From contig NC_014315.1 of NCBI RefSeq assembly GCF_000143085.1, positions 434,001-498,000 of the forward strand: DNA of 64,000 nt. Direction: 5' to 3'. Position numbers and translations under genes: made by a program. Source of the stretch: Nitrosococcus watsonii C-113 (GTDB taxonomy: Bacteria; Pseudomonadota; Gammaproteobacteria; Nitrosococcales; Nitrosococcaceae). Positions 1 through 64,000 of the stretch are shown piece by piece; the stretch's first letter is position 1; each line of letters opens with the position of its first letter. The notes under the pieces were generated by a model. That model saw nothing but the letters and a program-made list of their open reading frames with translations. It did not search any database and was not told the origin of the DNA.

Positions 1-699
1 TTCTTGTTGAGGGCAGTCCAATCCTGGAAGCACCATGTTGGGCTTCAAGATCACACCCTCCAGCATCACCCGTTGGCGGTAAAGCTGGTTGAACACTGTT
101 CGTAGAACTTCCTCCGTGACCTTGCGGCATCGCTCTAGGGTATGGGTGCCGTCCATGAGCACCTCCGGCTCGACGATGGGAACCAGCGCGGCTTCCTGGC
201 ACAATGCCCCATAACGGGCCAGGGCCTGTCCATTGGCTTCGATGCAACCCCGGCTGGGAATGTCTTTGCCAATAGTGATCACTGCGCGCCACTTGGCAAA
301 ACGGAGGCCCATTTGGGCATATTCCGCCAGGCGATCACGCAGTCCATCCAGCCCTTCGGTTATTTTCTCGCCGGGATGGCCCGCCATTTCCTTGGCGCCG
401 GCGTCAACCTTGATGCCGGGGATGATTCCCGCATCCATGACGGCCTTAACAAAGGGGATGCCTTCATTTGTTTGCTGCCGGACCGTCTCGTCATAAAGAA
501 TCGCGCCACTGATGCTCCGCCCAAGCCCAGGCGTGGTTACGATTAATTCCCGCCAGGCGCGCCGAGCCTCTTTGGTTTGGGGAATTCCCAGCTTGGCAAA
601 ACGTTTATTGCAGGTTGGGTTACTTTCATCCATCGCCAACACGCCCTTGTCATCGGCAACCAATTTCCTCGCGGTGTCTATCAGTGCTTGTGTTTTCAT
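1..699 (-). CDS. class I fructose-bisphosphate aldolase, C-terminus cut by window edge
   Basis: Reading leftward from an ATG at 699, the frame stays open to the window edge (233 codons). The N-terminus has the class I aldolase pattern: a KGVLAMDESNPTC stretch near residue 18, then TPGLGRSISGAILYDET, KVDAGAKEM and ILKPNMVLPG. The Lys of LKPNMV is the Schiff-base lysine of this family. The enzyme interconverts fructose-1,6-bisphosphate with dihydroxyacetone phosphate and glyceraldehyde-3-phosphate in the cytoplasm. An ATG at 699 with a GGAG-like sequence just upstream suits the family N-terminus. The same frame stays open upstream into phosphoketolase-derived sequence, and an ATG at 735 would add 12 residues from it. 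The last third of the gene lies outside the window. Confidence 0.93.
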   Translation of the reverse strand, partial: MKTQALIDTARKLVADDKGVLAMDESNPTCNKRFAKLGIPQTKEARRAWRELIVTTPGLGRSISGAILYDETVRQQTNEGIPFVKAVMDAGIIPGIKVDAGAKEMAGHPGEKITEGLDGLRDRLAEYAQMGLRFAKWRAVITIGKDIPSRGCIEANGQALARYGALCQEAALVPIVEPEVLMDGTHTLERCRKVTEEVLRTVFNQLYRQRVMLEGVILKPNMVLPGLDCPQQE

Positions 700-880
700 T
701 GGGGGGCTCCATTTCCAGTTACGAATTTCCGGCATGTCTTGGCCATGTTTGGCAATATACTGCTTGTGCTCGATCAACTTATTTCTGAGTCGTTGCTTTA
801 GGTAGACGCCTTTTTCACCAATTTGGGGGGTGATCAATAACATCCATTACCAAGTGATGGCGGCCGAGGTCGCTCAGATG
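700..880 (-). pseudogene. C-terminal remnant of phosphoketolase (Xfp), frameshifted
   Basis: Translating the minus strand between norB and the aldolase gives a chain resembling the last 60 or so residues of D-xylulose-5-phosphate/fructose-6-phosphate phosphoketolase. It comes in two pieces: LGRHHLVMDVID in one frame, then GEKGVYLKQRLRNKLIEH and HGQDMPEIRNWKW in another. Removing one base from a run of six G (825-830, plus strand) joins them into a normal tail. Upstream of about 880 the similarity ends, and the rest of this roughly 800-residue enzyme is absent because norB begins at 965. The second piece is in frame with the aldolase with no stop between. I read it as a ruin of an older xfp-aldolase operon. 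Identification rests on memory of the family C-terminus. Confidence 0.75.
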
Positions 881-964
881 TTTCCATGGAGCTTCCGGCA
901 GGAAATCCTTGTTGGAGGATGATCGCTTTTGCCGGCATATTCGCAAACGCCTGCCAGCCCCAGT

Positions 965-3277
965 TTAATGCGCTGTTTCCCGCCGCATGCCCAGCCAGGC
1001 CTTAATCGTGGCGATCACCAGCGGCGCCGCGCCGAAGATGATGAACACTAGATCTGCTGGCAGCCGCAGCCACTCGATAATGTGGGAGCGCGTGCTGCCC
1101 ACGTAGTCGATGCTGCGCGCGTGCCAGTAGCCGTGCTCGATCACGTCCCATACCTGCAGCACCCCGCCGGGGAACAGGTTCAATGCCATCATCAGCAGTA
1201 GGCCCAGGTTGGTGCCCCAGAACGACACTTTAACGTACTTCTCGATGCCGGCCCAGCGCTCGTCGCTGCTGGTCTGGCGCAATACCAGCACCATCATTGC
1301 GATGGCCAGCATGCCAAACACGCCCATCAGCGCGGTATGGCCGTGGTTGGGGGTAAGGATGGTGCCCACCTCGTAGTAGCTGACGATCGGCAGGTTGATC
1401 AGGAAGCCGAACATACCGGCGCCGAGGAAGTTCCAAAACCCCACCGCCATCAGGAAGTAGAACGTCCACTTATGGGGGATCGCGATTGATTCGCCGCAGA
1501 TCTCGCATTCGCTGCGGGTAGTGCGTACAAAGTGCCACGCATCCAGCGTTAGCAGGGTCAGTGGCACCACTTCCAGCGCCGAGAACATGGCCGAGACGGC
1601 CATGTTGAGGCCGGTTTGCCCATTGAAGTACCAGTGGTGGCCAGTGCCCAGCAGGCCGCCTAGAAAATACAAGATGGCATCGAGATAAATCACCCGCAGG
1701 GCGGTGTTGCGCGGAGTCAGGCCGAGCTGGAAGAAGGTCAGCGCCACCACCGTGGTAGCGAAGAACTCAAAGAAGCCTTCCACCCACAGGTGAATGATCC
1801 AAAAGCGCCAGGTATCGACTACGGTGAAATTGGTGTGCGTGCCATAGAACAGCGCCGGCAGGTAGAACACCGGAATGGCCAGCGCTGCCCACAGAAACAT
1901 GCGCGTCAGCGGACGCACCTGTGGGTTGTCGTTGTGGCGGGGCCGCGCCACCCACAGCAGCAGTGCAAACCACGCAAATAGGCCGACCACCAGCAAGATC
2001 TGCCAGAGGCGGCCGATCTCCATGTATTCCCAGCCCTGGTTGGCCAGCCAGAACCACCATTTGCCGAGTAGTTGCGACATGCCCACCCATTCGCCCAGCA
2101 GGCTCGCGCCTATCACCACCACAAAGGCGCCGAACAGCAGGTGTATCCACAGGGCGAATCCTTTCGGCTCGTCGCTACGCAGCGAGCGCCCGAGGAACAG
2201 GGCGGTCGCCACGTAGGCGGTGGCGATCCAGAAGATTGCCGTCTGCAGATGCCAGGTGCGCAGCAGGTTGCTAGGGAACACATCCTCCAGGCGGAAGCCG
2301 TAGAAGCTGCCCGGATCGGCGCGAAAGTGCGCGGTACCGCCGCCTACTAGCGTTTGCATCAGAAACAGCAGTGCTACCACCACGAAGAATTTCACCAAGG
2401 CGCGCTGGCCCGGTCCCGCCTGCCCCGGCAGCAGTTGCGGATGCACATGACGGCCCGCACTTACCCAGCCCAGGTAGTCGAATTTGCCGAAGGCCAGCAG
2501 CGCCACTCCAATGCCGCCCAGCAGCATGAGCAGGCTCAGGGCGCTCCATAGCAGCGCTGGTCCGATGGGTACGTTGCCCACGCTCGGATCGTAGGGGAAA
2601 TTGTTAGTGTAGGAGTAGTCCTTGCCAGGCCGGTTGGTGACCGAGGCCCACGCGGCCCAGGTGACGAACGCGGCAAACTGGCGCAATTCCTGTGGATCAG
2701 TGATCAGGCCGGGCTTTAAACCGCCGTTGGTATCCGGGTGCTGGAAGTAATCCGTCCAGTACGCGATTTGCTGGCGGTAGATTTGCGCGGCGGCCGGCGC
2801 CAGCGTTAGCACACCGGTGGTTGCATCGTAGCGATTGGTTTTCAGCAGATCCGCTACCTGTACCTGCACTGCATCGCGTTGGTGCCGAGCGAGTGCCGAT
2901 AACGGCCTCTTGTATTGCAGCATCGCCAGGGCGCGGGCGCTGTCCTGGCCAATCTGGTGCAGCGCCTCGGCGGAATAGTCCAGGCCGAGGTAGCCGCCGT
3001 GTCCCCAGATCGAGCCATTGTCCATCAATCCGTACTTCAGGAATACGCCCTGGCCGGCACGAATGTCGTCGCCAGTGAACACGATGGCGCCGCTCGCGTC
3101 CACCACCTGCTCGGGTATCGGCGGCGCATTTCGGTAGGCCAGCACGGTGATCGCCAGCAGGGCGGCCAGGCCCAGCACCAGCACGGCCAGCACCCAGCGG
3201 AGCCACCATGGCGACAGCGGCGGGTCAGCGGTATCAATCAAGCTGTTTTCGATGGCGTTGGTCCCATGTATTTCCAT
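965..3277 (-). CDS. norB: quinol-dependent nitric oxide reductase (single-subunit qNOR)
   Basis: The 770-residue protein has the length and architecture of qNOR: one N-terminal membrane helix, a periplasmic region (about residues 45-230) replacing the NorC cytochrome, then about 12 helices of the haem-copper oxidase fold. Metal ligands are visible: HLQTAIFW near 342 (low-spin haem b), IHLWVEGFFEFF near 495 (FeB His with conserved Glu residues), GTGHHWYF near 545 (paired FeB His) and HGHTALMG near 645 (haem ligands). It reduces two NO to N2O with electrons from quinol in the inner membrane, for detoxification or denitrification. No Cys haem c motif is present, as expected for the quinol type. 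The gene looks distinctly GC-richer than the genes to its right, which hints at transfer. No clear Shine-Dalgarno precedes the ATG. Confidence 0.95.
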   Translation of the reverse strand: MEIHGTNAIENSLIDTADPPLSPWWLRWVLAVLVLGLAALLAITVLAYRNAPPIPEQVVDASGAIVFTGDDIRAGQGVFLKYGLMDNGSIWGHGGYLGLDYSAEALHQIGQDSARALAMLQYKRPLSALARHQRDAVQVQVADLLKTNRYDATTGVLTLAPAAAQIYRQQIAYWTDYFQHPDTNGGLKPGLITDPQELRQFAAFVTWAAWASVTNRPGKDYSYTNNFPYDPSVGNVPIGPALLWSALSLLMLLGGIGVALLAFGKFDYLGWVSAGRHVHPQLLPGQAGPGQRALVKFFVVVALLFLMQTLVGGGTAHFRADPGSFYGFRLEDVFPSNLLRTWHLQTAIFWIATAYVATALFLGRSLRSDEPKGFALWIHLLFGAFVVVIGASLLGEWVGMSQLLGKWWFWLANQGWEYMEIGRLWQILLVVGLFAWFALLLWVARPRHNDNPQVRPLTRMFLWAALAIPVFYLPALFYGTHTNFTVVDTWRFWIIHLWVEGFFEFFATTVVALTFFQLGLTPRNTALRVIYLDAILYFLGGLLGTGHHWYFNGQTGLNMAVSAMFSALEVVPLTLLTLDAWHFVRTTRSECEICGESIAIPHKWTFYFLMAVGFWNFLGAGMFGFLINLPIVSYYEVGTILTPNHGHTALMGVFGMLAIAMMVLVLRQTSSDERWAGIEKYVKVSFWGTNLGLLLMMALNLFPGGVLQVWDVIEHGYWHARSIDYVGSTRSHIIEWLRLPADLVFIIFGAAPLVIATIKAWLGMRRETAH

Positions 3278-3331
3278 AGCGTCAGCACTTTAGTATGGAT
3301 AAGCTGGAAACTAAGTTTATGGCTGGCTTCT

Positions 3332-3955
3332 TTAATCATTGAGCAAATTGAATGAAGCTAGCTGAGCGCGTGTGGAATCATAATCCGTATGAAGGATGCT
3401 TCGAATTCCCAATCCTGCCGCGATCTGGACGAACATGGGCGTATTTTCAATATAAACTACCTGCTGGGACGGCTCCTGGGCGATGTCGAGTGCGAGCCTA
3501 AAGATCTCTTCATCAGGCTTGCGGAGGCGAACAAAGCAGGAGGAGATAAAGAAATCCACCACCTCGCCCAGCTTGAATTTGCGAATCCGATAGGCATTTA
3601 GCTCGCGCGCTTCGTTGCTAACCACGGCGATTTTCAATCCGTATTTCGCCTTGAGCTTACGGACCAACTCGATCATCTCGGGGTAGGGTTGCGACTGCGC
3701 GAACATAAACTCCCGGAATTGATCCCGCGTGAATGAGCGATCCTCGTGGAAAACTGTCCGGCTCAAATATTCCTCCAGGGTCAGCTTTCCCTCCTCGTAG
3801 GTAGAAAAATTCAGACGATGCCGATTCTCCATCTCAGCCCATTCCAGTTTGAAGTGCTTCGCCGCCCATTCGCGAGCATGGTGATCCCACCCATTGGTAA
3901 GCAAAACACCCCCGATATCCAGAAACAAGGTTGTCATTGGGGTAGCATTTTTCAT
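3332..3955 (-). CDS. HAD-superfamily hydrolase, YihX/epoxide-hydrolase-N-like
   Basis: The protein carries haloacid dehalogenase fold motifs: motif I LFLDIGGVLLTNG at the N-terminus (nucleophile Asp), motif II IAVVSNEA mid-protein, a Lys in VRLRKPDEEIF and motif IV near VVYIENTP. The usual second Asp of DxD is Gly, as in the YihX-type DxG subgroup of sugar-phosphate phosphatases, so the substrate is open. A helical cap lies between motifs I and II. I place the start at the ATG at 3955; ATG 3937 is equally close to motif I, and a longer TTG start at 4021 would add residues unlike the family. It is upstream of norB on the same strand with a 54-base gap, so co-transcription is possible. Confidence 0.8.
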   Translation of the reverse strand: MKNATPMTTLFLDIGGVLLTNGWDHHAREWAAKHFKLEWAEMENRHRLNFSTYEEGKLTLEEYLSRTVFHEDRSFTRDQFREFMFAQSQPYPEMIELVRKLKAKYGLKIAVVSNEARELNAYRIRKFKLGEVVDFFISSCFVRLRKPDEEIFRLALDIAQEPSQQVVYIENTPMFVQIAAGLGIRSILHTDYDSTRAQLASFNLLND

Positions 3956-4164
3956 CACGTTTCGCGCAAGTTTTAGGCTGTGGAGGAGAATATATTTATC
4001 TGTGTGCTGCCTTAAAACCAAGCTCAGGCTTTAATACTTACGTATAGACTACCTGTATGAGAGTGCAAGCAGTTTTAACCTACGCTGGCGGACGACATTT
4101 GGTGTTAACAGAAGGGGCTAAGCCCGGGTGCCATATAACGGCTCAAAGCGCCTTTAAACCCATA

Positions 4165-4551
4165 TTAGCATTGGCGGCGCTCCGTTGGTCTATTGCGCAG
4201 CCATTCACGGGCTTGCTCAAGTTCCTCTAGCTTGAATAACTTGATCTCCGCTTTGAAAAGAGGGTTTAGCACTTTAACCCAAGCGGATATCCAGCTTTGA
4301 TCCGCAACTACAGCCACATGGGTCATGTCGCTAAGGTGCTCAAAACCAAATTTGATGTCATCCCAAAACTTTGACCATGGGATTGGCGGCGTATCTAGAT
4401 CGCCGATGCGTTCAAGAACTTTTATCGATCCGTGCTCCCTAATGGCGGCGTTGAATGTTCGTAGCGCTTGGTCGAATTCCTCGGCGGTAGCTGAACCCTC
4501 GAAAGACATTTCGACAATATTCGTACCAGGAATTGGCTCTACTTTAATCAT
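4165..4551 (-). CDS. SpoIIAA/STAS-like protein
   Basis: A 128-residue soluble protein that matches the SpoIIAA-like (STAS fold) family found as stand-alone small proteins in many proteobacteria: a beta strand NIVEMSFEGSATAEEF, a central region with WSKFWDDIKFGFEHL and VAVVADQSWISAW, and a C-terminal helix KLEELEQAREWL. There is no signal peptide or membrane segment. Members lack the phosphorylated Ser of true anti-anti-sigma factors and their role is not settled. A strong AAAGGAG lies just upstream of the ATG. It sits between an SDR gene and the HAD gene on the same strand. Function unknown; fold assignment is by pattern. Confidence 0.75.
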   Translation of the reverse strand: MIKVEPIPGTNIVEMSFEGSATAEEFDQALRTFNAAIREHGSIKVLERIGDLDTPPIPWSKFWDDIKFGFEHLSDMTHVAVVADQSWISAWVKVLNPLFKAEIKLFKLEELEQAREWLRNRPTERRQC

Positions 4552-4595
4552 TGGGATCTCCTTTGTGCTTGGCTTATTGTAAGGCGCCCATAATT

Positions 4596-5366
4596 TTATT
4601 GAGCAGTGTAACCGCCATCTATCACTAACTCGCTGCCAGTCATAAATTTAGATTCATTGGATGCTAGGAATAGCACGCCATAGGCAATATCATCGGGTTC
4701 TCCGATCTGGCCTAGGGGATGGAGGCTATCTAGTTGTTCTCTAAACGTCTTAGCTCCTTCCGGCGATCTGCTTCCTAGTTCTTCTACCAGGGGCGTCCAG
4801 ATAAAGCCAGGATGTAATGAATTCACTCTAATATTATCTCGTGCGTAAAGCAGCGCATCATTCTTGCTCATCAGCCGAACAGCGCCTTTGGAGGCATGGT
4901 AGGGTGGAATGTCCGCGGCACCTACAAGGCCATAAATAGAAGACATATTGATAATGCTGCCGCCACCAGCTTTTTTCATATACGGAATTACATGTTTAGT
5001 GCAGAAAAATACGCCTTTAACATTAACGCTGATAACTTTATCCCATTCTTCTTCTGTTATTTCATGAGTAGGTTTATCTACCCCGGAGATACCCGCATTA
5101 TTGACAAGGATATCTATTGAGCCAAACTCATTGGCGGCATGAGTTAATACGCTGCTAACATTTTCTTCCTTAGAAGTATCGAGATGCCAGTATTTTGCAA
5201 TTCCACCGGATTCTTTGATTTCATCTATTGTTTTTTGTCCTTCTTTATCTTTTATGCCGGTTACAGCGACTTTTGCTCCTTCTCTGGCCAATAATAGAGC
5301 AGTTGCCTTCCCTATTCCGGAGGTACCCCCCGTTATAATAGCCACCTTTCCTTCAACTCTTCCCAT
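4596..5366 (-). CDS. short-chain dehydrogenase/reductase (classical SDR)
   Basis: The 256-residue protein is a textbook classical SDR: the Rossmann motif TGGTSGIG at residues 12-19, NNAG near 88, the catalytic Ser in INMSSIYG and YHASK (Tyr-x-x-x-Lys) near 155, and the C-terminal FLASNESKFMTGSELVIDGG characteristic of glucose-1-dehydrogenase and cyclopentanol-dehydrogenase-like members. It uses NAD(H) or NADP(H) to oxidise or reduce an alcohol/ketone that cannot be named from sequence. It is cytoplasmic, with no membrane segment. The gene is AT-richer than norB. It is divergent from the ATP-grasp gene at 5552 across a 185-base gap that should hold both promoters. Confidence 0.9.
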   Translation of the reverse strand: MGRVEGKVAIITGGTSGIGKATALLLAREGAKVAVTGIKDKEGQKTIDEIKESGGIAKYWHLDTSKEENVSSVLTHAANEFGSIDILVNNAGISGVDKPTHEITEEEWDKVISVNVKGVFFCTKHVIPYMKKAGGGSIINMSSIYGLVGAADIPPYHASKGAVRLMSKNDALLYARDNIRVNSLHPGFIWTPLVEELGSRSPEGAKTFREQLDSLHPLGQIGEPDDIAYGVLFLASNESKFMTGSELVIDGGYTAQ

Positions 5367-5551
5367 ATTGTTACTCCTCTTTCCTTCTACTGTCTTTCTT
5401 TATGATACCCTCAATATTGGCTTTTAGGTTTTCTAACCTCATAATTTCAGTATGGATCAAAAATCAAGTATTCCTATACCGCCAGATTATTTTCTTTAAG
5501 AGAAAGTATTTTTTTATATTATCCGGAAGAGAGAGCAAGAGCTTTTAACCC

Positions 5552-6769
5552 ATGCCAACCCAAAAAGAGCAATTATTTGCTGCCCTCGAAAAGGCAGGAG
5601 TCCCTCCTGTCCCCCATGAATTTTCGGTGGTGCCTTGGCACCAATTTATCTCCTCTAAGACGATGGCGGAGATCAGGAACTTTATTAAAGTTTTTGAACG
5701 TGTTACCACCCGGTTGGAGTGGCAAAAATCTGTAACTACTGTTGCTCCGGAGATCGCCCGGCATCAGCGGGCTGAGGTTTGTTTTTTCAGCGCCTGGGAT
5801 TTTCATTTGCCGCCGGATCAAGACTGGCAAGTGATCGAGTTCAACGATAATGGCTCGGGCCTTCTCTTCGCAGGGTTAATGAATGATCTTTACTACCAAA
5901 TATTTAATTTATCTCAAGATACCGCTCTACAACTTCCTCCCACGTATATTGAATTGATAGGACAAATTATTCGTTATGTAAAGCAGGAGGCAAAAGAATT
6001 TTTTGAACATTGGCCCCAAGGATTATTTCTGATTCTGGAGGAGGTGGAAGCGCTGCAAAAGGGAAAATTTCGCAATGAACTGTTTCTGCTGCGAGATATT
6101 TTTTGTCACCAAGGTTGGAAGGCGGCAATCGCTTCCCCCGAGCAATTGTACTGGGACGGGAGGCGATTACACTGGGAGGGACAAGAAGTCTCTTTTATCG
6201 TAAATCGATCCACCGATTTTCTCTGGCAGGGGAAAATTTTCTCTCCGCTGCGGGCTGCCTACGAGGCAGATCAAGTCTATGTGGCGCCTAATCCCTTCAC
6301 CTATGCCACCCGCAGTGATAAGCGTTTGCTGGAACGGCTTTCCTTATCTGTTTGGGACCAGGAATTGGGCATTCAACCTGAAGAGCGAGCGGTTCTCAGC
6401 TCTCATATCCCGGAAACCCATTGGCTGCGGCCGGAAAATGTTGAAGAGTTGGCCCACAGAAAAGAAGAATTCATATTCAAGCCAGCGCAGGGGTTTGCGG
6501 CGAGAGGATTGCTGGCCAGTACTCAGGTGGGCCGCTCGCGCCTGCGCCGGTTACTCAAGGAAGGGGCAGGGTATGTGGCCCAGAAAAAAATCCCCAAAAG
6601 CCGTTTGCGTGGAGAAAATCCTGAAAACAGCGAATTGTGGACTGATTTGCGAGTTTGGGCTTATCGAGGGGAAATTCTCCTGTTGTCAGGTCGGGCTTCA
6701 AGCTCTCCTGATAAGCTTGATTTATCGCCGCCCGGTGGCTGGCTTCCCACTTATGTCCAGCAAGTTTAG
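5552..6769 (+). CDS. putative ATP-grasp-fold protein of unknown substrate
   Basis: A 405-residue soluble protein I do not recognise by name. Two regions point to ATP-grasp chemistry. Near residues 91-102, VIEFNDNGSGLLFAGLMND resembles the Glu/Asn metal-binding element. Near 305-385, FIFKPAQGFAARG, YVAQKKIP and LWTDLRVWAYRGEILLLSGR resemble the ATP-lysine loop, the hinge and the Asp/Arg strand. In ordinary ATP-grasp enzymes the Glu/Asn element comes last; here it comes first, as in circularly permuted and glutathionylspermidine-synthase-like members. Such enzymes join a carboxylate to an amine or thiol using ATP. The stop overlaps the end of the convergent nucleotidyltransferase gene by 4 bases. 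Catalytic activity is inferred, not shown. Confidence 0.6.
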   Translation: MPTQKEQLFAALEKAGVPPVPHEFSVVPWHQFISSKTMAEIRNFIKVFERVTTRLEWQKSVTTVAPEIARHQRAEVCFFSAWDFHLPPDQDWQVIEFNDNGSGLLFAGLMNDLYYQIFNLSQDTALQLPPTYIELIGQIIRYVKQEAKEFFEHWPQGLFLILEEVEALQKGKFRNELFLLRDIFCHQGWKAAIASPEQLYWDGRRLHWEGQEVSFIVNRSTDFLWQGKIFSPLRAAYEADQVYVAPNPFTYATRSDKRLLERLSLSVWDQELGIQPEERAVLSSHIPETHWLRPENVEELAHRKEEFIFKPAQGFAARGLLASTQVGRSRLRRLLKEGAGYVAQKKIPKSRLRGENPENSELWTDLRVWAYRGEILLLSGRASSSPDKLDLSPPGGWLPTYVQQV

Positions 6770-7626
6770 CGGAGTGGGTAAAGAGTATTTTGGGGCATTG
6801 TTAGAGACGGTCTGATATTTTCCCGCCACTGAATGAGCTGGGTTGTAAGGGAGCGTTCACCATATAAACGCATACGCTCAATATAGATGGTTATGAAATT
6901 ATGATAGAGCTTGATGAGTCCCTTATTAAGCTGTTCGGTAACAAGGTCGCTATCTTCAGGGAGGGAATGAAGTCTCCACTGGTAGCCATAACGTACAAGC
7001 TCGGCATCCTTACCATTGAAATGGTCGGCATAGTATTGGCAAGAAGCCTCATTGCCGGCTATTTCTCCGGTTCTTTCAAGGTATATGAATCGGGCTGGAA
7101 AGAGGATGGTTTTAGTGACATACACAGTCCCTTTTTGGGTGATGCGCGCGCAGTCGAAGAATTCCTCTATTCTTTCCTTGTGACCAAGAGAGTTAAGAGC
7201 AAACTCGGCCCCAGAGATCTCCAGTTCTTTTTGGGTAGGTTTGATTAATTCACTTCGAATATCCGTTCCCGTTAGAAGTAATGCGTGGTCTATCAGATCG
7301 AGTCGATCAAAGGGAGGATAGCGACCAGCGTCAATAATACCGTTAATAGAGTCTACAGAACCCCAGAAGATAGAAACGTTATTTTTTATTGCCGGGTTTT
7401 TATTTCGAGCGATAGATCGGATTTTATCAATGTTGAATTTATCGTCCTCTTGGAGCGGGCTAGCAAGGATAATTCCGATGTCAATATCGCTGGCAACTTC
7501 ACTAAAACCACCTCTGGCTAGACTGCCCATAAGATAGATAGCGATACATCTATTTTTAAAGATATCTTGCGCCGCTAGTGCTACATTAGTTACTAATAAT
7601 TTTATTGCGTGGTTGTCCTTTTTCAC
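6766..7626 (-). CDS. nucleotidyltransferase-domain protein (Pol beta superfamily)
   Basis: The 286-residue protein has the minimal nucleotidyltransferase signature near residues 33-53: IYLMGSLARGGFSEVASD followed by IDIGII, that is GSxxxG plus DxDxG with two metal-binding Asp. The rest (about 110-286) is predicted helical, with Tyr/Arg-rich helices such as KTILFPARFIYLERTGE and LYHNFITIYIERMRLYGE. Length and layout resemble aminoglycoside nucleotidyltransferases (AadA/ANT) more than the 100-residue MNT antitoxins. The substrate cannot be told from sequence. No HEPN toxin gene lies beside it. The gene is AT-rich relative to the hsd genes. Confidence 0.75.
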   Translation of the reverse strand: MKKDNHAIKLLVTNVALAAQDIFKNRCIAIYLMGSLARGGFSEVASDIDIGIILASPLQEDDKFNIDKIRSIARNKNPAIKNNVSIFWGSVDSINGIIDAGRYPPFDRLDLIDHALLLTGTDIRSELIKPTQKELEISGAEFALNSLGHKERIEEFFDCARITQKGTVYVTKTILFPARFIYLERTGEIAGNEASCQYYADHFNGKDAELVRYGYQWRLHSLPEDSDLVTEQLNKGLIKLYHNFITIYIERMRLYGERSLTTQLIQWRENIRPSLTMPQNTLYPLR

Positions 7627-7721
7627 ACCATTTCTCTTGAAGGGGAATTATCGTGTTTTATCCCAGCTTACAGAACAGGGCTAAAAGACTGTGGAAAGCC
7701 ATACCTGATGGTGCTATTGAT

Positions 7722-7982
7722 TTATTTTATAATTCCTTTGCATAGGTTTCTTTTGTCATCATCTTTAATGAGATTGCATCTTGAATTTTTATCGGTAATT
7801 AATGCAACGCAGAAGAATTTATAATCCTTATTCTGTATTAAATAGCACCAAGAAACTTGAGATGCAGATATTGCCTGACAGAAATGTTTGGTATCCATAT
7901 CTTGAATGAGATTGCAGTTGGCTTTTACTGAAGTCATCATCAGATTAGCTAAAACTGCAAGCAGTAAACCTAGATTTCTCAC
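7722..7982 (-). CDS. small exported protein with 23-residue double-cysteine repeat
   Basis: I do not recognise a family. The 86-residue product starts with a Sec-type signal (MRNLGLLLAVLANLMMTSVKA). The mature part has six cysteines at residues 23, 35, 46, 58, 69 and 81, spaced 12-11-12-11-12. This makes two and a half 23-residue units of the form C-[NY]-L-I-x3-D-x3-[FL]-C. Repeated CNLI, CYLI and CNLI starts make a chance frame unlikely. Such spacing suggests stacked helical hairpins closed by disulfides in the periplasm. The start is a GTG at 7982; no ATG is available nearby in frame and the ribosome site is weak. The neighbours do not suggest a job. Confidence 0.65.
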   Translation of the reverse strand: MRNLGLLLAVLANLMMTSVKANCNLIQDMDTKHFCQAISASQVSWCYLIQNKDYKFFCVALITDKNSRCNLIKDDDKRNLCKGIIK

Positions 7983-8131
7983 CGCCAGATGATCAAGAAT
8001 ACGCCAAAATTTATGTGTGCTGCCAATCGCAGCGGTGCGATTTTTTTATGATGGTTAGAGATGGCATTGAATCACCGGCTATCAGTCATCATAAAAGGGC
8101 AGGGTTATGCGTCCAGGAAACGCCTGCTTCA

Positions 8132-8830
8132 TTACCAAGGAATTTCCTTGCCATCATAGGCGTAAAATCCTCCACTTTGCTGGGAAGTAAGTTGCTCAAT
8201 AACTCGGCGCATGCCTGCCACACTTTGCTGCGTAGTGATCAGCGCATTAGGTCCCCCCATATCGGTCTGTACCCAGCCTGGATGCAACGCTGCGGCAAGG
8301 ATACCTCGTGGCGCCAAATCAATGGAAAGACTTTTTACCACCATATTCAGGGCCGCTTTACTTGAGCGGTAAAGATAACAGCCACCGCTGGTATTATCAG
8401 CGATACTACCCATTTTACTACTGATGCAAATAATTTTTTTTTGCTGGCTTTGGGCAATTTGACTGGCGAATGTTTCTGCCATTTTCAGCGGTGCTGTCGT
8501 GTTCACGCAAAAGGCGCGCGACCATGCCTGGTAATCGGTAGCGCCGAAACCGCCTCTGAAAGTATCAGCATAGATGCCTGCATTGTTGACCAGCAAATCG
8601 ATTTCTTCTCCGGCGAGTTCCGCGGCTAGTCCCTCGATTTGATCAAAGTCAGCCACATCCAAGGCATGCAAACTGAGCGAACCGGGATGCTGCGCCGCGA
8701 GCTGCTTGAGTGCATCGGCCTTGCCAGGGTGGCGGCAGCAAGCAAATACTCGCCAGCCTGCTTCGGCATATTGCTTGCTAAATTCCAATCCAATACCCCG
8801 ATTAGTGCCGGTAATCAGTAGATTTGGCAT
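8132..8830 (-). CDS. short-chain dehydrogenase/reductase (CsgA/sniffer-type)
   Basis: A 232-residue SDR with TGTNRGIG at residues 7-14, NNAG near 86, the catalytic Ser in ICISSKMGSI and YRSSK (Tyr-x-x-x-Lys) near 153, then ALHPGWVQTDMGGPNA, which marks the CsgA/carbonyl-reductase-like subgroup. These are small NAD(P)-dependent carbonyl reductases of varied substrate. It lacks the long C-terminal extension of classical SDRs, ending with GGFYAYDGKEIPW. A GGAGGG-type ribosome site lies upstream of ATG 8830. It is not closely related to the SDR at 4596-5366, so the two are not a recent duplication. Confidence 0.88.
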   Translation of the reverse strand: MPNLLITGTNRGIGLEFSKQYAEAGWRVFACCRHPGKADALKQLAAQHPGSLSLHALDVADFDQIEGLAAELAGEEIDLLVNNAGIYADTFRGGFGATDYQAWSRAFCVNTTAPLKMAETFASQIAQSQQKKIICISSKMGSIADNTSGGCYLYRSSKAALNMVVKSLSIDLAPRGILAAALHPGWVQTDMGGPNALITTQQSVAGMRRVIEQLTSQQSGGFYAYDGKEIPW

Positions 8831-9003
8831 GTCATAGCCCTCCTAGAGATATTTAAGGATAAAATTATTTTATAGTATTTTCTATTTAGGCGGATACCGT
8901 GGTGAGGGTATTTGAAAGACCAAGTTGGCGGACGTTCCCTGTCTCGCGGATCACGAAGGCTACGAGGCAATGTCCTGTATAGGGTTTGCGACTGCTCAGG
9001 CTG

Positions 9004-12000
9004 TTACGAAAAGCTCGTATGCTGAGTGAGCATTTTTAGGATGACCAGCGCAAAGTCCCGGCTCTTGGTTTTGTTGTCCAGCACTTCCAGGGACAGCTTT
9101 TCGTGGTCGGTCATGGCGTCCAGTACGGTATCCAGCACCCGCTTGGGAAACAGACCGTGCATGACCTGGTCCACTGAATGGCTATTAACCTGGGCCATCA
9201 CATCCTCTTGGCGGCTGATACGCTGGGCGATACCGGTGAGAAATTGCAATTGGTCCTCATCACTGACCTCGGCACCAAAAATCTCATTCAGCGCCTCGAT
9301 GATTTCCGACAGGCGTTTCTTTTCCGGGTCGTGGGGCTGGCCGCTGCCGATATCGCTGCCGGGCTTGAGGGTGTATTCCGCGGCCTCCTCATTCAACCGC
9401 AACTGCTGTTCGGCTCGCTTGCTCAGGCGGTAGTGGGTCAGCTGCAGCTCACCGATATCTACCTCCTCCTGGAGGCGATCCACGCGCAGCAGCGGGTGCA
9501 GGTGCTTGGCGAACACACATAATTGTTCCAGCTCGCGGTCCTCATAGGGCACGATTTGCGAGAGGAACTCATAGAGGCGCACAAAGCTCTGCAGGTTCTT
9601 GCGGAACAGGTCCAGCCGGTCAATCTGCTCACCGGCTTCCTTGAGCGCGTGCTCGGCCTTCTTTAGGCCGGTATTATCACCATTGACCTCGGCGGTGCGT
9701 TTGAACCCCAGCGCCTGCTGGCGGGAGTCCAGGCTGAAGGCATAGCGCCTGGCGAAGCGCTCGCGGGCCGGTTGGCAGTGATAGCTGAGTTTGCTGGCCA
9801 CCGCCTTGGGATCGAAGAAGGCCAGCGCAAAGGCTTCAACCTCGTTCCAGTAATAAATGCCTTCCTCATCCAGCGTTCTCTGCAAGTCGTAGATGACCTG
9901 TGGATGGGTGACATCGGTCAGCTCGGCCCGGGTATAATAGGGCAAAAAAGCATCGAGAATATCCTGTGGCTCGTTGAAGAAGTCAAGGATAAAGGTCTGC
10001 TTGCCCTCGCCGAACTTCCTGTTCAAGCGCGACAAGGTCTGCACGCAGTCCACCCCTTGCAGCTTCTTGTCCACGTACATGGCGCACAGTTTTGGCTGGT
10101 CGAAGCCGGTCTGGTACTTGTTGGCGGCGATGAGTACGTTGAAATCGTGAGTGTCGAAAGCCTCGGCCAGGTCGCGGCCATGGAGGTCCGGGTTGAGCAG
10201 GCCGCTGGTTTCGGTGACTTCTTCCGGGATCACCTCATCAGGCAACACGCTGCCGGAAAACGCCACCAGCGGATGCACATCCCTGTAGCCCATCCGCCTG
10301 ACATAGCTCTTTACCGCCAACTGGTAGCGCACCGCCTCCTGGCGGCCACTGGTCACCACCATAGCCTTGGCTTGGCCGTTCAATAGATGGCGGATGTTGG
10401 CGCGGAAGTGTTCGACGATGACCTCGACCTTCTGGCTAATATTGTACGGATGCAGCCGCACCCAGCGCGCCAGCTTGATGCGCGCTTTCTTTGAGTCAAC
10501 CTCCTCATCCTCGCCTTCCGGGTGGGCGATCTTCCATGCGGTACTGTAGCTGAGGTAGTTCTGCAGCACATCAAGAATAAAACCCTCCTCGATGGCCTGG
10601 CGCATGGAATACAGATGAAAAGCCTCGGGCTTGTTGTCGGCGCTGGGCGGCACGCTCGGCTCCGGCGGGCGGCCAAACAGCTCCAGGGTCTTGGCCTTGG
10701 GCGTGGCGGTAAAAGCGTAGTAGCTGATGCGTTCATTGGGCTGGCGGGCCTGGACAGCGGCATCGAGCAGGTCTTCGGCGCTGATCTCTTTCGGCTCTTG
10801 ATGATCAGCGTCCACTTGTTCGGAACTCAAAATAGCCTTGAGCTTGCTGGCCGAGGAGCCAGTTTGCGAAGAGTGGGCCTCGTCGGCGATGACCGCATAG
10901 CGGCCACTGGCCAGGCTGGGGTATTTATCCAGCGCCTCGAACAGGGCCGGAAAGGTCTGAATGGTGACGATGATGATGCGGGTCTGTTCAGTCAGGGCCT
11001 CGGCCAATTGCTGGGACTTGCTCTGGTTGCCGATATCCCGGGTGATGGGTCGCACTACGCCGTGGGCGTGCTCGAACTGGTAGATAGTATTCTGTAACTG
11101 GCGGTCCAGCACCGTGCGGTCGGTTACCACGATCACCGAGTTGAACAGCTTCTGCCCCGCGTCGTCATACAGCGCGGCCAGTTGGTGCGCCGTCCAGGCG
11201 ATGGAGTTGGACTTGCCCGAGCCGGCGCTGTGCTGAATGAGGTAGCGCTTGCCTGGCCCTTCACTGCGGGTGGTTTCAATCAGCTGATTGACCACCTCCC
11301 ACTGGTGATAGCGGGGGAAGATCATGGTCTCTTTGGTGCTGAGCTGGCCGTCAAAGCCCTCAACGGTTTTCTTCTCCAGGTGCAGGAAGCGCCCCAGCAC
11401 CTTGAGCCAGGCAGCGGGCTGGAACAGCCGTTGCCATAGGTAACCGGTGGCGTACTGGCCGCCGTCCGCCGGCTGGGGATTACCGGCGCCGCCGTCTTCA
11501 CTTCCAAGGTTGAAGGGCAGGAAGCAGGTGTCCTTGCCGGCCAGCCGGGTGGTCATGGCCACTTCGTCCTGGCTCACGGCAAAATGCACCAGTGCCCCGC
11601 GCTTGAAGGTGAGCAAGGGCTCGGGTTTGCGGCTCAGCGGGTCTTTGACCGGGCGGTCATGGCGGTACTGGCGCTTGGCGTTTTCCACCGACTGCTTGAA
11701 CTGGCTTTTCAGTTCCAGGGTGGCGGTGGGCAGGCCGTTGACGAACAGCACCAGATCCAGCCGCGGATTGTAGCCGCCGCCCTGCCTCGTGGCATCGCGG
11801 GCATGGGGCGAGTAGGCCACCTCCGGCACCACCCGCAGACGGTTGCACTGGTAGCGCTTGAGCGTGTCCGGGTTCATGCTGTGGTCGGGCTTGAAGCTGC
11901 ACAACTCCACTTTTACCGCCGGTAGCTTGAAACCATGGCGCAGCACCTCCAGGGTGCCGTGCTGCTCCAGCTCGCGCACCAGCTTCTGCACCAGCACGCT

Positions 12001-12195
12001 TGCCGGGTTATTGGGGTTGGCCTTGGCGAACTTGTCCCAGCGCTCCGGCCAGGCATCCTTGAAGTAGCCCAGGAAATCCTCGGTATACAGGGCGGCGCGG
12101 CGGTCATAGCCCCTGGCCGTGCCCACCCGCCAGCCCTGGGCGGCGAGGGCGTTGATGATGTCCTGCTGGAATTGGGCTTCCTTGCTATCCGCCAT
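9004..12195 (-). CDS. hsdR: type I restriction enzyme R subunit
   Basis: The 1063-residue product is the restriction/translocation subunit. Its N-terminal nuclease domain shows RLDLVLFVNGLPTATLELKS near residues 145-165 (PD-(D/E)xK type). A superfamily 2 helicase motor follows: Walker A HSAGSGKSNS near 322, DEAH in ADEAHSSQTG near 438, motif III TATPK near 498, and ANKYQTGFDQP near 685 (motifs V/VI). The C-terminal helical part should bind the methylase core. It pumps DNA past the bound complex and cuts unmodified DNA. The ATG overlaps the hsdS stop by one base (TAATG), a coupled arrangement. GC looks higher than in core neighbours. Confidence 0.96.
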   Translation of the reverse strand: MADSKEAQFQQDIINALAAQGWRVGTARGYDRRAALYTEDFLGYFKDAWPERWDKFAKANPNNPASVLVQKLVRELEQHGTLEVLRHGFKLPAVKVELCSFKPDHSMNPDTLKRYQCNRLRVVPEVAYSPHARDATRQGGGYNPRLDLVLFVNGLPTATLELKSQFKQSVENAKRQYRHDRPVKDPLSRKPEPLLTFKRGALVHFAVSQDEVAMTTRLAGKDTCFLPFNLGSEDGGAGNPQPADGGQYATGYLWQRLFQPAAWLKVLGRFLHLEKKTVEGFDGQLSTKETMIFPRYHQWEVVNQLIETTRSEGPGKRYLIQHSAGSGKSNSIAWTAHQLAALYDDAGQKLFNSVIVVTDRTVLDRQLQNTIYQFEHAHGVVRPITRDIGNQSKSQQLAEALTEQTRIIIVTIQTFPALFEALDKYPSLASGRYAVIADEAHSSQTGSSASKLKAILSSEQVDADHQEPKEISAEDLLDAAVQARQPNERISYYAFTATPKAKTLELFGRPPEPSVPPSADNKPEAFHLYSMRQAIEEGFILDVLQNYLSYSTAWKIAHPEGEDEEVDSKKARIKLARWVRLHPYNISQKVEVIVEHFRANIRHLLNGQAKAMVVTSGRQEAVRYQLAVKSYVRRMGYRDVHPLVAFSGSVLPDEVIPEEVTETSGLLNPDLHGRDLAEAFDTHDFNVLIAANKYQTGFDQPKLCAMYVDKKLQGVDCVQTLSRLNRKFGEGKQTFILDFFNEPQDILDAFLPYYTRAELTDVTHPQVIYDLQRTLDEEGIYYWNEVEAFALAFFDPKAVASKLSYHCQPARERFARRYAFSLDSRQQALGFKRTAEVNGDNTGLKKAEHALKEAGEQIDRLDLFRKNLQSFVRLYEFLSQIVPYEDRELEQLCVFAKHLHPLLRVDRLQEEVDIGELQLTHYRLSKRAEQQLRLNEEAAEYTLKPGSDIGSGQPHDPEKKRLSEIIEALNEIFGAEVSDEDQLQFLTGIAQRISRQEDVMAQVNSHSVDQVMHGLFPKRVLDTVLDAMTDHEKLSLEVLDNKTKSRDFALVILKMLTQHTSFS

Positions 12196-13643
12196 TACAC
12201 GGTCTCGTTTTCCAATTCGGGAGATGGCACGCTGGCCGGTGGCTGCCAGCCCCGCACGTCAATTTTTCCGGTGACAGCAGCGGAGATTAGGGCGGAGCGG
12301 CGTTCTTGGAGCAATCTGATTCCAGAGCAAGCATCCAACATGAGGCAATCAAACTTATCTATTAGCGTTTCAATATACTCAAGAATCCTCCTTAACTCTT
12401 CAGCAGGAGGTATCGGAATACTTATTGACTCAATACCTTCGCTCGCGATATTTGGCTGATTTGTGATAGTTAAGTTATTCTTAAATTGGCTCAAAAACGA
12501 TTCTGATTGCGATGAGACAAGCAAGTAGCGAGACAATGCTTCATCATTAATACTGATGAACCCAACTCGCTGATTGATCAGAGGCCGTAAGTCCTTTTCT
12601 AGTCTCGCTATCTTGATGCCTCCTGAAATTACAGGGCGAGTCATTGCGAAAATTAAAGACCCTTTTGGTGCGATAAACTCACTATGTCTTACCGTAAAGC
12701 TTTCGGGGAGGTAAGATGCATCATTCCACTCAAAACCAAGATGCCCTACATTTGATATTTTAATGACCAAATGCCCCTCATCACTGAAGTCGGTGCTTTT
12801 AAAAGCAAAGCCACCGATAACGCGGCCATAATGCTTAATTTTTTTTACCTCCCAATGCGCAGGGACTTCCCCCAACCACTCCACGCCGGAGTCTTTCATT
12901 GGCACGGTGGGGTCCAGGCCCTTGGTGACGGCGTGGGAGATGACGGCCTGACGCTTCTCCTTGAGCAGTTCAATCAGACGCTGCTGCTCTGCAATCAGCG
13001 CGTCGATGCGAGCGGTTTCGTGGTCGAGAAAGCGGGCGATTTGGGTTTGTTCGTTTCTATCGGGTATAGCCACAGTGAAGCCATCGATCACTTCGCCAGG
13101 AACCCGCTTGAGACCGCCTGCACCGATCATAGATGCGGTGCAAATGCTCATAAAAACGCCTTCTTGCAAGCGGTAATACAGGAAACCCACATCAATTTTA
13201 AATGGCCTAATCACATTGATTTCGCTTGACCCAAAGCCGACCCCGTTTGTCAGCCCATCAGCTATGGCGATGTTTCCATTCTCGAAGCACGGCGTCACCT
13301 TTGCTTGTAAAACATCTCCATCTTCAAAATAGGTGTATCCAGTAATCACATCAGCAATGGTTCGCACTTCATCCAGCTGAATTGCGCCAGTTTTCAACTT
13401 TTCCATCGGTATAAAGCTGCACAGCTGGCCTTGATCGCCACGATAGTCTGATTTTTTTGGATTCAGCTCAGCGAAATATTTTAGAGAGGTAGTGGTCCAA
13501 TGCTCCGGCACCTCTCCCAGCCACTCCACACCCGAATCCTTGTACGCCGGATACCTCGGAAATTTACTCTGGCTACTCTTAGCCTCGCCCTGCCGGCCAA
13601 CCGCTGCGTACGTCTCCAGATTTTCTCCCGACATATCCGTCAT
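12195..13643 (-). CDS. hsdS: type I restriction enzyme specificity subunit
   Basis: The 482-residue subunit has the usual two half-sites. Each target-recognition domain is introduced by a near-identical module (YKDSGVEWLGEVPEHW near residue 35 and MKDSGVEWLGEVPAHW near 250) and closed by a coiled-coil spacer. The central spacer is RIDALIAEQQRLIELLKEKR and the distal one includes LQERRSALISAAVTGKIDV. The two recognition domains define the halves of a bipartite DNA target, which cannot be read from sequence. The domains are AT-richer than the conserved spacers, usual for exchangeable hsdS modules. The start overlaps the hsdM stop by 4 bases (ATGA). Both halves look intact. Confidence 0.95.
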   Translation of the reverse strand: MTDMSGENLETYAAVGRQGEAKSSQSKFPRYPAYKDSGVEWLGEVPEHWTTTSLKYFAELNPKKSDYRGDQGQLCSFIPMEKLKTGAIQLDEVRTIADVITGYTYFEDGDVLQAKVTPCFENGNIAIADGLTNGVGFGSSEINVIRPFKIDVGFLYYRLQEGVFMSICTASMIGAGGLKRVPGEVIDGFTVAIPDRNEQTQIARFLDHETARIDALIAEQQRLIELLKEKRQAVISHAVTKGLDPTVPMKDSGVEWLGEVPAHWEVKKIKHYGRVIGGFAFKSTDFSDEGHLVIKISNVGHLGFEWNDASYLPESFTVRHSEFIAPKGSLIFAMTRPVISGGIKIARLEKDLRPLINQRVGFISINDEALSRYLLVSSQSESFLSQFKNNLTITNQPNIASEGIESISIPIPPAEELRRILEYIETLIDKFDCLMLDACSGIRLLQERRSALISAAVTGKIDVRGWQPPASVPSPELENETV

Positions 13644-15628
13644 GCCGACAGTTCCTCAATCATCTGCTTGATGCGATCAGTGCAGGCTTTCAGGTCGCGG
13701 TCGATGGCTTCCAGTGGGCGTGGTGGCTGGAATACATAAAAGTGGCGGTTGAAGGGGATCTCGAAGCCGACGATGCCGACCTCGCCGTCCAGCGCATCAC
13801 GCTTGCTCTCGTTGATCCAGGCGTCGGGCACGTGGGGGATGACTTCGCGCTGGAAGTAGTCGTACACGGATTCACCCAGGGGCACGTTCTCGTTGTCCCG
13901 CAGGCCGGTGTCCGGCTCGGGCTTGCCCTTGGTTGTGCAGATATCCGCCTCGGGGTCGCGCTCGCCGAGGCCGTTCAATAGGGCCTTTTGCTCCGGGGTG
14001 CTGAGGCTGACGCCGTGGGCGGTCAGGGTCTTTTTCAGGAGCTTGGCGAACTGCTCGCGGTTGCGATACAGCGGGCTTGGGTCCATGGCCCCCAGGGCGT
14101 CGGCGAGTTGCTGGCGGGCGGTGTCATCCAGCTTCTGGATGGCTTTTTCCCGCAGCACGTTGTCAATGCGCGCGGCGCTGGCCTGGAAGTTGAGCCGCAG
14201 GGGGCGCTCGACGGTGATGCGGCGGTAGCCGAAGGCGTTGATGGGGAAGATTTTGCTCTGGGGGGTTTCCTCGAAGGCGCCATAGAGGCGTACCAGCTCG
14301 TTGATCTGCTCGGCGGTGACGTACTGGCGCTTGCTGCCCAGGGATTTGCGCATCTTGGCAAAGTGCTGGCTGCCGTCGATGAGCTGCACCTTGCCCCTGC
14401 GCTCGGCGGGCTTGTGGTTGGACAGTAGCCACACATAGGTGGCGATGCCGGTGTTGTAGAACATGTCGGTGGGCAGGGCGATGATGGCCTCGACCAGATC
14501 GTGCTGCAGCAGGTAGCGGCGGATCTCGGATTCGCCGGAGCCAGCGCCGCCGGTGAACAGGGGCGAGCCGTTCAAGATAATACCGATGCGCGAACCGCCG
14601 TCGCGAGGGTCGCGCATTTTGCTGACCAGGTGCAGTAGGAACAGCAATGAGCCGTCGGGCACCCGTGGCAGGCCGGGGCCGAAGCGGCCGTTGAAGCCCT
14701 TGTGCTTGTGCTCGCCGCTGATCTGCTTCTGGACCTTTTTCCATTCCACGCCGAAGGGTGGATTGGAGAGCATGAAGTCGAAGCGGTGTTCCGGGCCGGT
14801 TAGCTGGTCGTTGGACAGGGTGTTGCCCAGCTTGATATTGGCCACATCCTGGCCCTTGATTAGCATGTCGGCCTTGCAGATGGCGTAGGACTCGGGGTTG
14901 AGTTCCTGGCCGTGGAGGGATACCGAGACCTTTTCGCTGATGGACTGGATATATTCATCACCTTCGGAGAGAAAGCCGCCCGTGCCTGCGGTGGGATCAT
15001 AAATGGTGACGATGCGGTTGGGCGCCAGCTTGTCGTCCTGGCCGGTGATCACCAGCGAGGTGGTCAGGTGGACGATATCCCGCGGGGTGAAGTGCTCCCC
15101 GGCGGTTTCATTGGAGCTTTCAGCGAAGCGGCGTATCAACTCCTCGAAGATGATGCCCATGCCAAAATTGCTAATGCGCGCCGGGCTGAGATCGGTGGCG
15201 GCGAAGCGTTGCACCACCTGGTACAGCAGGTTGGCGCTGCTAAGCTGCTGGACGAAGTTCTCGAACTCGAAATGCTCAAAGATTTCGCAAGCGTCGGTGC
15301 TGAAAGACTGCGCGTAGCTCATCAGGTCGGCAGCGGTCTGGGTGTCGGACAGGGTGCCCAGGGTCAGCGGCGAAGCGTTGAAGAATTGCAGACCACTGGC
15401 GGCGCGCCGCAGCAGCATCTCACGCACATGGTCGGGCTTGTGCTGATGCACCGTCGCCTGCTGGACGACCTTGGCTTTGGTGGGTTCGAGCACGCACTCC
15501 ATGCGCCGCAGCAGGGTGAACGGCAGGATGATGCGGCCATACTGGGACTGCTTGAAGTCACCGCGCAGCAGATCGGCTATGGACCATAGGAAAGCAGCCG
15601 TCTGGGAATGATTCTCGGTGTTCACCAC
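13640..15628 (-). CDS. hsdM: type I restriction enzyme methylase subunit
   Basis: The 662-residue N6-adenine methyltransferase subunit has an N-terminal helical HsdM domain (TAAFLWSIADLLRG, ILPFTLLRRMECVLEP), the SAM-binding motif DPTAGTGGFLSEG near residue 214, and the catalytic NPPFGVEWKK near 289. The long C-terminal region (about 480-662) is typical of this large HsdM type and ends in a coiled coil for subunit contacts. It modifies host DNA and, with HsdS and HsdR, restricts foreign DNA. It is the first gene of the operon. Translation has to start at GTG 15628 or GTG 15625: an in-frame stop lies just upstream and no ATG fits. A transposon-type hairpin begins about 15 bases upstream. Confidence 0.95.
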   Translation of the reverse strand: MVNTENHSQTAAFLWSIADLLRGDFKQSQYGRIILPFTLLRRMECVLEPTKAKVVQQATVHQHKPDHVREMLLRRAASGLQFFNASPLTLGTLSDTQTAADLMSYAQSFSTDACEIFEHFEFENFVQQLSSANLLYQVVQRFAATDLSPARISNFGMGIIFEELIRRFAESSNETAGEHFTPRDIVHLTTSLVITGQDDKLAPNRIVTIYDPTAGTGGFLSEGDEYIQSISEKVSVSLHGQELNPESYAICKADMLIKGQDVANIKLGNTLSNDQLTGPEHRFDFMLSNPPFGVEWKKVQKQISGEHKHKGFNGRFGPGLPRVPDGSLLFLLHLVSKMRDPRDGGSRIGIILNGSPLFTGGAGSGESEIRRYLLQHDLVEAIIALPTDMFYNTGIATYVWLLSNHKPAERRGKVQLIDGSQHFAKMRKSLGSKRQYVTAEQINELVRLYGAFEETPQSKIFPINAFGYRRITVERPLRLNFQASAARIDNVLREKAIQKLDDTARQQLADALGAMDPSPLYRNREQFAKLLKKTLTAHGVSLSTPEQKALLNGLGERDPEADICTTKGKPEPDTGLRDNENVPLGESVYDYFQREVIPHVPDAWINESKRDALDGEVGIVGFEIPFNRHFYVFQPPRPLEAIDRDLKACTDRIKQMIEELSA

Positions 15629-15642
15629 ATCTTTCAGCGCGG

Positions 15643-15669
15643 AAGCCCTACCGTTTAGGGAGGGGAGGA
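15643..15669 (+). repeat. IS200/IS605-type end hairpin, copy 1
   Basis: The sequence AAGCCCTACCGTTTAGGG followed by AGGGGAGGA can fold as CCCT/AGGG and matches the form of subterminal hairpins often found beside TnpB-type genes of the IS200/IS605 family (AAGCCCC...TTTAGG...GGGGAGGA). No TnpA or TnpB frame lies nearby, so this would be an orphan end or a REP-like domesticated copy. It lies in the 5-prime leader of hsdM. Family assignment is from memory of the motif. Confidence 0.45.
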
Positions 15670-15830
15670 AACGCTGCCTCTTTGTGTTTTTAAATGTATT
15701 ATCTTCGTGACATGATAGATCAATTGGTCAGGCTAGCCAGGTGAGGATGGACCGAAACCGCAGCGAGTCATGGCGAAACTCCAAATTATCCACGGTAGGC
15801 TAGATATGGACTTTGGATCAGGAAAGATAA

Positions 15831-15870
15831 TTGACATCCTCCCCGCTTAAACCTAAAGGACGGGGCTTTA
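15831..15870 (-). repeat. IS200/IS605-type end hairpin, copy 2, opposite orientation
   Basis: On the minus strand the sequence reads AAAGCCCCGTCCTTTAGG, a few bases, then GCGGGGAGGATGTCAA, with CCCCG/CGGGG arms. This is the common form of IS200/IS605 right-end hairpins. It faces copy 1 (15643-15669) in inverted orientation, with about 160 bases between them that hold no gene. It lies about 40 bases beyond the 3-prime end of tRNA-Ala. It could also act as a weak terminator, but no T-tract follows. Confidence 0.5.
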
Positions 15871-15911
15871 CGCACTGTCCGGTAAGTCAATGTTTTCTTA
15901 GTAAAAAACAT

Positions 15912-15987
<76 letters not shown>

Positions 15988-16081
15988 AAAAGACACAGCA
16001 TAAATTTTACCCTGAAAAGGCCAGGGTGTCATCCTGTGGGATAAAGAAGACGAGGAGCCGTAAGTACTCCATCCTGGCAGT

Positions 16082-16564
16082 TCACACTCGCCCAAGGAGT
16101 GAACGGGAGGTCGATGCCGGGGACAGCAGATCGCCTTCAGGGCCATAGGCGGCAGATTTAAGCTCCTGCCCATTTAGTATTGCCAGGGTCCGCAGAGTAT
16201 GATGGCGGCTGCGATTCATTAAATTACCGTTGAATTGGTTTTGCTCACGGCATTGCCGTAGCCGTCCCTGCCATTGCTCCCAAAGCGTTGCAAGGGGGGA
16301 GTGCTTCTCAGCGGCGCAAGCTCTGATATGGGCTCTGATTTTTTCAGGAGCAGAAGGTAACCCCGATATTCTAAGCCGTTCCTCATGATCATGGAAAATA
16401 GCTTCTAGGCTCGTTATCGCTGCTTGCTTCTTTTCGGCCGCGCTCTCAATTGCTAGCGCCTGTTTTTGGCAGAGGGCAAGATATTCTTCTTGCAATGCTT
16501 GTCCGAGGCGTTCAAGGCCGTTTAGCTCCTCCTGCAGGAGCCCTCTCAGAACTTGCGTTGACAT
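16082..16564 (-). CDS. flgN: flagellar export chaperone FlgN
   Basis: The 160-residue helical protein matches FlgN, the cytoplasmic chaperone that delivers hook-filament junction proteins FlgK and FlgL to the flagellar export apparatus. The N-terminal half is a long coiled coil (LLQEELNGLERLGQALQEEY). The C-terminal half has the conserved FNGNLMNRSRHHTLRTLAIL and a tail YGPEGDLL, which is frequent in gammaproteobacterial FlgN. It is the last gene of flgA-flgM-flgN, a few bases after flgM. No hook or basal-body genes are in the window. Confidence 0.85.
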   Translation of the reverse strand: MSTQVLRGLLQEELNGLERLGQALQEEYLALCQKQALAIESAAEKKQAAITSLEAIFHDHEERLRISGLPSAPEKIRAHIRACAAEKHSPLATLWEQWQGRLRQCREQNQFNGNLMNRSRHHTLRTLAILNGQELKSAAYGPEGDLLSPASTSRSLLGRV

Positions 16565-16571
16565 ACAATTG

Positions 16572-16898
16572 CTATTTACTCAGATCTTTTTCCAGGGCAA
16601 TTAGCTTATCGGCAATACGCTCGGAATTAATTTGATAGCTGCCTTCTAGAATTGATTGCTTGATTCGTTCAACTTTTTGATTATCCACGACGGAAATACC
16701 AGCTAGGGATGCCTCCGTTTCTCTAAGCTGAGCAGCGGTGTTGGTCAAGGTAACTGTTTCCACTGCGGGCTGCCCCGTATGAGAATCTCCTGCCGACTTA
16801 GGATAGGAAGAGGTTGGGTTGGTCGTTGTTGATTCTGGCGATTTTTGCACAGAGGCTTTACTATTATAGCCAGATAGCCCATTGATTTCTGAGGACAT
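16572..16898 (-). CDS. flgM: anti-sigma-28 factor FlgM
   Basis: The conserved C-terminal sigma-binding region is clear: VVDNQKVERIKQSILEGSYQ then ERIADKLIALEKDL. The middle is Ser/Thr/Pro-rich and probably disordered, as in FlgM. It holds sigma-28 (FliA) inactive until the hook is complete and is then secreted. I start at ATG 16898 because AAGGAG lies nine bases upstream and the product begins SSEINGLSG like other FlgM (108 residues). An ATG at 16970 would add a basic 24-residue leader without a good ribosome site. It lies between flgA and flgN. Confidence 0.85.
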   Translation of the reverse strand: MSSEINGLSGYNSKASVQKSPESTTTNPTSSYPKSAGDSHTGQPAVETVTLTNTAAQLRETEASLAGISVVDNQKVERIKQSILEGSYQINSERIADKLIALEKDLSK

Positions 16899-16978
16899 TT
16901 CGGCTTTCTCCTTAGATGGTTTACCCATAGTTATCGGTGTTTTAGCGTTTAACTTTAAGTTGACTGGCATCCTGCCTA

Positions 16979-17716
16979 TTACATTTGCACCTGTACCAAA
17001 CCGGCCGCGGTTACCGTTCCTTCGACAATACGTTGGGAGGATGTGTTCCTGACACGAATATGTTCCCCCGCACCAGCATCTTCAAGGGCCTGGCCTTTCA
17101 TGTTGACTCGCAGCCCTGGTACTTTGGCCATTAAAATGACCTGTTGTCCCCGTCGGATAAGTTTGGGGGTTTCTAACATCCCAGGAGTAATAATGGCGCC
17201 TAATCCCACTGGCCGCTTAAGGCGTTTTCCTACTGCTTGTGCTGGCTCATTGAGATAACCTTGTCTTAGCTCGCTTAAATCCCGGCGCTCCAGACGCATG
17301 TCGGCTAGGTTCAAGGGAAAACCTGAGCTTATCGAATGCGTTGCAACTAGAACTTTACCATAGACAGCCATCTTGACGGACAGGTACACGGTCCAGGGTG
17401 TTTCTCCAGTACAGCGAACTCCCACGGTAGTATTGCCCCCAGGACGGCTGCCGCTGGGAAAAAAAGCCTTTAAAGGATGAGAGCATTTTGGAAGGCGTAA
17501 GCGCCTATCTAAAGAGCCTGGTGTCACTTCGATATTCCCTGGGAGGGAGCTGACCTGCTTAAGTACAAAATTGTGAGCTACTTCCTGGATCTCGGCTAAG
17601 GATTGGTTATCCTTAGTTAATCCTAATCCATAGCTAGGAAGTAGGGCTAACAAGAAAAACCAAAATAAATAATAGAAAAAATACATAAAAAGGCTACGCC
17701 TAGATTCTGACTTCAA
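16979..17716 (-). CDS. flgA: flagellar P-ring assembly protein FlgA
   Basis: The product has an N-terminal signal/hydrophobic segment (FMYFFYYLFWFFLLALLP) and then the FlgA fold: RLRLPKCSHPLKAFFPSG, a SAF-like domain with GKVLVATHSISSGFPLNLAD, GAIITPGMLE, and the C-terminal RRGQQVILMAKVPGLRVNM with QRIVEGTVTAAG. FlgA is a periplasmic chaperone for FlgI polymerisation into the P ring. The frame opens with TTG at 17716, which gives the signal a basic n-region; an ATG at 17686 would start inside the hydrophobic run. First gene of flgA-flgM-flgN. Confidence 0.88.
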   Translation of the reverse strand: MKSESRRSLFMYFFYYLFWFFLLALLPSYGLGLTKDNQSLAEIQEVAHNFVLKQVSSLPGNIEVTPGSLDRRLRLPKCSHPLKAFFPSGSRPGGNTTVGVRCTGETPWTVYLSVKMAVYGKVLVATHSISSGFPLNLADMRLERRDLSELRQGYLNEPAQAVGKRLKRPVGLGAIITPGMLETPKLIRRGQQVILMAKVPGLRVNMKGQALEDAGAGEHIRVRNTSSQRIVEGTVTAAGLVQVQM

Positions 17717-18098
17717 GAGGGCAATTTTGCTGCTAAAATAGCATATGCCCTATTCTAGCAACCCCAAAAACACTTCAATAGCATATCGGCATTAATAAGG
17801 TATCTTTGAGTCATGCGCTCTAAACCCAGGCTTCTGAAGTGAATGTCCCGTGGCCCATCGGAGAAATAGTTCCCCGCTTCTTGTATTTGCTGATTCCAAA
17901 AATGCAGGATAGCCCCTGGCATAGGGAATGCTTGATACGGTATTGAGGTACGTACCGATGCCAGCAAAATCTTCTTGGAAGCGGTAAAAAATGTTTATTT
18001 TTATTCTTGGAATTTGGACTTAATGGGGGTTGTTCCATGGCTTCCCTATGAAATAGCTAGCGGTTTTTTCCCTTTGATGGTGAGGACTAGGGACTATC
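17717..18098. other. divergent intergenic region flgA / GGDEF-EAL gene
   Basis: A 382-base gap between two divergent genes. Apart from the sigma-28-like site at 17783-17808, I see no convincing gene. Two overlapping minus-strand frames of about 70 codons (17755-17967 and 17820-18038) have no family features or good ribosome sites. No hairpin or repeat stands out. The promoter of the plus-strand gene must lie in the right-hand half, but no clear -35/-10 pair is visible. Confidence 0.5.
17783..17808 (-). promoter_or_regulatory. sigma-28 (FliA)-type promoter for flgA-flgM-flgN
   Basis: On the minus strand CAAAGATA, ten bases, then GCCGATAT closely matches the flagellar sigma-28 pattern TAAAGTTT-N11-GCCGATAA. 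It lies 67 bases upstream of the flgA start and points into it. The -10 octamer differs at one base; the spacer is one short. Autogenous FliA control of FlgM would make sense but is inferred. Confidence 0.45.
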
Positions 18099-19889
18099 AT
18101 GAGTTTTGTTCATATTTTTTTTCGGAGCCTCGCCTATTTTCAAAAGATAATGGGGGGGCAGAAGGTCCAAGAAGCTTTGTTCTTAGAGCATCAACGGGCG
18201 CGGATGACCCTGGAGTCAATTGGTGATGCGGTGATCACCGTTAATTGCAGGGGGCAAGTCGACTATCTCAATCCCTTAGCTGAAGAGTTAATTGACACTA
18301 CCGCCAGTCAGGCGCGCGGTAAATCCTTGGAGGAGGTGGTGTGTCTTCTCAATGAGGAGAACTACTCTCATGTGATTGATGATATTGCTACTTGGTTAGC
18401 GAAAGATCCTGTTGAGGGCCGCTCCTGTACGGCTTTATTGCGGGACGCACAGAATAGGGAATTAATCGTGCAAATATCGATTGCTCCCCTGTGTAATATC
18501 CAGAATCGCATTTTCGGCGCCGTCTTGGTACTGCGGGATATTAGTCCTTTGCGGGCACTAGCAAGCCAGCTCAGTCATCAAGCAACTCATGATGCCTTGA
18601 CTGGCCTCATTAACCGGCGTGAGTTTGAAGTTCGGTTGCGTAAGGCCTTGGATGATGTCCGCCAAAATGATACCTGCCATGTCTTGTGTTATTTGGATTT
18701 GGACCAATTTAAGGTCGTTAATGATACCTGTGGGCATTTAGCCGGCGATAAGCTGCTTCGTCAGCTTGCAGCCTTGTTGCAGGATAAAATTCGGGAGGCA
18801 GATTGCTTGGCTCGATTGGGAGGTGATGAGTTTGGCGTGCTTTTGCTAGGGTGCGATTTAGCTCATGCGCGAGAGGTTGCGGAAAGTTTGCGGATTCTGA
18901 TTCGTAATTTTCGTTTTAATTGTAAAGGGAAAACTTTTCCATTGGGTGCCAGCATTGGTTTGGTTGCTATTACGCAAGGAAGTGGTGGGTTGGAAGAAGT
19001 GCTTAGCGCTGCGGATACTGCCTGCTATGTTGCTAAGGCCCAGGGGCGAGATCGTATTCATATCTACTGTTTAGATGACCATAACATTGAACGTCACTAT
19101 GGTGAGATACAGTGGGTGACTCGCATCCAGCAAGCTTTTGAGAGGAGCAGGTTTATGCTTTATCATCAGCCTATCCAAGCATTAAATGGCGATGAGCATA
19201 TTCGCCACTGTGAGCTATTGTTACGTATGAAAAGCGAGGACGAAAGCCTTATACCGCCTATGGCTTTTATCCCAGCCGCGGAACGGTATCGTTTAATGCC
19301 GGCCTTGGATCGTTGGGTTATAAATAACGCTTTCCTTTCCTTAGAGGAGTACTCAATAGAGCAAGGGCTGATAGGTATTAATCTTTCCGGGCAATCAATA
19401 TCGGATGAATTATTTTTGAATTTTGTAGTGGAGCAATTGCATCAGACCTCGGTTAACCCCGAGGTAATCTGTTTTGAGATCACGGAAACAGCAGCGATTG
19501 CCAATTTTGATGGTGCTATTCGATTTATTAGGAAGCTTAAGGAGATGGGCTGCCGTTTTGCATTGGACGATTTTGGGAGCGGCTTATCATCATTTAATTA
19601 CCTGAAAAATCTACCCGTTGATTATCTAAAAATTGATGGTGGTTTTGTTAAAGAAATGGTGAATGATCCGGTGGATCACGCCATGGTAGAGGCCATTCAT
19701 AGGGTAGGTAAAGTGATGGGGTTGAAGACTATTGCTGAGTTTGTGGAAAATGAAGCCGTCTTTGAAAAACTCCGCGCCATTGGGGTTGATTATGCCCAAG
19801 GTTTTGCTATTGGCCGCCCTCAGCCATTTTCTAGAATATCCATGGCGGATAAGGAGCCGAAAGGGAAAACGATTACTTTCGTTCGATAA
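18099..19889 (+). CDS. PAS-GGDEF-EAL cyclic-di-GMP turnover protein
   Basis: Domains in order: a PAS domain at about residues 35-150 ([20 protein letters not shown]), a GGDEF domain at about 160-320 with an intact RLGGDEFG active site near 240, and an EAL domain at about 340-590 with ELLLR near 370, [14 protein letters not shown] near 490, KIDGGFV and [15 protein letters not shown] is a tolerated variant of EAL, and the downstream metal-binding residues are present, so both cyclase and phosphodiesterase activity are possible. There is no membrane segment. The PAS starts almost at the N-terminus, whereas relatives often carry more sensory sequence. Its position beside flagellar genes suggests a role in motility, which is inference. 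Confidence 0.92.
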
Positions 19890-20256
19890 GTTCGATTTTA
19901 TAACCGTCCGGATCTTCTACAAATGCAATGACGGTAGTCCCGTGTTTCATGGGGCCAGCTTCCCGCACCACTTTACCGCCACGCTTTTTGATTTCAGCGC
20001 AAGCCGCCGCCGCATCCGCCACCGCAATGGCAATATGGCCAAAGCCGTCGCCTAAGTCATAATGTTCCGTATCCCAATTATGGGTGAGTTCCAGGACAGT
20101 ATGGGCGGTTTCATCGCCATAGCCAACAAAGGCGAGAGTAAATCTGCCTTCCGGATAATCTTTTTGCCGTAGTAACTGCATACCAAGCACGTCAGTGTAA
20201 AACTTGAGAGAGCGTTCCAGATTTCCGACCCGAAGCATGGTATGTAAAATCCGCAT
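19873..20256 (-). CDS. gloA: lactoylglutathione lyase (glyoxalase I)
   Basis: The 127-residue protein is a glyoxalase I of usual bacterial length. Metal-ligand regions are visible: [20 protein letters not shown] (His5), TVLELTHNW (Glu56), FGHIAIAV (His near 74) and [14 protein letters not shown] (Glu near 122), the pattern of Ni-dependent enzymes. It isomerises the methylglyoxal-glutathione hemithioacetal to S-lactoylglutathione in the cytoplasm. It starts 7 bases after metF and probably ends the metK-ahcY-metF transcript. Its 3-prime end overlaps the end of the convergent GGDEF-EAL gene by 17 bases. Confidence 0.95.
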
Positions 20257-20263
20257 AAGGCAC

Positions 20264-21157
20264 CTATATTTTGGTAACCGCCGATAAATTGGCAGGTTGG
20301 GTCTCCAACCCTAGGTTATCCCAAATAGCAAGGGTAGGGTCGGCTCGGTTTAAAGTATAGAAATGCAATCCTGGCGCGCCAGCTTCCAGCAGCCGGTAGC
20401 AAAGATCGCTGACCACATCAATGGCAAAGGCACTCATCGTTGCCGGATCGGGAAAGTCTTCCAACCGCTTGCGCAGCCAGCGTGGGATCTCTGCACCGCA
20501 GACATCGGAGAAGCGGGCTAATTGTACGTAATTGTTAATCGGCATGATTCCAGGGACGATAGGGAGATCAATGCCTACGTTTTTACAACGTTCCATAAAG
20601 CGAAGATAAGCGTCTACATTATAGAAATACTGGGTGATTGCACCGTCTGCGCCTGCTTCTACCTTACGCTTGAAATTGATGAGATCCGCTTGCGCCGAGT
20701 GTGCTTGGGGATGCACCTCTGGGTATGCGGCTACTTCAATGTGGAAATGATCCCCTGTTTCGGCGCGAATGAATTCAATTAATTGGCTTGCGTAATGGAA
20801 ATCTCCGGGATCAACCATGCCCGACGGCAGATCGCCGCGGAGAGTAACTAGGCGCTTAACGCCTTGGTGCTGATATGCTTGCAATACTTCCCGGATGCTT
20901 GTTCGGCTGGAACCCACGCAAGAAAGATGAGGGGCCGCTTCAATACCGGTCTCTTTGGCGTCTGCCTGGATGTCTGAAATGGTCTCAAAGGTTCGGTCGC
21001 GGGTAGAACCCCCTGCGCCAAAAGTTACCGAATAGTAATGCGGATGGATACGTGCAAGTTTTTGACGGACCCGGCGCAATTTAGAAGCGCTTTCTTTATC
21101 CTTTGGAGGAAAGAACTCGCAGCTAAAAATTAAAGGGCTGTTCTGTTGATGTTGCAT
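20264..21157 (-). CDS. metF: 5,10-methylenetetrahydrofolate reductase
   Basis: The 297-residue protein matches MetF throughout: [10 protein letters not shown] at the N-terminus, [67 protein letters not shown] and [13 protein letters not shown]. It reduces methylene-THF to methyl-THF with FAD, supplying the methyl group for methionine. It lies downstream of ahcY with a 140-base gap that can fold, and directly upstream of gloA. No strong Shine-Dalgarno precedes ATG 21157. Confidence 0.96.
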
Positions 21158-21191
21158 GATAGCATAGCAAAGTTATGGGCAAATAACTGCC

Positions 21192-21276
21192 GGCGGCATT
21201 GTTCCTTTAGCCGGTTACCGAACCCGCCTGAAGATCGTTCCCAGTAGGAGCGTACCGTTATGGGTCCGCTCTCTTC
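21192..21276 (-). other. structured RNA stretch ahead of metF
   Basis: The gap between ahcY and metF can form two nested stem-loops in the transcript. In the first, GAAGA and GAGCG (21267-21276) pair with CGCTC (21248-21252) and TCTTC (21230-21234). In the second, GGCGG (21224-21228) pairs with CCGCC (21192-21196) around a GGTT-CGGT-AACC hairpin (21213-21224). No T-tract follows, so it is not a simple terminator. I could not match it to a known SAM, SAH or THF riboswitch. The base pairing was done by eye. Confidence 0.3.
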
Positions 21277-21297
21277 CGGTATTTTCCTGCAATTGCT

Positions 21298-22611
21298 TTA
21301 ATATCGATAATGATCTGGCTTATAAGGTCCCTCCATAGGGACGCCAATGTATTTAGCCTGCTCTTCCGTGAGGGTAGTTAATTGCGCGCCGATTTTTTGT
21401 AGGTGCAGGTGGGCTACACGTTCATCTAGTTTCTTCGGTAAGACATAAACCCGCTTTTCATACTTCCCCGGGTTGTTCCATAATTCGATCTGGGCCAGCA
21501 CTTGGTTGGTAAATGAGCTAGACATGACGAAGCTTGGATGGCCCGTAGCACAACCCAGATTGACGAGCCGGCCTTCGGCGAGGAGGATGATGCGCTTTCC
21601 ATCCGGAAAAATAATGTGGTCCACTTGAGGTTTAATGTTTTCCCAAGGATATTGCTCTAGGCTAGCAACATCGATCTCGTTATCAAAGTGGCCAATGTTG
21701 CAAACGATGGCCTGATTTTTCATCGCTTGCATATGTTCGAAGGTAATGACGTGGTAATTGCCGGTAGCTGTGACAAAAATATCCCCCTTGCCCGCTGCTT
21801 CTTCCATGGTGACGACCCGATAGCCTTCCATCGCCGCTTGCAGAGCGCAAATGGGATCAATCTCAGCCACCCATACCGTGGCCCCTTGGCCGCGCAGTGA
21901 TTGGGCACACCCCTTGCCTACATCGCCATAGCCTAGGATCACCGTGATTTTACCTGCAATCATAACATCGGTGGCTCGCTTGATACCGTCTAGGAGCGAT
22001 TCTCGGCAACCGTACAGGTTATCGAATTTGGATTTGGTCACCGAGTCATTGACGTTAAAGACGGGGACTTTGAGCGTTCCTCGTGCCATCATCTCGTACA
22101 GGCGATGAACGCCAGTAGTGGTTTCCTCGGAAAGGCCACGGACCTCATTTAGAAGTTCGGGATATTGGTTATGCATGACGGCAGTGAGATCACCGCCATC
22201 GTCCAGCAGCATATTGGGGTGCCAGCCATCAGGCCCATGGATAGTTTGCTCAACGCACCACCAGTACTCTTCCTCGGTTTCTCCTTTCCATGCAAAAACC
22301 GGAATTCCTTTAGAGGCGACAGCCGCGGCAGCGTGATCTTGGGTGGAGAAAATATTACAAGATGACCAACGCACCTCGGCGCCAAGGTCGACTAGCGTGT
22401 CGATAAGGACGGCTGTTTGAATGGTCATATGCAGACAGCCCGCAATCCGGGCGCCCGCCAGGGGTTTTTTCCCTTGGTATTCTTCTCGTAGGGCCATGAG
22501 GCCAGGCATCTCGGTTTCAGCGATGGCAATCTCTTTATGGCCCCAGTCAGCAAGCTTGATATCGGCCACCTTATAATCGGAAGTGAGATTTTCCGCGGTC
22601 TGTGTGCTCAT
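21298..22611 (-). CDS. ahcY: adenosylhomocysteinase
   Basis: S-adenosylhomocysteine hydrolase, NAD-bound, splitting SAH to adenosine and homocysteine. Seen: [59 protein letters not shown], the NAD-binding [17 protein letters not shown], and the C-terminal [14 protein letters not shown] with KPDHYRY, the usual conserved end. I choose ATG 22611 (437 residues) because GGGAGAA lies just upstream; a TTG or similar start at 22656 would add 15 unconserved residues. It follows metK by 78 bases; together with metF it completes the methyl cycle. Confidence 0.97.
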
Positions 22612-22689
22612 AGGTTCTCCCAAATTATTGTGTTCGGGCCCGGCCCGGTATAGCAAAATCTATTCCCTGAATTTTCTTTAATTTTTTAG

Positions 22690-23901
22690 CTAATACCTTT
22701 CAGACCGAGCATGGATGATTTCGGCGGTGGCAGGGCCTAAGCCCGCTGCATCCCGGAGCGCTTCCGCTTTATCAGTTTGCTCCCAAGTGAATTCAGGCTC
22801 TTCCCGGCCAAAGTGGCCGTACGCTGCAGTCTTTTGGTAGATGGGGCGAATCAGATCCAGCATTTGCCGAAGCCCCACCGGCCGCAAATCAAAATGTGCC
22901 CGGATTAGCTCCACCAGGCGTGATTCCGCGATTCTACCCGTACCAAAGGTATCTATACTCACTGATGTGGGTTCGGCTACCCCAATGGCGTATGAAATTT
23001 GAACCTCACAGCGCTCGGCTAGACCCGCAGCCACGAGATTTTTAGCAACATAGCGGCCAGCATAGGCAGCAGAGCGATCGACCTTGGAAGGGTCCTTGCC
23101 CGAAAAAGCGCCGCCTCCATGGCGCGCCATGCCTCCATAGGTATCTACGATGATTTTACGTCCCGTGAGTCCACAATCCCCCATGGGACCACCGATGATG
23201 AAATTGCCAGTAGGATTAACATGGATGTTTTCAGAGCGGCAATGGGCAAACCAGTCGGCGGGTAGCACGGGTTTAATAATAGTCTCGATAACCGCCTCGC
23301 GCAGGGTGGCTTGGCTGATCTCGGGGCTGTGTTGGGTGGATAGGACGATGGCGTCAATGGCTACCGGCACGTCATCTTCGTACAGCAAGGTGACCTGACT
23401 TTTGGCATCTGGGCGCAACCAAGGCAGTTCGCCATTTCGCCGTATTTCGGCTTGGCGCTGTACCAGGCGATGAGCATAAGTGATGGGCGCGGGCATCAAA
23501 ACGTCGGTTTCATTGCTGGCATAGCCAAACATCATCCCTTGATCGCCCGCGCCTTGCTCCTCTTCCAATTCTCGATCGACCCCTTGGGCAATGTCAGGTG
23601 ATTGCTTACCGATAGCATTCACAACCGCGCAGGTGGCTCCATCAAATCCAATGTCTGAGTGATTATAGCCAATCTCAGTGATAGTTTTGCGGATAATTTG
23701 TTCATAATCGATATAAGCCTGGGTGGTAATTTCACCTGCCACTAGCACCATACCGGTTTTTACGAGGGTCTCACATGCTACTCGCGCTCTTCTATCCTGG
23801 GCTAAAATAGCATCAAGAATAACGTCCGAGATTTGATCTGCAACCTTGTCTGGGTGGCCCTCGGAGACCGACTCTGAAGTAAATTGTCTAATTTCCTTCA
23901 T
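22690..23901 (-). CDS. metK: S-adenosylmethionine synthetase
   Basis: The 403-residue protein matches Met[21 protein letters not shown] with the ATP-binding His, [16 protein letters not shown], the P-loop-like [16 protein letters not shown], and [14 protein letters not shown] near the C-terminus. It makes SAM from methionine and ATP. First gene of metK-ahcY-metF-gloA, so SAM synthesis, SAH removal and methyl supply are co-directional. No SAM or SAH riboswitch could be recognised in its leader. Confidence 0.98.
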
Positions 23902-24230
23902 AATGGATATATTTATCCCCTTCTTAAGAATTTTGGCAAACTTTAGCGATACTATGGTAAGAGTACAAGGGAAGATTAGGTAGAGAGACGCGTGCCGTAG
24001 CCTACTTAAACCTTAAACTTACGATTTTAGATAAATATGATTTCTGATGAACAGCATTAAGCATGCTATTGAATCTGTTAGAAATTTTATTCCACCTTAG
24101 CCTGCTGGCGCTTACGCATTTGCTCTTTAAAAAAAGCGCAAAGGAATTCTTCTCCGATAAGATCCTCAAGAGTATGCCAGCTATTTAGAGAACTGCAAGC
24201 TTTTTGATCGTGAATGTTATTTTGGCGGAG
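23902..24230. other. intergenic region metK / ycaR
   Basis: A 329-base gap upstream of metK and downstream of ycaR, both on the minus strand. After the UAG of ycaR the same frame stays open for a further 46 codons (to about 24090, including WHTLEDLIGEEFLCAFFKEQ) but has no start codon of its own. The right part should carry the metK promoter; I see no clear -35/-10 or riboswitch. No hairpin terminator stands out. Confidence 0.45.
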
Positions 24231-24410
24231 CTAGATTTCCTCTTTGGAATCGAGCTGCCGCGCTTGCTCTTCGAGCATGACCGGGATGTCATCCCGGATA
24301 GGGTAGGCCAAGCGGCAAGCCTTACAAATAAGTTCTTGGTCTGCTTTCTTATAGATCAATGAACTTTTACATACGGGGCAAGCAAGTATCTCGAGTAATT
24401 TTTTATCCAT
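24231..24410 (-). CDS. ycaR: Trm112/YcaR (UPF0434) family protein
   Basis: A 59-residue gene encoding [20 protein letters not shown], then [20 protein letters not shown] and LEEQARQL. Two CxxC pairs (CPVC, CKAC) form the zinc ribbon typical of Trm112-like proteins, and [17 protein letters not shown] is the family hallmark. In enterobacteria ycaR follows lpxK between lpxK and kdsB; here it follows lpxK by only 3 bases, which supports both identity and operon membership. No kdsB follows. The role of bacterial YcaR is not settled. Confidence 0.92.
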
Positions 24411-24413
24411 GAA

Positions 24414-25433
24414 TCATCCTGTTGTCTCTATGTTTAGCTTTTTTTTGGCGGCCTGTTGCAGGAGGCTGAGTACGTGAGCCCCAAAGGATGCTGGCAGAGA
24501 AACATCCATAGGAACGTACCAATAGTTATCGCGGGCAAAACGGGTACATTTTACCGCATCTTTTTCGGTCATGAGCACCGGCTGCCGATCTGCAAAAGCC
24601 AAGTCTTCGGATTGGAAACCGTAGTGGTCGGGGAAAGGGTGTGGCTGGACAGTAAGCTCTAGGGCCCGCAACTGGCTAAAGAAACGTTCTGGGTTTCCGA
24701 TTCCAGCGACGCTATGGGGCTTAGCGTGGCGGAATTTCTTTAGCGGGCGGAGGGTACCATCTTTGATATGGCAGGCATCTTGAAGCTGCGAATGCATGGT
24801 GAATTCGCCTCCTTGGGGTGTTCCTCCATTAGTGACTACTAAGTCCACGGTCCGAAGACGGCTTAAGGGTTCTCGCAAGGGGCCGGCGGGCAGGCAGTGA
24901 GCATTGCCAAAACGGCGTATCCCATCTACTACAAGGATTTCGATATCCCGGCCCAACGCATAATGTTGCAGTCCATCGTCTGAAAGCAGCACATTGCAAT
25001 CAAAATGAGCCAAAAGGGCGTGGGAGGCTGCGACTCGATCAGGTCCTACCACCAGCGGGCAGCCGGTGCGCCGGGCCAGGAGGACGGCCTCATCGCCGAC
25101 TAAATGGGGATCACTGTCAGGATAGACCCGTTGAGGGTAATTTTGAGCGTGGCCTCCATAGCCACGACTGATAAGTCCTGGTCGATAGCCATGCTGCCTG
25201 AGAAATTGGGCTAGCCAGATAACTAACGGCGTTTTTCCTGTTCCTCCCAAGGTCAGGTTGCCAATGACCAGCACGGGCAGAGGGAATATTTGAGTATGGA
25301 GCAAGCCTTGGGTATAGGCCCATTGGCGTATTTTGACTGCTAGTTGGAAGAGACCACTCAGGGGGGTGAGCAACCAGCGGGAAGGCTGATTACTATACCA
25401 ATAGCGAAGCATTAAGGAGCTATAATCCGACAT
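24414..25433 (-). CDS. lpxK: tetraacyldisaccharide 4'-kinase
   Basis: The 339-residue inner-membrane-associated kinase phosphorylates the 4'-position of the lipid A precursor. Visible: an N-terminal hydrophobic/amphipathic region, the P-loop VLVIGNLTLGGTGKTP near residues 54-68, LISRGYGG, GDEAVLLARR, NVLLSDDGLQHYALGRDIEI and LMTEKDAVKC. It overlaps the end of msbA by 14 bases, so translation is probably coupled. Length is normal. Confidence 0.96.
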   Translation of the reverse strand: MSDYSSLMLRYWYSNQPSRWLLTPLSGLFQLAVKIRQWAYTQGLLHTQIFPLPVLVIGNLTLGGTGKTPLVIWLAQFLRQHGYRPGLISRGYGGHAQNYPQRVYPDSDPHLVGDEAVLLARRTGCPLVVGPDRVAASHALLAHFDCNVLLSDDGLQHYALGRDIEILVVDGIRRFGNAHCLPAGPLREPLSRLRTVDLVVTNGGTPQGGEFTMHSQLQDACHIKDGTLRPLKKFRHAKPHSVAGIGNPERFFSQLRALELTVQPHPFPDHYGFQSEDLAFADRQPVLMTEKDAVKCTRFARDNYWYVPMDVSLPASFGAHVLSLLQQAAKKKLNIETTG

Positions 25434-27213
25434 TTGCGCTCAGGGGTGGAACGTGCTCATGGCCATGGCGAAATTGTAAACGGTAGAGTCCAGCATAGTG
25501 ACTTTCGCGGGCAAGAAGCTGGCTATGGGTTCCTCTTTCTATAATCTGGCCTTGATGAAGCACGATGATTTGATCGGCGTTTTCTACGGTGGATAGTCGA
25601 TGGGCGATAACCAGCGTTGTCCGCTGGTGCATCAGGGTTTCTAGGGCTGCTTGGATATGCCGTTCAGCCTCGGTGTCTAGGGAAGCGGTGGCTTCGTCTA
25701 AAATGAGGATGGGAGCATCTTTGAGCAGGGCCCGGGCAATCGCGAGACGTTGCCGCTGGCCGCCGGAAAGCAAAACCCCTTTTTCGCCAATCATCGTATC
25801 TAAACCGTTGGGCAAGCGGTCGATAAATTCCATGGCATGGGCGGCTTCGGCGGCGCGGATGATGTCTTGTTTGCTGGTTTGTTGGTAGCTGCCATAGGCA
25901 ATGTTATGGGCGATGGTGTCATTGAATAAGATGATTTGCTGGCTGACGAGGGCAATTTGCCGGCGTAGTTCAGTCAGGCGAAGTGTTTGGATATCCATCT
26001 CATCAATGAAGATATGCCCAGCAGTAGTTTCGTAGAAACGAGCGAGTAAGCCCACTAAAGTGGATTTACCGCTACCTGAATGGCCTACTAGGGCAATGGT
26101 TTGGTAGGGTTTGATTTCCAGGTCAATGTTTTCAAGCACTGGACCTTTGGCGGGTTCATAGTAAAAGGTTAAGTGTTCAAAGCGGATTGCTCCCCGGGCA
26201 CGTGCCAGAGATTGCCGCCCGCGATCCACCTCGGGTGTTTCTGTTAATAGGCCGAAGATGCTTTGAGCAGCGGCAATACCTCGCTGTAAAATTCCGTTGA
26301 TCTTAGTCAGGCGCTTAACGGGGCCAAGTAGCAGCATCATGGCGGTGATAAAGGAAATAAAGGTGCCCACGCTAATTTGAGCTAGCATGGATTCGCGAGT
26401 AGCTAGGTGAATGACACCGGCTAATCCCAGCACGGCGATAAGTTGAACGACGGGCTGACTGATGGCGTCAGTAGCCGCCATTTTCATGGTTTGTTGGCGG
26501 TTTTGCTCATTAACTTGGTCGAAACGTTTGGCTTCATAGGTTTGCCCACCGAATATCTTGACTTCCCGATGACCTTCAATGGCTTCCTGGGCCACTTGGC
26601 TGACATCGCCCATGGAATTTTGAATCTTGCGGCTAATACGGCGGAAGCGACGGCTAACCCACCAAATGATAAGGGCAATCAGAGGCACCGTGACTAAAAT
26701 GATAAGGGTAAGCAAACCATTTAAATAGGTCATCCAGGCAAGTAGCCCTAGGATGGTTAGGGAGTCGCGGACGATGGTGATAATGGCATCCGTGGCTGCA
26801 TTGGAAACCTGTTCCACATCGTAAATAAGCTTGGCGAGTAGCTGACCGGAAGCTTTTTGGTCATAGTAACGTGCCGGGAGGGCAAGGAGGTGGCAAAACA
26901 TCTGCTCTCGTAGGTCTCTCACAACGCGACGAGCCACCCATTTTAGGCCATATTGGGTGATAAAGTTGGCGCCGCCCCGGATCACAAAGAGCCCGATTAA
27001 GAGGAGAGGAATCATCTGGATAGTAGCCGGATCACGCTCAATGAAGCTTCCGTCCATTAAGGGTTTCATGAGGGCCGCTAGGCCCGTTTCAGTGGCTGCA
27101 TAAACGGCCATTGTGATGATTGAGGCAGCAAATATCCAGCGGTAAGGCCGCGTGTAACCAAGTAGGCGGCGATAAACCGCAAGCCCGGAGTCCAGGGCAG
27201 GAGGAAACGTCAT
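25420..27213 (-). CDS. msbA: lipid A export ABC transporter MsbA
   Basis: A 597-residue half-transporter with six membrane helices in the first 320 residues, fused to an ATPase: Walker [11 protein letters not shown] near 378, Q-loop VSQQIILFND, signature LSGGQRQRLA near 482, Walker B ILILDEATASLDTEAE near 505 and the H-loop in LVIAHRLSTVENAD. It flips lipid A-core across the inner membrane. It sits between exbD and lpxK; proximity to lpxK and ycaR is the classic lipid A arrangement and separates it from other exporters of the same fold. Confidence 0.95.
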   Translation of the reverse strand: MTFPPALDSGLAVYRRLLGYTRPYRWIFAASIITMAVYAATETGLAALMKPLMDGSFIERDPATIQMIPLLLIGLFVIRGGANFITQYGLKWVARRVVRDLREQMFCHLLALPARYYDQKASGQLLAKLIYDVEQVSNAATDAIITIVRDSLTILGLLAWMTYLNGLLTLIILVTVPLIALIIWWVSRRFRRISRKIQNSMGDVSQVAQEAIEGHREVKIFGGQTYEAKRFDQVNEQNRQQTMKMAATDAISQPVVQLIAVLGLAGVIHLATRESMLAQISVGTFISFITAMMLLLGPVKRLTKINGILQRGIAAAQSIFGLLTETPEVDRGRQSLARARGAIRFEHLTFYYEPAKGPVLENIDLEIKPYQTIALVGHSGSGKSTLVGLLARFYETTAGHIFIDEMDIQTLRLTELRRQIALVSQQIILFNDTIAHNIAYGSYQQTSKQDIIRAAEAAHAMEFIDRLPNGLDTMIGEKGVLLSGGQRQRLAIARALLKDAPILILDEATASLDTEAERHIQAALETLMHQRTTLVIAHRLSTVENADQIIVLHQGQIIERGTHSQLLARESHYAGLYRLQFRHGHEHVPPLSANVGL

Positions 27214-27226
27214 CGGTATGGAAAAA

Positions 27227-27652
27227 TCAGGGATTGTTTTGCTTTCGGGCAGTGGCTAGGCTTAAACGTTTAAAGCCGAGTTGCTGAACTACATCCATGG
27301 CAGTAACAATGGATTGGTAATCGGTTTTGGCATCAGCGCTGATAATAACTTGGGGCTGTTTACGATTCCCTGCCGCCGCTTTCATAGCCGTCATGAGTGT
27401 GGCAGGTTGGTTATTGATAAGGCGTTTACCATTAATAGCAATTTTATCCTTCTTATCGATTTCTATGTGGAGAGGTGTGTCGTTCCGCCGCTCGGCAGAG
27501 TGGGTTGCCGCCTCGGGCAAATCTACTTTTAGTGCCGATTCGCGGCTAAAGCTAGTTGAGACCATAAAGAAAATAAGCAGTAAGAACACCACATCAATTA
27601 GCGGGGTCAGATTGATTTCTGGTTGGTTATGTCGGGCCGGGTGTATATTCAT
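27227..27652 (-). CDS. exbD: ExbD/TolR-family biopolymer transport protein
   Basis: The 141-residue protein has one N-terminal membrane helix containing the proton-path Asp (INLTPLIDVVFLLLIFFMV, residues about 14-32) followed by a periplasmic domain with LPEAATHSAERRN and VIISADAKTDYQSIV. With ExbB it forms a proton-driven motor in the inner membrane. It overlaps exbB by 26 bases. The placement beside msbA-lpxK is common in Chromatiales and Xanthomonadales. No TonB gene is in the window, so the partner is unknown. Confidence 0.92.
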   Translation of the reverse strand: MNIHPARHNQPEINLTPLIDVVFLLLIFFMVSTSFSRESALKVDLPEAATHSAERRNDTPLHIEIDKKDKIAINGKRLINNQPATLMTAMKAAAGNRKQPQVIISADAKTDYQSIVTAMDVVQQLGFKRLSLATARKQNNP

Positions 27653-28328
27653 GATGCTCCACGTCAGATTTCAAAGAAGATTCAACGGAGACTCGCGCAG
27701 CCGGATTGTCAATTGGGTCAAGTTCCCGATCCCCATGCATGACTTCCACTAGTTTAATGGCCTGTTCTTCCATGTCTACTACCAATCTCATAACTTTACC
27801 GTGAAAATAGCGGTAAAACATCAGACTGGGGATAGCGACCGCAAGACCTGCCGCCGTCGTGATGAGAGCCTCGGAGATTCCACCTGCCAGCACTGCCGGG
27901 TTATCGACGCCTTGGGCGGTAATGACGGTAAAGACTTTGATCATCCCAATGACGGTCCCCAGCAATCCAAGCAACGGCGTAATAGCTGCAATGGTTCCCA
28001 AGGTATTCAGGAAGCGTTCCAGTTCCAGGGTGACATGGCGGCCCACATCTTCGATACTCTCTTTCATAATTTCCCGGGAGCGGTTTCGGTTCACCAGCCC
28101 CGCAGCTAGTATTCGGCCTAGGGGAGAGCTTTCTCGTACTGATTTTATATGAATTTTATCGAGCTGATTGCGATATTGCCATTGCCAAATCTGACTGGCG
28201 ATATGCTTGGGTACGACCCGTTGCCGGCGCAAAAACCAGAAACGTTCAATAATAATCCCAATAGCGATGATGGAGCAGGCGAGGATCGGTAACATTAACC
28301 AGCCGCCAGCTTTAATGATTTCAAGCAC
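27627..28328 (-). CDS. exbB: MotA/TolQ/ExbB-family proton channel protein
   Basis: The protein has an N-terminal membrane helix (GGWLMLPILACSIIAIGIII), a cytoplasmic loop, and two more helices in the conserved region ERFLNTLGTIAAITPLLGLL-GTVIGMIKVF and ISEALITTAAGLAVAIPSLM. It forms the pentameric stator of an ExbBD motor. I start at GTG 28328 (VLEIIKAGGW, 233 residues), which matches family N-termini; the frame is open to a TTG at 28388. Next upstream is comEC, same strand. Confidence 0.9.
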   Translation of the reverse strand: MLEIIKAGGWLMLPILACSIIAIGIIIERFWFLRRQRVVPKHIASQIWQWQYRNQLDKIHIKSVRESSPLGRILAAGLVNRNRSREIMKESIEDVGRHVTLELERFLNTLGTIAAITPLLGLLGTVIGMIKVFTVITAQGVDNPAVLAGGISEALITTAAGLAVAIPSLMFYRYFHGKVMRLVVDMEEQAIKLVEVMHGDRELDPIDNPAARVSVESSLKSDVEHHEYTPGPT

Positions 28329-28424
28329 GGTGCGTAAATATTCCTCTGCTGTGGTTAGATATTTTTCAAGCGTGCATAGCTTCGGCAATAATACTGTAAC
28401 CGGCAGGTAGTCCCAAACCCTGCT

Positions 28425-30779
28425 TTAATTCCCGGTCCAGTAATGGCGGTTGGATTGTCTAAAGGTCTCTGGTTTACCGAGAGAACTTTGATCCAAATGA
28501 AAGGTAATGGCCCCGTGCTGGGCCGTGCTCCATAATTTTGCACCCTGCTGAAGATAACGTTGCATGATAGCCGGTTTCGGGAAGCCCCAGCGATTGCGAT
28601 AGCCTGCCGAAAACAGGGCGTGCTTGGGATTAACCGCGGCTATAAAGGGCGGGCTTGAAGAAGTCAGGCTGCCATGGTGAGGGACCACTAAAATAGTTGC
28701 GGCGAGTCCGTCGCTATTTGTCGCGAGCAGGGTTTGCTCTGCGGAACGTTCGATATCGGCGGCAATAAGGATGCGTTGCGTTCCGCTTGTGATGAGCAGT
28801 ACGCAGGAATGGTTATTACCGCGGCCTACGGTGGATGGGGGATGAAGAATGTGAAAGTCAACCCCATCCCAACGCCATTGCTGACCACGAATACAGGACT
28901 TGGGATGGGTCCAAGGTAGCTGTTCGGGGGCGCTAGTAAGAATCTGTTTAGCTGGGAGATGGCGCAAAAGTCCTGCCACGCCGCCTAGATGATCATTATC
29001 GCCATGGCTGATCACCAGCGTGTCGATAGTATTAATATTTTGGCTACGTAGAAAGGGCGCAACGACGCCTTCACCGGTATTAAACCGCTCGCTATAGCGG
29101 GGCCCGGCATCGAATACTAAGGCGTGATGGCGGGTGCGGGCAACTGCCGCAAGTCCTTGCCCCACATCCAGTAGGGTGAACCATAGCGCTCCCTGAGCCG
29201 GTCGAGGCGGAGGCGCTAACAATAAGGGGAGGAGGGCAAGCAGTCCCAGCCAGCGGCCGGGTAATCCCCGTGGAGCCAGTAGCAGCAGGCTTCCAAGGAT
29301 AGCTGGCAGGAACAGCCAGAGGGGAGGGCTGGTGTGCTCCCATTGGGCGGCGGGCGGCTCTGCACACCAGACGAGGACGCTCCATAGCAGAGCAAGCAGG
29401 TAATCGGACAGATTAATAAGGGCCTTTCCTAAAAGCGGGAATGGAATAAGTAATAGGGCGCCCAAAAGGAGGGGAGGCACCACCAGGAAACCCATCCAGG
29501 GGACGGCGACTAGGTTGGTGACAGGGGCTATTAAGGAAAGACGCTGAAAGTAGTATAAAAGAAAGGGCGCTAGTCCAATAGCGACTATCCACTGGGCTTT
29601 ACCCCATTGTCGCCAAAGATGCCCAAGGTAATAGGGGACGATACTGAACCCTAGGGTTTTAGCGTGGGGTAAAGGACGCAGCCCGGTCATTCCCATCATC
29701 AAGACTGCAACGGCGCCAAAGGACAACCAAAAACCTGGGGCAAGTGCGGAAAGGGGATCCCAGATCAACACTAGTATCAGGGCAAAAGCGAGGGTACGGA
29801 GAGGATGGACGGGGCGTTTTACTAAGACTGCAAGCATAACGACGCCGACCATAATCAGGGCTCGTTGGGTAGGAATGGAGAAACCTGCCAGGGCGGCGTA
29901 CAAAAGGGCGCTGATAATCGCGCCAATGGCTGCTGCCTGGGGGGCTGGCAAAGTGAGTGTATTGGTTGCCTGGAGGGACCAGAGACGCCGTCCCAAAAAA
30001 TAGGCGAGTCCTGCTAGTAACCCGATGTGGAGCCCTGAAATCGCCACCAGATGATTGGTTCCGGTACGTTCCAGAACTTGCCATTGCTGAGGGGTAATGG
30101 CGCCGCGCTCGCCTAGGGTGAGTGCTTGCACTAGTCCTCGCTGGGGGCTATCGGCAAGGAGGGGAGTCATGTGCTCAAGCAGATATTGACGGGCGCGATC
30201 AAGAGGATGATGATACCAGTGTGATTCGATAAGGCGGTTAGCCGTTGCCGAGCGGACATAACCGGTTGCCCGAAAACCTTGGCGGAAAAGCCAGCCTTCA
30301 TAATCGAAGCCGCCTGGATTCATAAACCCTCGTGGACGTTTGAGGCGAACTAGCAGTTGCCACCGATCGCCTGCTTTGAGTTTTAGTGAGGGGGGACGAT
30401 ACCAACTTAAGCGTATCCGTTGAGGACCCTGCCAAGTTTGGCTCTTGAAAATTATGCGCTGCGGCGCAAAGGCAAAACGTAGGCTATGATCAAGAATCTC
30501 TGGAATGGAATCTACCGTGCCTTCTAGTAATATATCCTGGCCCTCTAATGCCAAGGGGAGTTCTTGGGAGAGCAATACATCAGCGCGAAATAAAGCCCAG
30601 AGGAAGCCGATGACAAACAGCAATAGTGGCCGTAAGCGTTGCTGGAAGAGAACCCATGGGATCAAGATTAATAATAGTAAGGACCATGTGGGGTCGGGTA
30701 GCAGCGGTAGTTGTTGTAGAATAACTATCCCTGTGAGGAAGGCGAGCGCATTGAGCAGCATATTTGGGATCCCGATCAT
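28425..30779 (-). CDS. comEC: ComEC/Rec2 DNA-uptake channel protein
   Basis: A 784-residue polytopic membrane protein. An N-terminal DUF4131-like part (about 20-190) is followed by the competence domain with GLVQALTLGERGAITPQQW and HLVAISGLHIGLLAGLAYFL near 230-260, many helices to about 500, and a metallo-beta-lactamase-like C-terminal domain with VFDAGPRYSERFNTGEGV, ISHGDNDHLGG (HxxxDH) and VPHHGSLTSSS. It transports single-stranded DNA across the inner membrane during natural transformation. Length is close to other proteobacterial ComEC. It appears intact. Confidence 0.95.
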   Translation of the reverse strand: MIGIPNMLLNALAFLTGIVILQQLPLLPDPTWSLLLLILIPWVLFQQRLRPLLLFVIGFLWALFRADVLLSQELPLALEGQDILLEGTVDSIPEILDHSLRFAFAPQRIIFKSQTWQGPQRIRLSWYRPPSLKLKAGDRWQLLVRLKRPRGFMNPGGFDYEGWLFRQGFRATGYVRSATANRLIESHWYHHPLDRARQYLLEHMTPLLADSPQRGLVQALTLGERGAITPQQWQVLERTGTNHLVAISGLHIGLLAGLAYFLGRRLWSLQATNTLTLPAPQAAAIGAIISALLYAALAGFSIPTQRALIMVGVVMLAVLVKRPVHPLRTLAFALILVLIWDPLSALAPGFWLSFGAVAVLMMGMTGLRPLPHAKTLGFSIVPYYLGHLWRQWGKAQWIVAIGLAPFLLYYFQRLSLIAPVTNLVAVPWMGFLVVPPLLLGALLLIPFPLLGKALINLSDYLLALLWSVLVWCAEPPAAQWEHTSPPLWLFLPAILGSLLLLAPRGLPGRWLGLLALLPLLLAPPPRPAQGALWFTLLDVGQGLAAVARTRHHALVFDAGPRYSERFNTGEGVVAPFLRSQNINTIDTLVISHGDNDHLGGVAGLLRHLPAKQILTSAPEQLPWTHPKSCIRGQQWRWDGVDFHILHPPSTVGRGNNHSCVLLITSGTQRILIAADIERSAEQTLLATNSDGLAATILVVPHHGSLTSSSPPFIAAVNPKHALFSAGYRNRWGFPKPAIMQRYLQQGAKLWSTAQHGAITFHLDQSSLGKPETFRQSNRHYWTGN

Positions 30780-30866
30780 GGATATTTGACCTCATGCGTT
30801 TAGGCTTCTGATCATAGCTATGGATTAATCATGACAATGTGAAATTGCTTGAGGTTTGCTTACACT

Positions 30867-31403
30867 ATGCCGCGCCGAATTATTAAACGCTATTTACCCC
30901 AACCTCATCAGCTCCAGGAGCATAAACATTTGCGGCATCTTGGAGAATGGTTTTTTGCCTCCGATCTTTGGCATCTCAGCCGCCGTTCCACTGCGGGGGC
31001 AGTAGGTATTGGGTTGTTTATCGCTTTTCTACCGCTGCCTGGCCAGATGTTGATAGCGGCGATAGCTGCTGCGTGGGCTCGGGTGAATCTGCCCGTTGCT
31101 ATTTTGATGGTTTGGGTGACCAACCCTTTAACCATGGGACCGATGTTCTTTTTTGCCTATAAGGTTGGGACATGGCTGCTAGGAAGCCCCGTCTATGGAC
31201 CGGAGCTGGATTTCACTTGGCAGCATTGGCTGCAGACCCGGCTGGCGGCTACTTGGGAACCGTTTTTATTGGGTTGTCTTGTGGTAGGTATGGTAGCAGG
31301 CATTACTGGCGGGCTGCTCACGCTGGGTTTATGGCGGTTGGAAGTGTCGCGGCGCTGGCGGAATCGTAAACGGCGGAAAGCGATATCGCAAATGGAGAAA
31401 TAG
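30867..31403 (+). CDS. DUF2062 membrane protein
   Basis: A 178-residue protein of the DUF2062 family. It begins with a basic MPRRIIKRYLPQPHQ segment, then has HLGEWFFASDLWHLSRRSTA and two to three membrane helices (AVGIGLFIAFLPLPGQMLIA, VAILMVWVTNPLTMGPMFFF, FLLGCLVVGMVAGITGGLLT). The PxxGQ and TNPLTMGP motifs are typical. The family has no established function. I use ATG 30867 rather than the upstream TTG at 30849. It stands divergent from comEC and convergent with lolD. Confidence 0.85.
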   Translation: MPRRIIKRYLPQPHQLQEHKHLRHLGEWFFASDLWHLSRRSTAGAVGIGLFIAFLPLPGQMLIAAIAAAWARVNLPVAILMVWVTNPLTMGPMFFFAYKVGTWLLGSPVYGPELDFTWQHWLQTRLAATWEPFLLGCLVVGMVAGITGGLLTLGLWRLEVSRRWRNRKRRKAISQMEK

Positions 31404-31406
31404 GCG

Positions 31407-32108
31407 CTAGGGTAATGACTCTTGCACTAAGCGCCCATCGACCAAGGTAAGCACCCGATCGGTTTGTGCCGCTAAATGGATATCATGGGTGACTATCACC
31501 AGCGCGGTACCTAGCTCATGATTGAGCTCCAGCATGAGTTTAAAGACTTGTTCAGCGTTTTTTCGATCCAGGTTGCCTGTTGGCTCGTCGGCTAGTACGC
31601 AGCGAGGATTGGTGACCAAGGCACGGGCCACGGCAGCCCGCTGGCGCTCCCCCCCTGATAGTTCTCCCGGCTTATGGTTAAAACGGGCCTCTAGGCCGAC
31701 TCGTTGTAACAATGCCATGGCTTTCTTCTGGGCGCTGGCTGTGCTAGCACCGGCGATGAGTAAGGGTAGCGCGGTATTTTCCAGGGCCGTAAATTCAGGA
31801 AGTAAGTGATGGAGTTGGTAGATAAAACCTAGGGCGCGGTTACGCAACCGGCCCCGTTCTGTGTCGTTAAGCTGGGCTAGATTTTGGCCCGCGATCCAGA
31901 CTTGGCCTTGGGTCGGACGATCCAATCCCCCGAGTAAATGAAGCAAGGTGCTTTTGCCCGAGCCTGAAGCGCCAATAATAGCAATGCATTCTCTAGGGGC
32001 AATGGATAAATTTACTTCCCGCAGCACTTCTACCGACAGATAGCCATCGGTAAATTTCCGGGCTAAATCGCGGCACCATAGCACCCTTTCTTGCTCCGTA
32101 TTATTCAT
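31407..32108 (-). CDS. lolD: lipoprotein-releasing system ATPase LolD
   Basis: The 233-residue ABC ATPase shows Walker [19 protein letters not shown], the LolD-type segment [19 protein letters not shown], signature [15 protein letters not shown], Walker [13 protein letters not shown], and H-loop VTHDIHLA. With LolC/E it extracts outer-membrane lipoproteins from the inner membrane and hands them to LolA. It overlaps the upstream permease gene by 8 bases, so the two form an operon. Confidence 0.95.
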
Positions 32109-33348
32109 AGCGCAGGGCCTCGGCAGGGTGGGTACGGGCGGCTTGCCAAGCGGGATAGAGGGTTACCAGAAGGCAGAGCAGGAAAGCCGTGCTGCAAATG
32201 GTAGTGACATCACTCCAGTTTAATTCTGAGGGAAGTTTGCTGATGTAATAGACATCCGCGGGTAGAAATTGGACGCCAAACAAGGCTTCAATTTGGGGTA
32301 CTACCGTTTCTACATTAAACGCCAGGACAATCCCCCCCATCATGCCCAGAATGGTGCCGATAAAGCCAATAACCGTGCCTTGAACCATAAAGATTCCCAT
32401 AATGCTCGCTGGCGGTGCCCCTAAGGTGCGCAAAATGGCAATATCGGCTTGTTTATCCGTCACTACCATGACCAAGGTGGAGACGATGTTAAAGGCGGCT
32501 ACCGCGACGATCAGAAATAAAATGACAAACATGACCGTTTTCTCCGTTTTCAAGGCACGAAAAAAATTGGCATGCTGGTAGGTCCAGTCTGCTGTTCGGT
32601 AGTTGCTGGGCAAAGTTTCGCGCAGCTCATGGGCGAGACGGGGGGCGCTAAATAAATTATCGAGCTTAAGTCGAAGTCCGCTGACTTTCCCCGGAATGCG
32701 AAAGAGAACTGCCGCATCCTCCAGGTTCATGATGGCGAGGGCGCTGTCATACTCGTACATCCCCACTTGGAAGACACCTGCCACCGTGAGACGCTTAAGG
32801 CGAGGGATAATTCCCGCTGGCGTGGTTGTTGCGTGAGGAGTAACCAGGGTAATTTTATCGCCGATAAAAACGCCTAGGGTGCGGGCCAAATCCATGCCCA
32901 ATACGATTTGGAAGCTTCCGGGCCGTAGAGCATCCAAGCTGCCTGCCACCATCTTGTCGTGGATATCAAGCACTTGATGCTCTTGCTGAGGGAGTATTCC
33001 GCGCACCAGTGTGCCCTGTACTTGGTTGCGGTGAGTTACCATGCCTTGCCCTTCAATAAAAGGGGCTATGCCGGCAATCTTAGCGTTTTTTTCCAGTTGA
33101 GTCTTAAGGGCCTGCCAGTGCTCAAGGGTTCCATCGGGGCCAGTAACAATGACATGGGCAACCATTCCCAGGATGCGGGTACGAAGTTCCTTCTCAAAAC
33201 CATTCATCACGGAAAGTACGGTAATTAAAGCAGCTACGCCTAGCGCCACGCCAAGCATGGAGGTCAAGGAAATGAATGAAATAAAATAATTACGCCGCTT
33301 GGCGCGTGTATAACGCAGGCCAATATAAAGAGGTAAGGGCTTAAACAT
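32101..33348 (-). CDS. lolC: lipoprotein-releasing system permease LolC/LolE
   Basis: A 415-residue permease: [20 protein letters not shown] then the first helix [20 protein letters not shown] with [14 protein letters not shown], a large periplasmic domain, and three C-terminal helices of the FtsX/MacB type ([40 protein letters not shown], and [20 protein letters not shown]). It ends with [12 protein letters not shown], the usual family end. Only one permease gene is present, so a single LolC/E hybrid may serve as homodimer, as in many non-enteric bacteria. ATG 33348 is preferred over TTG 33354. Confidence 0.94.
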
Positions 33349-33499
33349 GGGCAACGATCATGCTTAATTTCGAGGATTTATTCAATCCGCTAGGCAGTAA
33401 GGGCTTTATGCTATTGCTACTCATGCCATGGGGAAATGGTCGATATAGTAAGTTAAGGTTCAAAAAGTTTACCCTTCCGCAACGCCTTCAGGAGATCTT

Positions 33500-33778
33500 A
33501 TGGTTGAGAAGCGAGAATCAGAACGTCTGCCGGTTACCGTAGAGGTCCGGGTTAAATGGCAATCTCCCCCGGAAGAGCCCCTCACCTTTAAAACCCATGA
33601 TCTCAGCAATAATGGAGTTTTTCTCAGCACTGATGATGGACAGGAACTTCCGCCAGTGGGGGAGCGGGTCACCGTGCAGCTTAAAGACCTTCTTGCCAAC
33701 GGCGAAACCCCGCCCCTTCTTACAGCGGAAGTGATCCGGCAAGATAGCAGAGGAATGGGGCTCAGGTTCCTAGATTAG
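33500..33778 (+). CDS. single-domain PilZ protein
   Basis: A 92-residue protein made of one PilZ domain: RESERLPVTVEVRVKW at the N-terminus carries the RxxxR cyclic-di-GMP-binding motif, DLSNNGVFLST the (D/N)xSxxG motif, and the end RGMGLRFLD closes the barrel. Such proteins act as small c-di-GMP receptors, often for motility or pilus control. No pilus gene is adjacent. The ribosome site AGGAG lies about ten bases upstream. The partner is not known. Confidence 0.88.
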   Translation: MVEKRESERLPVTVEVRVKWQSPPEEPLTFKTHDLSNNGVFLSTDDGQELPPVGERVTVQLKDLLANGETPPLLTAEVIRQDSRGMGLRFLD

Positions 33779-33807
33779 CTCAAAAAAATGGGCCGCTTTG
33801 CTTTTGT

Positions 33808-34470
33808 TTATTTAGGATAGATAGTTTTGGCGCCCTCTGGAGAACCCAGGATAAGCACATCCGCAGGATGTATGGCGAACAGACCGTTAGTGACTACTCC
33901 GGGGATATTATTGATCTGCCCTTCCAGTTTAGCAGGCTCCATAATGGAAAGTCCGTGGGTATCCAAAATTTGATTACCATTATCAGTGATAAAACCTTCC
34001 CGGTAAACGGGTTCTCCGCCCAGCTTAACGATTTGTCGTGCCACATAGCTTCGCGCCATAGGGATAACTTCCACGGGGAGGGGGAAGTTGCCCAATATAT
34101 CAACGAGCTTGGATTGATCAGCAATACAGACAAACTTCTTGCTGGCAGCGGCGATGATTTTTTCTCGGGTTAGTGCCCCGCCTCCCCCTTTAATGAGCTG
34201 TAGATAATGATTGGATTCGTCGGCGCCATCAATATAGAGGGGAATTTCTCCTACCGCATTTAACTCGTAAACGGGAATATTGAGGGCTTTAAGCCGCGCG
34301 GTGGAAGCCTCGGAACTGGAGACAGCACCTTCGATCTTGCTTTTAATGGTTCCCAGTAAATCAATAAAATGGTTAACGGTAGAGCCTGTGCCCATACCGA
34401 CGATGATACCTGGTTCTACGTGCTCAAGGGCGGCTTTAGCGGCCAGCTTTTTCATTTCATCGGGACTCAT
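33808..34470 (-). CDS. rpiA: ribose-5-phosphate isomerase A
   Basis: The protein matches Rpi[58 protein letters not shown] with the catalytic Asp/Glu region, [19 protein letters not shown], and PVEVIPMAR. It interconverts ribulose-5-phosphate and ribose-5-phosphate. ATG 34470 (220 residues) is chosen since AAGGAG lies upstream; a start at 34500 would add ten unconserved residues. It is divergent from ilvA and convergent with the PilZ gene. Confidence 0.97.
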
Positions 34471-34576
34471 AACTATCCTGCTCCTTATGGTATGGTCCAT
34501 TCTCCACGCAAATTAATTATAAGGGAAATAGGAAGTCGCTGACACCGTTGCTGATTGTTGTTAATGTATATAGGCT

Positions 34577-36106
34577 ATGTTGTACAGCTACCTAGAACGC
34601 ATTCTCAAGGCCCGTGTATATGAAGTTGCCAGGGAAACTCCGCTGGAATCCATGGGGCGTCTGTCTGGGCGATTGGGAAACGCCATACTGCTAAAGCGGG
34701 AAGATCTGCAACCCGTTTTTTCCTTTAAGTTGCGGGGAGCTCATAACAAGCTCCTCCAGTTATCGGAGGAGGCACGCCAACGGGGAGTAATTGCCGCTTC
34801 GGCGGGCAACCATGCCCAAGGCGTTGCGCTTTCTGCCCGTAAGCTGGGGATACGCGCTCGAATCGTAATGCCTCGGACAACACCGCCAATCAAAATCGAA
34901 GCAGTGCGTGATCTGGGTGCTGAGATTAATTTGGTGGGCAATAATTACGATGAAGCCTACCAATATGCGCTGGGTTTGGCTGAAAAGCAGGCGTGTGCTT
35001 TTATCCATCCCTATGACGATCCTGAAGTCATTGCTGGTCAAGGAACCGTGGCGATGGAGATTCTGCGCCAATATCCAGATCCGTTGCATGCCATATTTGT
35101 ACCGGTAGGTGGCGGTGGGCTTATTGCCGGGGTGGCTGCCTATGTTAAAGCCCTTTCGCCGGAAATCCGTGTTATCGGGGTAGAACCTGACGATGCCCCT
35201 AGCCTTTATCGGGCTTTGCAAGCAGGAGAGCGGGTAGTGCTTGATCAGGTGGGTATTTTTGCAGATGGTGCGGCGGTTCGCCAGGTAGGCAAGGAACCCT
35301 TTCGCATTGCGCGGGAAGCCGTGGATGAAGTGCTGCTGGTGGATAGCGATGCTATTTGTGCCGCTATTATGGATATTTTCGAGGATACCCGTTCTATCGC
35401 TGAGCCGGCAGGGGCTTTGGCTGTTGCCGGGTTAAAGCAGTATGTGGAGCGGGAAGAACTCCGGGGACAGAGTTTGGTAGCCATTGACAGTGGGGCCAAT
35501 ATCAATTTTGACCGGCTGCGCCATGTGGCCGAGCGGGCTGAATTAGGTGAGCGGCGGGAGGCTTTATTTTGTGTCACAATCCCCGAGCAGCGGGGTAGTT
35601 TTCTTGCATTTTGCGAGGCTATTGGTAAACGGGGCATTACCGAGTTTAATTACCGCTATGGCGATTCCGGTGAGGCCCATGTGTTTGTGGGAATTCAGAC
35701 GCGCAACGGCAGTCATGTCAAGGATCAGTTACTCCATGATCTTCACCAGAGGGGCTATTCCGTGGTGGATATGAGCGATAACGAAATGGCCAAACTCCAC
35801 GTGCGTTATATGGTAGGCGGACAAGCATCAAAGTTAAAGGATGAGGTGCTTTACCGGTTTGAGTTTCCCGAACGCCCGGGTGCTCTACTGCGTTTTTTAA
35901 CCCGCATGGGCAGCCGTTGGAATATTAGCTTGTTCCATTACCGTAATCATGGGGCGGCTTATGGTCGAGTATTGGCAGGCATGCAAGTGCCTCCCGCCGA
36001 AAAAATAGAATTTCAGACTTTTTTAGATGAACTTGCCTATACCTACCAGGAGGAGACCGATAATCCCGCTTACCGGTTATTTCTTGGTTCACCGCCAGCC
36101 TCGTGA
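34577..36106 (+). CDS. ilvA: threonine ammonia-lyase, biosynthetic
   Basis: The 509-residue enzyme deaminates threonine to 2-oxobutyrate, the first step to isoleucine. The PLP domain shows the Schiff-base Lys in FSFKLRGAHNK near residue 51, AGNHAQGVAL, and the phosphate-binding VPVGGGGLIAGVA near 178. The C-terminal third (about 330-505) has two ACT-like regulatory repeats (ALFCVTIPEQRGSFLAFCEA and VLYRFEFPERPGALLRFLTR), so isoleucine feedback inhibition is expected. Length matches the long biosynthetic type. First of a long plus-strand run. Confidence 0.96.
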   Translation: MLYSYLERILKARVYEVARETPLESMGRLSGRLGNAILLKREDLQPVFSFKLRGAHNKLLQLSEEARQRGVIAASAGNHAQGVALSARKLGIRARIVMPRTTPPIKIEAVRDLGAEINLVGNNYDEAYQYALGLAEKQACAFIHPYDDPEVIAGQGTVAMEILRQYPDPLHAIFVPVGGGGLIAGVAAYVKALSPEIRVIGVEPDDAPSLYRALQAGERVVLDQVGIFADGAAVRQVGKEPFRIAREAVDEVLLVDSDAICAAIMDIFEDTRSIAEPAGALAVAGLKQYVEREELRGQSLVAIDSGANINFDRLRHVAERAELGERREALFCVTIPEQRGSFLAFCEAIGKRGITEFNYRYGDSGEAHVFVGIQTRNGSHVKDQLLHDLHQRGYSVVDMSDNEMAKLHVRYMVGGQASKLKDEVLYRFEFPERPGALLRFLTRMGSRWNISLFHYRNHGAAYGRVLAGMQVPPAEKIEFQTFLDELAYTYQEETDNPAYRLFLGSPPAS

Positions 36107-36124
36107 TTCCATAGTGGATACTAG

Positions 36125-38632
<2,508 letters not shown>

Positions 38633-38651
38633 TTCCTTGAAATTTTCTGTA

Positions 38652-39167
38652 ATGGTGAGCCAATGGCTGGGGAGAGCTCTCTTGCTCTCGCTAGTATTTT
38701 TGGTAGGTTGTGGTTTTCATTTACGGGGCGATACCCAACTTTCACCCTTATTGAATCAAACTTACTTGCAAGGAATCGCGCCTTATAGTCCGCTGGGTAT
38801 CGGCCTTAAGCGCCGCCTTGAGGCCCATGGTATTACCATCACTTCGGTTCCTGAAGAGGCCACAGCCCTATTAAGCATTACCTATAACCAGCTGCAACGG
38901 CAAGTACTCTCGGTGGAATCCACGGGTAAAGTACAGGAATATGCACTTAAATATGTATTGCAGTTCCAAGTTATCAATCCTAAGGGAGAAGTTTTGCTAC
39001 CTTCCCAACGGTTGGAGTTGATGCGGCAATATCTGTTTGACCAGAGTAGCGTCATTTCAGCCGGAGAGCAGGAAAAGCTGCTGCGCGAAACATTAGAGAA
39101 TGATATGGTGCAGCAGATTCTTTGGCGCCTAGAAGCATTGCCGCCTTCTCACGTGGATGAGGGTTAA
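38652..39167 (+). CDS. lptE: LPS-assembly lipoprotein LptE
   Basis: A 171-residue lipoprotein: the signal ALLLSLVFLVGCGFHLRG has a lipobox (LVGC) giving an acylated Cys, followed by the FHLRG start seen in nearly all LptE. LptE plugs the LptD barrel that places LPS in the outer membrane. ATG 38652 is preferred; a TTG at 38637 would add five residues. It begins 19 bases after leuS and overlaps holA by 11 bases, the conserved leuS-lptE-holA order. Confidence 0.93.
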   Translation: MVSQWLGRALLLSLVFLVGCGFHLRGDTQLSPLLNQTYLQGIAPYSPLGIGLKRRLEAHGITITSVPEEATALLSITYNQLQRQVLSVESTGKVQEYALKYVLQFQVINPKGEVLLPSQRLELMRQYLFDQSSVISAGEQEKLLRETLENDMVQQILWRLEALPPSHVDEG

Positions 39168-40191
39168 ATTAGAACAACTTGCCGCTCATCTAGAGCGAGG
39201 CACACTAGCGCCTGTTTATCTGCTCTTCGGCGATGAACCGTTGCTCATCGAGGAAGGGGCTGATCTCATCCGTTCTCGGGCTCAATCCCAGGGTTTTTAT
39301 GAGCGTGAGGTCATGCATATTGAGCGCGGATTTGATTGGGCGCAACTGCAATGGGCCACCAAGGGTCTTTCTTTGTTTGCCGCCCGCCGCCTTATTGAGT
39401 TGCGCCTACCGAAAAATGCGGTTAGTGAAGCTGGGACTAAGGTATTACGCACTTATGGAGAAAACCCAAGCCCGGATACACTCTTGTTAATTATTAGCGA
39501 TAAATTGGAGCGCCGGCATCAGGTAAGTCGATGGTTCTCGGCCTTGGAGCAAACCGGGGTTGTGGTCCAGATTTTTAAAGTTGATATTTCATCCTTGTCC
39601 CGGTGGATTGAACACCGTTTGCGTAGCAGAAGCTTGTCCCTTACTCAAGAGGCCGTGGCCGTGTTGGTTGAGCGCCTGGAAGGCAATCTTCTCGCCTGCG
39701 CCCAAGAAATTGATAGACTGGCTCTGTTGTTTCCAAAAGAGACTATCGATGCCAGCAGAGTAGAAGAGATTGTCGCCGATAATGCCCGTTATGATGTTTT
39801 TCGTCTTATGGAAAGTGCATTAGCCGGCGATGTAGTCCAGATAGCGCGAATCTGGCGCGGGTTACAGGCTGAAGGAGTGGAGCCCGTTATTGTGGTAGGA
39901 GCTTTAGCCTGGGAGTTACGGCGATTAGCCCGCATGGCTAGAGCTTGTGCCCAGGGAAAGCCGGTAGATCAGACTTTGCGAGAGCAGCGGGTATGGGAGC
40001 GGCGTAAGATCATGACCAAAAAGGCATTATCCCGTCATTCGGTGCATCGCTGGCTGCTTTTCTTGCAACAGTTAGGGAAAATTGATTGTATGGTTAAGGG
40101 TGCAGTGAGGGGCCGCCCTTGGGAGGCCATTCTGCAGTTGTGTTTGGCGATTGCGGGGGCCGAGCTGTTTCCTCCCTCGTTGGAGAATTAG
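39157..40191 (+). CDS. holA: DNA polymerase III delta subunit
   Basis: The 344-residue clamp-loader delta subunit, which opens the beta clamp. It shows PVYLLFGDEPLLIEEGADLI near the N-terminus, SLFAARRLIELRLP, DTLLLIISDKLERR, WIEHRLRSRSLSLTQEAVAV and the C-terminal collar region LLFLQQLGKIDCMVKGAVRG with PWEAILQLCLAIA. It overlaps lptE by 11 bases, so translation is likely coupled. A gap of 82 bases separates it from proA. Confidence 0.94.
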   Translation: MRVKLEQLAAHLERGTLAPVYLLFGDEPLLIEEGADLIRSRAQSQGFYEREVMHIERGFDWAQLQWATKGLSLFAARRLIELRLPKNAVSEAGTKVLRTYGENPSPDTLLLIISDKLERRHQVSRWFSALEQTGVVVQIFKVDISSLSRWIEHRLRSRSLSLTQEAVAVLVERLEGNLLACAQEIDRLALLFPKETIDASRVEEIVADNARYDVFRLMESALAGDVVQIARIWRGLQAEGVEPVIVVGALAWELRRLARMARACAQGKPVDQTLREQRVWERRKIMTKKALSRHSVHRWLLFLQQLGKIDCMVKGAVRGRPWEAILQLCLAIAGAELFPPSLEN

Positions 40192-40273
40192 GCTCTGGCC
40201 AGAGGGTATGCCAAGCGCTTCCTTAAGGATATATAGAGACATATGCTTATATTAAGACGCTGTTAGAGCAAGA

Positions 40274-41530
40274 ATGGATATCAAAGATTATATGCAGAAT
40301 CTTGGCTGTCAGGCTCGTAAAGTAAGCCGAATATTGGCGCGGGCCGGCGCAGAGGAGAAAAACCAAGCCCTGGAGATGGCAGCCTCTTTTATAGAGAAAG
40401 AAAGTCAAGCTTTAGTCAAGGCTAATCATAAGGATTTGGCTACGGGGAGACACGCAGGATTGGATGAGGCTTTGCTGGATCGGCTGACGTTAACAGAGGC
40501 AAGAATTGCTGTAATGGCCGAAGGGCTGCGCCAAATTGCGTCTCTGCCCGATCCCGTGGGCGCGATTAGCGACCTTAACTACCGGCCTTCGGGTATTCAG
40601 GTAGGGAGGATGCGGGTACCCCTTGGTGTGATTGGAATTATCTATGAATCCCGTCCTAATGTGACTGCGGATGCTGCCGGTTTATGTTTAAAGGCAGGTA
40701 ATGCGGTTATTCTTCGTGGTGGTTCCGAGGCTTTTCATTCTAATCAAGCCATTGCCCGTTGCATTCATCAGGGATTAGAGCAGGCAGGATTGCCACGGGA
40801 AGCAGTGCAAGTGGTTGAAACTATCGATCGCTCGGCGGTCGGGGCGTTGATTACTCAGCAAGAGCATGTGGATGTGATTATTCCCCGGGGAGGTAAGAGT
40901 CTTATTGAGCGGATTAGCCAGGAGGCAACGATTCCTGTTATTAAGCATCTGGATGGGATCTGCCATGTCTATATTGATGACCGGGCTGATCTGGACAAGG
41001 CGGTGGCGATTGCGGTTAATGCAAAATGCCAACGTTATGGGGTCTGCAACGCCATGGAGACGTTATTGGTAGCCCGCGAGATTGCCGCTGAGATATTGCC
41101 AATGATGGGGGAACATTATCGTGGTGCTGGGGTGGAATTGCGCGGTTGCCCGGAAACCCAAGGCTTATTACCCTATATCGGGTCCGCGACTGAAGAAGAC
41201 TGGCATACTGAATATTTAGCTCCGCTCCTCTCTATCCGGATAGTGGCGGGTCTTGAGGAAGCGATTGAACATATTACCCACTATGGTTCCCACCATACCG
41301 AGACGATTGTGACCGAGGATTTTACCCGGGCGCGGCGTTTCCTTACCGAAGTGGATTCCAGCTCAGTAATGGTGAATGCTTCGACCCGCTTTGCCGATGG
41401 TTTTGAGTACGGCCTGGGCGCTGAAATTGGAATTTCTACCGATAAGCTCCATGCCCGTGGGCCAGTAGGTCTGGAGGGATTAACCTCACAGAAATGGATC
41501 GTGTTAGGGAACGGACATATCAGGGAATAA
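40274..41530 (+). CDS. proA: gamma-glutamyl phosphate reductase
   Basis: The 418-residue aldehyde-dehydrogenase-fold enzyme reduces gamma-glutamyl phosphate to the semialdehyde in proline synthesis with NADPH. Visible: [51 protein letters not shown], the catalytic Cys in [11 protein letters not shown], and the C-terminal [20 protein letters not shown] with LTSQKWIV. Length is standard. No proB is in the window. It is followed after 6 bases by nadD. Confidence 0.98.
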
Positions 41531-41536
41531 GATTTT

Positions 41537-42238
41537 TTGACTTTGCATTCACAAGTGTTGGCTGCCCAATCTAATTGTTCTGCGGCTCCCATAGGAATTT
41601 TCGGCGGTACTTTCGACCCAGTCCATTTTGGTCATTTGCGTCCTGCGTTGGATCTGCTTGAGCGGCTTTCCCTAGCGGAGATACGATTCATTCCTTGCCG
41701 GCATCCTCCTCACCGCCAATGGCCAGTAGCTAGTTCAGAGCAACGTTTAACGATGTTACGGCTTGCCATCGCTGGAGAATCCCGGTTTAGGGTCGATGAG
41801 CGGGAGTTGGCCCGGGCTGGCCCTTCCTATATGGTTGATACGCTGGCTTCACTACGTGCAGAGCAGGGAAACGTGCCCTTATGTTTGATAATGGGGACCG
41901 ATGCTTTTCAGAGTCTCCCTAAATGGCACCGGTGGACGGAGCTTATGGAATTGGCTCATTTGCTGGTGATGAGGCGCCCAGGTGAACCGCTTCCTCGGGA
42001 GAGTGAGCTAGGAGATTTTTTTGAGGCGCGGCGTATCCACGATCCAGTCCAATTGGCGCAACAGCCCATGGGTTTTATTTTGCCTTTGGAAGTCACCCCC
42101 TTGGGGATATCCGCTACGCGAATCCGGACTTTGATTGAAGCCGGAGGGAGTGCCCGCTACCTTCTGCCTAATGTTGTTTGGGACTATATTCAAAAGGAAT
42201 GTTTATATCTCCCTTCTCTTTCTACGCCGGAGAAATAA
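41537..42238 (+). CDS. nadD: nicotinate-nucleotide adenylyltransferase
   Basis: The nucleotidyltransferase makes deamido-NAD from nicotinate mononucleotide and ATP. Its (T/H)xGH-type motif lies in GIFGGTFDPVHFGHLRPALD, with RFIPCRHPPHR, LIMGTDAFQSLPKWHRW and the ISATRIRTLI signature near the C-terminus. No ATG precedes the motif in frame: the start is TTG 41537 or an internal GTG. The stop and the rsfS ATG overlap by one base (TAATG). Confidence 0.95.
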   Translation: MTLHSQVLAAQSNCSAAPIGIFGGTFDPVHFGHLRPALDLLERLSLAEIRFIPCRHPPHRQWPVASSEQRLTMLRLAIAGESRFRVDERELARAGPSYMVDTLASLRAEQGNVPLCLIMGTDAFQSLPKWHRWTELMELAHLLVMRRPGEPLPRESELGDFFEARRIHDPVQLAQQPMGFILPLEVTPLGISATRIRTLIEAGGSARYLLPNVVWDYIQKECLYLPSLSTPEK

Positions 42239-42585
42239 TGTCAACTGTGGAACTTAAAGAATGCGTGGTAAGCGCCCTAGAAGCGTTAAAGGGGCATGAT
42301 ATCCAAGTTTTAGATGTGCGGGAACTTACTACCGTAGCGGATTACATGGTGATTGCTAGCGGGGCCTCTAATCGCCAAGTCAAGGCTTTAGCTAATGAAG
42401 TTATCGAAAGATGCAAAGCAGCAGGGCATCGAACTCTAGGCGTGGAAGGCGAGTCCTATGGAGAATGGGTATTGGTGGATATGGGAGATGTGGTTGCCCA
42501 TATTATGCTACCTCAAGTACGCGCTTTTTATAATTTGGAGAAGCTTTGGAATATTTCTTCCGCTCAGGGAACTCAAGAGCGGTAG
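42238..42585 (+). CDS. rsfS: ribosomal silencing factor RsfS
   Basis: The 115-residue protein binds L14 and keeps ribosomal subunits apart during starvation. It shows IQVLDVRELTTVADYMVIAS, GASNRQVKALANEV, VEGESYGEWVLVDMGDVVAH and MLPQVRAFYNLEKLW, the whole family pattern. The ATG overlaps the nadD stop by one base and rlmH starts 6 bases downstream, giving the common nadD-rsfS-rlmH order. Confidence 0.97.
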   Translation: MSTVELKECVVSALEALKGHDIQVLDVRELTTVADYMVIASGASNRQVKALANEVIERCKAAGHRTLGVEGESYGEWVLVDMGDVVAHIMLPQVRAFYNLEKLWNISSAQGTQER

Positions 42586-42591
42586 GTAAAA

Positions 42592-43065
42592 ATGAATATC
42601 TACGTTATCGCTGTGGGGCAGCGTTTGCCCCGCTGGATTGGAGAAGGTTATCAGGAGTATGCGCGACGCCTACCGCAGCAGTGCTCCCTTCAGTTGGTGG
42701 AAATTGCCCCTGCCCGGCGCGGTAAAAGTGGGCACTATACTCAGTGGCAGCAAGATGAGGGCCGCCGTTTGTTAGCCGCTGTTCCGCCTAACAGCACAGT
42801 GCTTGCTTGCGATGAACGTGGCCAATCCTGGAGTACCGAAGAAGTAGCCAGGCGCTTACAAATATGGATGAATGAAGGCCAGGATGTGGTGTTATTAATT
42901 GGTGGGCCAGATGGGTTGGCTCCCCTTTGCCTAGAACGGGCTGCAGGGTTATGGTCCTTATCTTCTCTTACCCTGCCCCATGGGTTGGTGCGTGTGATTT
43001 TGGCAGAACAAATTTATCGGGCTTTCAGCTTACTTAACCATCACCCTTACCACCGGGCTAGCTGA
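42592..43065 (+). CDS. rlmH: 23S rRNA pseudouridine-1915 N3-methyltransferase
   Basis: The 157-residue SPOUT methyltransferase acts on pseudouridine 1915 of assembled ribosomes. Seen: the N-terminal MNIYVIAVGQRLPRWIGEGY, EIAPARRG, the trefoil-knot VVLLIGGPDGL and SLSSLTLPHGLVRVILAEQ, and the C-terminal NHHPYHR that forms the catalytic tail. Length is exactly typical. It is the last gene before a 123-base gap ahead of maf. Confidence 0.98.
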   Translation: MNIYVIAVGQRLPRWIGEGYQEYARRLPQQCSLQLVEIAPARRGKSGHYTQWQQDEGRRLLAAVPPNSTVLACDERGQSWSTEEVARRLQIWMNEGQDVVLLIGGPDGLAPLCLERAAGLWSLSSLTLPHGLVRVILAEQIYRAFSLLNHHPYHRAS

Positions 43066-43092
43066 TCCTGGTATTTGCTCAGCGTGAGTTTT

Positions 43093-43129
43093 CCCCTAAT
43101 TTAAAGGGGCTAATATCCTTATAATTAAG
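43093..43129. other. paired short hairpins between rlmH and maf
   Basis: CCCCT (43093-43097) and AGGGG (43105-43109) can pair around a 7-base loop, and the next bases CTAATATCCTTA/TTAAGGATTAG form a second hairpin to about 43133. Together they may separate the upstream run from maf-rng. No clear T-run follows either, so termination is uncertain. Confidence 0.3.
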
Positions 43130-43188
43130 GATTAGGCCCGGTTAGCGCCTCTATTTAGACAGGCACATTTGAAAGGAATTTAAAAATC

Positions 43189-43785
43189 GTGCGCGGCCTA
43201 TTTCCCCCTATTGCACTTGCCTCTACTTCGCCACGCCGTCAAGCGCTATTAACCCAGATTGGGGTTGAGTTTAGGCGCCTTGATATTAAGGTAGACGAGA
43301 GGCTTCGGCCTGCGGAACGGCCCACTAGCTATGTGCATCGTTTGGCGTTGGCTAAAGCCAGAGCAGGCTGGGGGCAACAGCCGCCCCGAGGACGGTTGCC
43401 CGTTCTGGGTGCCGATACGGCAGTAGTGGTAGAAAATGAAATTCTGGGTAAACCTGTAGATCGTGCCCAGGCGGGGGTTATGCTAGCGCGGCTCTCGGGC
43501 CGTAGTCATCAGGTGCTGACGGCTGTAGCCTTAACCGATGGCTATAAGGCGCAAGAGCGGTTAAGTGTTAGTACCGTAACTTTCAAACGGCTTACAAAGG
43601 ACGAATACGAGGCTTATCTTGCTTCTGGTGAAGGGCTCGATAAGGCCGGAGCCTATGCCATACAAGGCTGGGCGGCGCTGTTTATCTCTCGCCTTGAAGG
43701 CAGTTATTCTGGAGTCATGGGCCTGCCTCTGTACGAGACGGGAGAACTGCTGGGGAATCTTCAACAAAGGAAAAATAGACCATGA
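43189..43785 (+). CDS. maf: Maf-family nucleoside triphosphate pyrophosphatase
   Basis: The 198-residue protein has the Maf pattern: [19 protein letters not shown] at the N-terminus, [40 protein letters not shown] and [13 protein letters not shown] with [14 protein letters not shown]. These enzymes hydrolyse dTTP/UTP or modified nucleotides to the monophosphate. The start is GTG 43189 with AAAGGA upstream. The stop overlaps the rng ATG by 4 bases, the usual maf-rng pairing. Confidence 0.94.
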
Positions 43786-45254
43786 GTGAGGAGATCCTCA
43801 TCAATGTGACACCCAGTGAGACCCGAGTCGCCGTCGTTGAAAATGGCGTGGTGCAGGAGCTGTATATTGAGCGGAGTAGCCGCCGGGGGTGGGTGGGTAA
43901 TATCTATAAAGGACAGGTAAACCGGATTTTGCCCGGTATGCAAGCAGCCTTTGTGAATATTGGCTTAGAGCGGGCTGCCTTTCTCCATGCTTCCGATATT
44001 AGGTTGCCGCCGGGCCAGATGGGAGATTTGGAAAGCGAGGCAGGGGTTCCGTCTATCACTTCGCTGCTCTCGGAGGGGCAGGAGGTGTTGGTGCAAGTCA
44101 TTAAAGATCCCATTGGGACCAAGGGGGCGCGCTTGACCACCCAAATTTCCATTGCCTCCCGTTATTTGGTTTATATGCCAGAGATGTCAGGCATCGGGGT
44201 TTCGTTGAAAATAGAAGACCCGGAGGAGCGCCAGCGGCTTAAAAATTTACTGGCATCAGTATTGCTCGAAGATGACCGTGGGGGATATATCATTCGCACG
44301 GTAGCGGAAGGCGCTGTTGAAGAAGATCTGTGCACTGACATGGAGTTTCTCCATAAGCTCTGGCGAACTATTAAAGAGCGCAGTCAAACCGTTAAAGCCG
44401 GTAGTGTCGTTCACAAAGATCTCTCTTTGGTGATGCGGACGATGCGGGATTTCGTGCATGAGCGGGTAGAGCGGGTTCGCATTGATTCCCGCGAAACCTA
44501 TCACAAATTAGTTGATTTTGCCGAGCGTTTTATCCCTGATCTTTTGACCACCTTGGAATGTTATCAAGGAGAGCGGCCGATTTTTGACCTCTACGGTATT
44601 GAGGATGAAATTCAAAAATCCCTGGGCCGTAAAGTGCAGCTCAAATCCGGAGGGTATCTGATTATTGATCAAACAGAGGCGATGGCTACCATTGACATTA
44701 ATACGGGTGCGTTTGTGGGCCATCGCAATCTGGAAGAGACTATTTTCAAAACAAACTTGGAGGCGGCGCAGGCTATTTGTAGACAGCTAAGATTGCGTAA
44801 CCTCGGGGGCATTATCATCATCGATTTTATCGATATGGAGGAGGAGGATCACAAACGCCAGGTATTGCGGGCCTTAGAAAAGGGGTTGGAGAAAGACCAT
44901 GCCAAGACTCACATTAGTGAGGTCTCTTCTCTAGGGCTGGTAGAAATGACTCGCAAGCGCACCCGCGAGAGTTTGGAACAAATTCTCTGTGAACCTTGCC
45001 CTACCTGTAACGGTCGAGCAACCGTCAAAACGGTAGAAACCGTATGCTATGAAATTCTACGCGAGATTTTACGGGAGGCTCGTCAATTCGAGGCAAGTCA
45101 GTACTTGGTGATTGCAGCGCAAGAAGTGGTGGATCGCTTGATGGATGAAGAATCTGCCAGTGTTGCCGAGTTAGAGTCCTTTATTGGCAAGCCTCTGAAA
45201 TTCCAGACGGAATTGCTTTATATGCGCGAGCAATTCGACGTCGTGATGATGTAA
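43782..45254 (+). CDS. rng: ribonuclease G
   Basis: The 490-residue endonuclease processes 16S rRNA 5-prime ends and decays mRNA. An S1-type RNA-binding domain lies at about residues 38-125 ([29 protein letters not shown]). The catalytic core contains [20 protein letters not shown] and [15 protein letters not shown] with the metal-binding Asp, and a zinc link in [11 protein letters not shown]. It lacks the long C-terminal degradosome scaffold of RNase E, so rng is the right name. yhdP follows after 14-23 bases. Confidence 0.97.
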
Positions 45255-45277
45255 CGGGCTGCATAAGGTTGGTGTTT

Positions 45278-48200
45278 ATGGCCTTTCTTCGTCTTCTTCC
45301 TCGCTATTTTTATCTGTCCTTGGGGATATTGGTGTGCTGCATTGTGCTCGCTTTTGGGGCTTTGTGGGCTCTATGGACAGTGGTGGAGGATGAGCCGGCT
45401 ACTATTTCCCGTTGGCTTAGCACGGCTCTTGGTCGGGAAGTGCACGTTAGCGAGATAGGGTTAAGCTGGCGAGGGGGAGAACCTAGATTACACTTGACGG
45501 GGGTACGAATTATAGACCCCCAAACCGAGCGGCCGTTGCTGAATGTTAGGGAAATTTACCTCGACGCAGCGCCTTCTCGTACTTCTGTGGAAGAAGAGTG
45601 GATACTGCGGCATCTAACGATTATTGGTGGAGAGCTAACGGTTGAGCGGAAACCAGCAGGCTGTATTCGCGTTTATGGTTTGCAAGACCTTGAATCCCCT
45701 TGTCCCCATCCGCCCCGTTTGCCAGCGTGGGTGCTTAATCTCACCCAGTTGACGCTAGTAGATATGGCAATCCGTTGGCTTGATCCTGTTTTGGAAAGGA
45801 AGCCCCTGGAGTTACAGGTGAGGGAATTACAGCTAAGAAATGAGGAAGATCGTCATTGGGTTGAGGGGAGGGCAACCTTAGCAGAAAAATTTGGCAGCGA
45901 GATTGTTGTCAAAGCGAAATTTACCGGTGGGGGAATTCGAGATCCAAAGAGTCAGGGAATTCTCTATTTAAAAGGGGAAGGCTTGCAATTAGCTTCTTGG
46001 CAAGCTTTTGACTTTCTTGCAGGACTGTATTTCACTCATGGCAAGGGCGATTTAGAATTAGGTCTGCGTTGGGAAAAAGCCGTTTTGCATCAGGTTCTAG
46101 CCAAGTTTGATTGGGAGAACCTGAAAATTACCGGTAATACCCAAACGACGGAGGTCCCTAGCTTAATCTCTTTCCAACGATTAGCCGGCACTGCCTATTA
46201 TCATCCATTGGCGCAGGGATGGTCTCTGAAGATACCGCGGTTGGTGGTGATCCGAGATGGGAGGGCATGGCCAGCCACCACGGCGCTACAAGTGAAAATG
46301 GAAAGAGAACCGGTCCCTGAACTACAAGGTCAGTTGACATTTCTTCAGTTACAGGATGTTGTCCCTCTCTTACAACTTAGCGATCAGTTAGATCCTCAAT
46401 TACGTCTCTTTCTCGCAAAAATGCAACCGACAGGGGAGTTGCGAAATATCAGGGCAGTTTTACCGCTTGAGGAGGAAGAAGCAAAGAATTGGAAATTTTC
46501 TGCTACCGGGGCGCGATTTGGAACCCAACCTTGGCGGCACCGGCCAGGTTGTCAAGGTTTATCCTTCGAATTACAGTTAATGAATAGGGGCGGACAGCTG
46601 TGGCTCAACAGCCATAATGCCCAGATTTTAAGCAGCTATTTAGAGAAGCCGGTCGCTGTGGATGTACTTGGAGGGAAGCTTTCCTGGGCGCGGAAAGGGA
46701 AGGATTGGCAGGTTCGCGCTGACGGTATTAAATTACAGAACCAGGATCTAGCTTTGACGGGCGGGTTGCGGCTCAAAGCTTTGTCTAAGGCAGATACCCC
46801 CCAGCTAGATTTATCTTTAATGCTTACAAAAATAGATCTTGCCACCTTACCTCAGTATCTTCCTTTGCGTGTTATGAAACCCGGCCTAGTACGGTGGTTG
46901 AAGCAAGCCTTTCCCCAGGGAGGGGCAGCAGAAGGCAGTCTCGTTTTTCAGGGGCCTTGGAGTCATTTTCCCTCCTCCCGGGATGGAAGCCAGTTTACCG
47001 TGGAGCTGGATATTCGTGGAGCTGTGCTGAATTACGCTCGAGGATGGCCAGTACTGGAGCGGGTTGCTGGCCATCTTCATAGTGATGGCGGGCAGATGGC
47101 TGTCCAGGTGACCGAAGGCCAGATGTTTAATGCCCAAGTAACGGAAGCGACGATTCAAATGAGCGATCTTGGCGCTGCGGTAGTTCCACTAACCATGACC
47201 GGCCGCGCTCAAGGAGGGGCAGAAGATGCCTGGCGTTTTGTTCAGCAAAGTCCCCTGCGGAAAAAATATGGAGAGTTTTTGGAAGGAATAAAAGTTAGCG
47301 GTGATACGGACCTGAAGCTGAAGCTGACGATGCCTCTGAGACATAAGAGAAAGCAGCCGAAGGTGGAGGGAGAATTAATTTTTACCCATGCCTATTTACG
47401 CCAACAGAACGATCCCTTCTTAGAATTTACCGCTATTAAAGGTAGCTTACACTTTACCCCGGCGGGGCTTAAATCGGAAAATTTAGTGGCCCGGCTGTTA
47501 GAGCAGCCTGTAAAAGCCGAACTTCGCAGTTTACCCCATTCACAGGGAGGAGTGGAGGTTCAGCTAAGTCTCAAGGGCCACTTGGAGGCGCGGCAGCTTG
47601 CGGAAAAATGGTTCCCTTCCCTGTCAACCTGGACCCAGGGTGCCGCCGATTTTATCGCCGATGTTACCTTTAAAAAAGCTAGGCCAGATGAAGATAAGGT
47701 CACGATAGCTCGCGTTAACTCCGATCTGAAGGGAATTAAAGTGGCTTTACCGCCGCCGCTAGCAAAGCCAGCCGACCAGAGGCGGAAGCTGTTGTGGGAA
47801 TTTCGTGGTGCCGATAGAGATAAAAGACAAGTGACCCTTGTCTATGGAGATCGGTTACAGGGGATATTTGAGATGACGGGAGGGGAGAAGTCATCTCGTT
47901 TGCTAAGAGGGGAAGTACGCGTTGGAAATAATGGTCATCCACCCGTACTGTCTAGACCAGGAGTTCGGCTTGTGGGCACCCTGCCTAAACTCTCGATAGG
48001 TGCCTGGTGGGAAACGCTTAAAAGGACTCGCCAGGGTGCTTCTAGCCAACTAATGCAACTCAATCATATTGCCTTGCAAATTGAGCAAATGGAATTATTT
48101 GGGGGGTATTTTGAGGATGTTATGATAGAGGCAAACCGGACGCTTTCCCGCTGGCAAGCCCAAGTGACGGGGCCTTCTTTGAAAGGGTCGATAAAGATAC

Positions 48201-49147
48201 CTGGAGAGGGGTCGAAGGAACCCCTGGCGATTGACCTAGAACATTTGTATTTGCACTCGATAGCCTCTGGTAGCAGCTTTTCATCGGTTAATCCTCAAAC
48301 ATGGCCCGCATTAGATTTAATATGCCGTCAGTGCCGCTACCATTATTATGATTTGGGCGTTGTTAAGGCATACGCTAGTCCCTATGCTGAGGGTTTCCGC
48401 CTAGAAGAGTTGGAAATTGTATCGCCGACTCTGCAGCTTAAAGCCAGCGGAGATTGGACGATACATGGGGAAACCCAATGGTCTTATTTGGATATCAAGG
48501 CTTATAGCCCGAAGCTAAGTCAATTACTGGCCGATGCGGGTTACCAGGCTAATATAGTTGGTGGAGAGACAGAGATAGAGATCATCGCTGGCTGGCCTGG
48601 GCCGCCCACTTTATTTTCCTTAGAACGGCTAGAGGGTAGTATGCGGCTAACCATGGATAAAGGCCGTCTATTAGATGTGGAACCTGGGGCAGGGCGGCTG
48701 TTTGGACTACTCAGCATTACAACGCTTCCGCGGCGGCTGGCACTAGATTTCAGTGATATTTTTGGTAAGGGCTTTACATTTGATCGCATTAAAGGCACTT
48801 TCTCCATCCGCGAAGGGAATGCTTATTCCAAGAATTTGATTATAAAGGGCCCTACCGCTCGAATCCAAGCTAGCGGAAGGATTGGTTTTGCAACGCAAGA
48901 TTATGACCAGATCATAGCGGTAACCCCTCAGGTATCTTCAAGCTTGCCTTTAGCCGGAGCGATGGCGGGTGGGCCGGTGGGTTTGGGTGTCGGTACTGCT
49001 ATTATGTTAGCGAATGAATTAGCGGGTAAAATATTCAATACCGGGATGGGGCGGCTGCTAACTTATTATTACTCGGTTTCTGGACCCTGGAAAAAACCAG
49101 TCGTAACCCGTACAAAGCACATTTTCTCCTTTAAAGAACGCGAGTAA
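45278..49147 (+). CDS. yhdP: YhdP-family AsmA-like phospholipid transport protein
   Basis: A 1289-residue protein with one N-terminal membrane helix (LSLGILVCCIVLAFGALWAL) and a very long periplasmic region of repeated beta strands, expected to form a lipid-carrying groove (AsmA/VPS13-like) from inner to outer membrane. The family start WLSTALGREVHVSEIGLSWR and the C-terminal DUF3971/AsmA part with GRLLDVEPGAGRLFGLLSIT are clear. It follows rng, as in E. coli. ATG 45278 is preferred over the TTG/GTG just upstream. The E. coli next gene tldD is absent here. Confidence 0.93.
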   Translation: MAFLRLLPRYFYLSLGILVCCIVLAFGALWALWTVVEDEPATISRWLSTALGREVHVSEIGLSWRGGEPRLHLTGVRIIDPQTERPLLNVREIYLDAAPSRTSVEEEWILRHLTIIGGELTVERKPAGCIRVYGLQDLESPCPHPPRLPAWVLNLTQLTLVDMAIRWLDPVLERKPLELQVRELQLRNEEDRHWVEGRATLAEKFGSEIVVKAKFTGGGIRDPKSQGILYLKGEGLQLASWQAFDFLAGLYFTHGKGDLELGLRWEKAVLHQVLAKFDWENLKITGNTQTTEVPSLISFQRLAGTAYYHPLAQGWSLKIPRLVVIRDGRAWPATTALQVKMEREPVPELQGQLTFLQLQDVVPLLQLSDQLDPQLRLFLAKMQPTGELRNIRAVLPLEEEEAKNWKFSATGARFGTQPWRHRPGCQGLSFELQLMNRGGQLWLNSHNAQILSSYLEKPVAVDVLGGKLSWARKGKDWQVRADGIKLQNQDLALTGGLRLKALSKADTPQLDLSLMLTKIDLATLPQYLPLRVMKPGLVRWLKQAFPQGGAAEGSLVFQGPWSHFPSSRDGSQFTVELDIRGAVLNYARGWPVLERVAGHLHSDGGQMAVQVTEGQMFNAQVTEATIQMSDLGAAVVPLTMTGRAQGGAEDAWRFVQQSPLRKKYGEFLEGIKVSGDTDLKLKLTMPLRHKRKQPKVEGELIFTHAYLRQQNDPFLEFTAIKGSLHFTPAGLKSENLVARLLEQPVKAELRSLPHSQGGVEVQLSLKGHLEARQLAEKWFPSLSTWTQGAADFIADVTFKKARPDEDKVTIARVNSDLKGIKVALPPPLAKPADQRRKLLWEFRGADRDKRQVTLVYGDRLQGIFEMTGGEKSSRLLRGEVRVGNNGHPPVLSRPGVRLVGTLPKLSIGAWWETLKRTRQGASSQLMQLNHIALQIEQMELFGGYFEDVMIEANRTLSRWQAQVTGPSLKGSIKIPGEGSKEPLAIDLEHLYLHSIASGSSFSSVNPQTWPALDLICRQCRYHYYDLGVVKAYASPYAEGFRLEELEIVSPTLQLKASGDWTIHGETQWSYLDIKAYSPKLSQLLADAGYQANIVGGETEIEIIAGWPGPPTLFSLERLEGSMRLTMDKGRLLDVEPGAGRLFGLLSITTLPRRLALDFSDIFGKGFTFDRIKGTFSIREGNAYSKNLIIKGPTARIQASGRIGFATQDYDQIIAVTPQVSSSLPLAGAMAGGPVGLGVGTAIMLANELAGKIFNTGMGRLLTYYYSVSGPWKKPVVTRTKHIFSFKERE

Positions 49148-49276
49148 TAATGCATCAAATAAGGCTGTGAAAGCATTTAAAATCAATTGGGATGGGAACC
49201 CCAGGAAGCGGTGCTTATCCCATGTTGATATATATTTTATCTGTATCCGATAAACATAGAAAATAGGAGAGCATCT

Positions 49277-50101
49277 GTGAGCGTTGTCGCGGCGATTCAA
49301 ATGGCATCAGGACCGAATGTTGGAGCCAACTTGCTAGAGGCGGAACGGCTTATCGCCCAAGCGGCTGCTAAAGGAGCAGAGCTAGTCATACTGCCTGAAA
49401 ATTTTGCCCTTATGGGAGAGAAGGATGGTGCTTTACTGAGTATTGTTGAAGAGGAGGGGGATGGACCTCTGCAGGGATTCCTGGCGCAACAAGCTATTAG
49501 GCATAAAGTTTGGTTAGTAGGCGGTACCGTTCCTTTGCAAGCCTCTGAATCGGGTAAGGTCCGGGCTGCATGTCTGCTCTTTGATGCTGGTGGCCGAGTG
49601 GTGGCACGCTACGATAAGCTCCACCTGTTTGATGTGTCTCTTCCCGGCGGAGAAGAGAGATATTGTGAGTCTCTGACCATCGAATCCGGACAGGATGTGG
49701 TTGTCGCTGATACTCCTTTTGGAAAGCTGGGGCTTGCCGTCTGCTATGATTTACGTTTCCCAGAGTTATTTCGCTGTCTGGTGGAACGGGGGATGGAAAT
49801 TCTGGTTTTGCCATCGGCTTTTACCGCACTTACGGGTAAGGCGCACTGGGAACCCCTCGTGCGGGCCCGAGCTATTGAAAATCTATGCTACGTGGTAGCC
49901 GCAGGCCAGGGAGGTTTTCATGCCAGTGGGCGCACCACTCATGGTGACAGTATGATTATTGATCCATGGGGGGTTATCTTAGCGCGCTTGCCCCGTGGCT
50001 CTGGCGTAATCACTGCTGAGCTAGATCCCGAACGCTTACGCAGTACACGTCGTAATTTTCCAACCATTGAACATAGGCGCCTTAGCTGCAAGCTATCATG
50101 A
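49277..50101 (+). CDS. carbon-nitrogen hydrolase (nitrilase superfamily, Nit1/YafV-like)
   Basis: The 274-residue protein has the Glu-Lys-Cys triad of the nitrilase superfamily: LVILPENFALMG (Glu near residue 43), ARYDKLHLFDVSLPGG (Lys near 114) and LAVCYDLRFPELFR (Cys near 156). It most resembles Nit1/deaminated-glutathione amidase proteins, which follow yhdP or tldD in several gammaproteobacteria. It would hydrolyse an amide such as deaminated glutathione; the substrate is inferred. The start is GTG 49277 with AGGAG upstream. Its stop overlaps the next ATG by 4 bases. Confidence 0.9.
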   Translation: MSVVAAIQMASGPNVGANLLEAERLIAQAAAKGAELVILPENFALMGEKDGALLSIVEEEGDGPLQGFLAQQAIRHKVWLVGGTVPLQASESGKVRAACLLFDAGGRVVARYDKLHLFDVSLPGGEERYCESLTIESGQDVVVADTPFGKLGLAVCYDLRFPELFRCLVERGMEILVLPSAFTALTGKAHWEPLVRARAIENLCYVVAAGQGGFHASGRTTHGDSMIIDPWGVILARLPRGSGVITAELDPERLRSTRRNFPTIEHRRLSCKLS

Positions 50102-50229
50102 GCAATAGGGCAGAGATCATCGGACTTGGCAAGATGGCTCCTAGTGAAGTTTTAGGGGCGATTGAGAAGCATTTTCAAACTGAGCAGCCAGGTGCTGGAA
50201 CAAGATCTCTCCTCGAGTTAGGCGCGTAG
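50098..50229 (+). CDS. 43-residue frame coupled to the nitrilase gene, unknown
   Basis: A short frame starts at ATG 50098, overlapping the nitrilase stop (ATGA), and ends at TAG 50227-50229. It encodes MSNRAEIIGLGKMAPSEVLG and then AIEKHFQTEQ, without similarity I recognise and with no membrane segment. The tight overlap and amphipathic helical look suggest it may be translated, but it could also be a ruined start of a longer gene. It does not resemble the TldD N-terminus. Confidence 0.3.
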   Translation: MSNRAEIIGLGKMAPSEVLGAIEKHFQTEQPGAGTRSLLELGA

Positions 50230-50289
50230 AAACTGGATACCGACTCTTACTTTAGCTACTTTGATACAAAAATCAGTGATAGAGAGGTT

Positions 50290-51333
50290 ATGGGAAGACA
50301 ATATAAAGCGATAGCCCTAGTTTCCGGAGGGCTGGATTCCATGCTTGCCGTCAAGGTAATACAGGAGCAAGGCATTCATGTAGAGGGAATCAATTTTTTT
50401 ACGGGCTTCTGCGTCGAGGGACATACCCATGCCATCCGCAATAAGGATAAAAATAAAGCTAAGCGCAATAATGCCCTATGGGTGGCTGAGCAGCTAGGAA
50501 TCAAACTGCACATGATAGAAGTGATTGAGGAATACAAGAACGTAGTGCTCAATCCAAAATATGGTTATGGGGCTAATCTCAATCCATGTCTCGATTGTAA
50601 AAGCTTTATGGTGGGTAAGGCGCTAGCATGGATGAAAGAAAATAATTTTGATTTCATTATTACCGGCGAGGTTGTAGGACAGCGTCCTAAATCCCAACGA
50701 GCCAAGACAATGCCGGTGGTAGCCCGCGAGTCAGGCGCTCATGATCTATTATTACGGCCTCTTTGCGCCAAGAATCTTCCTCTTACTCTGCCAGAGCGTG
50801 AAGGTTGGGTGGAGCGGGATGGGCTTTATGATTTTAGTGGCCGTTCCCGTAAGCCACAAATGGCTTTAGCGGCCCACTTTGGAATCGAAGGTTATGCTCA
50901 GCCGGCAGGTGGCTGCTGTTTTCTTACCGATGCTAACTACTCGGCTAAGCTGGCTGATTTATGGCAGGCCCGTAGTACTCGGGATTATGAACTGGACGAT
51001 ATCATGCTGCTCAAGGTGGGGCGTCATCTGCGGCCACGCCCCCATTTTAAGCTTATTGTCGCGCGGGATTTGGGAGAAAATAATTACCTGGAAGGCTATG
51101 CCAAGGCATTTACTCACTTACGGACGGTAAGCCATAAAGGTCCATTAACGCTGGTGGATGGTGCTTTGGAGAAGGACGATATGGTGTTGGCAAGCCAACT
51201 AGTGGCCCGCTTTAGTCAAGGCAGGGAGGCACCACAGGTGCAGGTGAAAGTTGCCCGCCCCGGTGGGGAAGCCCATATTCTAGCGGTTGCTCCGCTCTCT
51301 AATGAAGACATCCCCAAGGAGTGGTATGTATGA
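50290..51333 (+). CDS. PP-loop ATPase, ThiI/MnmA-like tRNA-thiolation family
   Basis: The 347-residue protein has an adenine-nucleotide alpha-hydrolase PP-loop at IALVSGGLDSMLAVKVIQEQ (residues about 8-27), a cysteine pair in LNPCLDCKSFMVGKAL near 99-102, and a GGCCFLTD stretch near 216. The C-terminal part VGRHLRPRPHFKLIVARD followed by ENNYLEGY resembles the NFACT-R/DUF814 RNA-binding module. This suggests an enzyme that activates a base or carboxyl with ATP and moves sulfur onto tRNA or another substrate. tusA follows directly, a persulfide carrier. The exact product is not established; annotations as MnmA or ThiI would be loose. Confidence 0.75.
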   Translation: MGRQYKAIALVSGGLDSMLAVKVIQEQGIHVEGINFFTGFCVEGHTHAIRNKDKNKAKRNNALWVAEQLGIKLHMIEVIEEYKNVVLNPKYGYGANLNPCLDCKSFMVGKALAWMKENNFDFIITGEVVGQRPKSQRAKTMPVVARESGAHDLLLRPLCAKNLPLTLPEREGWVERDGLYDFSGRSRKPQMALAAHFGIEGYAQPAGGCCFLTDANYSAKLADLWQARSTRDYELDDIMLLKVGRHLRPRPHFKLIVARDLGENNYLEGYAKAFTHLRTVSHKGPLTLVDGALEKDDMVLASQLVARFSQGREAPQVQVKVARPGGEAHILAVAPLSNEDIPKEWYV

Positions 51334-51377
51334 TTAGGGATTACTGCCCTTAGATGCTCTAACTTGAGGAGAGTTGG

Positions 51378-51614
51378 ATGAATGTGCGGAGATTGGATGT
51401 TCGCCATTTGCTTTGCCCGCTACCTGTGATCCGGACTCAGCAAACAGTCAAGGAACTAATCTCGGGAGATGTTTTAGAAGTCATCAGCACCGATCCGGGG
51501 GCGCTGAACGATATCCCCGCTTGGTGCCGGGTCAATGGCCATCGCGTGCTTGAAGTTACCGAACGGGGCAGGGAGGTGGTGGTGCGTTTGGAAGTCAGTA
51601 AAACATCTCAGTAA
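51378..51614 (+). CDS. TusA-family sulfur carrier protein
   Basis: A 78-residue protein with the TusA CPxP active site in LDVRHLLCPLPVIRT; the Cys carries persulfide sulfur. ISTDPGALNDIPAWCRVNGH and VVVRLEV complete the fold. A second Cys (AWC) near residue 50 is also common. Immediately downstream of the PP-loop ATPase, it is probably its sulfur donor; TusA paralogs also serve sulfur oxidation in Chromatiales. ATG 51378 has GAGGAG-like sequence upstream. Confidence 0.9.
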   Translation: MNVRRLDVRHLLCPLPVIRTQQTVKELISGDVLEVISTDPGALNDIPAWCRVNGHRVLEVTERGREVVVRLEVSKTSQ

Positions 51615-51686
51615 ATTATCAAAGTGCCGCCATGCACGCTAGAATAATTTTTTGTATTAAATGGGCCTAGAGCGGAGGAGACTTCG

Positions 51687-53096
51687 ATGGCTGTTGAAGA
51701 TGTATTAAGAATAATCGAAGAAGAAAAAATAAAGTTCGTCGATTTCCGTTTTACGGATACTCGGGGAAAAGAGCAGCATGTCTCCATGCCTGCCTATAGG
51801 GCGGATGAAGAGAGCTTCAGGGAAGGCAAGATGTTTGATGGCTCTTCCATTGCCGGTTGGAAGGCGATTCAAGAGTCAGATATGATTCTGATGCCAGACC
51901 CAGAGACGGCAGTGCTTGATCCTTTCATGGAGGAAAAGACCTTGGTGTTGCGCTGCGACATCGTAGAGCCGACTACCCTGCAGGGTTATGAACGGGATCC
52001 CCGCTCTATTGCCAAGCGTGCCGAAACCTATCTAAAGTCCACAGGTATTGCGGATACTGCCTATTTCGGTCCAGAGCCTGAATTTTTTGTATTGGATGAT
52101 GTTCGTTGGGGAACCAGTATTTCCGGCTCTTTCTATAAGATTGACGCCGAGGAATCTCACTGGAATTCTGAGCGGGTTTATGAGACTGGCAATATTGGGC
52201 ACCGGCCTACTATTAAAGGGGGTTATTTTCCTGTGCCCCCGGTCGATTCCTTGCAAGATCTTCGTTCCGCCATGTGTTTAATTTTGGAGCAAATGGGGGT
52301 GCCTGTGGAGGTTCACCACCATGAAGTGGCAACGGCAGGGCAGTGCGAGATCGGCACTCAGTTTGATACCTTGGTGCGCCGGGCCGATGGACTACAGATT
52401 CTTAAGTATGTGGTGCTTAATGTGGCCCACTCTTTTGGTAAAACCGCCACCTTTATGCCTAAACCCTTAGTAGGAGATAATGGTAGCGGCATGCATGTCC
52501 ACCAGTCCCTAGCAAAAGAGGGAGCAAATATTTTTGCTGGCGATAAATATGGGGGTTTGTCCGAGACTGCTCTGTATTATATCGGGGGTACTATTAAACA
52601 TGCTCGGGCCCTTAATGCTTTCACGAATGCTTCGACCAATTCCTATAAGCGTTTAGTTCCAGGCTTTGAGGCGCCAGTCTTATTGGCCTATTCTGCCCGC
52701 AACCGTTCCGCATCTATTCGGGTGCCCTATGTAACCAGCCCCAAGGCGCGGCGTATTGAAGTTCGATTTCCGGATTCCACCGCTAATCCTTATTTTGCCT
52801 TTACCGCTATGCTAATGGCCGGGCTTGATGGTATTCAAAACCGAATTCATCCTGGCGATGCCATGGATAAGAACCTTTATGACTTACCACCCGAGGAGAT
52901 AAAAGATATTCCCACGGTTTGTTTTTCCCTCGAACAGGCCCTAGAAGAGCTGGATCGGGATCGGGAATTCCTTAAGGCGGGAGGGGTTTTTACCGATGAC
53001 GCTATTGATGCTTATATTGCGTTAAAGATGGAAGATGTCACTCGCCTGCGGATGACTACCCACCCCATCGAGTTTGATATGTATTATAGTCTTTGA
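51687..53096 (+). CDS. glnA: glutamine synthetase, type I
   Basis: A 469-residue [88 protein letters not shown] and the adenylylation loop [10 protein letters not shown] with Tyr at residue 398 (Tyr397 in E. coli numbering), so GlnE/P_II control is expected. It makes glutamine from glutamate, ammonia and ATP. CGGAGGAG lies just before ATG 51687. No NtrB/NtrC genes follow in the window and no sigma-54 site is evident upstream. Confidence 0.98.
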
Positions 53097-53158
53097 AAGA
53101 GTGCCCAGGATATGGCAAGAAGCTGTTATTTGCTTTTTTGGCTTCCCGAATGAATAAG

Positions 53159-53190
53159 CCAGGTCTTGGTTGTTGCTGACCAAGACCTGG
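53159..53190. terminator. hairpin after glnA
   Basis: CCAGGTCTTGGT (53159-53170) and ACCAAGACCTGG (53179-53190) form a perfect 12-base stem with an 8-base loop. It lies between glnA and a convergent gene, so it can serve both. No T-tract follows on either side, so termination strength is uncertain, but the perfect symmetry is unlikely by chance. Confidence 0.6.
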
Positions 53191-53215
53191 GATTACGTAC
53201 GCCTAACAGAAAGCG

Positions 53216-53641
53216 TTATTGAGGGAGGACTGCTACCGGGCCGATGCTAAACATTTGGCAGTAGTCAGGCTGGGGGCCTATTTTAGAATCCTTCGTAGCC
53301 TCGTATATAGTGGTCAAATTTTCCTGCCGGATGCGTTTGGCGTTGGCGATGGCGTCTTCCTCATTCTTTCCCTGGACGACAACAAAGAATCCCTGCCCGA
53401 GCTTACCCATGTAGTGGGCTCTCAGTACCTTTCCCTTGTTCGCGTAGGTCTGAAGCCGTTTTGTAATCTCTGGGAATATTTTATTGAATACCTCTTCTGG
53501 ATATTTGTCTGCCTCCGGGGGGCGCTCACAATGAAGCAAGACATCGCTTTCATCGAATTCTGTGTTAAGCGCGGCATTTACACTTGTGCTGGCAAACAAT
53601 GCGAGAAAAGCGATTAAATATAAGTAATTTATTTTATTCAT
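53216..53641 (-). CDS. small exported protein, unknown
   Basis: The 141-residue product from ATG 53641 begins with a signal peptide (NYLYLIAFLALFASTSVNAA) and has a mature soluble domain with two Cys (LLHCERPPEADKYP and PDYCQMF), probably a disulfide. The central GKVLRAHYMGKLGQGFFVVV and EDAIANAKRIRQENL suggest a small alpha/beta fold. I do not recognise the family. An upstream start at 53710 is less likely because it would bury the signal. It is convergent with glnA across the hairpin. Confidence 0.6.
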   Translation of the reverse strand: MNKINYLYLIAFLALFASTSVNAALNTEFDESDVLLHCERPPEADKYPEEVFNKIFPEITKRLQTYANKGKVLRAHYMGKLGQGFFVVVQGKNEEDAIANAKRIRQENLTTIYEATKDSKIGPQPDYCQMFSIGPVAVLPQ

Positions 53642-54271
53642 AAATTTTATTCCATACTTAATTAGGGGAAATCCTATGTGATAGATGCACATAATTGCAG
53701 CAAACTCCACATCGATTCATGCGCTTGGTTAGATTAAGCTCATCAAACCCGAATCGACTTAAAGGTTCATCTTAAAAGGTACTACATTTGCAGGTATTGA
53801 GGCAATCATTTCATGGCTTTTTACCAATCTCTTTAGGAGTTAAGTCCCTCGGCGAAGAATTTAAGGCATCTTCAGCTATACTGGCCGTTATTGTCTGGAA
53901 ACATGATCGTGACCAAACGGAGCAAGATCGTGCTTGCCTGATCCCATACCGGTTTTATCGCATGCTCGATAACTCCAGAAGCATGGAGAGGGGCTGACCC
54001 GCCTGATTTTTTCTCAGAACCTATCCAGGAGATTGAAGCATCCGCCACCCGAGTACCTCAATTAGGCGCAGCTTAATCGGCAGTTTCCTCCTTACCGCCT
54101 TGGTGCGGTTTTGCTTCCATAGTCTTACACTCACTTCGGGGGGAATTCATGAAGGTTGTTACCGGGTTAAAGATAAACAGTTTTTTTAAATTAAAGCGGA
54201 TGACTGCCGAGTATATTTGCAGGTAAAGCGTTATTTTACCTTTTCCTTCATTTTTAGTTTATTTCTAAAAT
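53642..54271. other. intergenic region with no convincing gene
   Basis: About 630 bases between the exported protein and the DUF4124 gene. Frames such as 53788-53997 have no family features and poor starts. A 25-codon frame at 54149-54226 has a G-rich run before its ATG but nothing recognisable. TTGGTGCGGTTTTGC near 54105 resembles a sigma-54 site but the GG-GC spacing is one base short. No strong hairpin or repeat was found. Confidence 0.5.
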
Positions 54272-54883
54272 ATGCGTATACTGCTTCTTTTATGCGGTTT
54301 AATACCAGTTATTACCCTAGGTGGCATCTATAAGTATGTCACTCCGGATGGGAAGGTTGAGTATTCCGATCAGCCGCGGGAAGGCGCCGTGGAACTTACA
54401 ACAATGCCCTTACAGACCTATTCGCCGCCACCGTTGCCTAAAAACATGGAAGCAGCCGATCAAACTAAAGCAAACGCAATGGTTTCCCATCGGCTGAGCA
54501 TCCTTGCCCCTCAGGATGATGCAACCGTGCGAGAGAATACCGGTAAAGTTGAGGTGGCGCTCCAAGTAGAACCGCCCCTGGAAGTTGACTCAGATTATAG
54601 GCTGCAGCTTTTATTGGATGGCCAGTCAGTAGGCAAAACTAAAACCAACCTTAGATATACTTTGACTAATGTGGATCGAGGCAGCCATACGCTACAGGCA
54701 AAATTACTTGATCGAGCGGGAACACCCGTTGCCCATTCCGAAACCATCACTTTCCATATGCGGCGTATGTCGATCTTGTTTCACGGTAAAGGCCAGCCTG
54801 GTGGCGTGCAAAGGGCCCCTAGAGCGCCGCAGATGCCAAGAATGCCAGGGCCGCCTAATCCTGGTGGCGCCCCTACTCCTTAA
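54272..54883 (+). CDS. DUF4124 exported protein
   Basis: The 203-residue product has a signal peptide (MRILLLLCGLIPVITLGG) and the short DUF4124 domain IYKYVTPDGKVEYSDQP at about residues 19-40. A beta-rich domain follows (VEVALQVEPPLEVDSDYRLQ, LRYTLTNVDRGSHTLQAKLL), and the end is a Pro/Gly-rich tail with PRAPQMPRMPGPPNPGG. Similar genes sit between glnA and ntrBC in many gammaproteobacteria, suggesting a conserved neighbourhood but no known role. Confidence 0.85.
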   Translation: MRILLLLCGLIPVITLGGIYKYVTPDGKVEYSDQPREGAVELTTMPLQTYSPPPLPKNMEAADQTKANAMVSHRLSILAPQDDATVRENTGKVEVALQVEPPLEVDSDYRLQLLLDGQSVGKTKTNLRYTLTNVDRGSHTLQAKLLDRAGTPVAHSETITFHMRRMSILFHGKGQPGGVQRAPRAPQMPRMPGPPNPGGAPTP

Positions 54884-54887
54884 AAAG

Positions 54888-55085
54888 TTAGGCGTTCATC
54901 TGACGGTTTGCGGTAGGAGCCAAAATAGAGTGCTCATTGTTCAGTTGCCCATAGGTCTGCATGGGTGAAAGGGAACCTCGGTAATCTGGATTGGACTTAT
55001 AATTATCAGGCTTAGTTAACCAGCCGATAAGATTAATTAATACAAAAATAATGGCGATGATAATAAGAACTTTAGGTGCGTTCAT
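54888..55085 (-). CDS. small single-span membrane protein
   Basis: A 65-residue protein: helix VLIIIAIIFVLINLIGWL near residues 6-23, then a polar tail with NPDYRGSLSPMQTYGQLN. A strong GGAGG lies upstream of ATG 55085, supporting translation. It is convergent with and only 4 bases from the DUF4124 gene. No known family; it could be an inner-membrane partner of an exported protein, which is a guess. Confidence 0.6.
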   Translation of the reverse strand: MNAPKVLIIIAIIFVLINLIGWLTKPDNYKSNPDYRGSLSPMQTYGQLNNEHSILAPTANRQMNA

Positions 55086-55228
55086 CGGGTTTTACCTCCA
55101 AAATAACGTGGGATCCATCAAGTGAGCAGTTTTAATCCATCTTTCAACTATCCATGGTTTGCGTAGTATATATGCGAGGAGCTAGATTCGACGAGTCGAG
55201 TCGAGTCAAGCAGGGTAGCACACTTTGG

Positions 55229-56044
55229 TTAATGCTGACAGCGGGGACAGTAATAGCTTGCCCGTTGGCCAATGCGTTCAAGGCGAATAGGAGTTCCGCA
55301 AACCGGGCAAGGATGGGCGTTACGATTGTAAATTTGGAGCTGATGAACGAAATAGCCGGGTTTACCATCGCTAGTTAAAAAGTTCCGCAATGTAGTTCCT
55401 CCCGCCTGAATTGCATTATCTAGCACTGTCTTAATAGTGTCTGCTAGCCGTTGGTAGCGGGCTAAACCGATGCGGCCAGCGGATCGCCGGGGATGAATCC
55501 CTGCCAGAAACAGTGCTTCATTAGCATAAATATTTCCAATCCCAACTACTATCCGGTGGTTCATGATAAAGACTTTAACCGGGGCTCGCCTATGGCGGGA
55601 GTGTTTAAAAAGATAATGTCCATCAAATAGAGATTCTAAGGGTTCTGGCCCAAGTATCTCCAGCAGAGGGTGATGCACGGGGTTCGCTTGAGTCCAGGAT
55701 ACTGATCCAAATCGGCGGGGATCGTTGAAACGCAAACAACGGCCGCTATTCAATAGGATATCAAGATGATCATGTTTTGCAGGCGGTGTATTATTTGTGA
55801 CCAGGCGTAGACTTCCAGACATACCGAGGTGAAAAATAATCGTACCCTGGGTACAATTCAAAAGGAGGTATTTGCCACGGCGTCCTACAGCGAGAAAGGA
55901 CTGGCCAATAAGATTCTGGGTTAAGAAGAGCGGAATTGGCCAGCGTAGACGGGACTCTCGGACAATAACTGTATGTATTTGGCGGCCTACGAGGTGTGGT
56001 TCGATGCCGCGACGAACGGTTTCAACCTCTGGTAATTCGGGCAC
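55229..56044 (-). CDS. mutM: formamidopyrimidine-DNA glycosylase
   Basis: The 271-residue Fpg begins MPELPEVETVRRGI with catalytic Pro2 and Glu3, then VGRRGKYLLL with the conserved Lys, FNDPRRFGS, the helix-two-turn-helix region IVVGIGNIYANEALF with GGTTLRNF, and the C-terminal zinc finger CPVCGTPIRLERIGQRASYY-CPRC. It removes 8-oxoguanine and nicks the AP site. Length is normal. Confidence 0.98.
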   Translation of the reverse strand: MPELPEVETVRRGIEPHLVGRQIHTVIVRESRLRWPIPLFLTQNLIGQSFLAVGRRGKYLLLNCTQGTIIFHLGMSGSLRLVTNNTPPAKHDHLDILLNSGRCLRFNDPRRFGSVSWTQANPVHHPLLEILGPEPLESLFDGHYLFKHSRHRRAPVKVFIMNHRIVVGIGNIYANEALFLAGIHPRRSAGRIGLARYQRLADTIKTVLDNAIQAGGTTLRNFLTSDGKPGYFVHQLQIYNRNAHPCPVCGTPIRLERIGQRASYYCPRCQH

Positions 56045-56095
56045 TGGATTGGTCCGCTATGGGTGATTTGCCAAGTTTCTCTTTAAGCTTGTAGG

Positions 56096-56980
56096 TTAGT
56101 TCCGTGGTAACTGAAATAGGGTATTCCAGGCCGAGACGGATAAATGGTATTCGACTCCAAAATCTGAGCGGGCCAATATTAAACGGGGTAGGGTTGCGAG
56201 GAGCTCAAGCTGAATGGGGGGAACTCCTTCCCTTTGTACTTCAATAGTAACCAGTGTTGCCCTGTTTCCTTTCAGTTCGACCTGCTGGGCGGTATGTTGC
56301 TGCCAAGCCTTGACTAGCTTTGCAATCGCCTCGCTGGTCGGCTTGCCATTGGTGCCTTCAGCGCTCCAGGTCTCTTGAGTTCGGCGTAGTACAATGGTGC
56401 GTTTAGGGCTGACCTTTGGATTACCTGCCTCGATCGTGACCTGGGGGAGCCGTAGTTCGGTGATGGCGTAGTCACCAGGAAACAAGGCTGGATCGACAAA
56501 ATCGGCGGTGCCCGAAGCAACGGCCTGAAAAGCGTTGTCGCTAATGAGATGAACCCTATCTTTCACCAAAACATAACGGCGTTGGTGTAGCGGTTCCGTG
56601 GTGCCAAAGGCGAGTGCTAGGCCATCTAGAGTTAGGCGGGCTTCAGGAGGTTCTAGATTTAAGTTGCTAAGGTTTATATTTTGGACCGGGTAATGGCTAT
56701 AGCTTGGGGTTTTCGCAATACTTAGCAGCGTTTCGACCATAGGTGTGTTAGCCGGTGCTTGGATAGGAGCCGTAACGAACCAATTTCCTTGCTTTCGCTC
56801 CAGCTGGATCGCTTGGCGGGATTTATGGGCCAAACGGATTGTCTGGATGCGCTCAGCATTGATGGACGTGAGCGGACTTAGAACGGGTTCGGGCTTGATT
56901 CCCGGTTCATAAAAAACGGCCCAAGCCAGGAGTCCAGCAATAGCCAGGAGGGCAAAATTAAGCAAGGTACGTGTGTTCAT
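56096..56980 (-). CDS. DUF4340 protein of a Gld-type ABC cluster
   Basis: The 294-residue protein has one N-terminal membrane helix (LLNFALLAIAGLLAWAVFYE) and a long periplasmic part of DUF4340 type, with repeated WFVTAPIQAPANTPMVETLL, RLTLDGLALAFGTTE and RRYVLVKDRVHLIS. It ends the run ABC ATPase - permease - GldG-like protein - DUF4340, a cluster widespread in gammaproteobacteria that do not glide. The role of the cluster is not established. Confidence 0.85.
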   Translation of the reverse strand: MNTRTLLNFALLAIAGLLAWAVFYEPGIKPEPVLSPLTSINAERIQTIRLAHKSRQAIQLERKQGNWFVTAPIQAPANTPMVETLLSIAKTPSYSHYPVQNINLSNLNLEPPEARLTLDGLALAFGTTEPLHQRRYVLVKDRVHLISDNAFQAVASGTADFVDPALFPGDYAITELRLPQVTIEAGNPKVSPKRTIVLRRTQETWSAEGTNGKPTSEAIAKLVKAWQQHTAQQVELKGNRATLVTIEVQREGVPPIQLELLATLPRLILARSDFGVEYHLSVSAWNTLFQLPRN

Positions 56981-56992
56981 GGAAGTTTTACT

Positions 56993-58381
56993 TCAACGTT
57001 GCCGCCGCCGCCACCAGATGAGTAACCCAAGGCTTAGTAATGCCGCGGGTAATACTAATAAAAATCCTAGGCCGATTGCCCAAGAAGCTGTGGAAGAAAG
57101 CTGGAGAAAGGTATCGGGGCGTGTCCGTGCTGGAGTGACGATAAAGCGATCCTCATGGGTAAGCCAGTTAATAAGATTAAGGCCCAAATCCAAATTAGCC
57201 CCCCCACCAAGATAAGCGTTGGAGAGAAAATCCCCATCGCCAATAACGGCTACGCGCTGGGTACGGGTCTCAGGCGCGCTTTTTTCTTCACTGGTCATCG
57301 CCTTCTTGGAGGGAGGTGGCCCTCGATTTAGAGCGAATCCAATGGTAAAAGGACCGGCGGTATCTTTTCCTTGATCAAACTCGATTTTTTCCTCCAACCC
57401 GGAACTTTCTACCCAGGTCCGGGCTAAGGTAGCAAGTACTGCTTGGGCCTTCCAGCCGTTCTTTTTTTTATTCTCCAACGCAGCCGCCCGGGGAAATAAA
57501 GTAACCGATGTGAGGTGCTCGGTAATGGCATGATTATCGTATTCCGAGACCAGAGCAAAGGTAATGTTGCCACGGCCAAGTAATAGCCGAGCGCTAGGGT
57601 CGATGATGGTCCCCGGTAGTAGCGTGATACCGAGATCCTTCGCCAGGGGTTCTAATCCATGCAAAGGCCCGGGTTCGGCCAGCCAGAGCAGGTGACCACC
57701 ATTTTTAACATAGGCCTGGATAAGTTCTACCTCGCCCGGCAAGAGATCAGTCTGGGGGCTGGCAACGACTAAGCACTGGATGTTATCTGGAATTTGAGAT
57801 TGAGTTGCCAGATTTAATAACTGAATATGAAACCCTTTAGTTTCCAGGTATTGGGTAAAATTCTCGAGATCAAAACCAGTATGGCCATGGGGGTCCCGTT
57901 CGCCATGGCCCGTTAGGAAAACAATTTTTGTCTCGCCGCTGCGAGCAACCCGATTTAGGGCATTAGTCAAGCCTTCCTCAGACAAATTTCGCAGTTTTTC
58001 CTGCCGGCCATCTTTTTTAATCACCAGATCCGTTTCAAGGGTAACTCCCAACTCCCGGACTTGAGTGGGCGCCATTTCCGGGTTGATATACTTTAATTCC
58101 AGATCCGGTTTGTATTGCTGATAGCGTTCAATCAGTTGGGTAATTTGCTGCTTGTAATGGGGATCTTGAGCAAAACTGATGATGGTAACCGGACCTTCAA
58201 GCTGTTCCAGAAGCGATTGACTCGCCTGGGAGAGAGTATTGCGGCCGCTAGCAGTCCAGTCAGCCTGGTAGTTATACCGTAGGCTAAGGACAGCGATCAG
58301 ACCTACAATAGTGAAGAATAAGAGGGTGAAAAAAAGATTTTGTAGTCTGATTTGCCGATGAGTTTTTCGAGTGACGCGCAT
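56993..58381 (-). CDS. GldG-like auxiliary ABC-transport protein
   Basis: The 462-residue protein has an N-terminal helix (LFFTLLFFTIVGLIAVLSLR), a large periplasmic domain (DUF7088/ABC_transp_aux type) with TKIVFLTGHGERDPHGHTGF, IQCLVVASPQTDLLPGEVEL, and GHLLWLAEPGP, and a C-terminal helix AIGLGFLLVLPAALLSLGLL followed by a basic RRR end. GldG is the accessory of GldF permease. It lies 47 bases after the permease gene and 12 before DUF4340. Confidence 0.88.
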   Translation of the reverse strand: MRVTRKTHRQIRLQNLFFTLLFFTIVGLIAVLSLRYNYQADWTASGRNTLSQASQSLLEQLEGPVTIISFAQDPHYKQQITQLIERYQQYKPDLELKYINPEMAPTQVRELGVTLETDLVIKKDGRQEKLRNLSEEGLTNALNRVARSGETKIVFLTGHGERDPHGHTGFDLENFTQYLETKGFHIQLLNLATQSQIPDNIQCLVVASPQTDLLPGEVELIQAYVKNGGHLLWLAEPGPLHGLEPLAKDLGITLLPGTIIDPSARLLLGRGNITFALVSEYDNHAITEHLTSVTLFPRAAALENKKKNGWKAQAVLATLARTWVESSGLEEKIEFDQGKDTAGPFTIGFALNRGPPPSKKAMTSEEKSAPETRTQRVAVIGDGDFLSNAYLGGGANLDLGLNLINWLTHEDRFIVTPARTRPDTFLQLSSTASWAIGLGFLLVLPAALLSLGLLIWWRRRQR

Positions 58382-58428
58382 ATGCTGTCCCGGTTGGCTC
58401 CTTAATACCGATACAATTAAATTATGAA

Positions 58429-59193
58429 TTAATGAGGTAGCCGGTCAGCATCGAGCCGGCGGATACTCAGCACTAGAAAAGTTATTATAATCAATAAGTA
58501 ATAAATAATATCACTGCTATTGAATTGACCTTCTAGTAAGGTTTGGTAGTGCCGAAACAGGGAGAGATAGCTGAATACCTCATCACCCCCTTCTTTTAAA
58601 ATACCGCTATTGCCGGCCCAATCGATAATCCAGAGTAACAGTAGTACGCCAAAGGAGCCAATAGCGGCTACCGTAGTCTGCTGGGTTAGGGAGGAAAGAA
58701 ATAACCCAATGGCGATAAAACTTGCAATCAGTAGTACTAACCCGAGCAATCCCGTTGCCAAGAGCCCAAAATCCAGGGTACCCCCTAGGAGCAGGGAAAG
58801 GGGCATCAAAGCAAGCAAGAGAGTCATAATGATAAAGAAGGCTAGCGTACCTAAGTATTTACCGAGCACAATTTCGGTCATGGAGAGAGGAGCTGAGAAT
58901 AGCAGGGCGAGAGTACGGCTGCGCCTTTCATCGGCCACCAGGCGCATGGTCATCAAAGGGACTATCAAAAGCATAATCACGGCGGCATTTTGAAATAGGG
59001 GGAGAGCTACGATTTCAGTGATCCCAGGCGCTTCGGGAAGACCCATAAGGCGGGGTTGGAATTGCAAGAAATAGGCAACTTGAGTGAAAAACATATAGCC
59101 AAAAAGAATTTGGGTGACTGCTAGAGTGGCCCAGGCTAAGGGTGAGAGGAACAAACGGCGTAGCTCGTGTAGCGCCAAGGTAAAAACCATCAT
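58429..59193 (-). CDS. ABC-2 type permease, GldF-like
   Basis: A 254-residue ABC-2 permease: about six helices, e.g. LSPLAWATLAVTQILFGYMF, NAAVIMLLIVPLMTMRLVAD and IIMTLLLALMPLSLLLGG. The conserved VADERRSRTLALLFSAPLSM and EIVLGKYLG motif marks the NosY/GldF class. I start at ATG 59193, whose ATGA overlaps the ATPase stop by 4 bases; the frame continues upstream but inside the ATPase gene. The substrate is unknown. Confidence 0.9.
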   Translation of the reverse strand: MMVFTLALHELRRLFLSPLAWATLAVTQILFGYMFFTQVAYFLQFQPRLMGLPEAPGITEIVALPLFQNAAVIMLLIVPLMTMRLVADERRSRTLALLFSAPLSMTEIVLGKYLGTLAFFIIMTLLLALMPLSLLLGGTLDFGLLATGLLGLVLLIASFIAIGLFLSSLTQQTTVAAIGSFGVLLLLWIIDWAGNSGILKEGGDEVFSYLSLFRHYQTLLEGQFNSSDIIYYLLIIITFLVLSIRRLDADRLPH

Positions 59194-60140
59194 AGCGCCG
59201 ACTCCTGCGAGGCTTCCGTCTGAGTAATAGCGACGAAAATTTCTTCTAGCGTACGCCGCTCCGGGGTGAGTTCCCGCAGATACCACCCTTCATCAACGGC
59301 GCGGCGAACCAATTCTTCCACGGGATCTTGCTTATCAGGTTGAGAATGAAGCCGGAATCGCCCGTCTTTCTCCCTTTCTACACTTGTCACGCCCTTTATG
59401 GACATTAGCGCATCGGCTGTGGGGGGGGCGCCAAACCTTACCAAGGTGCTGGTAGCCTCCATCCGCTGACTTAGCCCCGCGATAGTATCGGTAAGCACTA
59501 ATTTTCCTTGGTTAATAATCTGGACCCGATCACAGATAGCCTGGACTTCCGGCAGGATGTGGGTGGAAAGGATGACGCTATGTTCTTGGGCTAGATCACG
59601 AATAAGTTCGCGAATCTCCCGGATTTGGATGGGGTCTAAACCTACTGTCGGCTCATCCAGGATAATCACGGAGGGAGAGTGAATGATGGCTTGTGCAATT
59701 CCCACTCGCTGCTGATAGCCCTTGGAAAGATTGCCAATCAACCGTTTGCTCACTTCTTTTAAACCGCAGCGATTGATAGCCGAGGTAATGGCCCCTGCCT
59801 GTTGGTTTCTTGGTATACGGTTGAGGCGGGCGCAGAAAGCAAGATATTCGGTCACGGTAAGTTCCCGATAAAGGGGAGGGGTTTCGGGTAAGTAGCCGAG
59901 GCCTTGTTTAGCCCGCTTGGGTTTATCTAGCAAGTCGAAATCATTAATCCTCACTTGCCCGGAACTCGGCGCCAGGCTGCCTGCCAGGATTTGCATGGTA
60001 GTGGTTTTCCCGGCACCGTTAGGGCCAAGAAAACCCAATATCTCGCCCCTTCGAACATCGAAGCTAACGTTTTTAACAGCGCAGTGCCCGCTATAATATC
60101 GGTATAGTTGTTCCACGCGTATTAGAATATCTTGCGTCAT
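59190..60140 (-). CDS. ABC transporter ATPase, GldA/CcmA-like
   Basis: The 316-residue ATPase shows Walker A LGPNGAGKTTTMQILAG, signature LSKGYQQRVGIAQAI, Walker B VIILDEPTVGLDP and H-loop ILSTHILPE, followed by a C-terminal DUF4162-like extension (about 240-316) of the GldA/NatA type. First gene of the four-gene ABC cluster, all minus strand. It powers the GldF-like permease downstream, most likely exporting something to the envelope. Confidence 0.92.
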   Translation of the reverse strand: MTQDILIRVEQLYRYYSGHCAVKNVSFDVRRGEILGFLGPNGAGKTTTMQILAGSLAPSSGQVRINDFDLLDKPKRAKQGLGYLPETPPLYRELTVTEYLAFCARLNRIPRNQQAGAITSAINRCGLKEVSKRLIGNLSKGYQQRVGIAQAIIHSPSVIILDEPTVGLDPIQIREIRELIRDLAQEHSVILSTHILPEVQAICDRVQIINQGKLVLTDTIAGLSQRMEATSTLVRFGAPPTADALMSIKGVTSVEREKDGRFRLHSQPDKQDPVEELVRRAVDEGWYLRELTPERRTLEEIFVAITQTEASQESAL

Positions 60141-60386
60141 GGGTCGTTTATTAAGTTCCTCGGCAAAGAAAGCTTTGAGGTATTACTGCCCTTCGCAGCC
60201 TAACTCGTTTTTTCCCTGAAAAATTTGATGCACGCTCTTTGGGGTTATTCTTCAATATAGGGCTTTTCTTGCTCCTTGGCTCTGGCCCTACACTATCCCC
60301 TTATTTATTCATAGGTGCTTATATTTATTTGTATTGCTTGCTATTGACAGCTAACCAGATAAACGCCATTTTGGCATATTATTCCT

Positions 60387-60836
60387 TTAACTTGAACCCA
60401 CTTGGTGGATTGGCGCAAGCGTTCCAGAGGAGCGATAGCGGGCGTAATCGGTTAAGATTTGGTGGTGGTCAAAGACTAAGTTTTCAGGAAGTTTATCCAG
60501 CAAAAATAAGGCTACTTCAGCCGCATCGTCGGCGGCTTTAGGGACCCCGGAAGCGCTGGCTGCGTAGACCGCGCTGATGGTATGGCCACGAGGATCTCGT
60601 GCTGGATCAGAGTAACAACCTAACAGGGCTTCAAGACTAACCCTAAGCCCGGTTTCCTCTTGGGCTTCCCGTATTGCCGCTTGCTCCAGCATCTCGCCAA
60701 CGTCCACAAAGCCACCCGGTAGGGCCCATCCGAGGGGAGGGTTACGGCGTTTAATGAGGATAATAGGTTGATTAGAGCGATCTTTTAGAGTGATGATGAT
60801 GTCGACTGCCAGTAGAGGGGTGATAGGTTTAGGCAT
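60387..60836 (-). CDS. NUDIX hydrolase
   Basis: The 149-residue protein has a complete Nudix box: GGFVDVGEMLEQAAIREAQE followed by ETGL, fitting G-x5-E-x7-REU-x-EE-x-GU. It starts with TPLLAVDIIITLKDRS and has the ADP-ribose-pyrophosphatase-like region ALPGGF. It hydrolyses a nucleoside diphosphate linked to another group, perhaps ADP-ribose or NADH. It is monocistronic, divergent from the desaturase. Confidence 0.88.
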   Translation of the reverse strand: MPKPITPLLAVDIIITLKDRSNQPIILIKRRNPPLGWALPGGFVDVGEMLEQAAIREAQEETGLRVSLEALLGCYSDPARDPRGHTISAVYAASASGVPKAADDAAEVALFLLDKLPENLVFDHHQILTDYARYRSSGTLAPIHQVGSS

Positions 60837-61093
60837 GGTATTGTCCTGGATAAGAGACTGTCAAGCATGAGATATATGGAGGCAATGTCTCTTTTATAGA
60901 CCCTGATTACCGCATCGGCTAGTATGCGGTTTCCGCTGGGAGAATGACGTATCTATAAAAATAATCGGATATTTGTTTGAGATAATAAAAACAAAGCCGG
61001 TAAGCGGGGTTTTCCCCCGGGCAATATCCAAAAATTTATAATTTATAAAGATACTTAATTCTGGCATAACATAACATCGGAGAATTAAATTTC

Positions 61094-62263
61094 ATGTTTT
61101 CAGGAGTTTTAGAAGTGAGTTTTTGGGGCTATGTTGTAGTCACGCTGGTGCTCACCCACCTGACTATTATCAGTGTGACCGTTTATCTTCACCGCCACCA
61201 GGCCCACCGGGCGCTGGAACTGCATCCGGCAGTGAGCCACTGTTTTCGTTTCTGGCTGTGGCTGACCACGGGGATTGTGACCAAGGAATGGGCGGCGGTG
61301 CACCGGAAACACCATGCCAAATGCGAGACAGCCGAAGACCCCCACAGTCCGCGGGAGGTGGGTATCCACAAGGTATTATGGCAAGGGGCCTCGCTCTACC
61401 GGGTGGCGGCCCGAGACCCGCAGGTGACGGAGAACTATGGCCATGGTACCCCGGATGATTGGCTTGAGCGCAACCTCTACACGAAACATAGCTACGCGGG
61501 GATTGTGCTGATGCTGTTCATCAACCTGGGTTTGTGGGGTGTAGCGGGTTTGGTGATATGGGCGGTTCAGATGCTCTGGATTCCTTTCTTTGCGGCGGGG
61601 GTGATTAACGGGCTGGGTCATCACTGGGGCTATCGGAACTATGAGGTGGCCGATGCCTCCACCAATCTTCTCCCCTGGGGGATATTGATTGGGGGGGAGG
61701 AGTTGCACAATAACCACCACGCCTATGGCAGCTCCGCCAAGCTCTCTTCCAAGTGGTATGAGTTGGATATCGGCTGGCTCTACATTCAGGTGTTGGCGGC
61801 GTTGAAGCTGGCCCGGGTGAAAAAGGTGGCCCCTAAGCTGCTTATCCAGCCCGGCAAGCAGTGGGTGGATGTGGATACGCTCAGGGCCGTGGTGGCCCAT
61901 CGCTTCCACCTGCTGACCGCCTATGGGCGGGAGGTCATAGCCCCGGTGCTCAAGGAGGAGGCGGCTTATTTCTCGGGCAATGCGCTCTATCGGCGGGCTC
62001 GGCGCTGGCTGCTACGCCATGAGGCCCTGGTGGACGCCAAGGCTCGCCAAGAGCTTAGCGCTATGCTCAAGGACAATCAGCGCCTGGAGACGGTCTATCG
62101 CTTCCGCCAGCAGCTTCAGGCTCTCTGGTCCCAGGCCTGGTCTAGCCAGGAGGCACTCTTGGACGCCCTGCAGGAGTGGTGCCGTCAGGCCGAGGACTCC
62201 GGCATCAAAGCCTTGCAGGATTTCGCCCTCTCCCTGCGCGGCTATTCCCTTCAGCAGGTTTGA
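61094..62263 (+). CDS. fatty-acid/acyl-CoA desaturase (DesA/SCD-like)
   Basis: The 389-residue membrane enzyme has the three His boxes: HRHQAHR near residue 33, HRKHHAK near 73 and HNNHHAYG near 210, with several helices around them (VVVTLVLTHLTIISVTVYLH, IVLMLFINLGLWGVAGLVIW). It introduces a cis double bond into acyl chains using a di-iron centre, adjusting membrane fluidity. The long polar C-terminal extension (about 260-389) is shared by Pseudomonas-type DesA. GC looks higher than in neighbours. GGAGA lies upstream of the ATG. Confidence 0.93.
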   Translation: MFSGVLEVSFWGYVVVTLVLTHLTIISVTVYLHRHQAHRALELHPAVSHCFRFWLWLTTGIVTKEWAAVHRKHHAKCETAEDPHSPREVGIHKVLWQGASLYRVAARDPQVTENYGHGTPDDWLERNLYTKHSYAGIVLMLFINLGLWGVAGLVIWAVQMLWIPFFAAGVINGLGHHWGYRNYEVADASTNLLPWGILIGGEELHNNHHAYGSSAKLSSKWYELDIGWLYIQVLAALKLARVKKVAPKLLIQPGKQWVDVDTLRAVVAHRFHLLTAYGREVIAPVLKEEAAYFSGNALYRRARRWLLRHEALVDAKARQELSAMLKDNQRLETVYRFRQQLQALWSQAWSSQEALLDALQEWCRQAEDSGIKALQDFALSLRGYSLQQV

Positions 62264-62286
62264 ATGGATAAATAATTTTATGATGC

Positions 62287-62324
62287 CCTCTAAAAACCCG
62301 CCAGGAAAGACGGGTTTTTAGAGG
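62287..62324. terminator. bidirectional terminator desaturase / rpmG
   Basis: CCTCTAAAAACCCG (62287-62300) pairs perfectly with CGGGTTTTTAGAGG (62311-62324) around a 10-base loop. The 14-base stem contains A and T runs that serve as T-tracts in either direction (TTTTT on each strand), so it can end both the desaturase and the leftward rpmB-rpmG transcript. Confidence 0.85.
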
Positions 62325-62345
62325 AAATTCAAGCAGAATTAATAG

Positions 62346-62501
62346 TTACTTAATTTTAGCTTCTTTATAAAGAACATGCTTGCGTACTACTGGATCGTAT
62401 TTTTTCTTTTCTAGCTTTTCCGGTGTGGTACGTTTGTTCTTTGTCGTCGTGTAATAATGGCCGGTACCTGCACTGGATACCAACTTGATTTTATCGCGCA
62501 T
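62346..62501 (-). CDS. rpmG: 50S ribosomal protein L33
   Basis: The 51-residue L33: [37 protein letters not shown] and [20 protein letters not shown] lies upstream of ATG 62501. It belongs to the cysteine-free (zinc-independent) L33 type. It follows rpmB by 13 bases, the standard rpmB-rpmG pair. Confidence 0.97.
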
Positions 62502-62514
62502 ACTTTCTCTCTCC

Positions 62515-62751
62515 TTATATTTTTTCGCCTCGGGCTCGCATATCCGCCAAGACTCGATCAATACCTAGTTTATCGATCATTCGGAGTCCTTTGCCACTTA
62601 CTTTAAGTTTTACCCAACGATTTTCACCTTCAACCCAGAACCGATGGGTATGGAGGTTAGGCAGAAACCGGCGCCTAGTTTTGTTATGGGCGTGGGAAAC
62701 ATTATTACCGCTCGCGGGGCGTTTGCCCGTTACCTGACATACTTTGGACAT
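62515..62751 (-). CDS. rpmB: 50S ribosomal protein L28
   Basis: The 78-residue L28: [39 protein letters not shown] and [15 protein letters not shown]. It has the KVCQVTGK start and the NKTRRRF motif. Only one N-terminal Cys is present, so it is the Zn-independent type. First of the rpmB-rpmG pair. The endonuclease-family gene upstream is on the same strand, about 100 bases away. Confidence 0.98.
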
Positions 62752-62850
62752 TATTGATTACTCCTAGATAAGCGCCTGGAGAACCCAGGGGACGTTATGA
62801 ATGTAAAAAAGCGGGTTATACCAAATCTTGGGTAAATTTTATAGAAGCCT

Positions 62851-63720
62851 TTATATCCAGGCAACTTTTTGTCCAGGTTTTGGGGTGTTTTCGGCAGGTA
62901 GCGCGGGATTTTTATCATCCCATAACCCTATTTCCACCGGAACCAAAATTTCCGTAGCTAATGGAAGATGATCAGAGACGGCATGGGCTAATGCGCAAAC
63001 TTGAATGACCTCTAACGAGGGGCTTACTAGGATATGATCAATATGCCGTTTTGGGCGCCAGCTAGGATAGGTTGGGATTTTAGTGACTGGTGCCTTCAGT
63101 CCAGTTTTTCGCAATAAGGCACGCAATTCAGGGCTGTGAATCTGGCAATTTAAATCCCCCATGACCACGACGTACGGATGATTGTGGACTAAGTTACTGA
63201 TGAAATCTAATTGCTGGGTTCGCGAGCGGCGGCCTAGAGCAAGGTGAATCATAAGGACGATTAGGGGATTTTTGGGATTACCAAAGTGGGCCAAGATAGC
63301 CCCTCGGCCGGGTACTAGACCTGGCAGCCGATAGGTACGAAGATAGCTTGGCTGTATTCGGCTAAGGAGGGCATTGCTTTGCTGAGCGATATTAGCAAAG
63401 CGGCGCGTGGCTTGCTGGTGCAAATAGGTAAAATCGCAAAGTTCCGCAAGTAGTTTTGCTTGGTTCACAAAGCCGGTGCGCAGGCTACCACTATCTGCTT
63501 CTTGCAACCCCACAATATCGAAATCCGATATTACTTGGGCAATGCTGGCTAGGGTTTGATGGCGGCGCCCATCGGGCAGAATATGCTTCCAGCTCCGGGT
63601 AAGGTAATGATGATAACGGGTAGTGGTAACGCCTGCTTGAATATTATAGCTTAACAGGCGCAGGCTGTGTTGTTCCTGAGCAGAAGAAGTTGACGGTGAA
63701 CAAAGGGCTAAGTCAGGCAT
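62851..63720 (-). CDS. endonuclease/exonuclease/phosphatase family protein
   Basis: The 289-residue protein has the EEP fold pattern: LRLLSYNIQAGVTTTRYHHY, FDIVGLQEADSGSLRTGF (metal-binding Glu), VVMGDLNCQIHSPELRALLR (Asp/Asn) and IDHILVS with ALAHAVSDHLPLATEI (SDHLP end with catalytic His). It is a metal-dependent phosphodiesterase or phosphatase of unclear substrate; YafD-like proteins are close. No signal or membrane segment is evident. Confidence 0.88.
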   Translation of the reverse strand: MPDLALCSPSTSSAQEQHSLRLLSYNIQAGVTTTRYHHYLTRSWKHILPDGRRHQTLASIAQVISDFDIVGLQEADSGSLRTGFVNQAKLLAELCDFTYLHQQATRRFANIAQQSNALLSRIQPSYLRTYRLPGLVPGRGAILAHFGNPKNPLIVLMIHLALGRRSRTQQLDFISNLVHNHPYVVVMGDLNCQIHSPELRALLRKTGLKAPVTKIPTYPSWRPKRHIDHILVSPSLEVIQVCALAHAVSDHLPLATEILVPVEIGLWDDKNPALPAENTPKPGQKVAWI

Positions 63721-63751
63721 TCTAACCTTTCCTTAAAGTTAATCTTCTTGC

Positions 63752-64000
63752 TTATCTTACCTTATGGTAATTTTTATACCAGGCTACGAAGCGGGCGATC
63801 CCTTCTTCGATAGGTGTAGCGGGGTGGAACTCCATGTCCTGGATTAAATCATCCACATCCGCATAGGTGGCAGGGACATCTCCAGGTTGTAGAGGGAGTA
63901 AATTCTTTTTTGCTTCGCGGCCCAGACATTCTTCTAGTATTTTAATAAATTTACCGAGTTCTACCGGTTGGTGATTACCTATGTTGTAAATTCGGTAGGG
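63752..64000 (-). CDS. nucleotide-sugar epimerase, C-terminal end only
   Basis: Reading leftward from the right edge the frame gives 82 residues and a stop at 63752-63754. PYRIYNIGNHQPVELGKFI, LQPGDVPATYADVDDLIQDM and GIARFVAWYKNYH match the C-terminus of UDP-glucuronate 4-epimerase type extended SDRs, which supply galacturonate for surface polysaccharides. The catalytic domain is outside the window, so substrate naming is tentative. Confidence 0.85.
   Translation of the reverse strand, partial: PYRIYNIGNHQPVELGKFIKILEECLGREAKKNLLPLQPGDVPATYADVDDLIQDMEFHPATPIEEGIARFVAWYKNYHKVR

Follow-up and report, generated by a model that had tools for sequence, protein, structure and literature searches.

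Helical repeats tied by disulfides have been described in the Hcp proteins, which are built of alpha/alpha repeats, include one member with a signal peptide (HcpC) and have been proposed to act as scaffolds (excerpts of PMC3851747 and PMC2581425). The unit of these Sel1-like proteins has 36 to 38 residues, 36 in HcpB and HcpC, according to the excerpted text of PMC3851747, and their disulfides connect each repeat, at its end, with the beginning of the one that follows. A second point of comparison is Spackle of phage T4, an early product whose mature form of 75 residues is a helical, disulfide-bonded periplasmic inhibitor of the gp5 tail lysozyme; the excerpt of its description (PMC7677548) gives it one disulfide, describes no repeat and has it grip a basic surface of the lysozyme. 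TPR proteins, with units of 34 residues, provide a third.

Here we analysed a window of 64,000 nucleotides from Nitrosococcus watsonii C-113 which holds a gene for a small protein with a repeat of only 23 residues. The protein and its relatives would have in common with HcpB and HcpC the alpha/alpha helical repeats, here predicted, and the ties by disulfide, which in our case would lie inside the unit. With Spackle, a small, helical, disulfide-bonded periplasmic phage protein, they would share these general traits, while the repeat family differs from it in being repetitive and mildly basic; no PDB chain was matched by sequence, the Spackle structure 6X6O (cited in the excerpt of PMC7677548) being presumably among the chains searched. 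We read the family as an undescribed variant of disulfide-tied helical repeats.

The gene and its cysteine ladder

The features of the locus are as follows.

7722 to 7982, minus strand: open reading frame of the repeat protein, 86 residues, GTG start at 7982, stop codon (7722 to 7724) included
7920 to 7982, minus strand: apparent Sec signal peptide, residues 1 to 21, with a hydrophobic core and putative cleavage after V-K-A
7848 to 7916, minus strand: repeat unit 1, residues 23 to 45, cysteines 23 and 35; from the DNA pattern and the cysteine spacing, with a predicted helix 29 to 40
7779 to 7847, minus strand: repeat unit 2, residues 46 to 68, cysteines 46 and 58; predicted helices 43 to 48 and 52 to 63
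7725 to 7778, minus strand: repeat unit 3, residues 69 to 86, cysteines 69 and 81; from the cysteine spacing, with predicted helices 66 to 71 and 75 to 84
7983 to 8131, minus strand: intergenic stretch upstream of the gene, of whose 149 bases 135 are conserved in the same-genus genome G002 (65 of 95 in the downstream gap)
8115 to 8088, minus strand: weak promoter-like match within the upstream intergenic stretch
6766 to 7626, minus strand: downstream neighbour, a protein with a nucleotidyltransferase domain (Pfam PF01909, 1.4e-5)

The six cysteines of the protein stand at residues 23, 35, 46, 58, 69 and 81, in steps of 12-11-12-11-12. This ladder had been the subject of the initial annotation, whose coordinates, strand, frame and spacing all proved correct, as did the C-[NY]-L-I opening that it gave to each unit (CNLI, CYLI and CNLI). 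Its judgement that such regularity exceeds chance also holds: with six cysteines placed at random in the mature part of 65 residues, the exact ladder arises with a probability of about 8e-8, and a ladder of any two strictly alternating steps (up to 29) with one of about 8e-5. A DNA pattern for a pair of units, drawn up after the repeat was seen, matched twice in the window, both times within this reading frame, and in none of 100 shuffles. The N-terminus reaches a best 12-residue Kyte-Doolittle mean of 2.38 and ends in V-K-A before N-C, so that the protein would be secreted, a call that draws on hydropathy and sequence. A protein search found one copy in the genome.

A second genome of the genus, G002, has an ortholog that is 91% identical, with the same gene order. 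The differences between the two spare every cysteine, and with a dN of 0.046 and a dS of 0.197 their ratio is 0.23, which suggests purifying selection on the gene, though from just 18 base differences. Promoter-like matches in the region numbered 8 as against 4.3 (sd 2.2) in shuffles of it. Just upstream of the gene lies a plus-strand terminator-like hairpin (8016 to 8042), whose core is identical in G002; a plus-strand gene for it to end is not evident, and terminator-like sites there occur in near the number expected by chance.

The gene is present in two of four genomes of the genus and adjoins the nucleotidyltransferase gene in both genomes that carry it; G001 and G003 gave no DNA match to either gene, and in them the two flanking genes stand apart from one another. 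The G+C content of the repeat gene is 32% as against 51% for the window, and the locus looks like an acquired islet. The nucleotidyltransferase has a weak PADLOC match to the candidate PDC-S09 (1.7e-8) and one to ANT(9) (2.4e-6) that falls far under the ANT(9) cut-off. A complete type I restriction(-modification) system lies about 1 kb away (9004 to 15628), a closeness that may be coincidental.

Relatives in plasmids, phages and genome contigs

When the window protein was used as query, 115 plasmid records matched at E 1 or below (best 1e-6), and a plasmid protein used in turn matched 117 of 72,556 plasmid records at E 0.01, 116 of them from Pseudomonas. The plasmids among the matches listed are mostly of 300 to 640 kb, with a few smaller, and 106 records carry a gene at least 95% identical in DNA to one plasmid copy (L026). 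Beneath 59 of the 60 plasmid matches listed there is no annotated gene, in a gene table known to be incomplete. By record length, 13 of 16 plasmids in the table excerpt of PMC9537497 correspond to carrier records, and these 13 include 8 of the 10 labelled IncP-2 in that excerpt (one label being incomplete); one of the 13 is filed as P. paraeruginosa, not P. aeruginosa. The plasmids pOZ176 and p12969-DIM are not among the plasmid matches listed. Among 50,697 phage records the plasmid protein matched six at E 0.1, which are five phages of about 90 kb: Touem01 at 5e-11, and ST4, Jeremy, Dolphis and PHB04 (twice) at 2e-5 to 7e-4.

Whether homologs keep the cysteine spacing could be read from 13 loci found by similarity or profile rather than by a cysteine pattern, and 12 of them do (L003, L026 to L034, L037 and L038). 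At the thirteenth (L035:4842-5264), on a P. rhodesiae plasmid, the protein is made of six units of a repeat with a shorter period, its cysteines in 12-9 steps, and a fourteenth locus (L244) has, read by eye, a two-unit ladder of 12-11-12. At least three of 369 genomes sampled in the class carry the repeat, as do at least two of 398 in the phylum, each count including the genome of the window and being a lower bound scored from part of the first-look candidates; L037 and L038 were added by the profile search in the class, L244 by another search in the phylum. A search for relatives at E 1 gave a match in 22 of 95 genomes. The 22 loci L004 to L025 lack a ladder in an open frame and were dropped, while the genome of the window and G002 were kept. 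A protein-pattern scan of viral contigs (alignment A1) returned eight stretches and no confirmed relative.

An IUPAC pattern for a unit pair, which matches 15 of 38 loci collected up to then, including every member known at that point except L035, was scanned more widely and found in at least 117 stretches of genome contigs and in 66 of viral contigs. Of these 183 loci 177 have the pattern in an open frame; 162 gave 163 reading frames with a usable start, coding for 146 distinct proteins, and 129 complete and regularly spaced proteins entered the unit statistics. Many of the 80 genome-contig titles listed are Burkholderiales or Betaproteobacteria, the others including further Proteobacteria, Myxococcales and Nitrospinaceae. 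Some pattern matches, for instance L113, L143 and L154, are probably chance hits or looser relatives.

The family unit is C-x2-I-x-[DN]-x-D-x-[RKQ]-x2-C-x-A-x8 with a period of 23, mostly in 2, 3 or 6 copies. Among the 163 reading frames from the matches listed, 77 chain two units, 55 three and 24 six, with few others; one viral lineage has two units in all of its 22 reading frames, and the listed genome-contig loci outside that lineage (99 reading frames) have three in 45, two in 25 and six in 23. Unit spacing is 23 in 299 of 336 cases, 244 of these 336 meeting the search pattern itself, and in 55 of the 92 pairs outside the pattern. Of 400 distinct units 95% have Ile at position 4, 86% have Asp at position 8 and 83% have Ala at position 15, frequencies that the search pattern partly forces, as the unit rule wholly forces both cysteines. 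The window protein has C1, I4, D8 and C13 in all three units and A15 in units 1 and 2, which is replaced by Gly in unit 3. A hydropathy rule finds a hydrophobic N-terminus in 117 of the 129 members, the window protein having one too.

Two kinds of variant array were observed besides. Four loci (L058, L112, L143 and L154; the first two Woesearchaeota by title) hold looser C-x2-I arrays, whose spacing is longer or irregular and which may belong to a wider superfamily, and a Nitrospina-type subfamily (L063, L079, L088, L097 and L107) combines a long N-terminal part with an opening unit from which the first cysteine is missing.

The genes around the repeat are fixed in parts of the viral set. In a first viral lineage one cluster of reading frames follows the gene in 19 loci and another precedes it in 15, both being present in 12. 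Representatives of these flanking clusters proved on scanning to be a head maturation protease and a DNA helicase. The preceding cluster is separated from the repeat gene by 16 to 26 bp in 12 of the 15 loci. ST4, Jeremy and Dolphis have the order portal, hypothetical, repeat gene, capsid maturation protease, hypothetical, major capsid protein, and the order is similar in Touem01 and PHB04, with extra or unlabelled genes and with the PHB04 portal outside the stretch read. In all 14 loci of a second viral lineage the two-unit repeat gene is preceded, at a distance of 31 to 52 bp, by a gene of about 190 codons; most of these loci also have a sigma factor gene upstream and one for a DNA ligase downstream. 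The 190-residue product (L181:2801-3373 and 13 similar loci) has invariant G-E-S and G-L-G-Q-V-M in six aligned sequences, motifs reminiscent of lytic transglycosylases. At E 0.01 it matched nothing in Pfam or the PHROGs, its PDB matches stayed at E 0.15 or worse, and its model (mean pLDDT 73.3, below 50 in the motif region) had no significant structural match. Neither lineage takes in 27 of the 62 viral loci.

The genome-contig loci listed have heterogeneous neighbours, none common to most of them. At three loci a reading frame of one cluster follows the repeat gene by 11 bp, and the one scanned, at L057, matches Adhesin_E (8.6e-19). A reading frame of 304 to 310 codons was seen to end 0 to 19 bp upstream of three-unit genes at L075, L081, L084, L103 and L138, four of which have Burkholderiales titles; its product has a hydrophobic N-terminal segment, and the single representative scanned against Pfam was unmatched at E 0.01. 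This is an accessory family spread widely over phages, megaplasmids and genome contigs of several phyla, and family and repeat are almost certainly real.

Predicted fold and disulfide pairing

For structure prediction we used alignment A3, which comprises 43 sequences, the window protein and 42 of 48 distinct three-unit proteins (L039, L062, L095, L116, L176 and L212 were left out), and in which the cysteines are invariant by construction, as required by the DNA pattern and the three-unit filter. AlphaFold2 gave a mean pLDDT of 88.6, with block means of 64 over residues 1 to 20 of the window protein and of 92 to 98 over residues 21 to 86. Helices were predicted at 29 to 40, 43 to 48, 52 to 63, 66 to 71 and 75 to 84, and each unit would therefore consist of a short helix with the first cysteine and a longer one, of 10 to 12 residues, with the second. 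The units are predicted to stack into a compact alpha-solenoid.

The disulfide-ladder solenoid that the initial annotation had put forward as plausible thus fits the predicted alternation of short and long helices and the two cysteines per unit, few being spare, with two DsbA-family genes present in the genome, while the disulfides themselves we infer. Probably there is one in each unit, C23-C35, C46-C58 and C69-C81. Pairing within units is favoured because 117 of the 146 distinct proteins have exactly two cysteines per unit and none spare (in many of the remainder a cysteine lies within the signal peptide, the contig is cut or the array is looser), and because several six-unit proteins have a longer linker between units 3 and 4 and yet retain the outer cysteines; the same linker makes three units look like one domain. 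A simple estimate of helix register would equally allow C35-C46 and C58-C69. We consider it likely that the protein is an exported solenoid stapled in this manner.

Structural searches returned no close match. Foldseek against the PDB and viral predicted structures gave nothing below E 0.7, which is not proof of a new fold. A second-look structural alignment gave seven chains with Z of 3.3 to 6.2, several of which we take to be TPR-like; such values may reflect merely a common arrangement. Among these comparisons an EscE/EsaH chain scored Z 5.5 (rmsd 2.3, 56 residues aligned) and a Pex5 TPR chain Z 4.4 (rmsd 4.8, 60 aligned). The TPR differs in its unit length, and Foldseek itself gave nothing better than E 2.7. 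On a Sel1-like alpha/alpha superhelix the analysis gave a predicted helical repeat and structural matches that are weak. Spackle is not among the Foldseek or VIA-align matches listed, a result that leaves room for a Spackle fold.

Likewise Pfam, NCBIfam, PHROGs, PADLOC and the PDB sequences yielded no convincing match. The window protein lies under every curated cut-off listed for it in Pfam and NCBIfam; over the 43 members the best E values were 4.7e-4 in Pfam (LPD28, matched by seven of the 43) and 0.0094 in NCBIfam, the latter a weak match of one member to a model for bufferin-type metallophores. The Pfam listing for the 43 members at E 0.1 runs to 23 families and includes no Sel1 or TPR model, PADLOC gave no family for them at E 0.01, and their profile found no match at E 10 among all PDB chains. 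A partial match of the window protein to phrog_38239 (6.1e-5, over 21 residues) concerns a group without function that just one of the 43 members matches at E 0.01. The open-access literature, a thin basis, yielded no paper on the repeat family. The earlier statement that no known family has this signature accordingly stands for the curated libraries, but the protein is no isolated oddity, the repeat being widely spread. Taken together, the family is real, conserved and absent from the libraries searched, with a fold that we predict and a chemistry that we infer.

Possible functions

We lean towards a protein-binding scaffold rather than an enzyme or a metal store. As we picture it, the protein would be exported to the periplasm by Sec and oxidised there by Dsb enzymes, with one disulfide formed inside each unit; every unit would then be a closed staple, and arrays could grow or shrink by whole units. 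The result would be a rugged periplasmic binder kept as an accessory gene by phages, megaplasmids and chromosomes, a reading suggested by the apparent export, the probable unit-wise disulfides, the carriage by selfish elements, the patchy presence on chromosomes and the want of an evident catalytic residue. This binder might act at the envelope, blocking a step by which the DNA of competing phages or plasmids enters. The explanation as a whole, in which a stapled, exported repeat blocks the entry of rival DNA at the envelope, is the best that we have and is offered tentatively.

Exclusion of incoming DNA is our leading guess for the function, and a somewhat doubtful one. It is suggested by carriers that compete with phages and plasmids, and by the excerpted review PMC3564109, in which all IncP2 plasmids inhibit phage growth and RPL11 stops the functions of D3112 after infection and not after prophage induction, the pattern that an entry block would give. 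The same excerpt attributes to IncP2 plasmids a block of intracellular phage development, as distinct from one at the envelope, which makes exclusion less likely. IncP-2 plasmids may also carry other defences, and the repeat gene would be linked to their phage inhibition by association only. A shared exclusion factor, with two units in phages and three or six in IncP-2 megaplasmids and chromosomes, that halts rival phage or plasmid DNA at the envelope and explains part of the long-reported IncP-2 phage-inhibition trait, is very unlikely. Against exclusion is also the place of the gene in the head-gene cluster of the first viral lineage, a place that hints at late expression; many exclusion proteins are early. 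The mildly basic charge of the proteins, the want of a partner gene shared by most genome-contig copies and the absence of a PADLOC match for the 43 members at E 0.01 count against it too.

The protein could instead serve host envelope housekeeping, or be a secreted adhesion scaffold, unrelated to phage conflict and merely picked up by phages and plasmids. The many Burkholderiales and Betaproteobacteria among the 80 titles listed, several of them lake or river isolates by name, would fit such a role, as would the Adhesin_E match 11 bp after the repeat gene of L057 and neighbours that are otherwise heterogeneous, but the patchiness in the class (at least 3 of 369), the fixed place in two viral lineages and the carriage by a group of megaplasmids speak against it, and we rate it as doubtful.

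An unlikely alternative is a Spackle-like or lysis-control protein that, by binding a periplasmic muramidase or holin, slows the breakdown of the cell wall in the course of infection, and that plasmids and chromosomes would use against tail lysozymes. It has a precedent in T4 Spackle, itself a small disulfide-bonded helical periplasmic lysozyme inhibitor (excerpt of PMC7677548), and the 190-codon gene that precedes the repeat gene throughout the second viral lineage, with its invariant motifs, counts in its favour. That product is, however, without a Pfam or PHROG match and its middling model is unmatched, and a search of the PDB chains with the repeat profile gave nothing at E 10. The net charge of the mature proteins has medians of +2 to +4 in six of seven groups and of -1.5 in the seventh, which holds two proteins (single proteins range from -5 to +10, with +3 for the window protein); being mildly basic, the family would be unsuited in charge to grip a basic lysozyme, which argues against a close copy of T4 Spackle.

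Still less probable is a metal or thiol buffer, in which paired cysteines would take up periplasmic Cu(I), Zn or the like with a capacity that scales with copy number. Two cysteines per unit in variable copy number, the tellurite resistance genes that the excerpt of PMC7070040 places in the core of IncP-2-type megaplasmids and the bufferin match are in its favour; that match is single and weak, however, the unit is not defined by CxxC or CxC, Ile follows the first cysteine by three residues in 95% of units (in part an effect of the search pattern), and the copy numbers fall mainly at 2, 3 and 6 rather than being spread. A chance reading frame or coding artefact, for which the GTG start, the low G+C and the unannotated plasmid matches (59 of 60 listed, in that incomplete table) could be adduced, is ruled out for practical purposes by the improbable spacing, the same ladder in homologs found by similarity and the dN/dS of 0.23.

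The family named here is large and uncurated; its proteins are probably exported, and their helical repeat is unusually compact. Its membership rule is a simple DNA pattern, by which anyone can count the family in other collections, and the compact repeat of 23 residues would make a handy scaffold for protein design. If exclusion were true, the family would provide a testable gene for the phage-inhibition trait of IncP-2 megaplasmids, which the excerpt of the review describes as general (PMC3564109), and would have a bearing on phage therapy against hosts that carry such megaplasmids.
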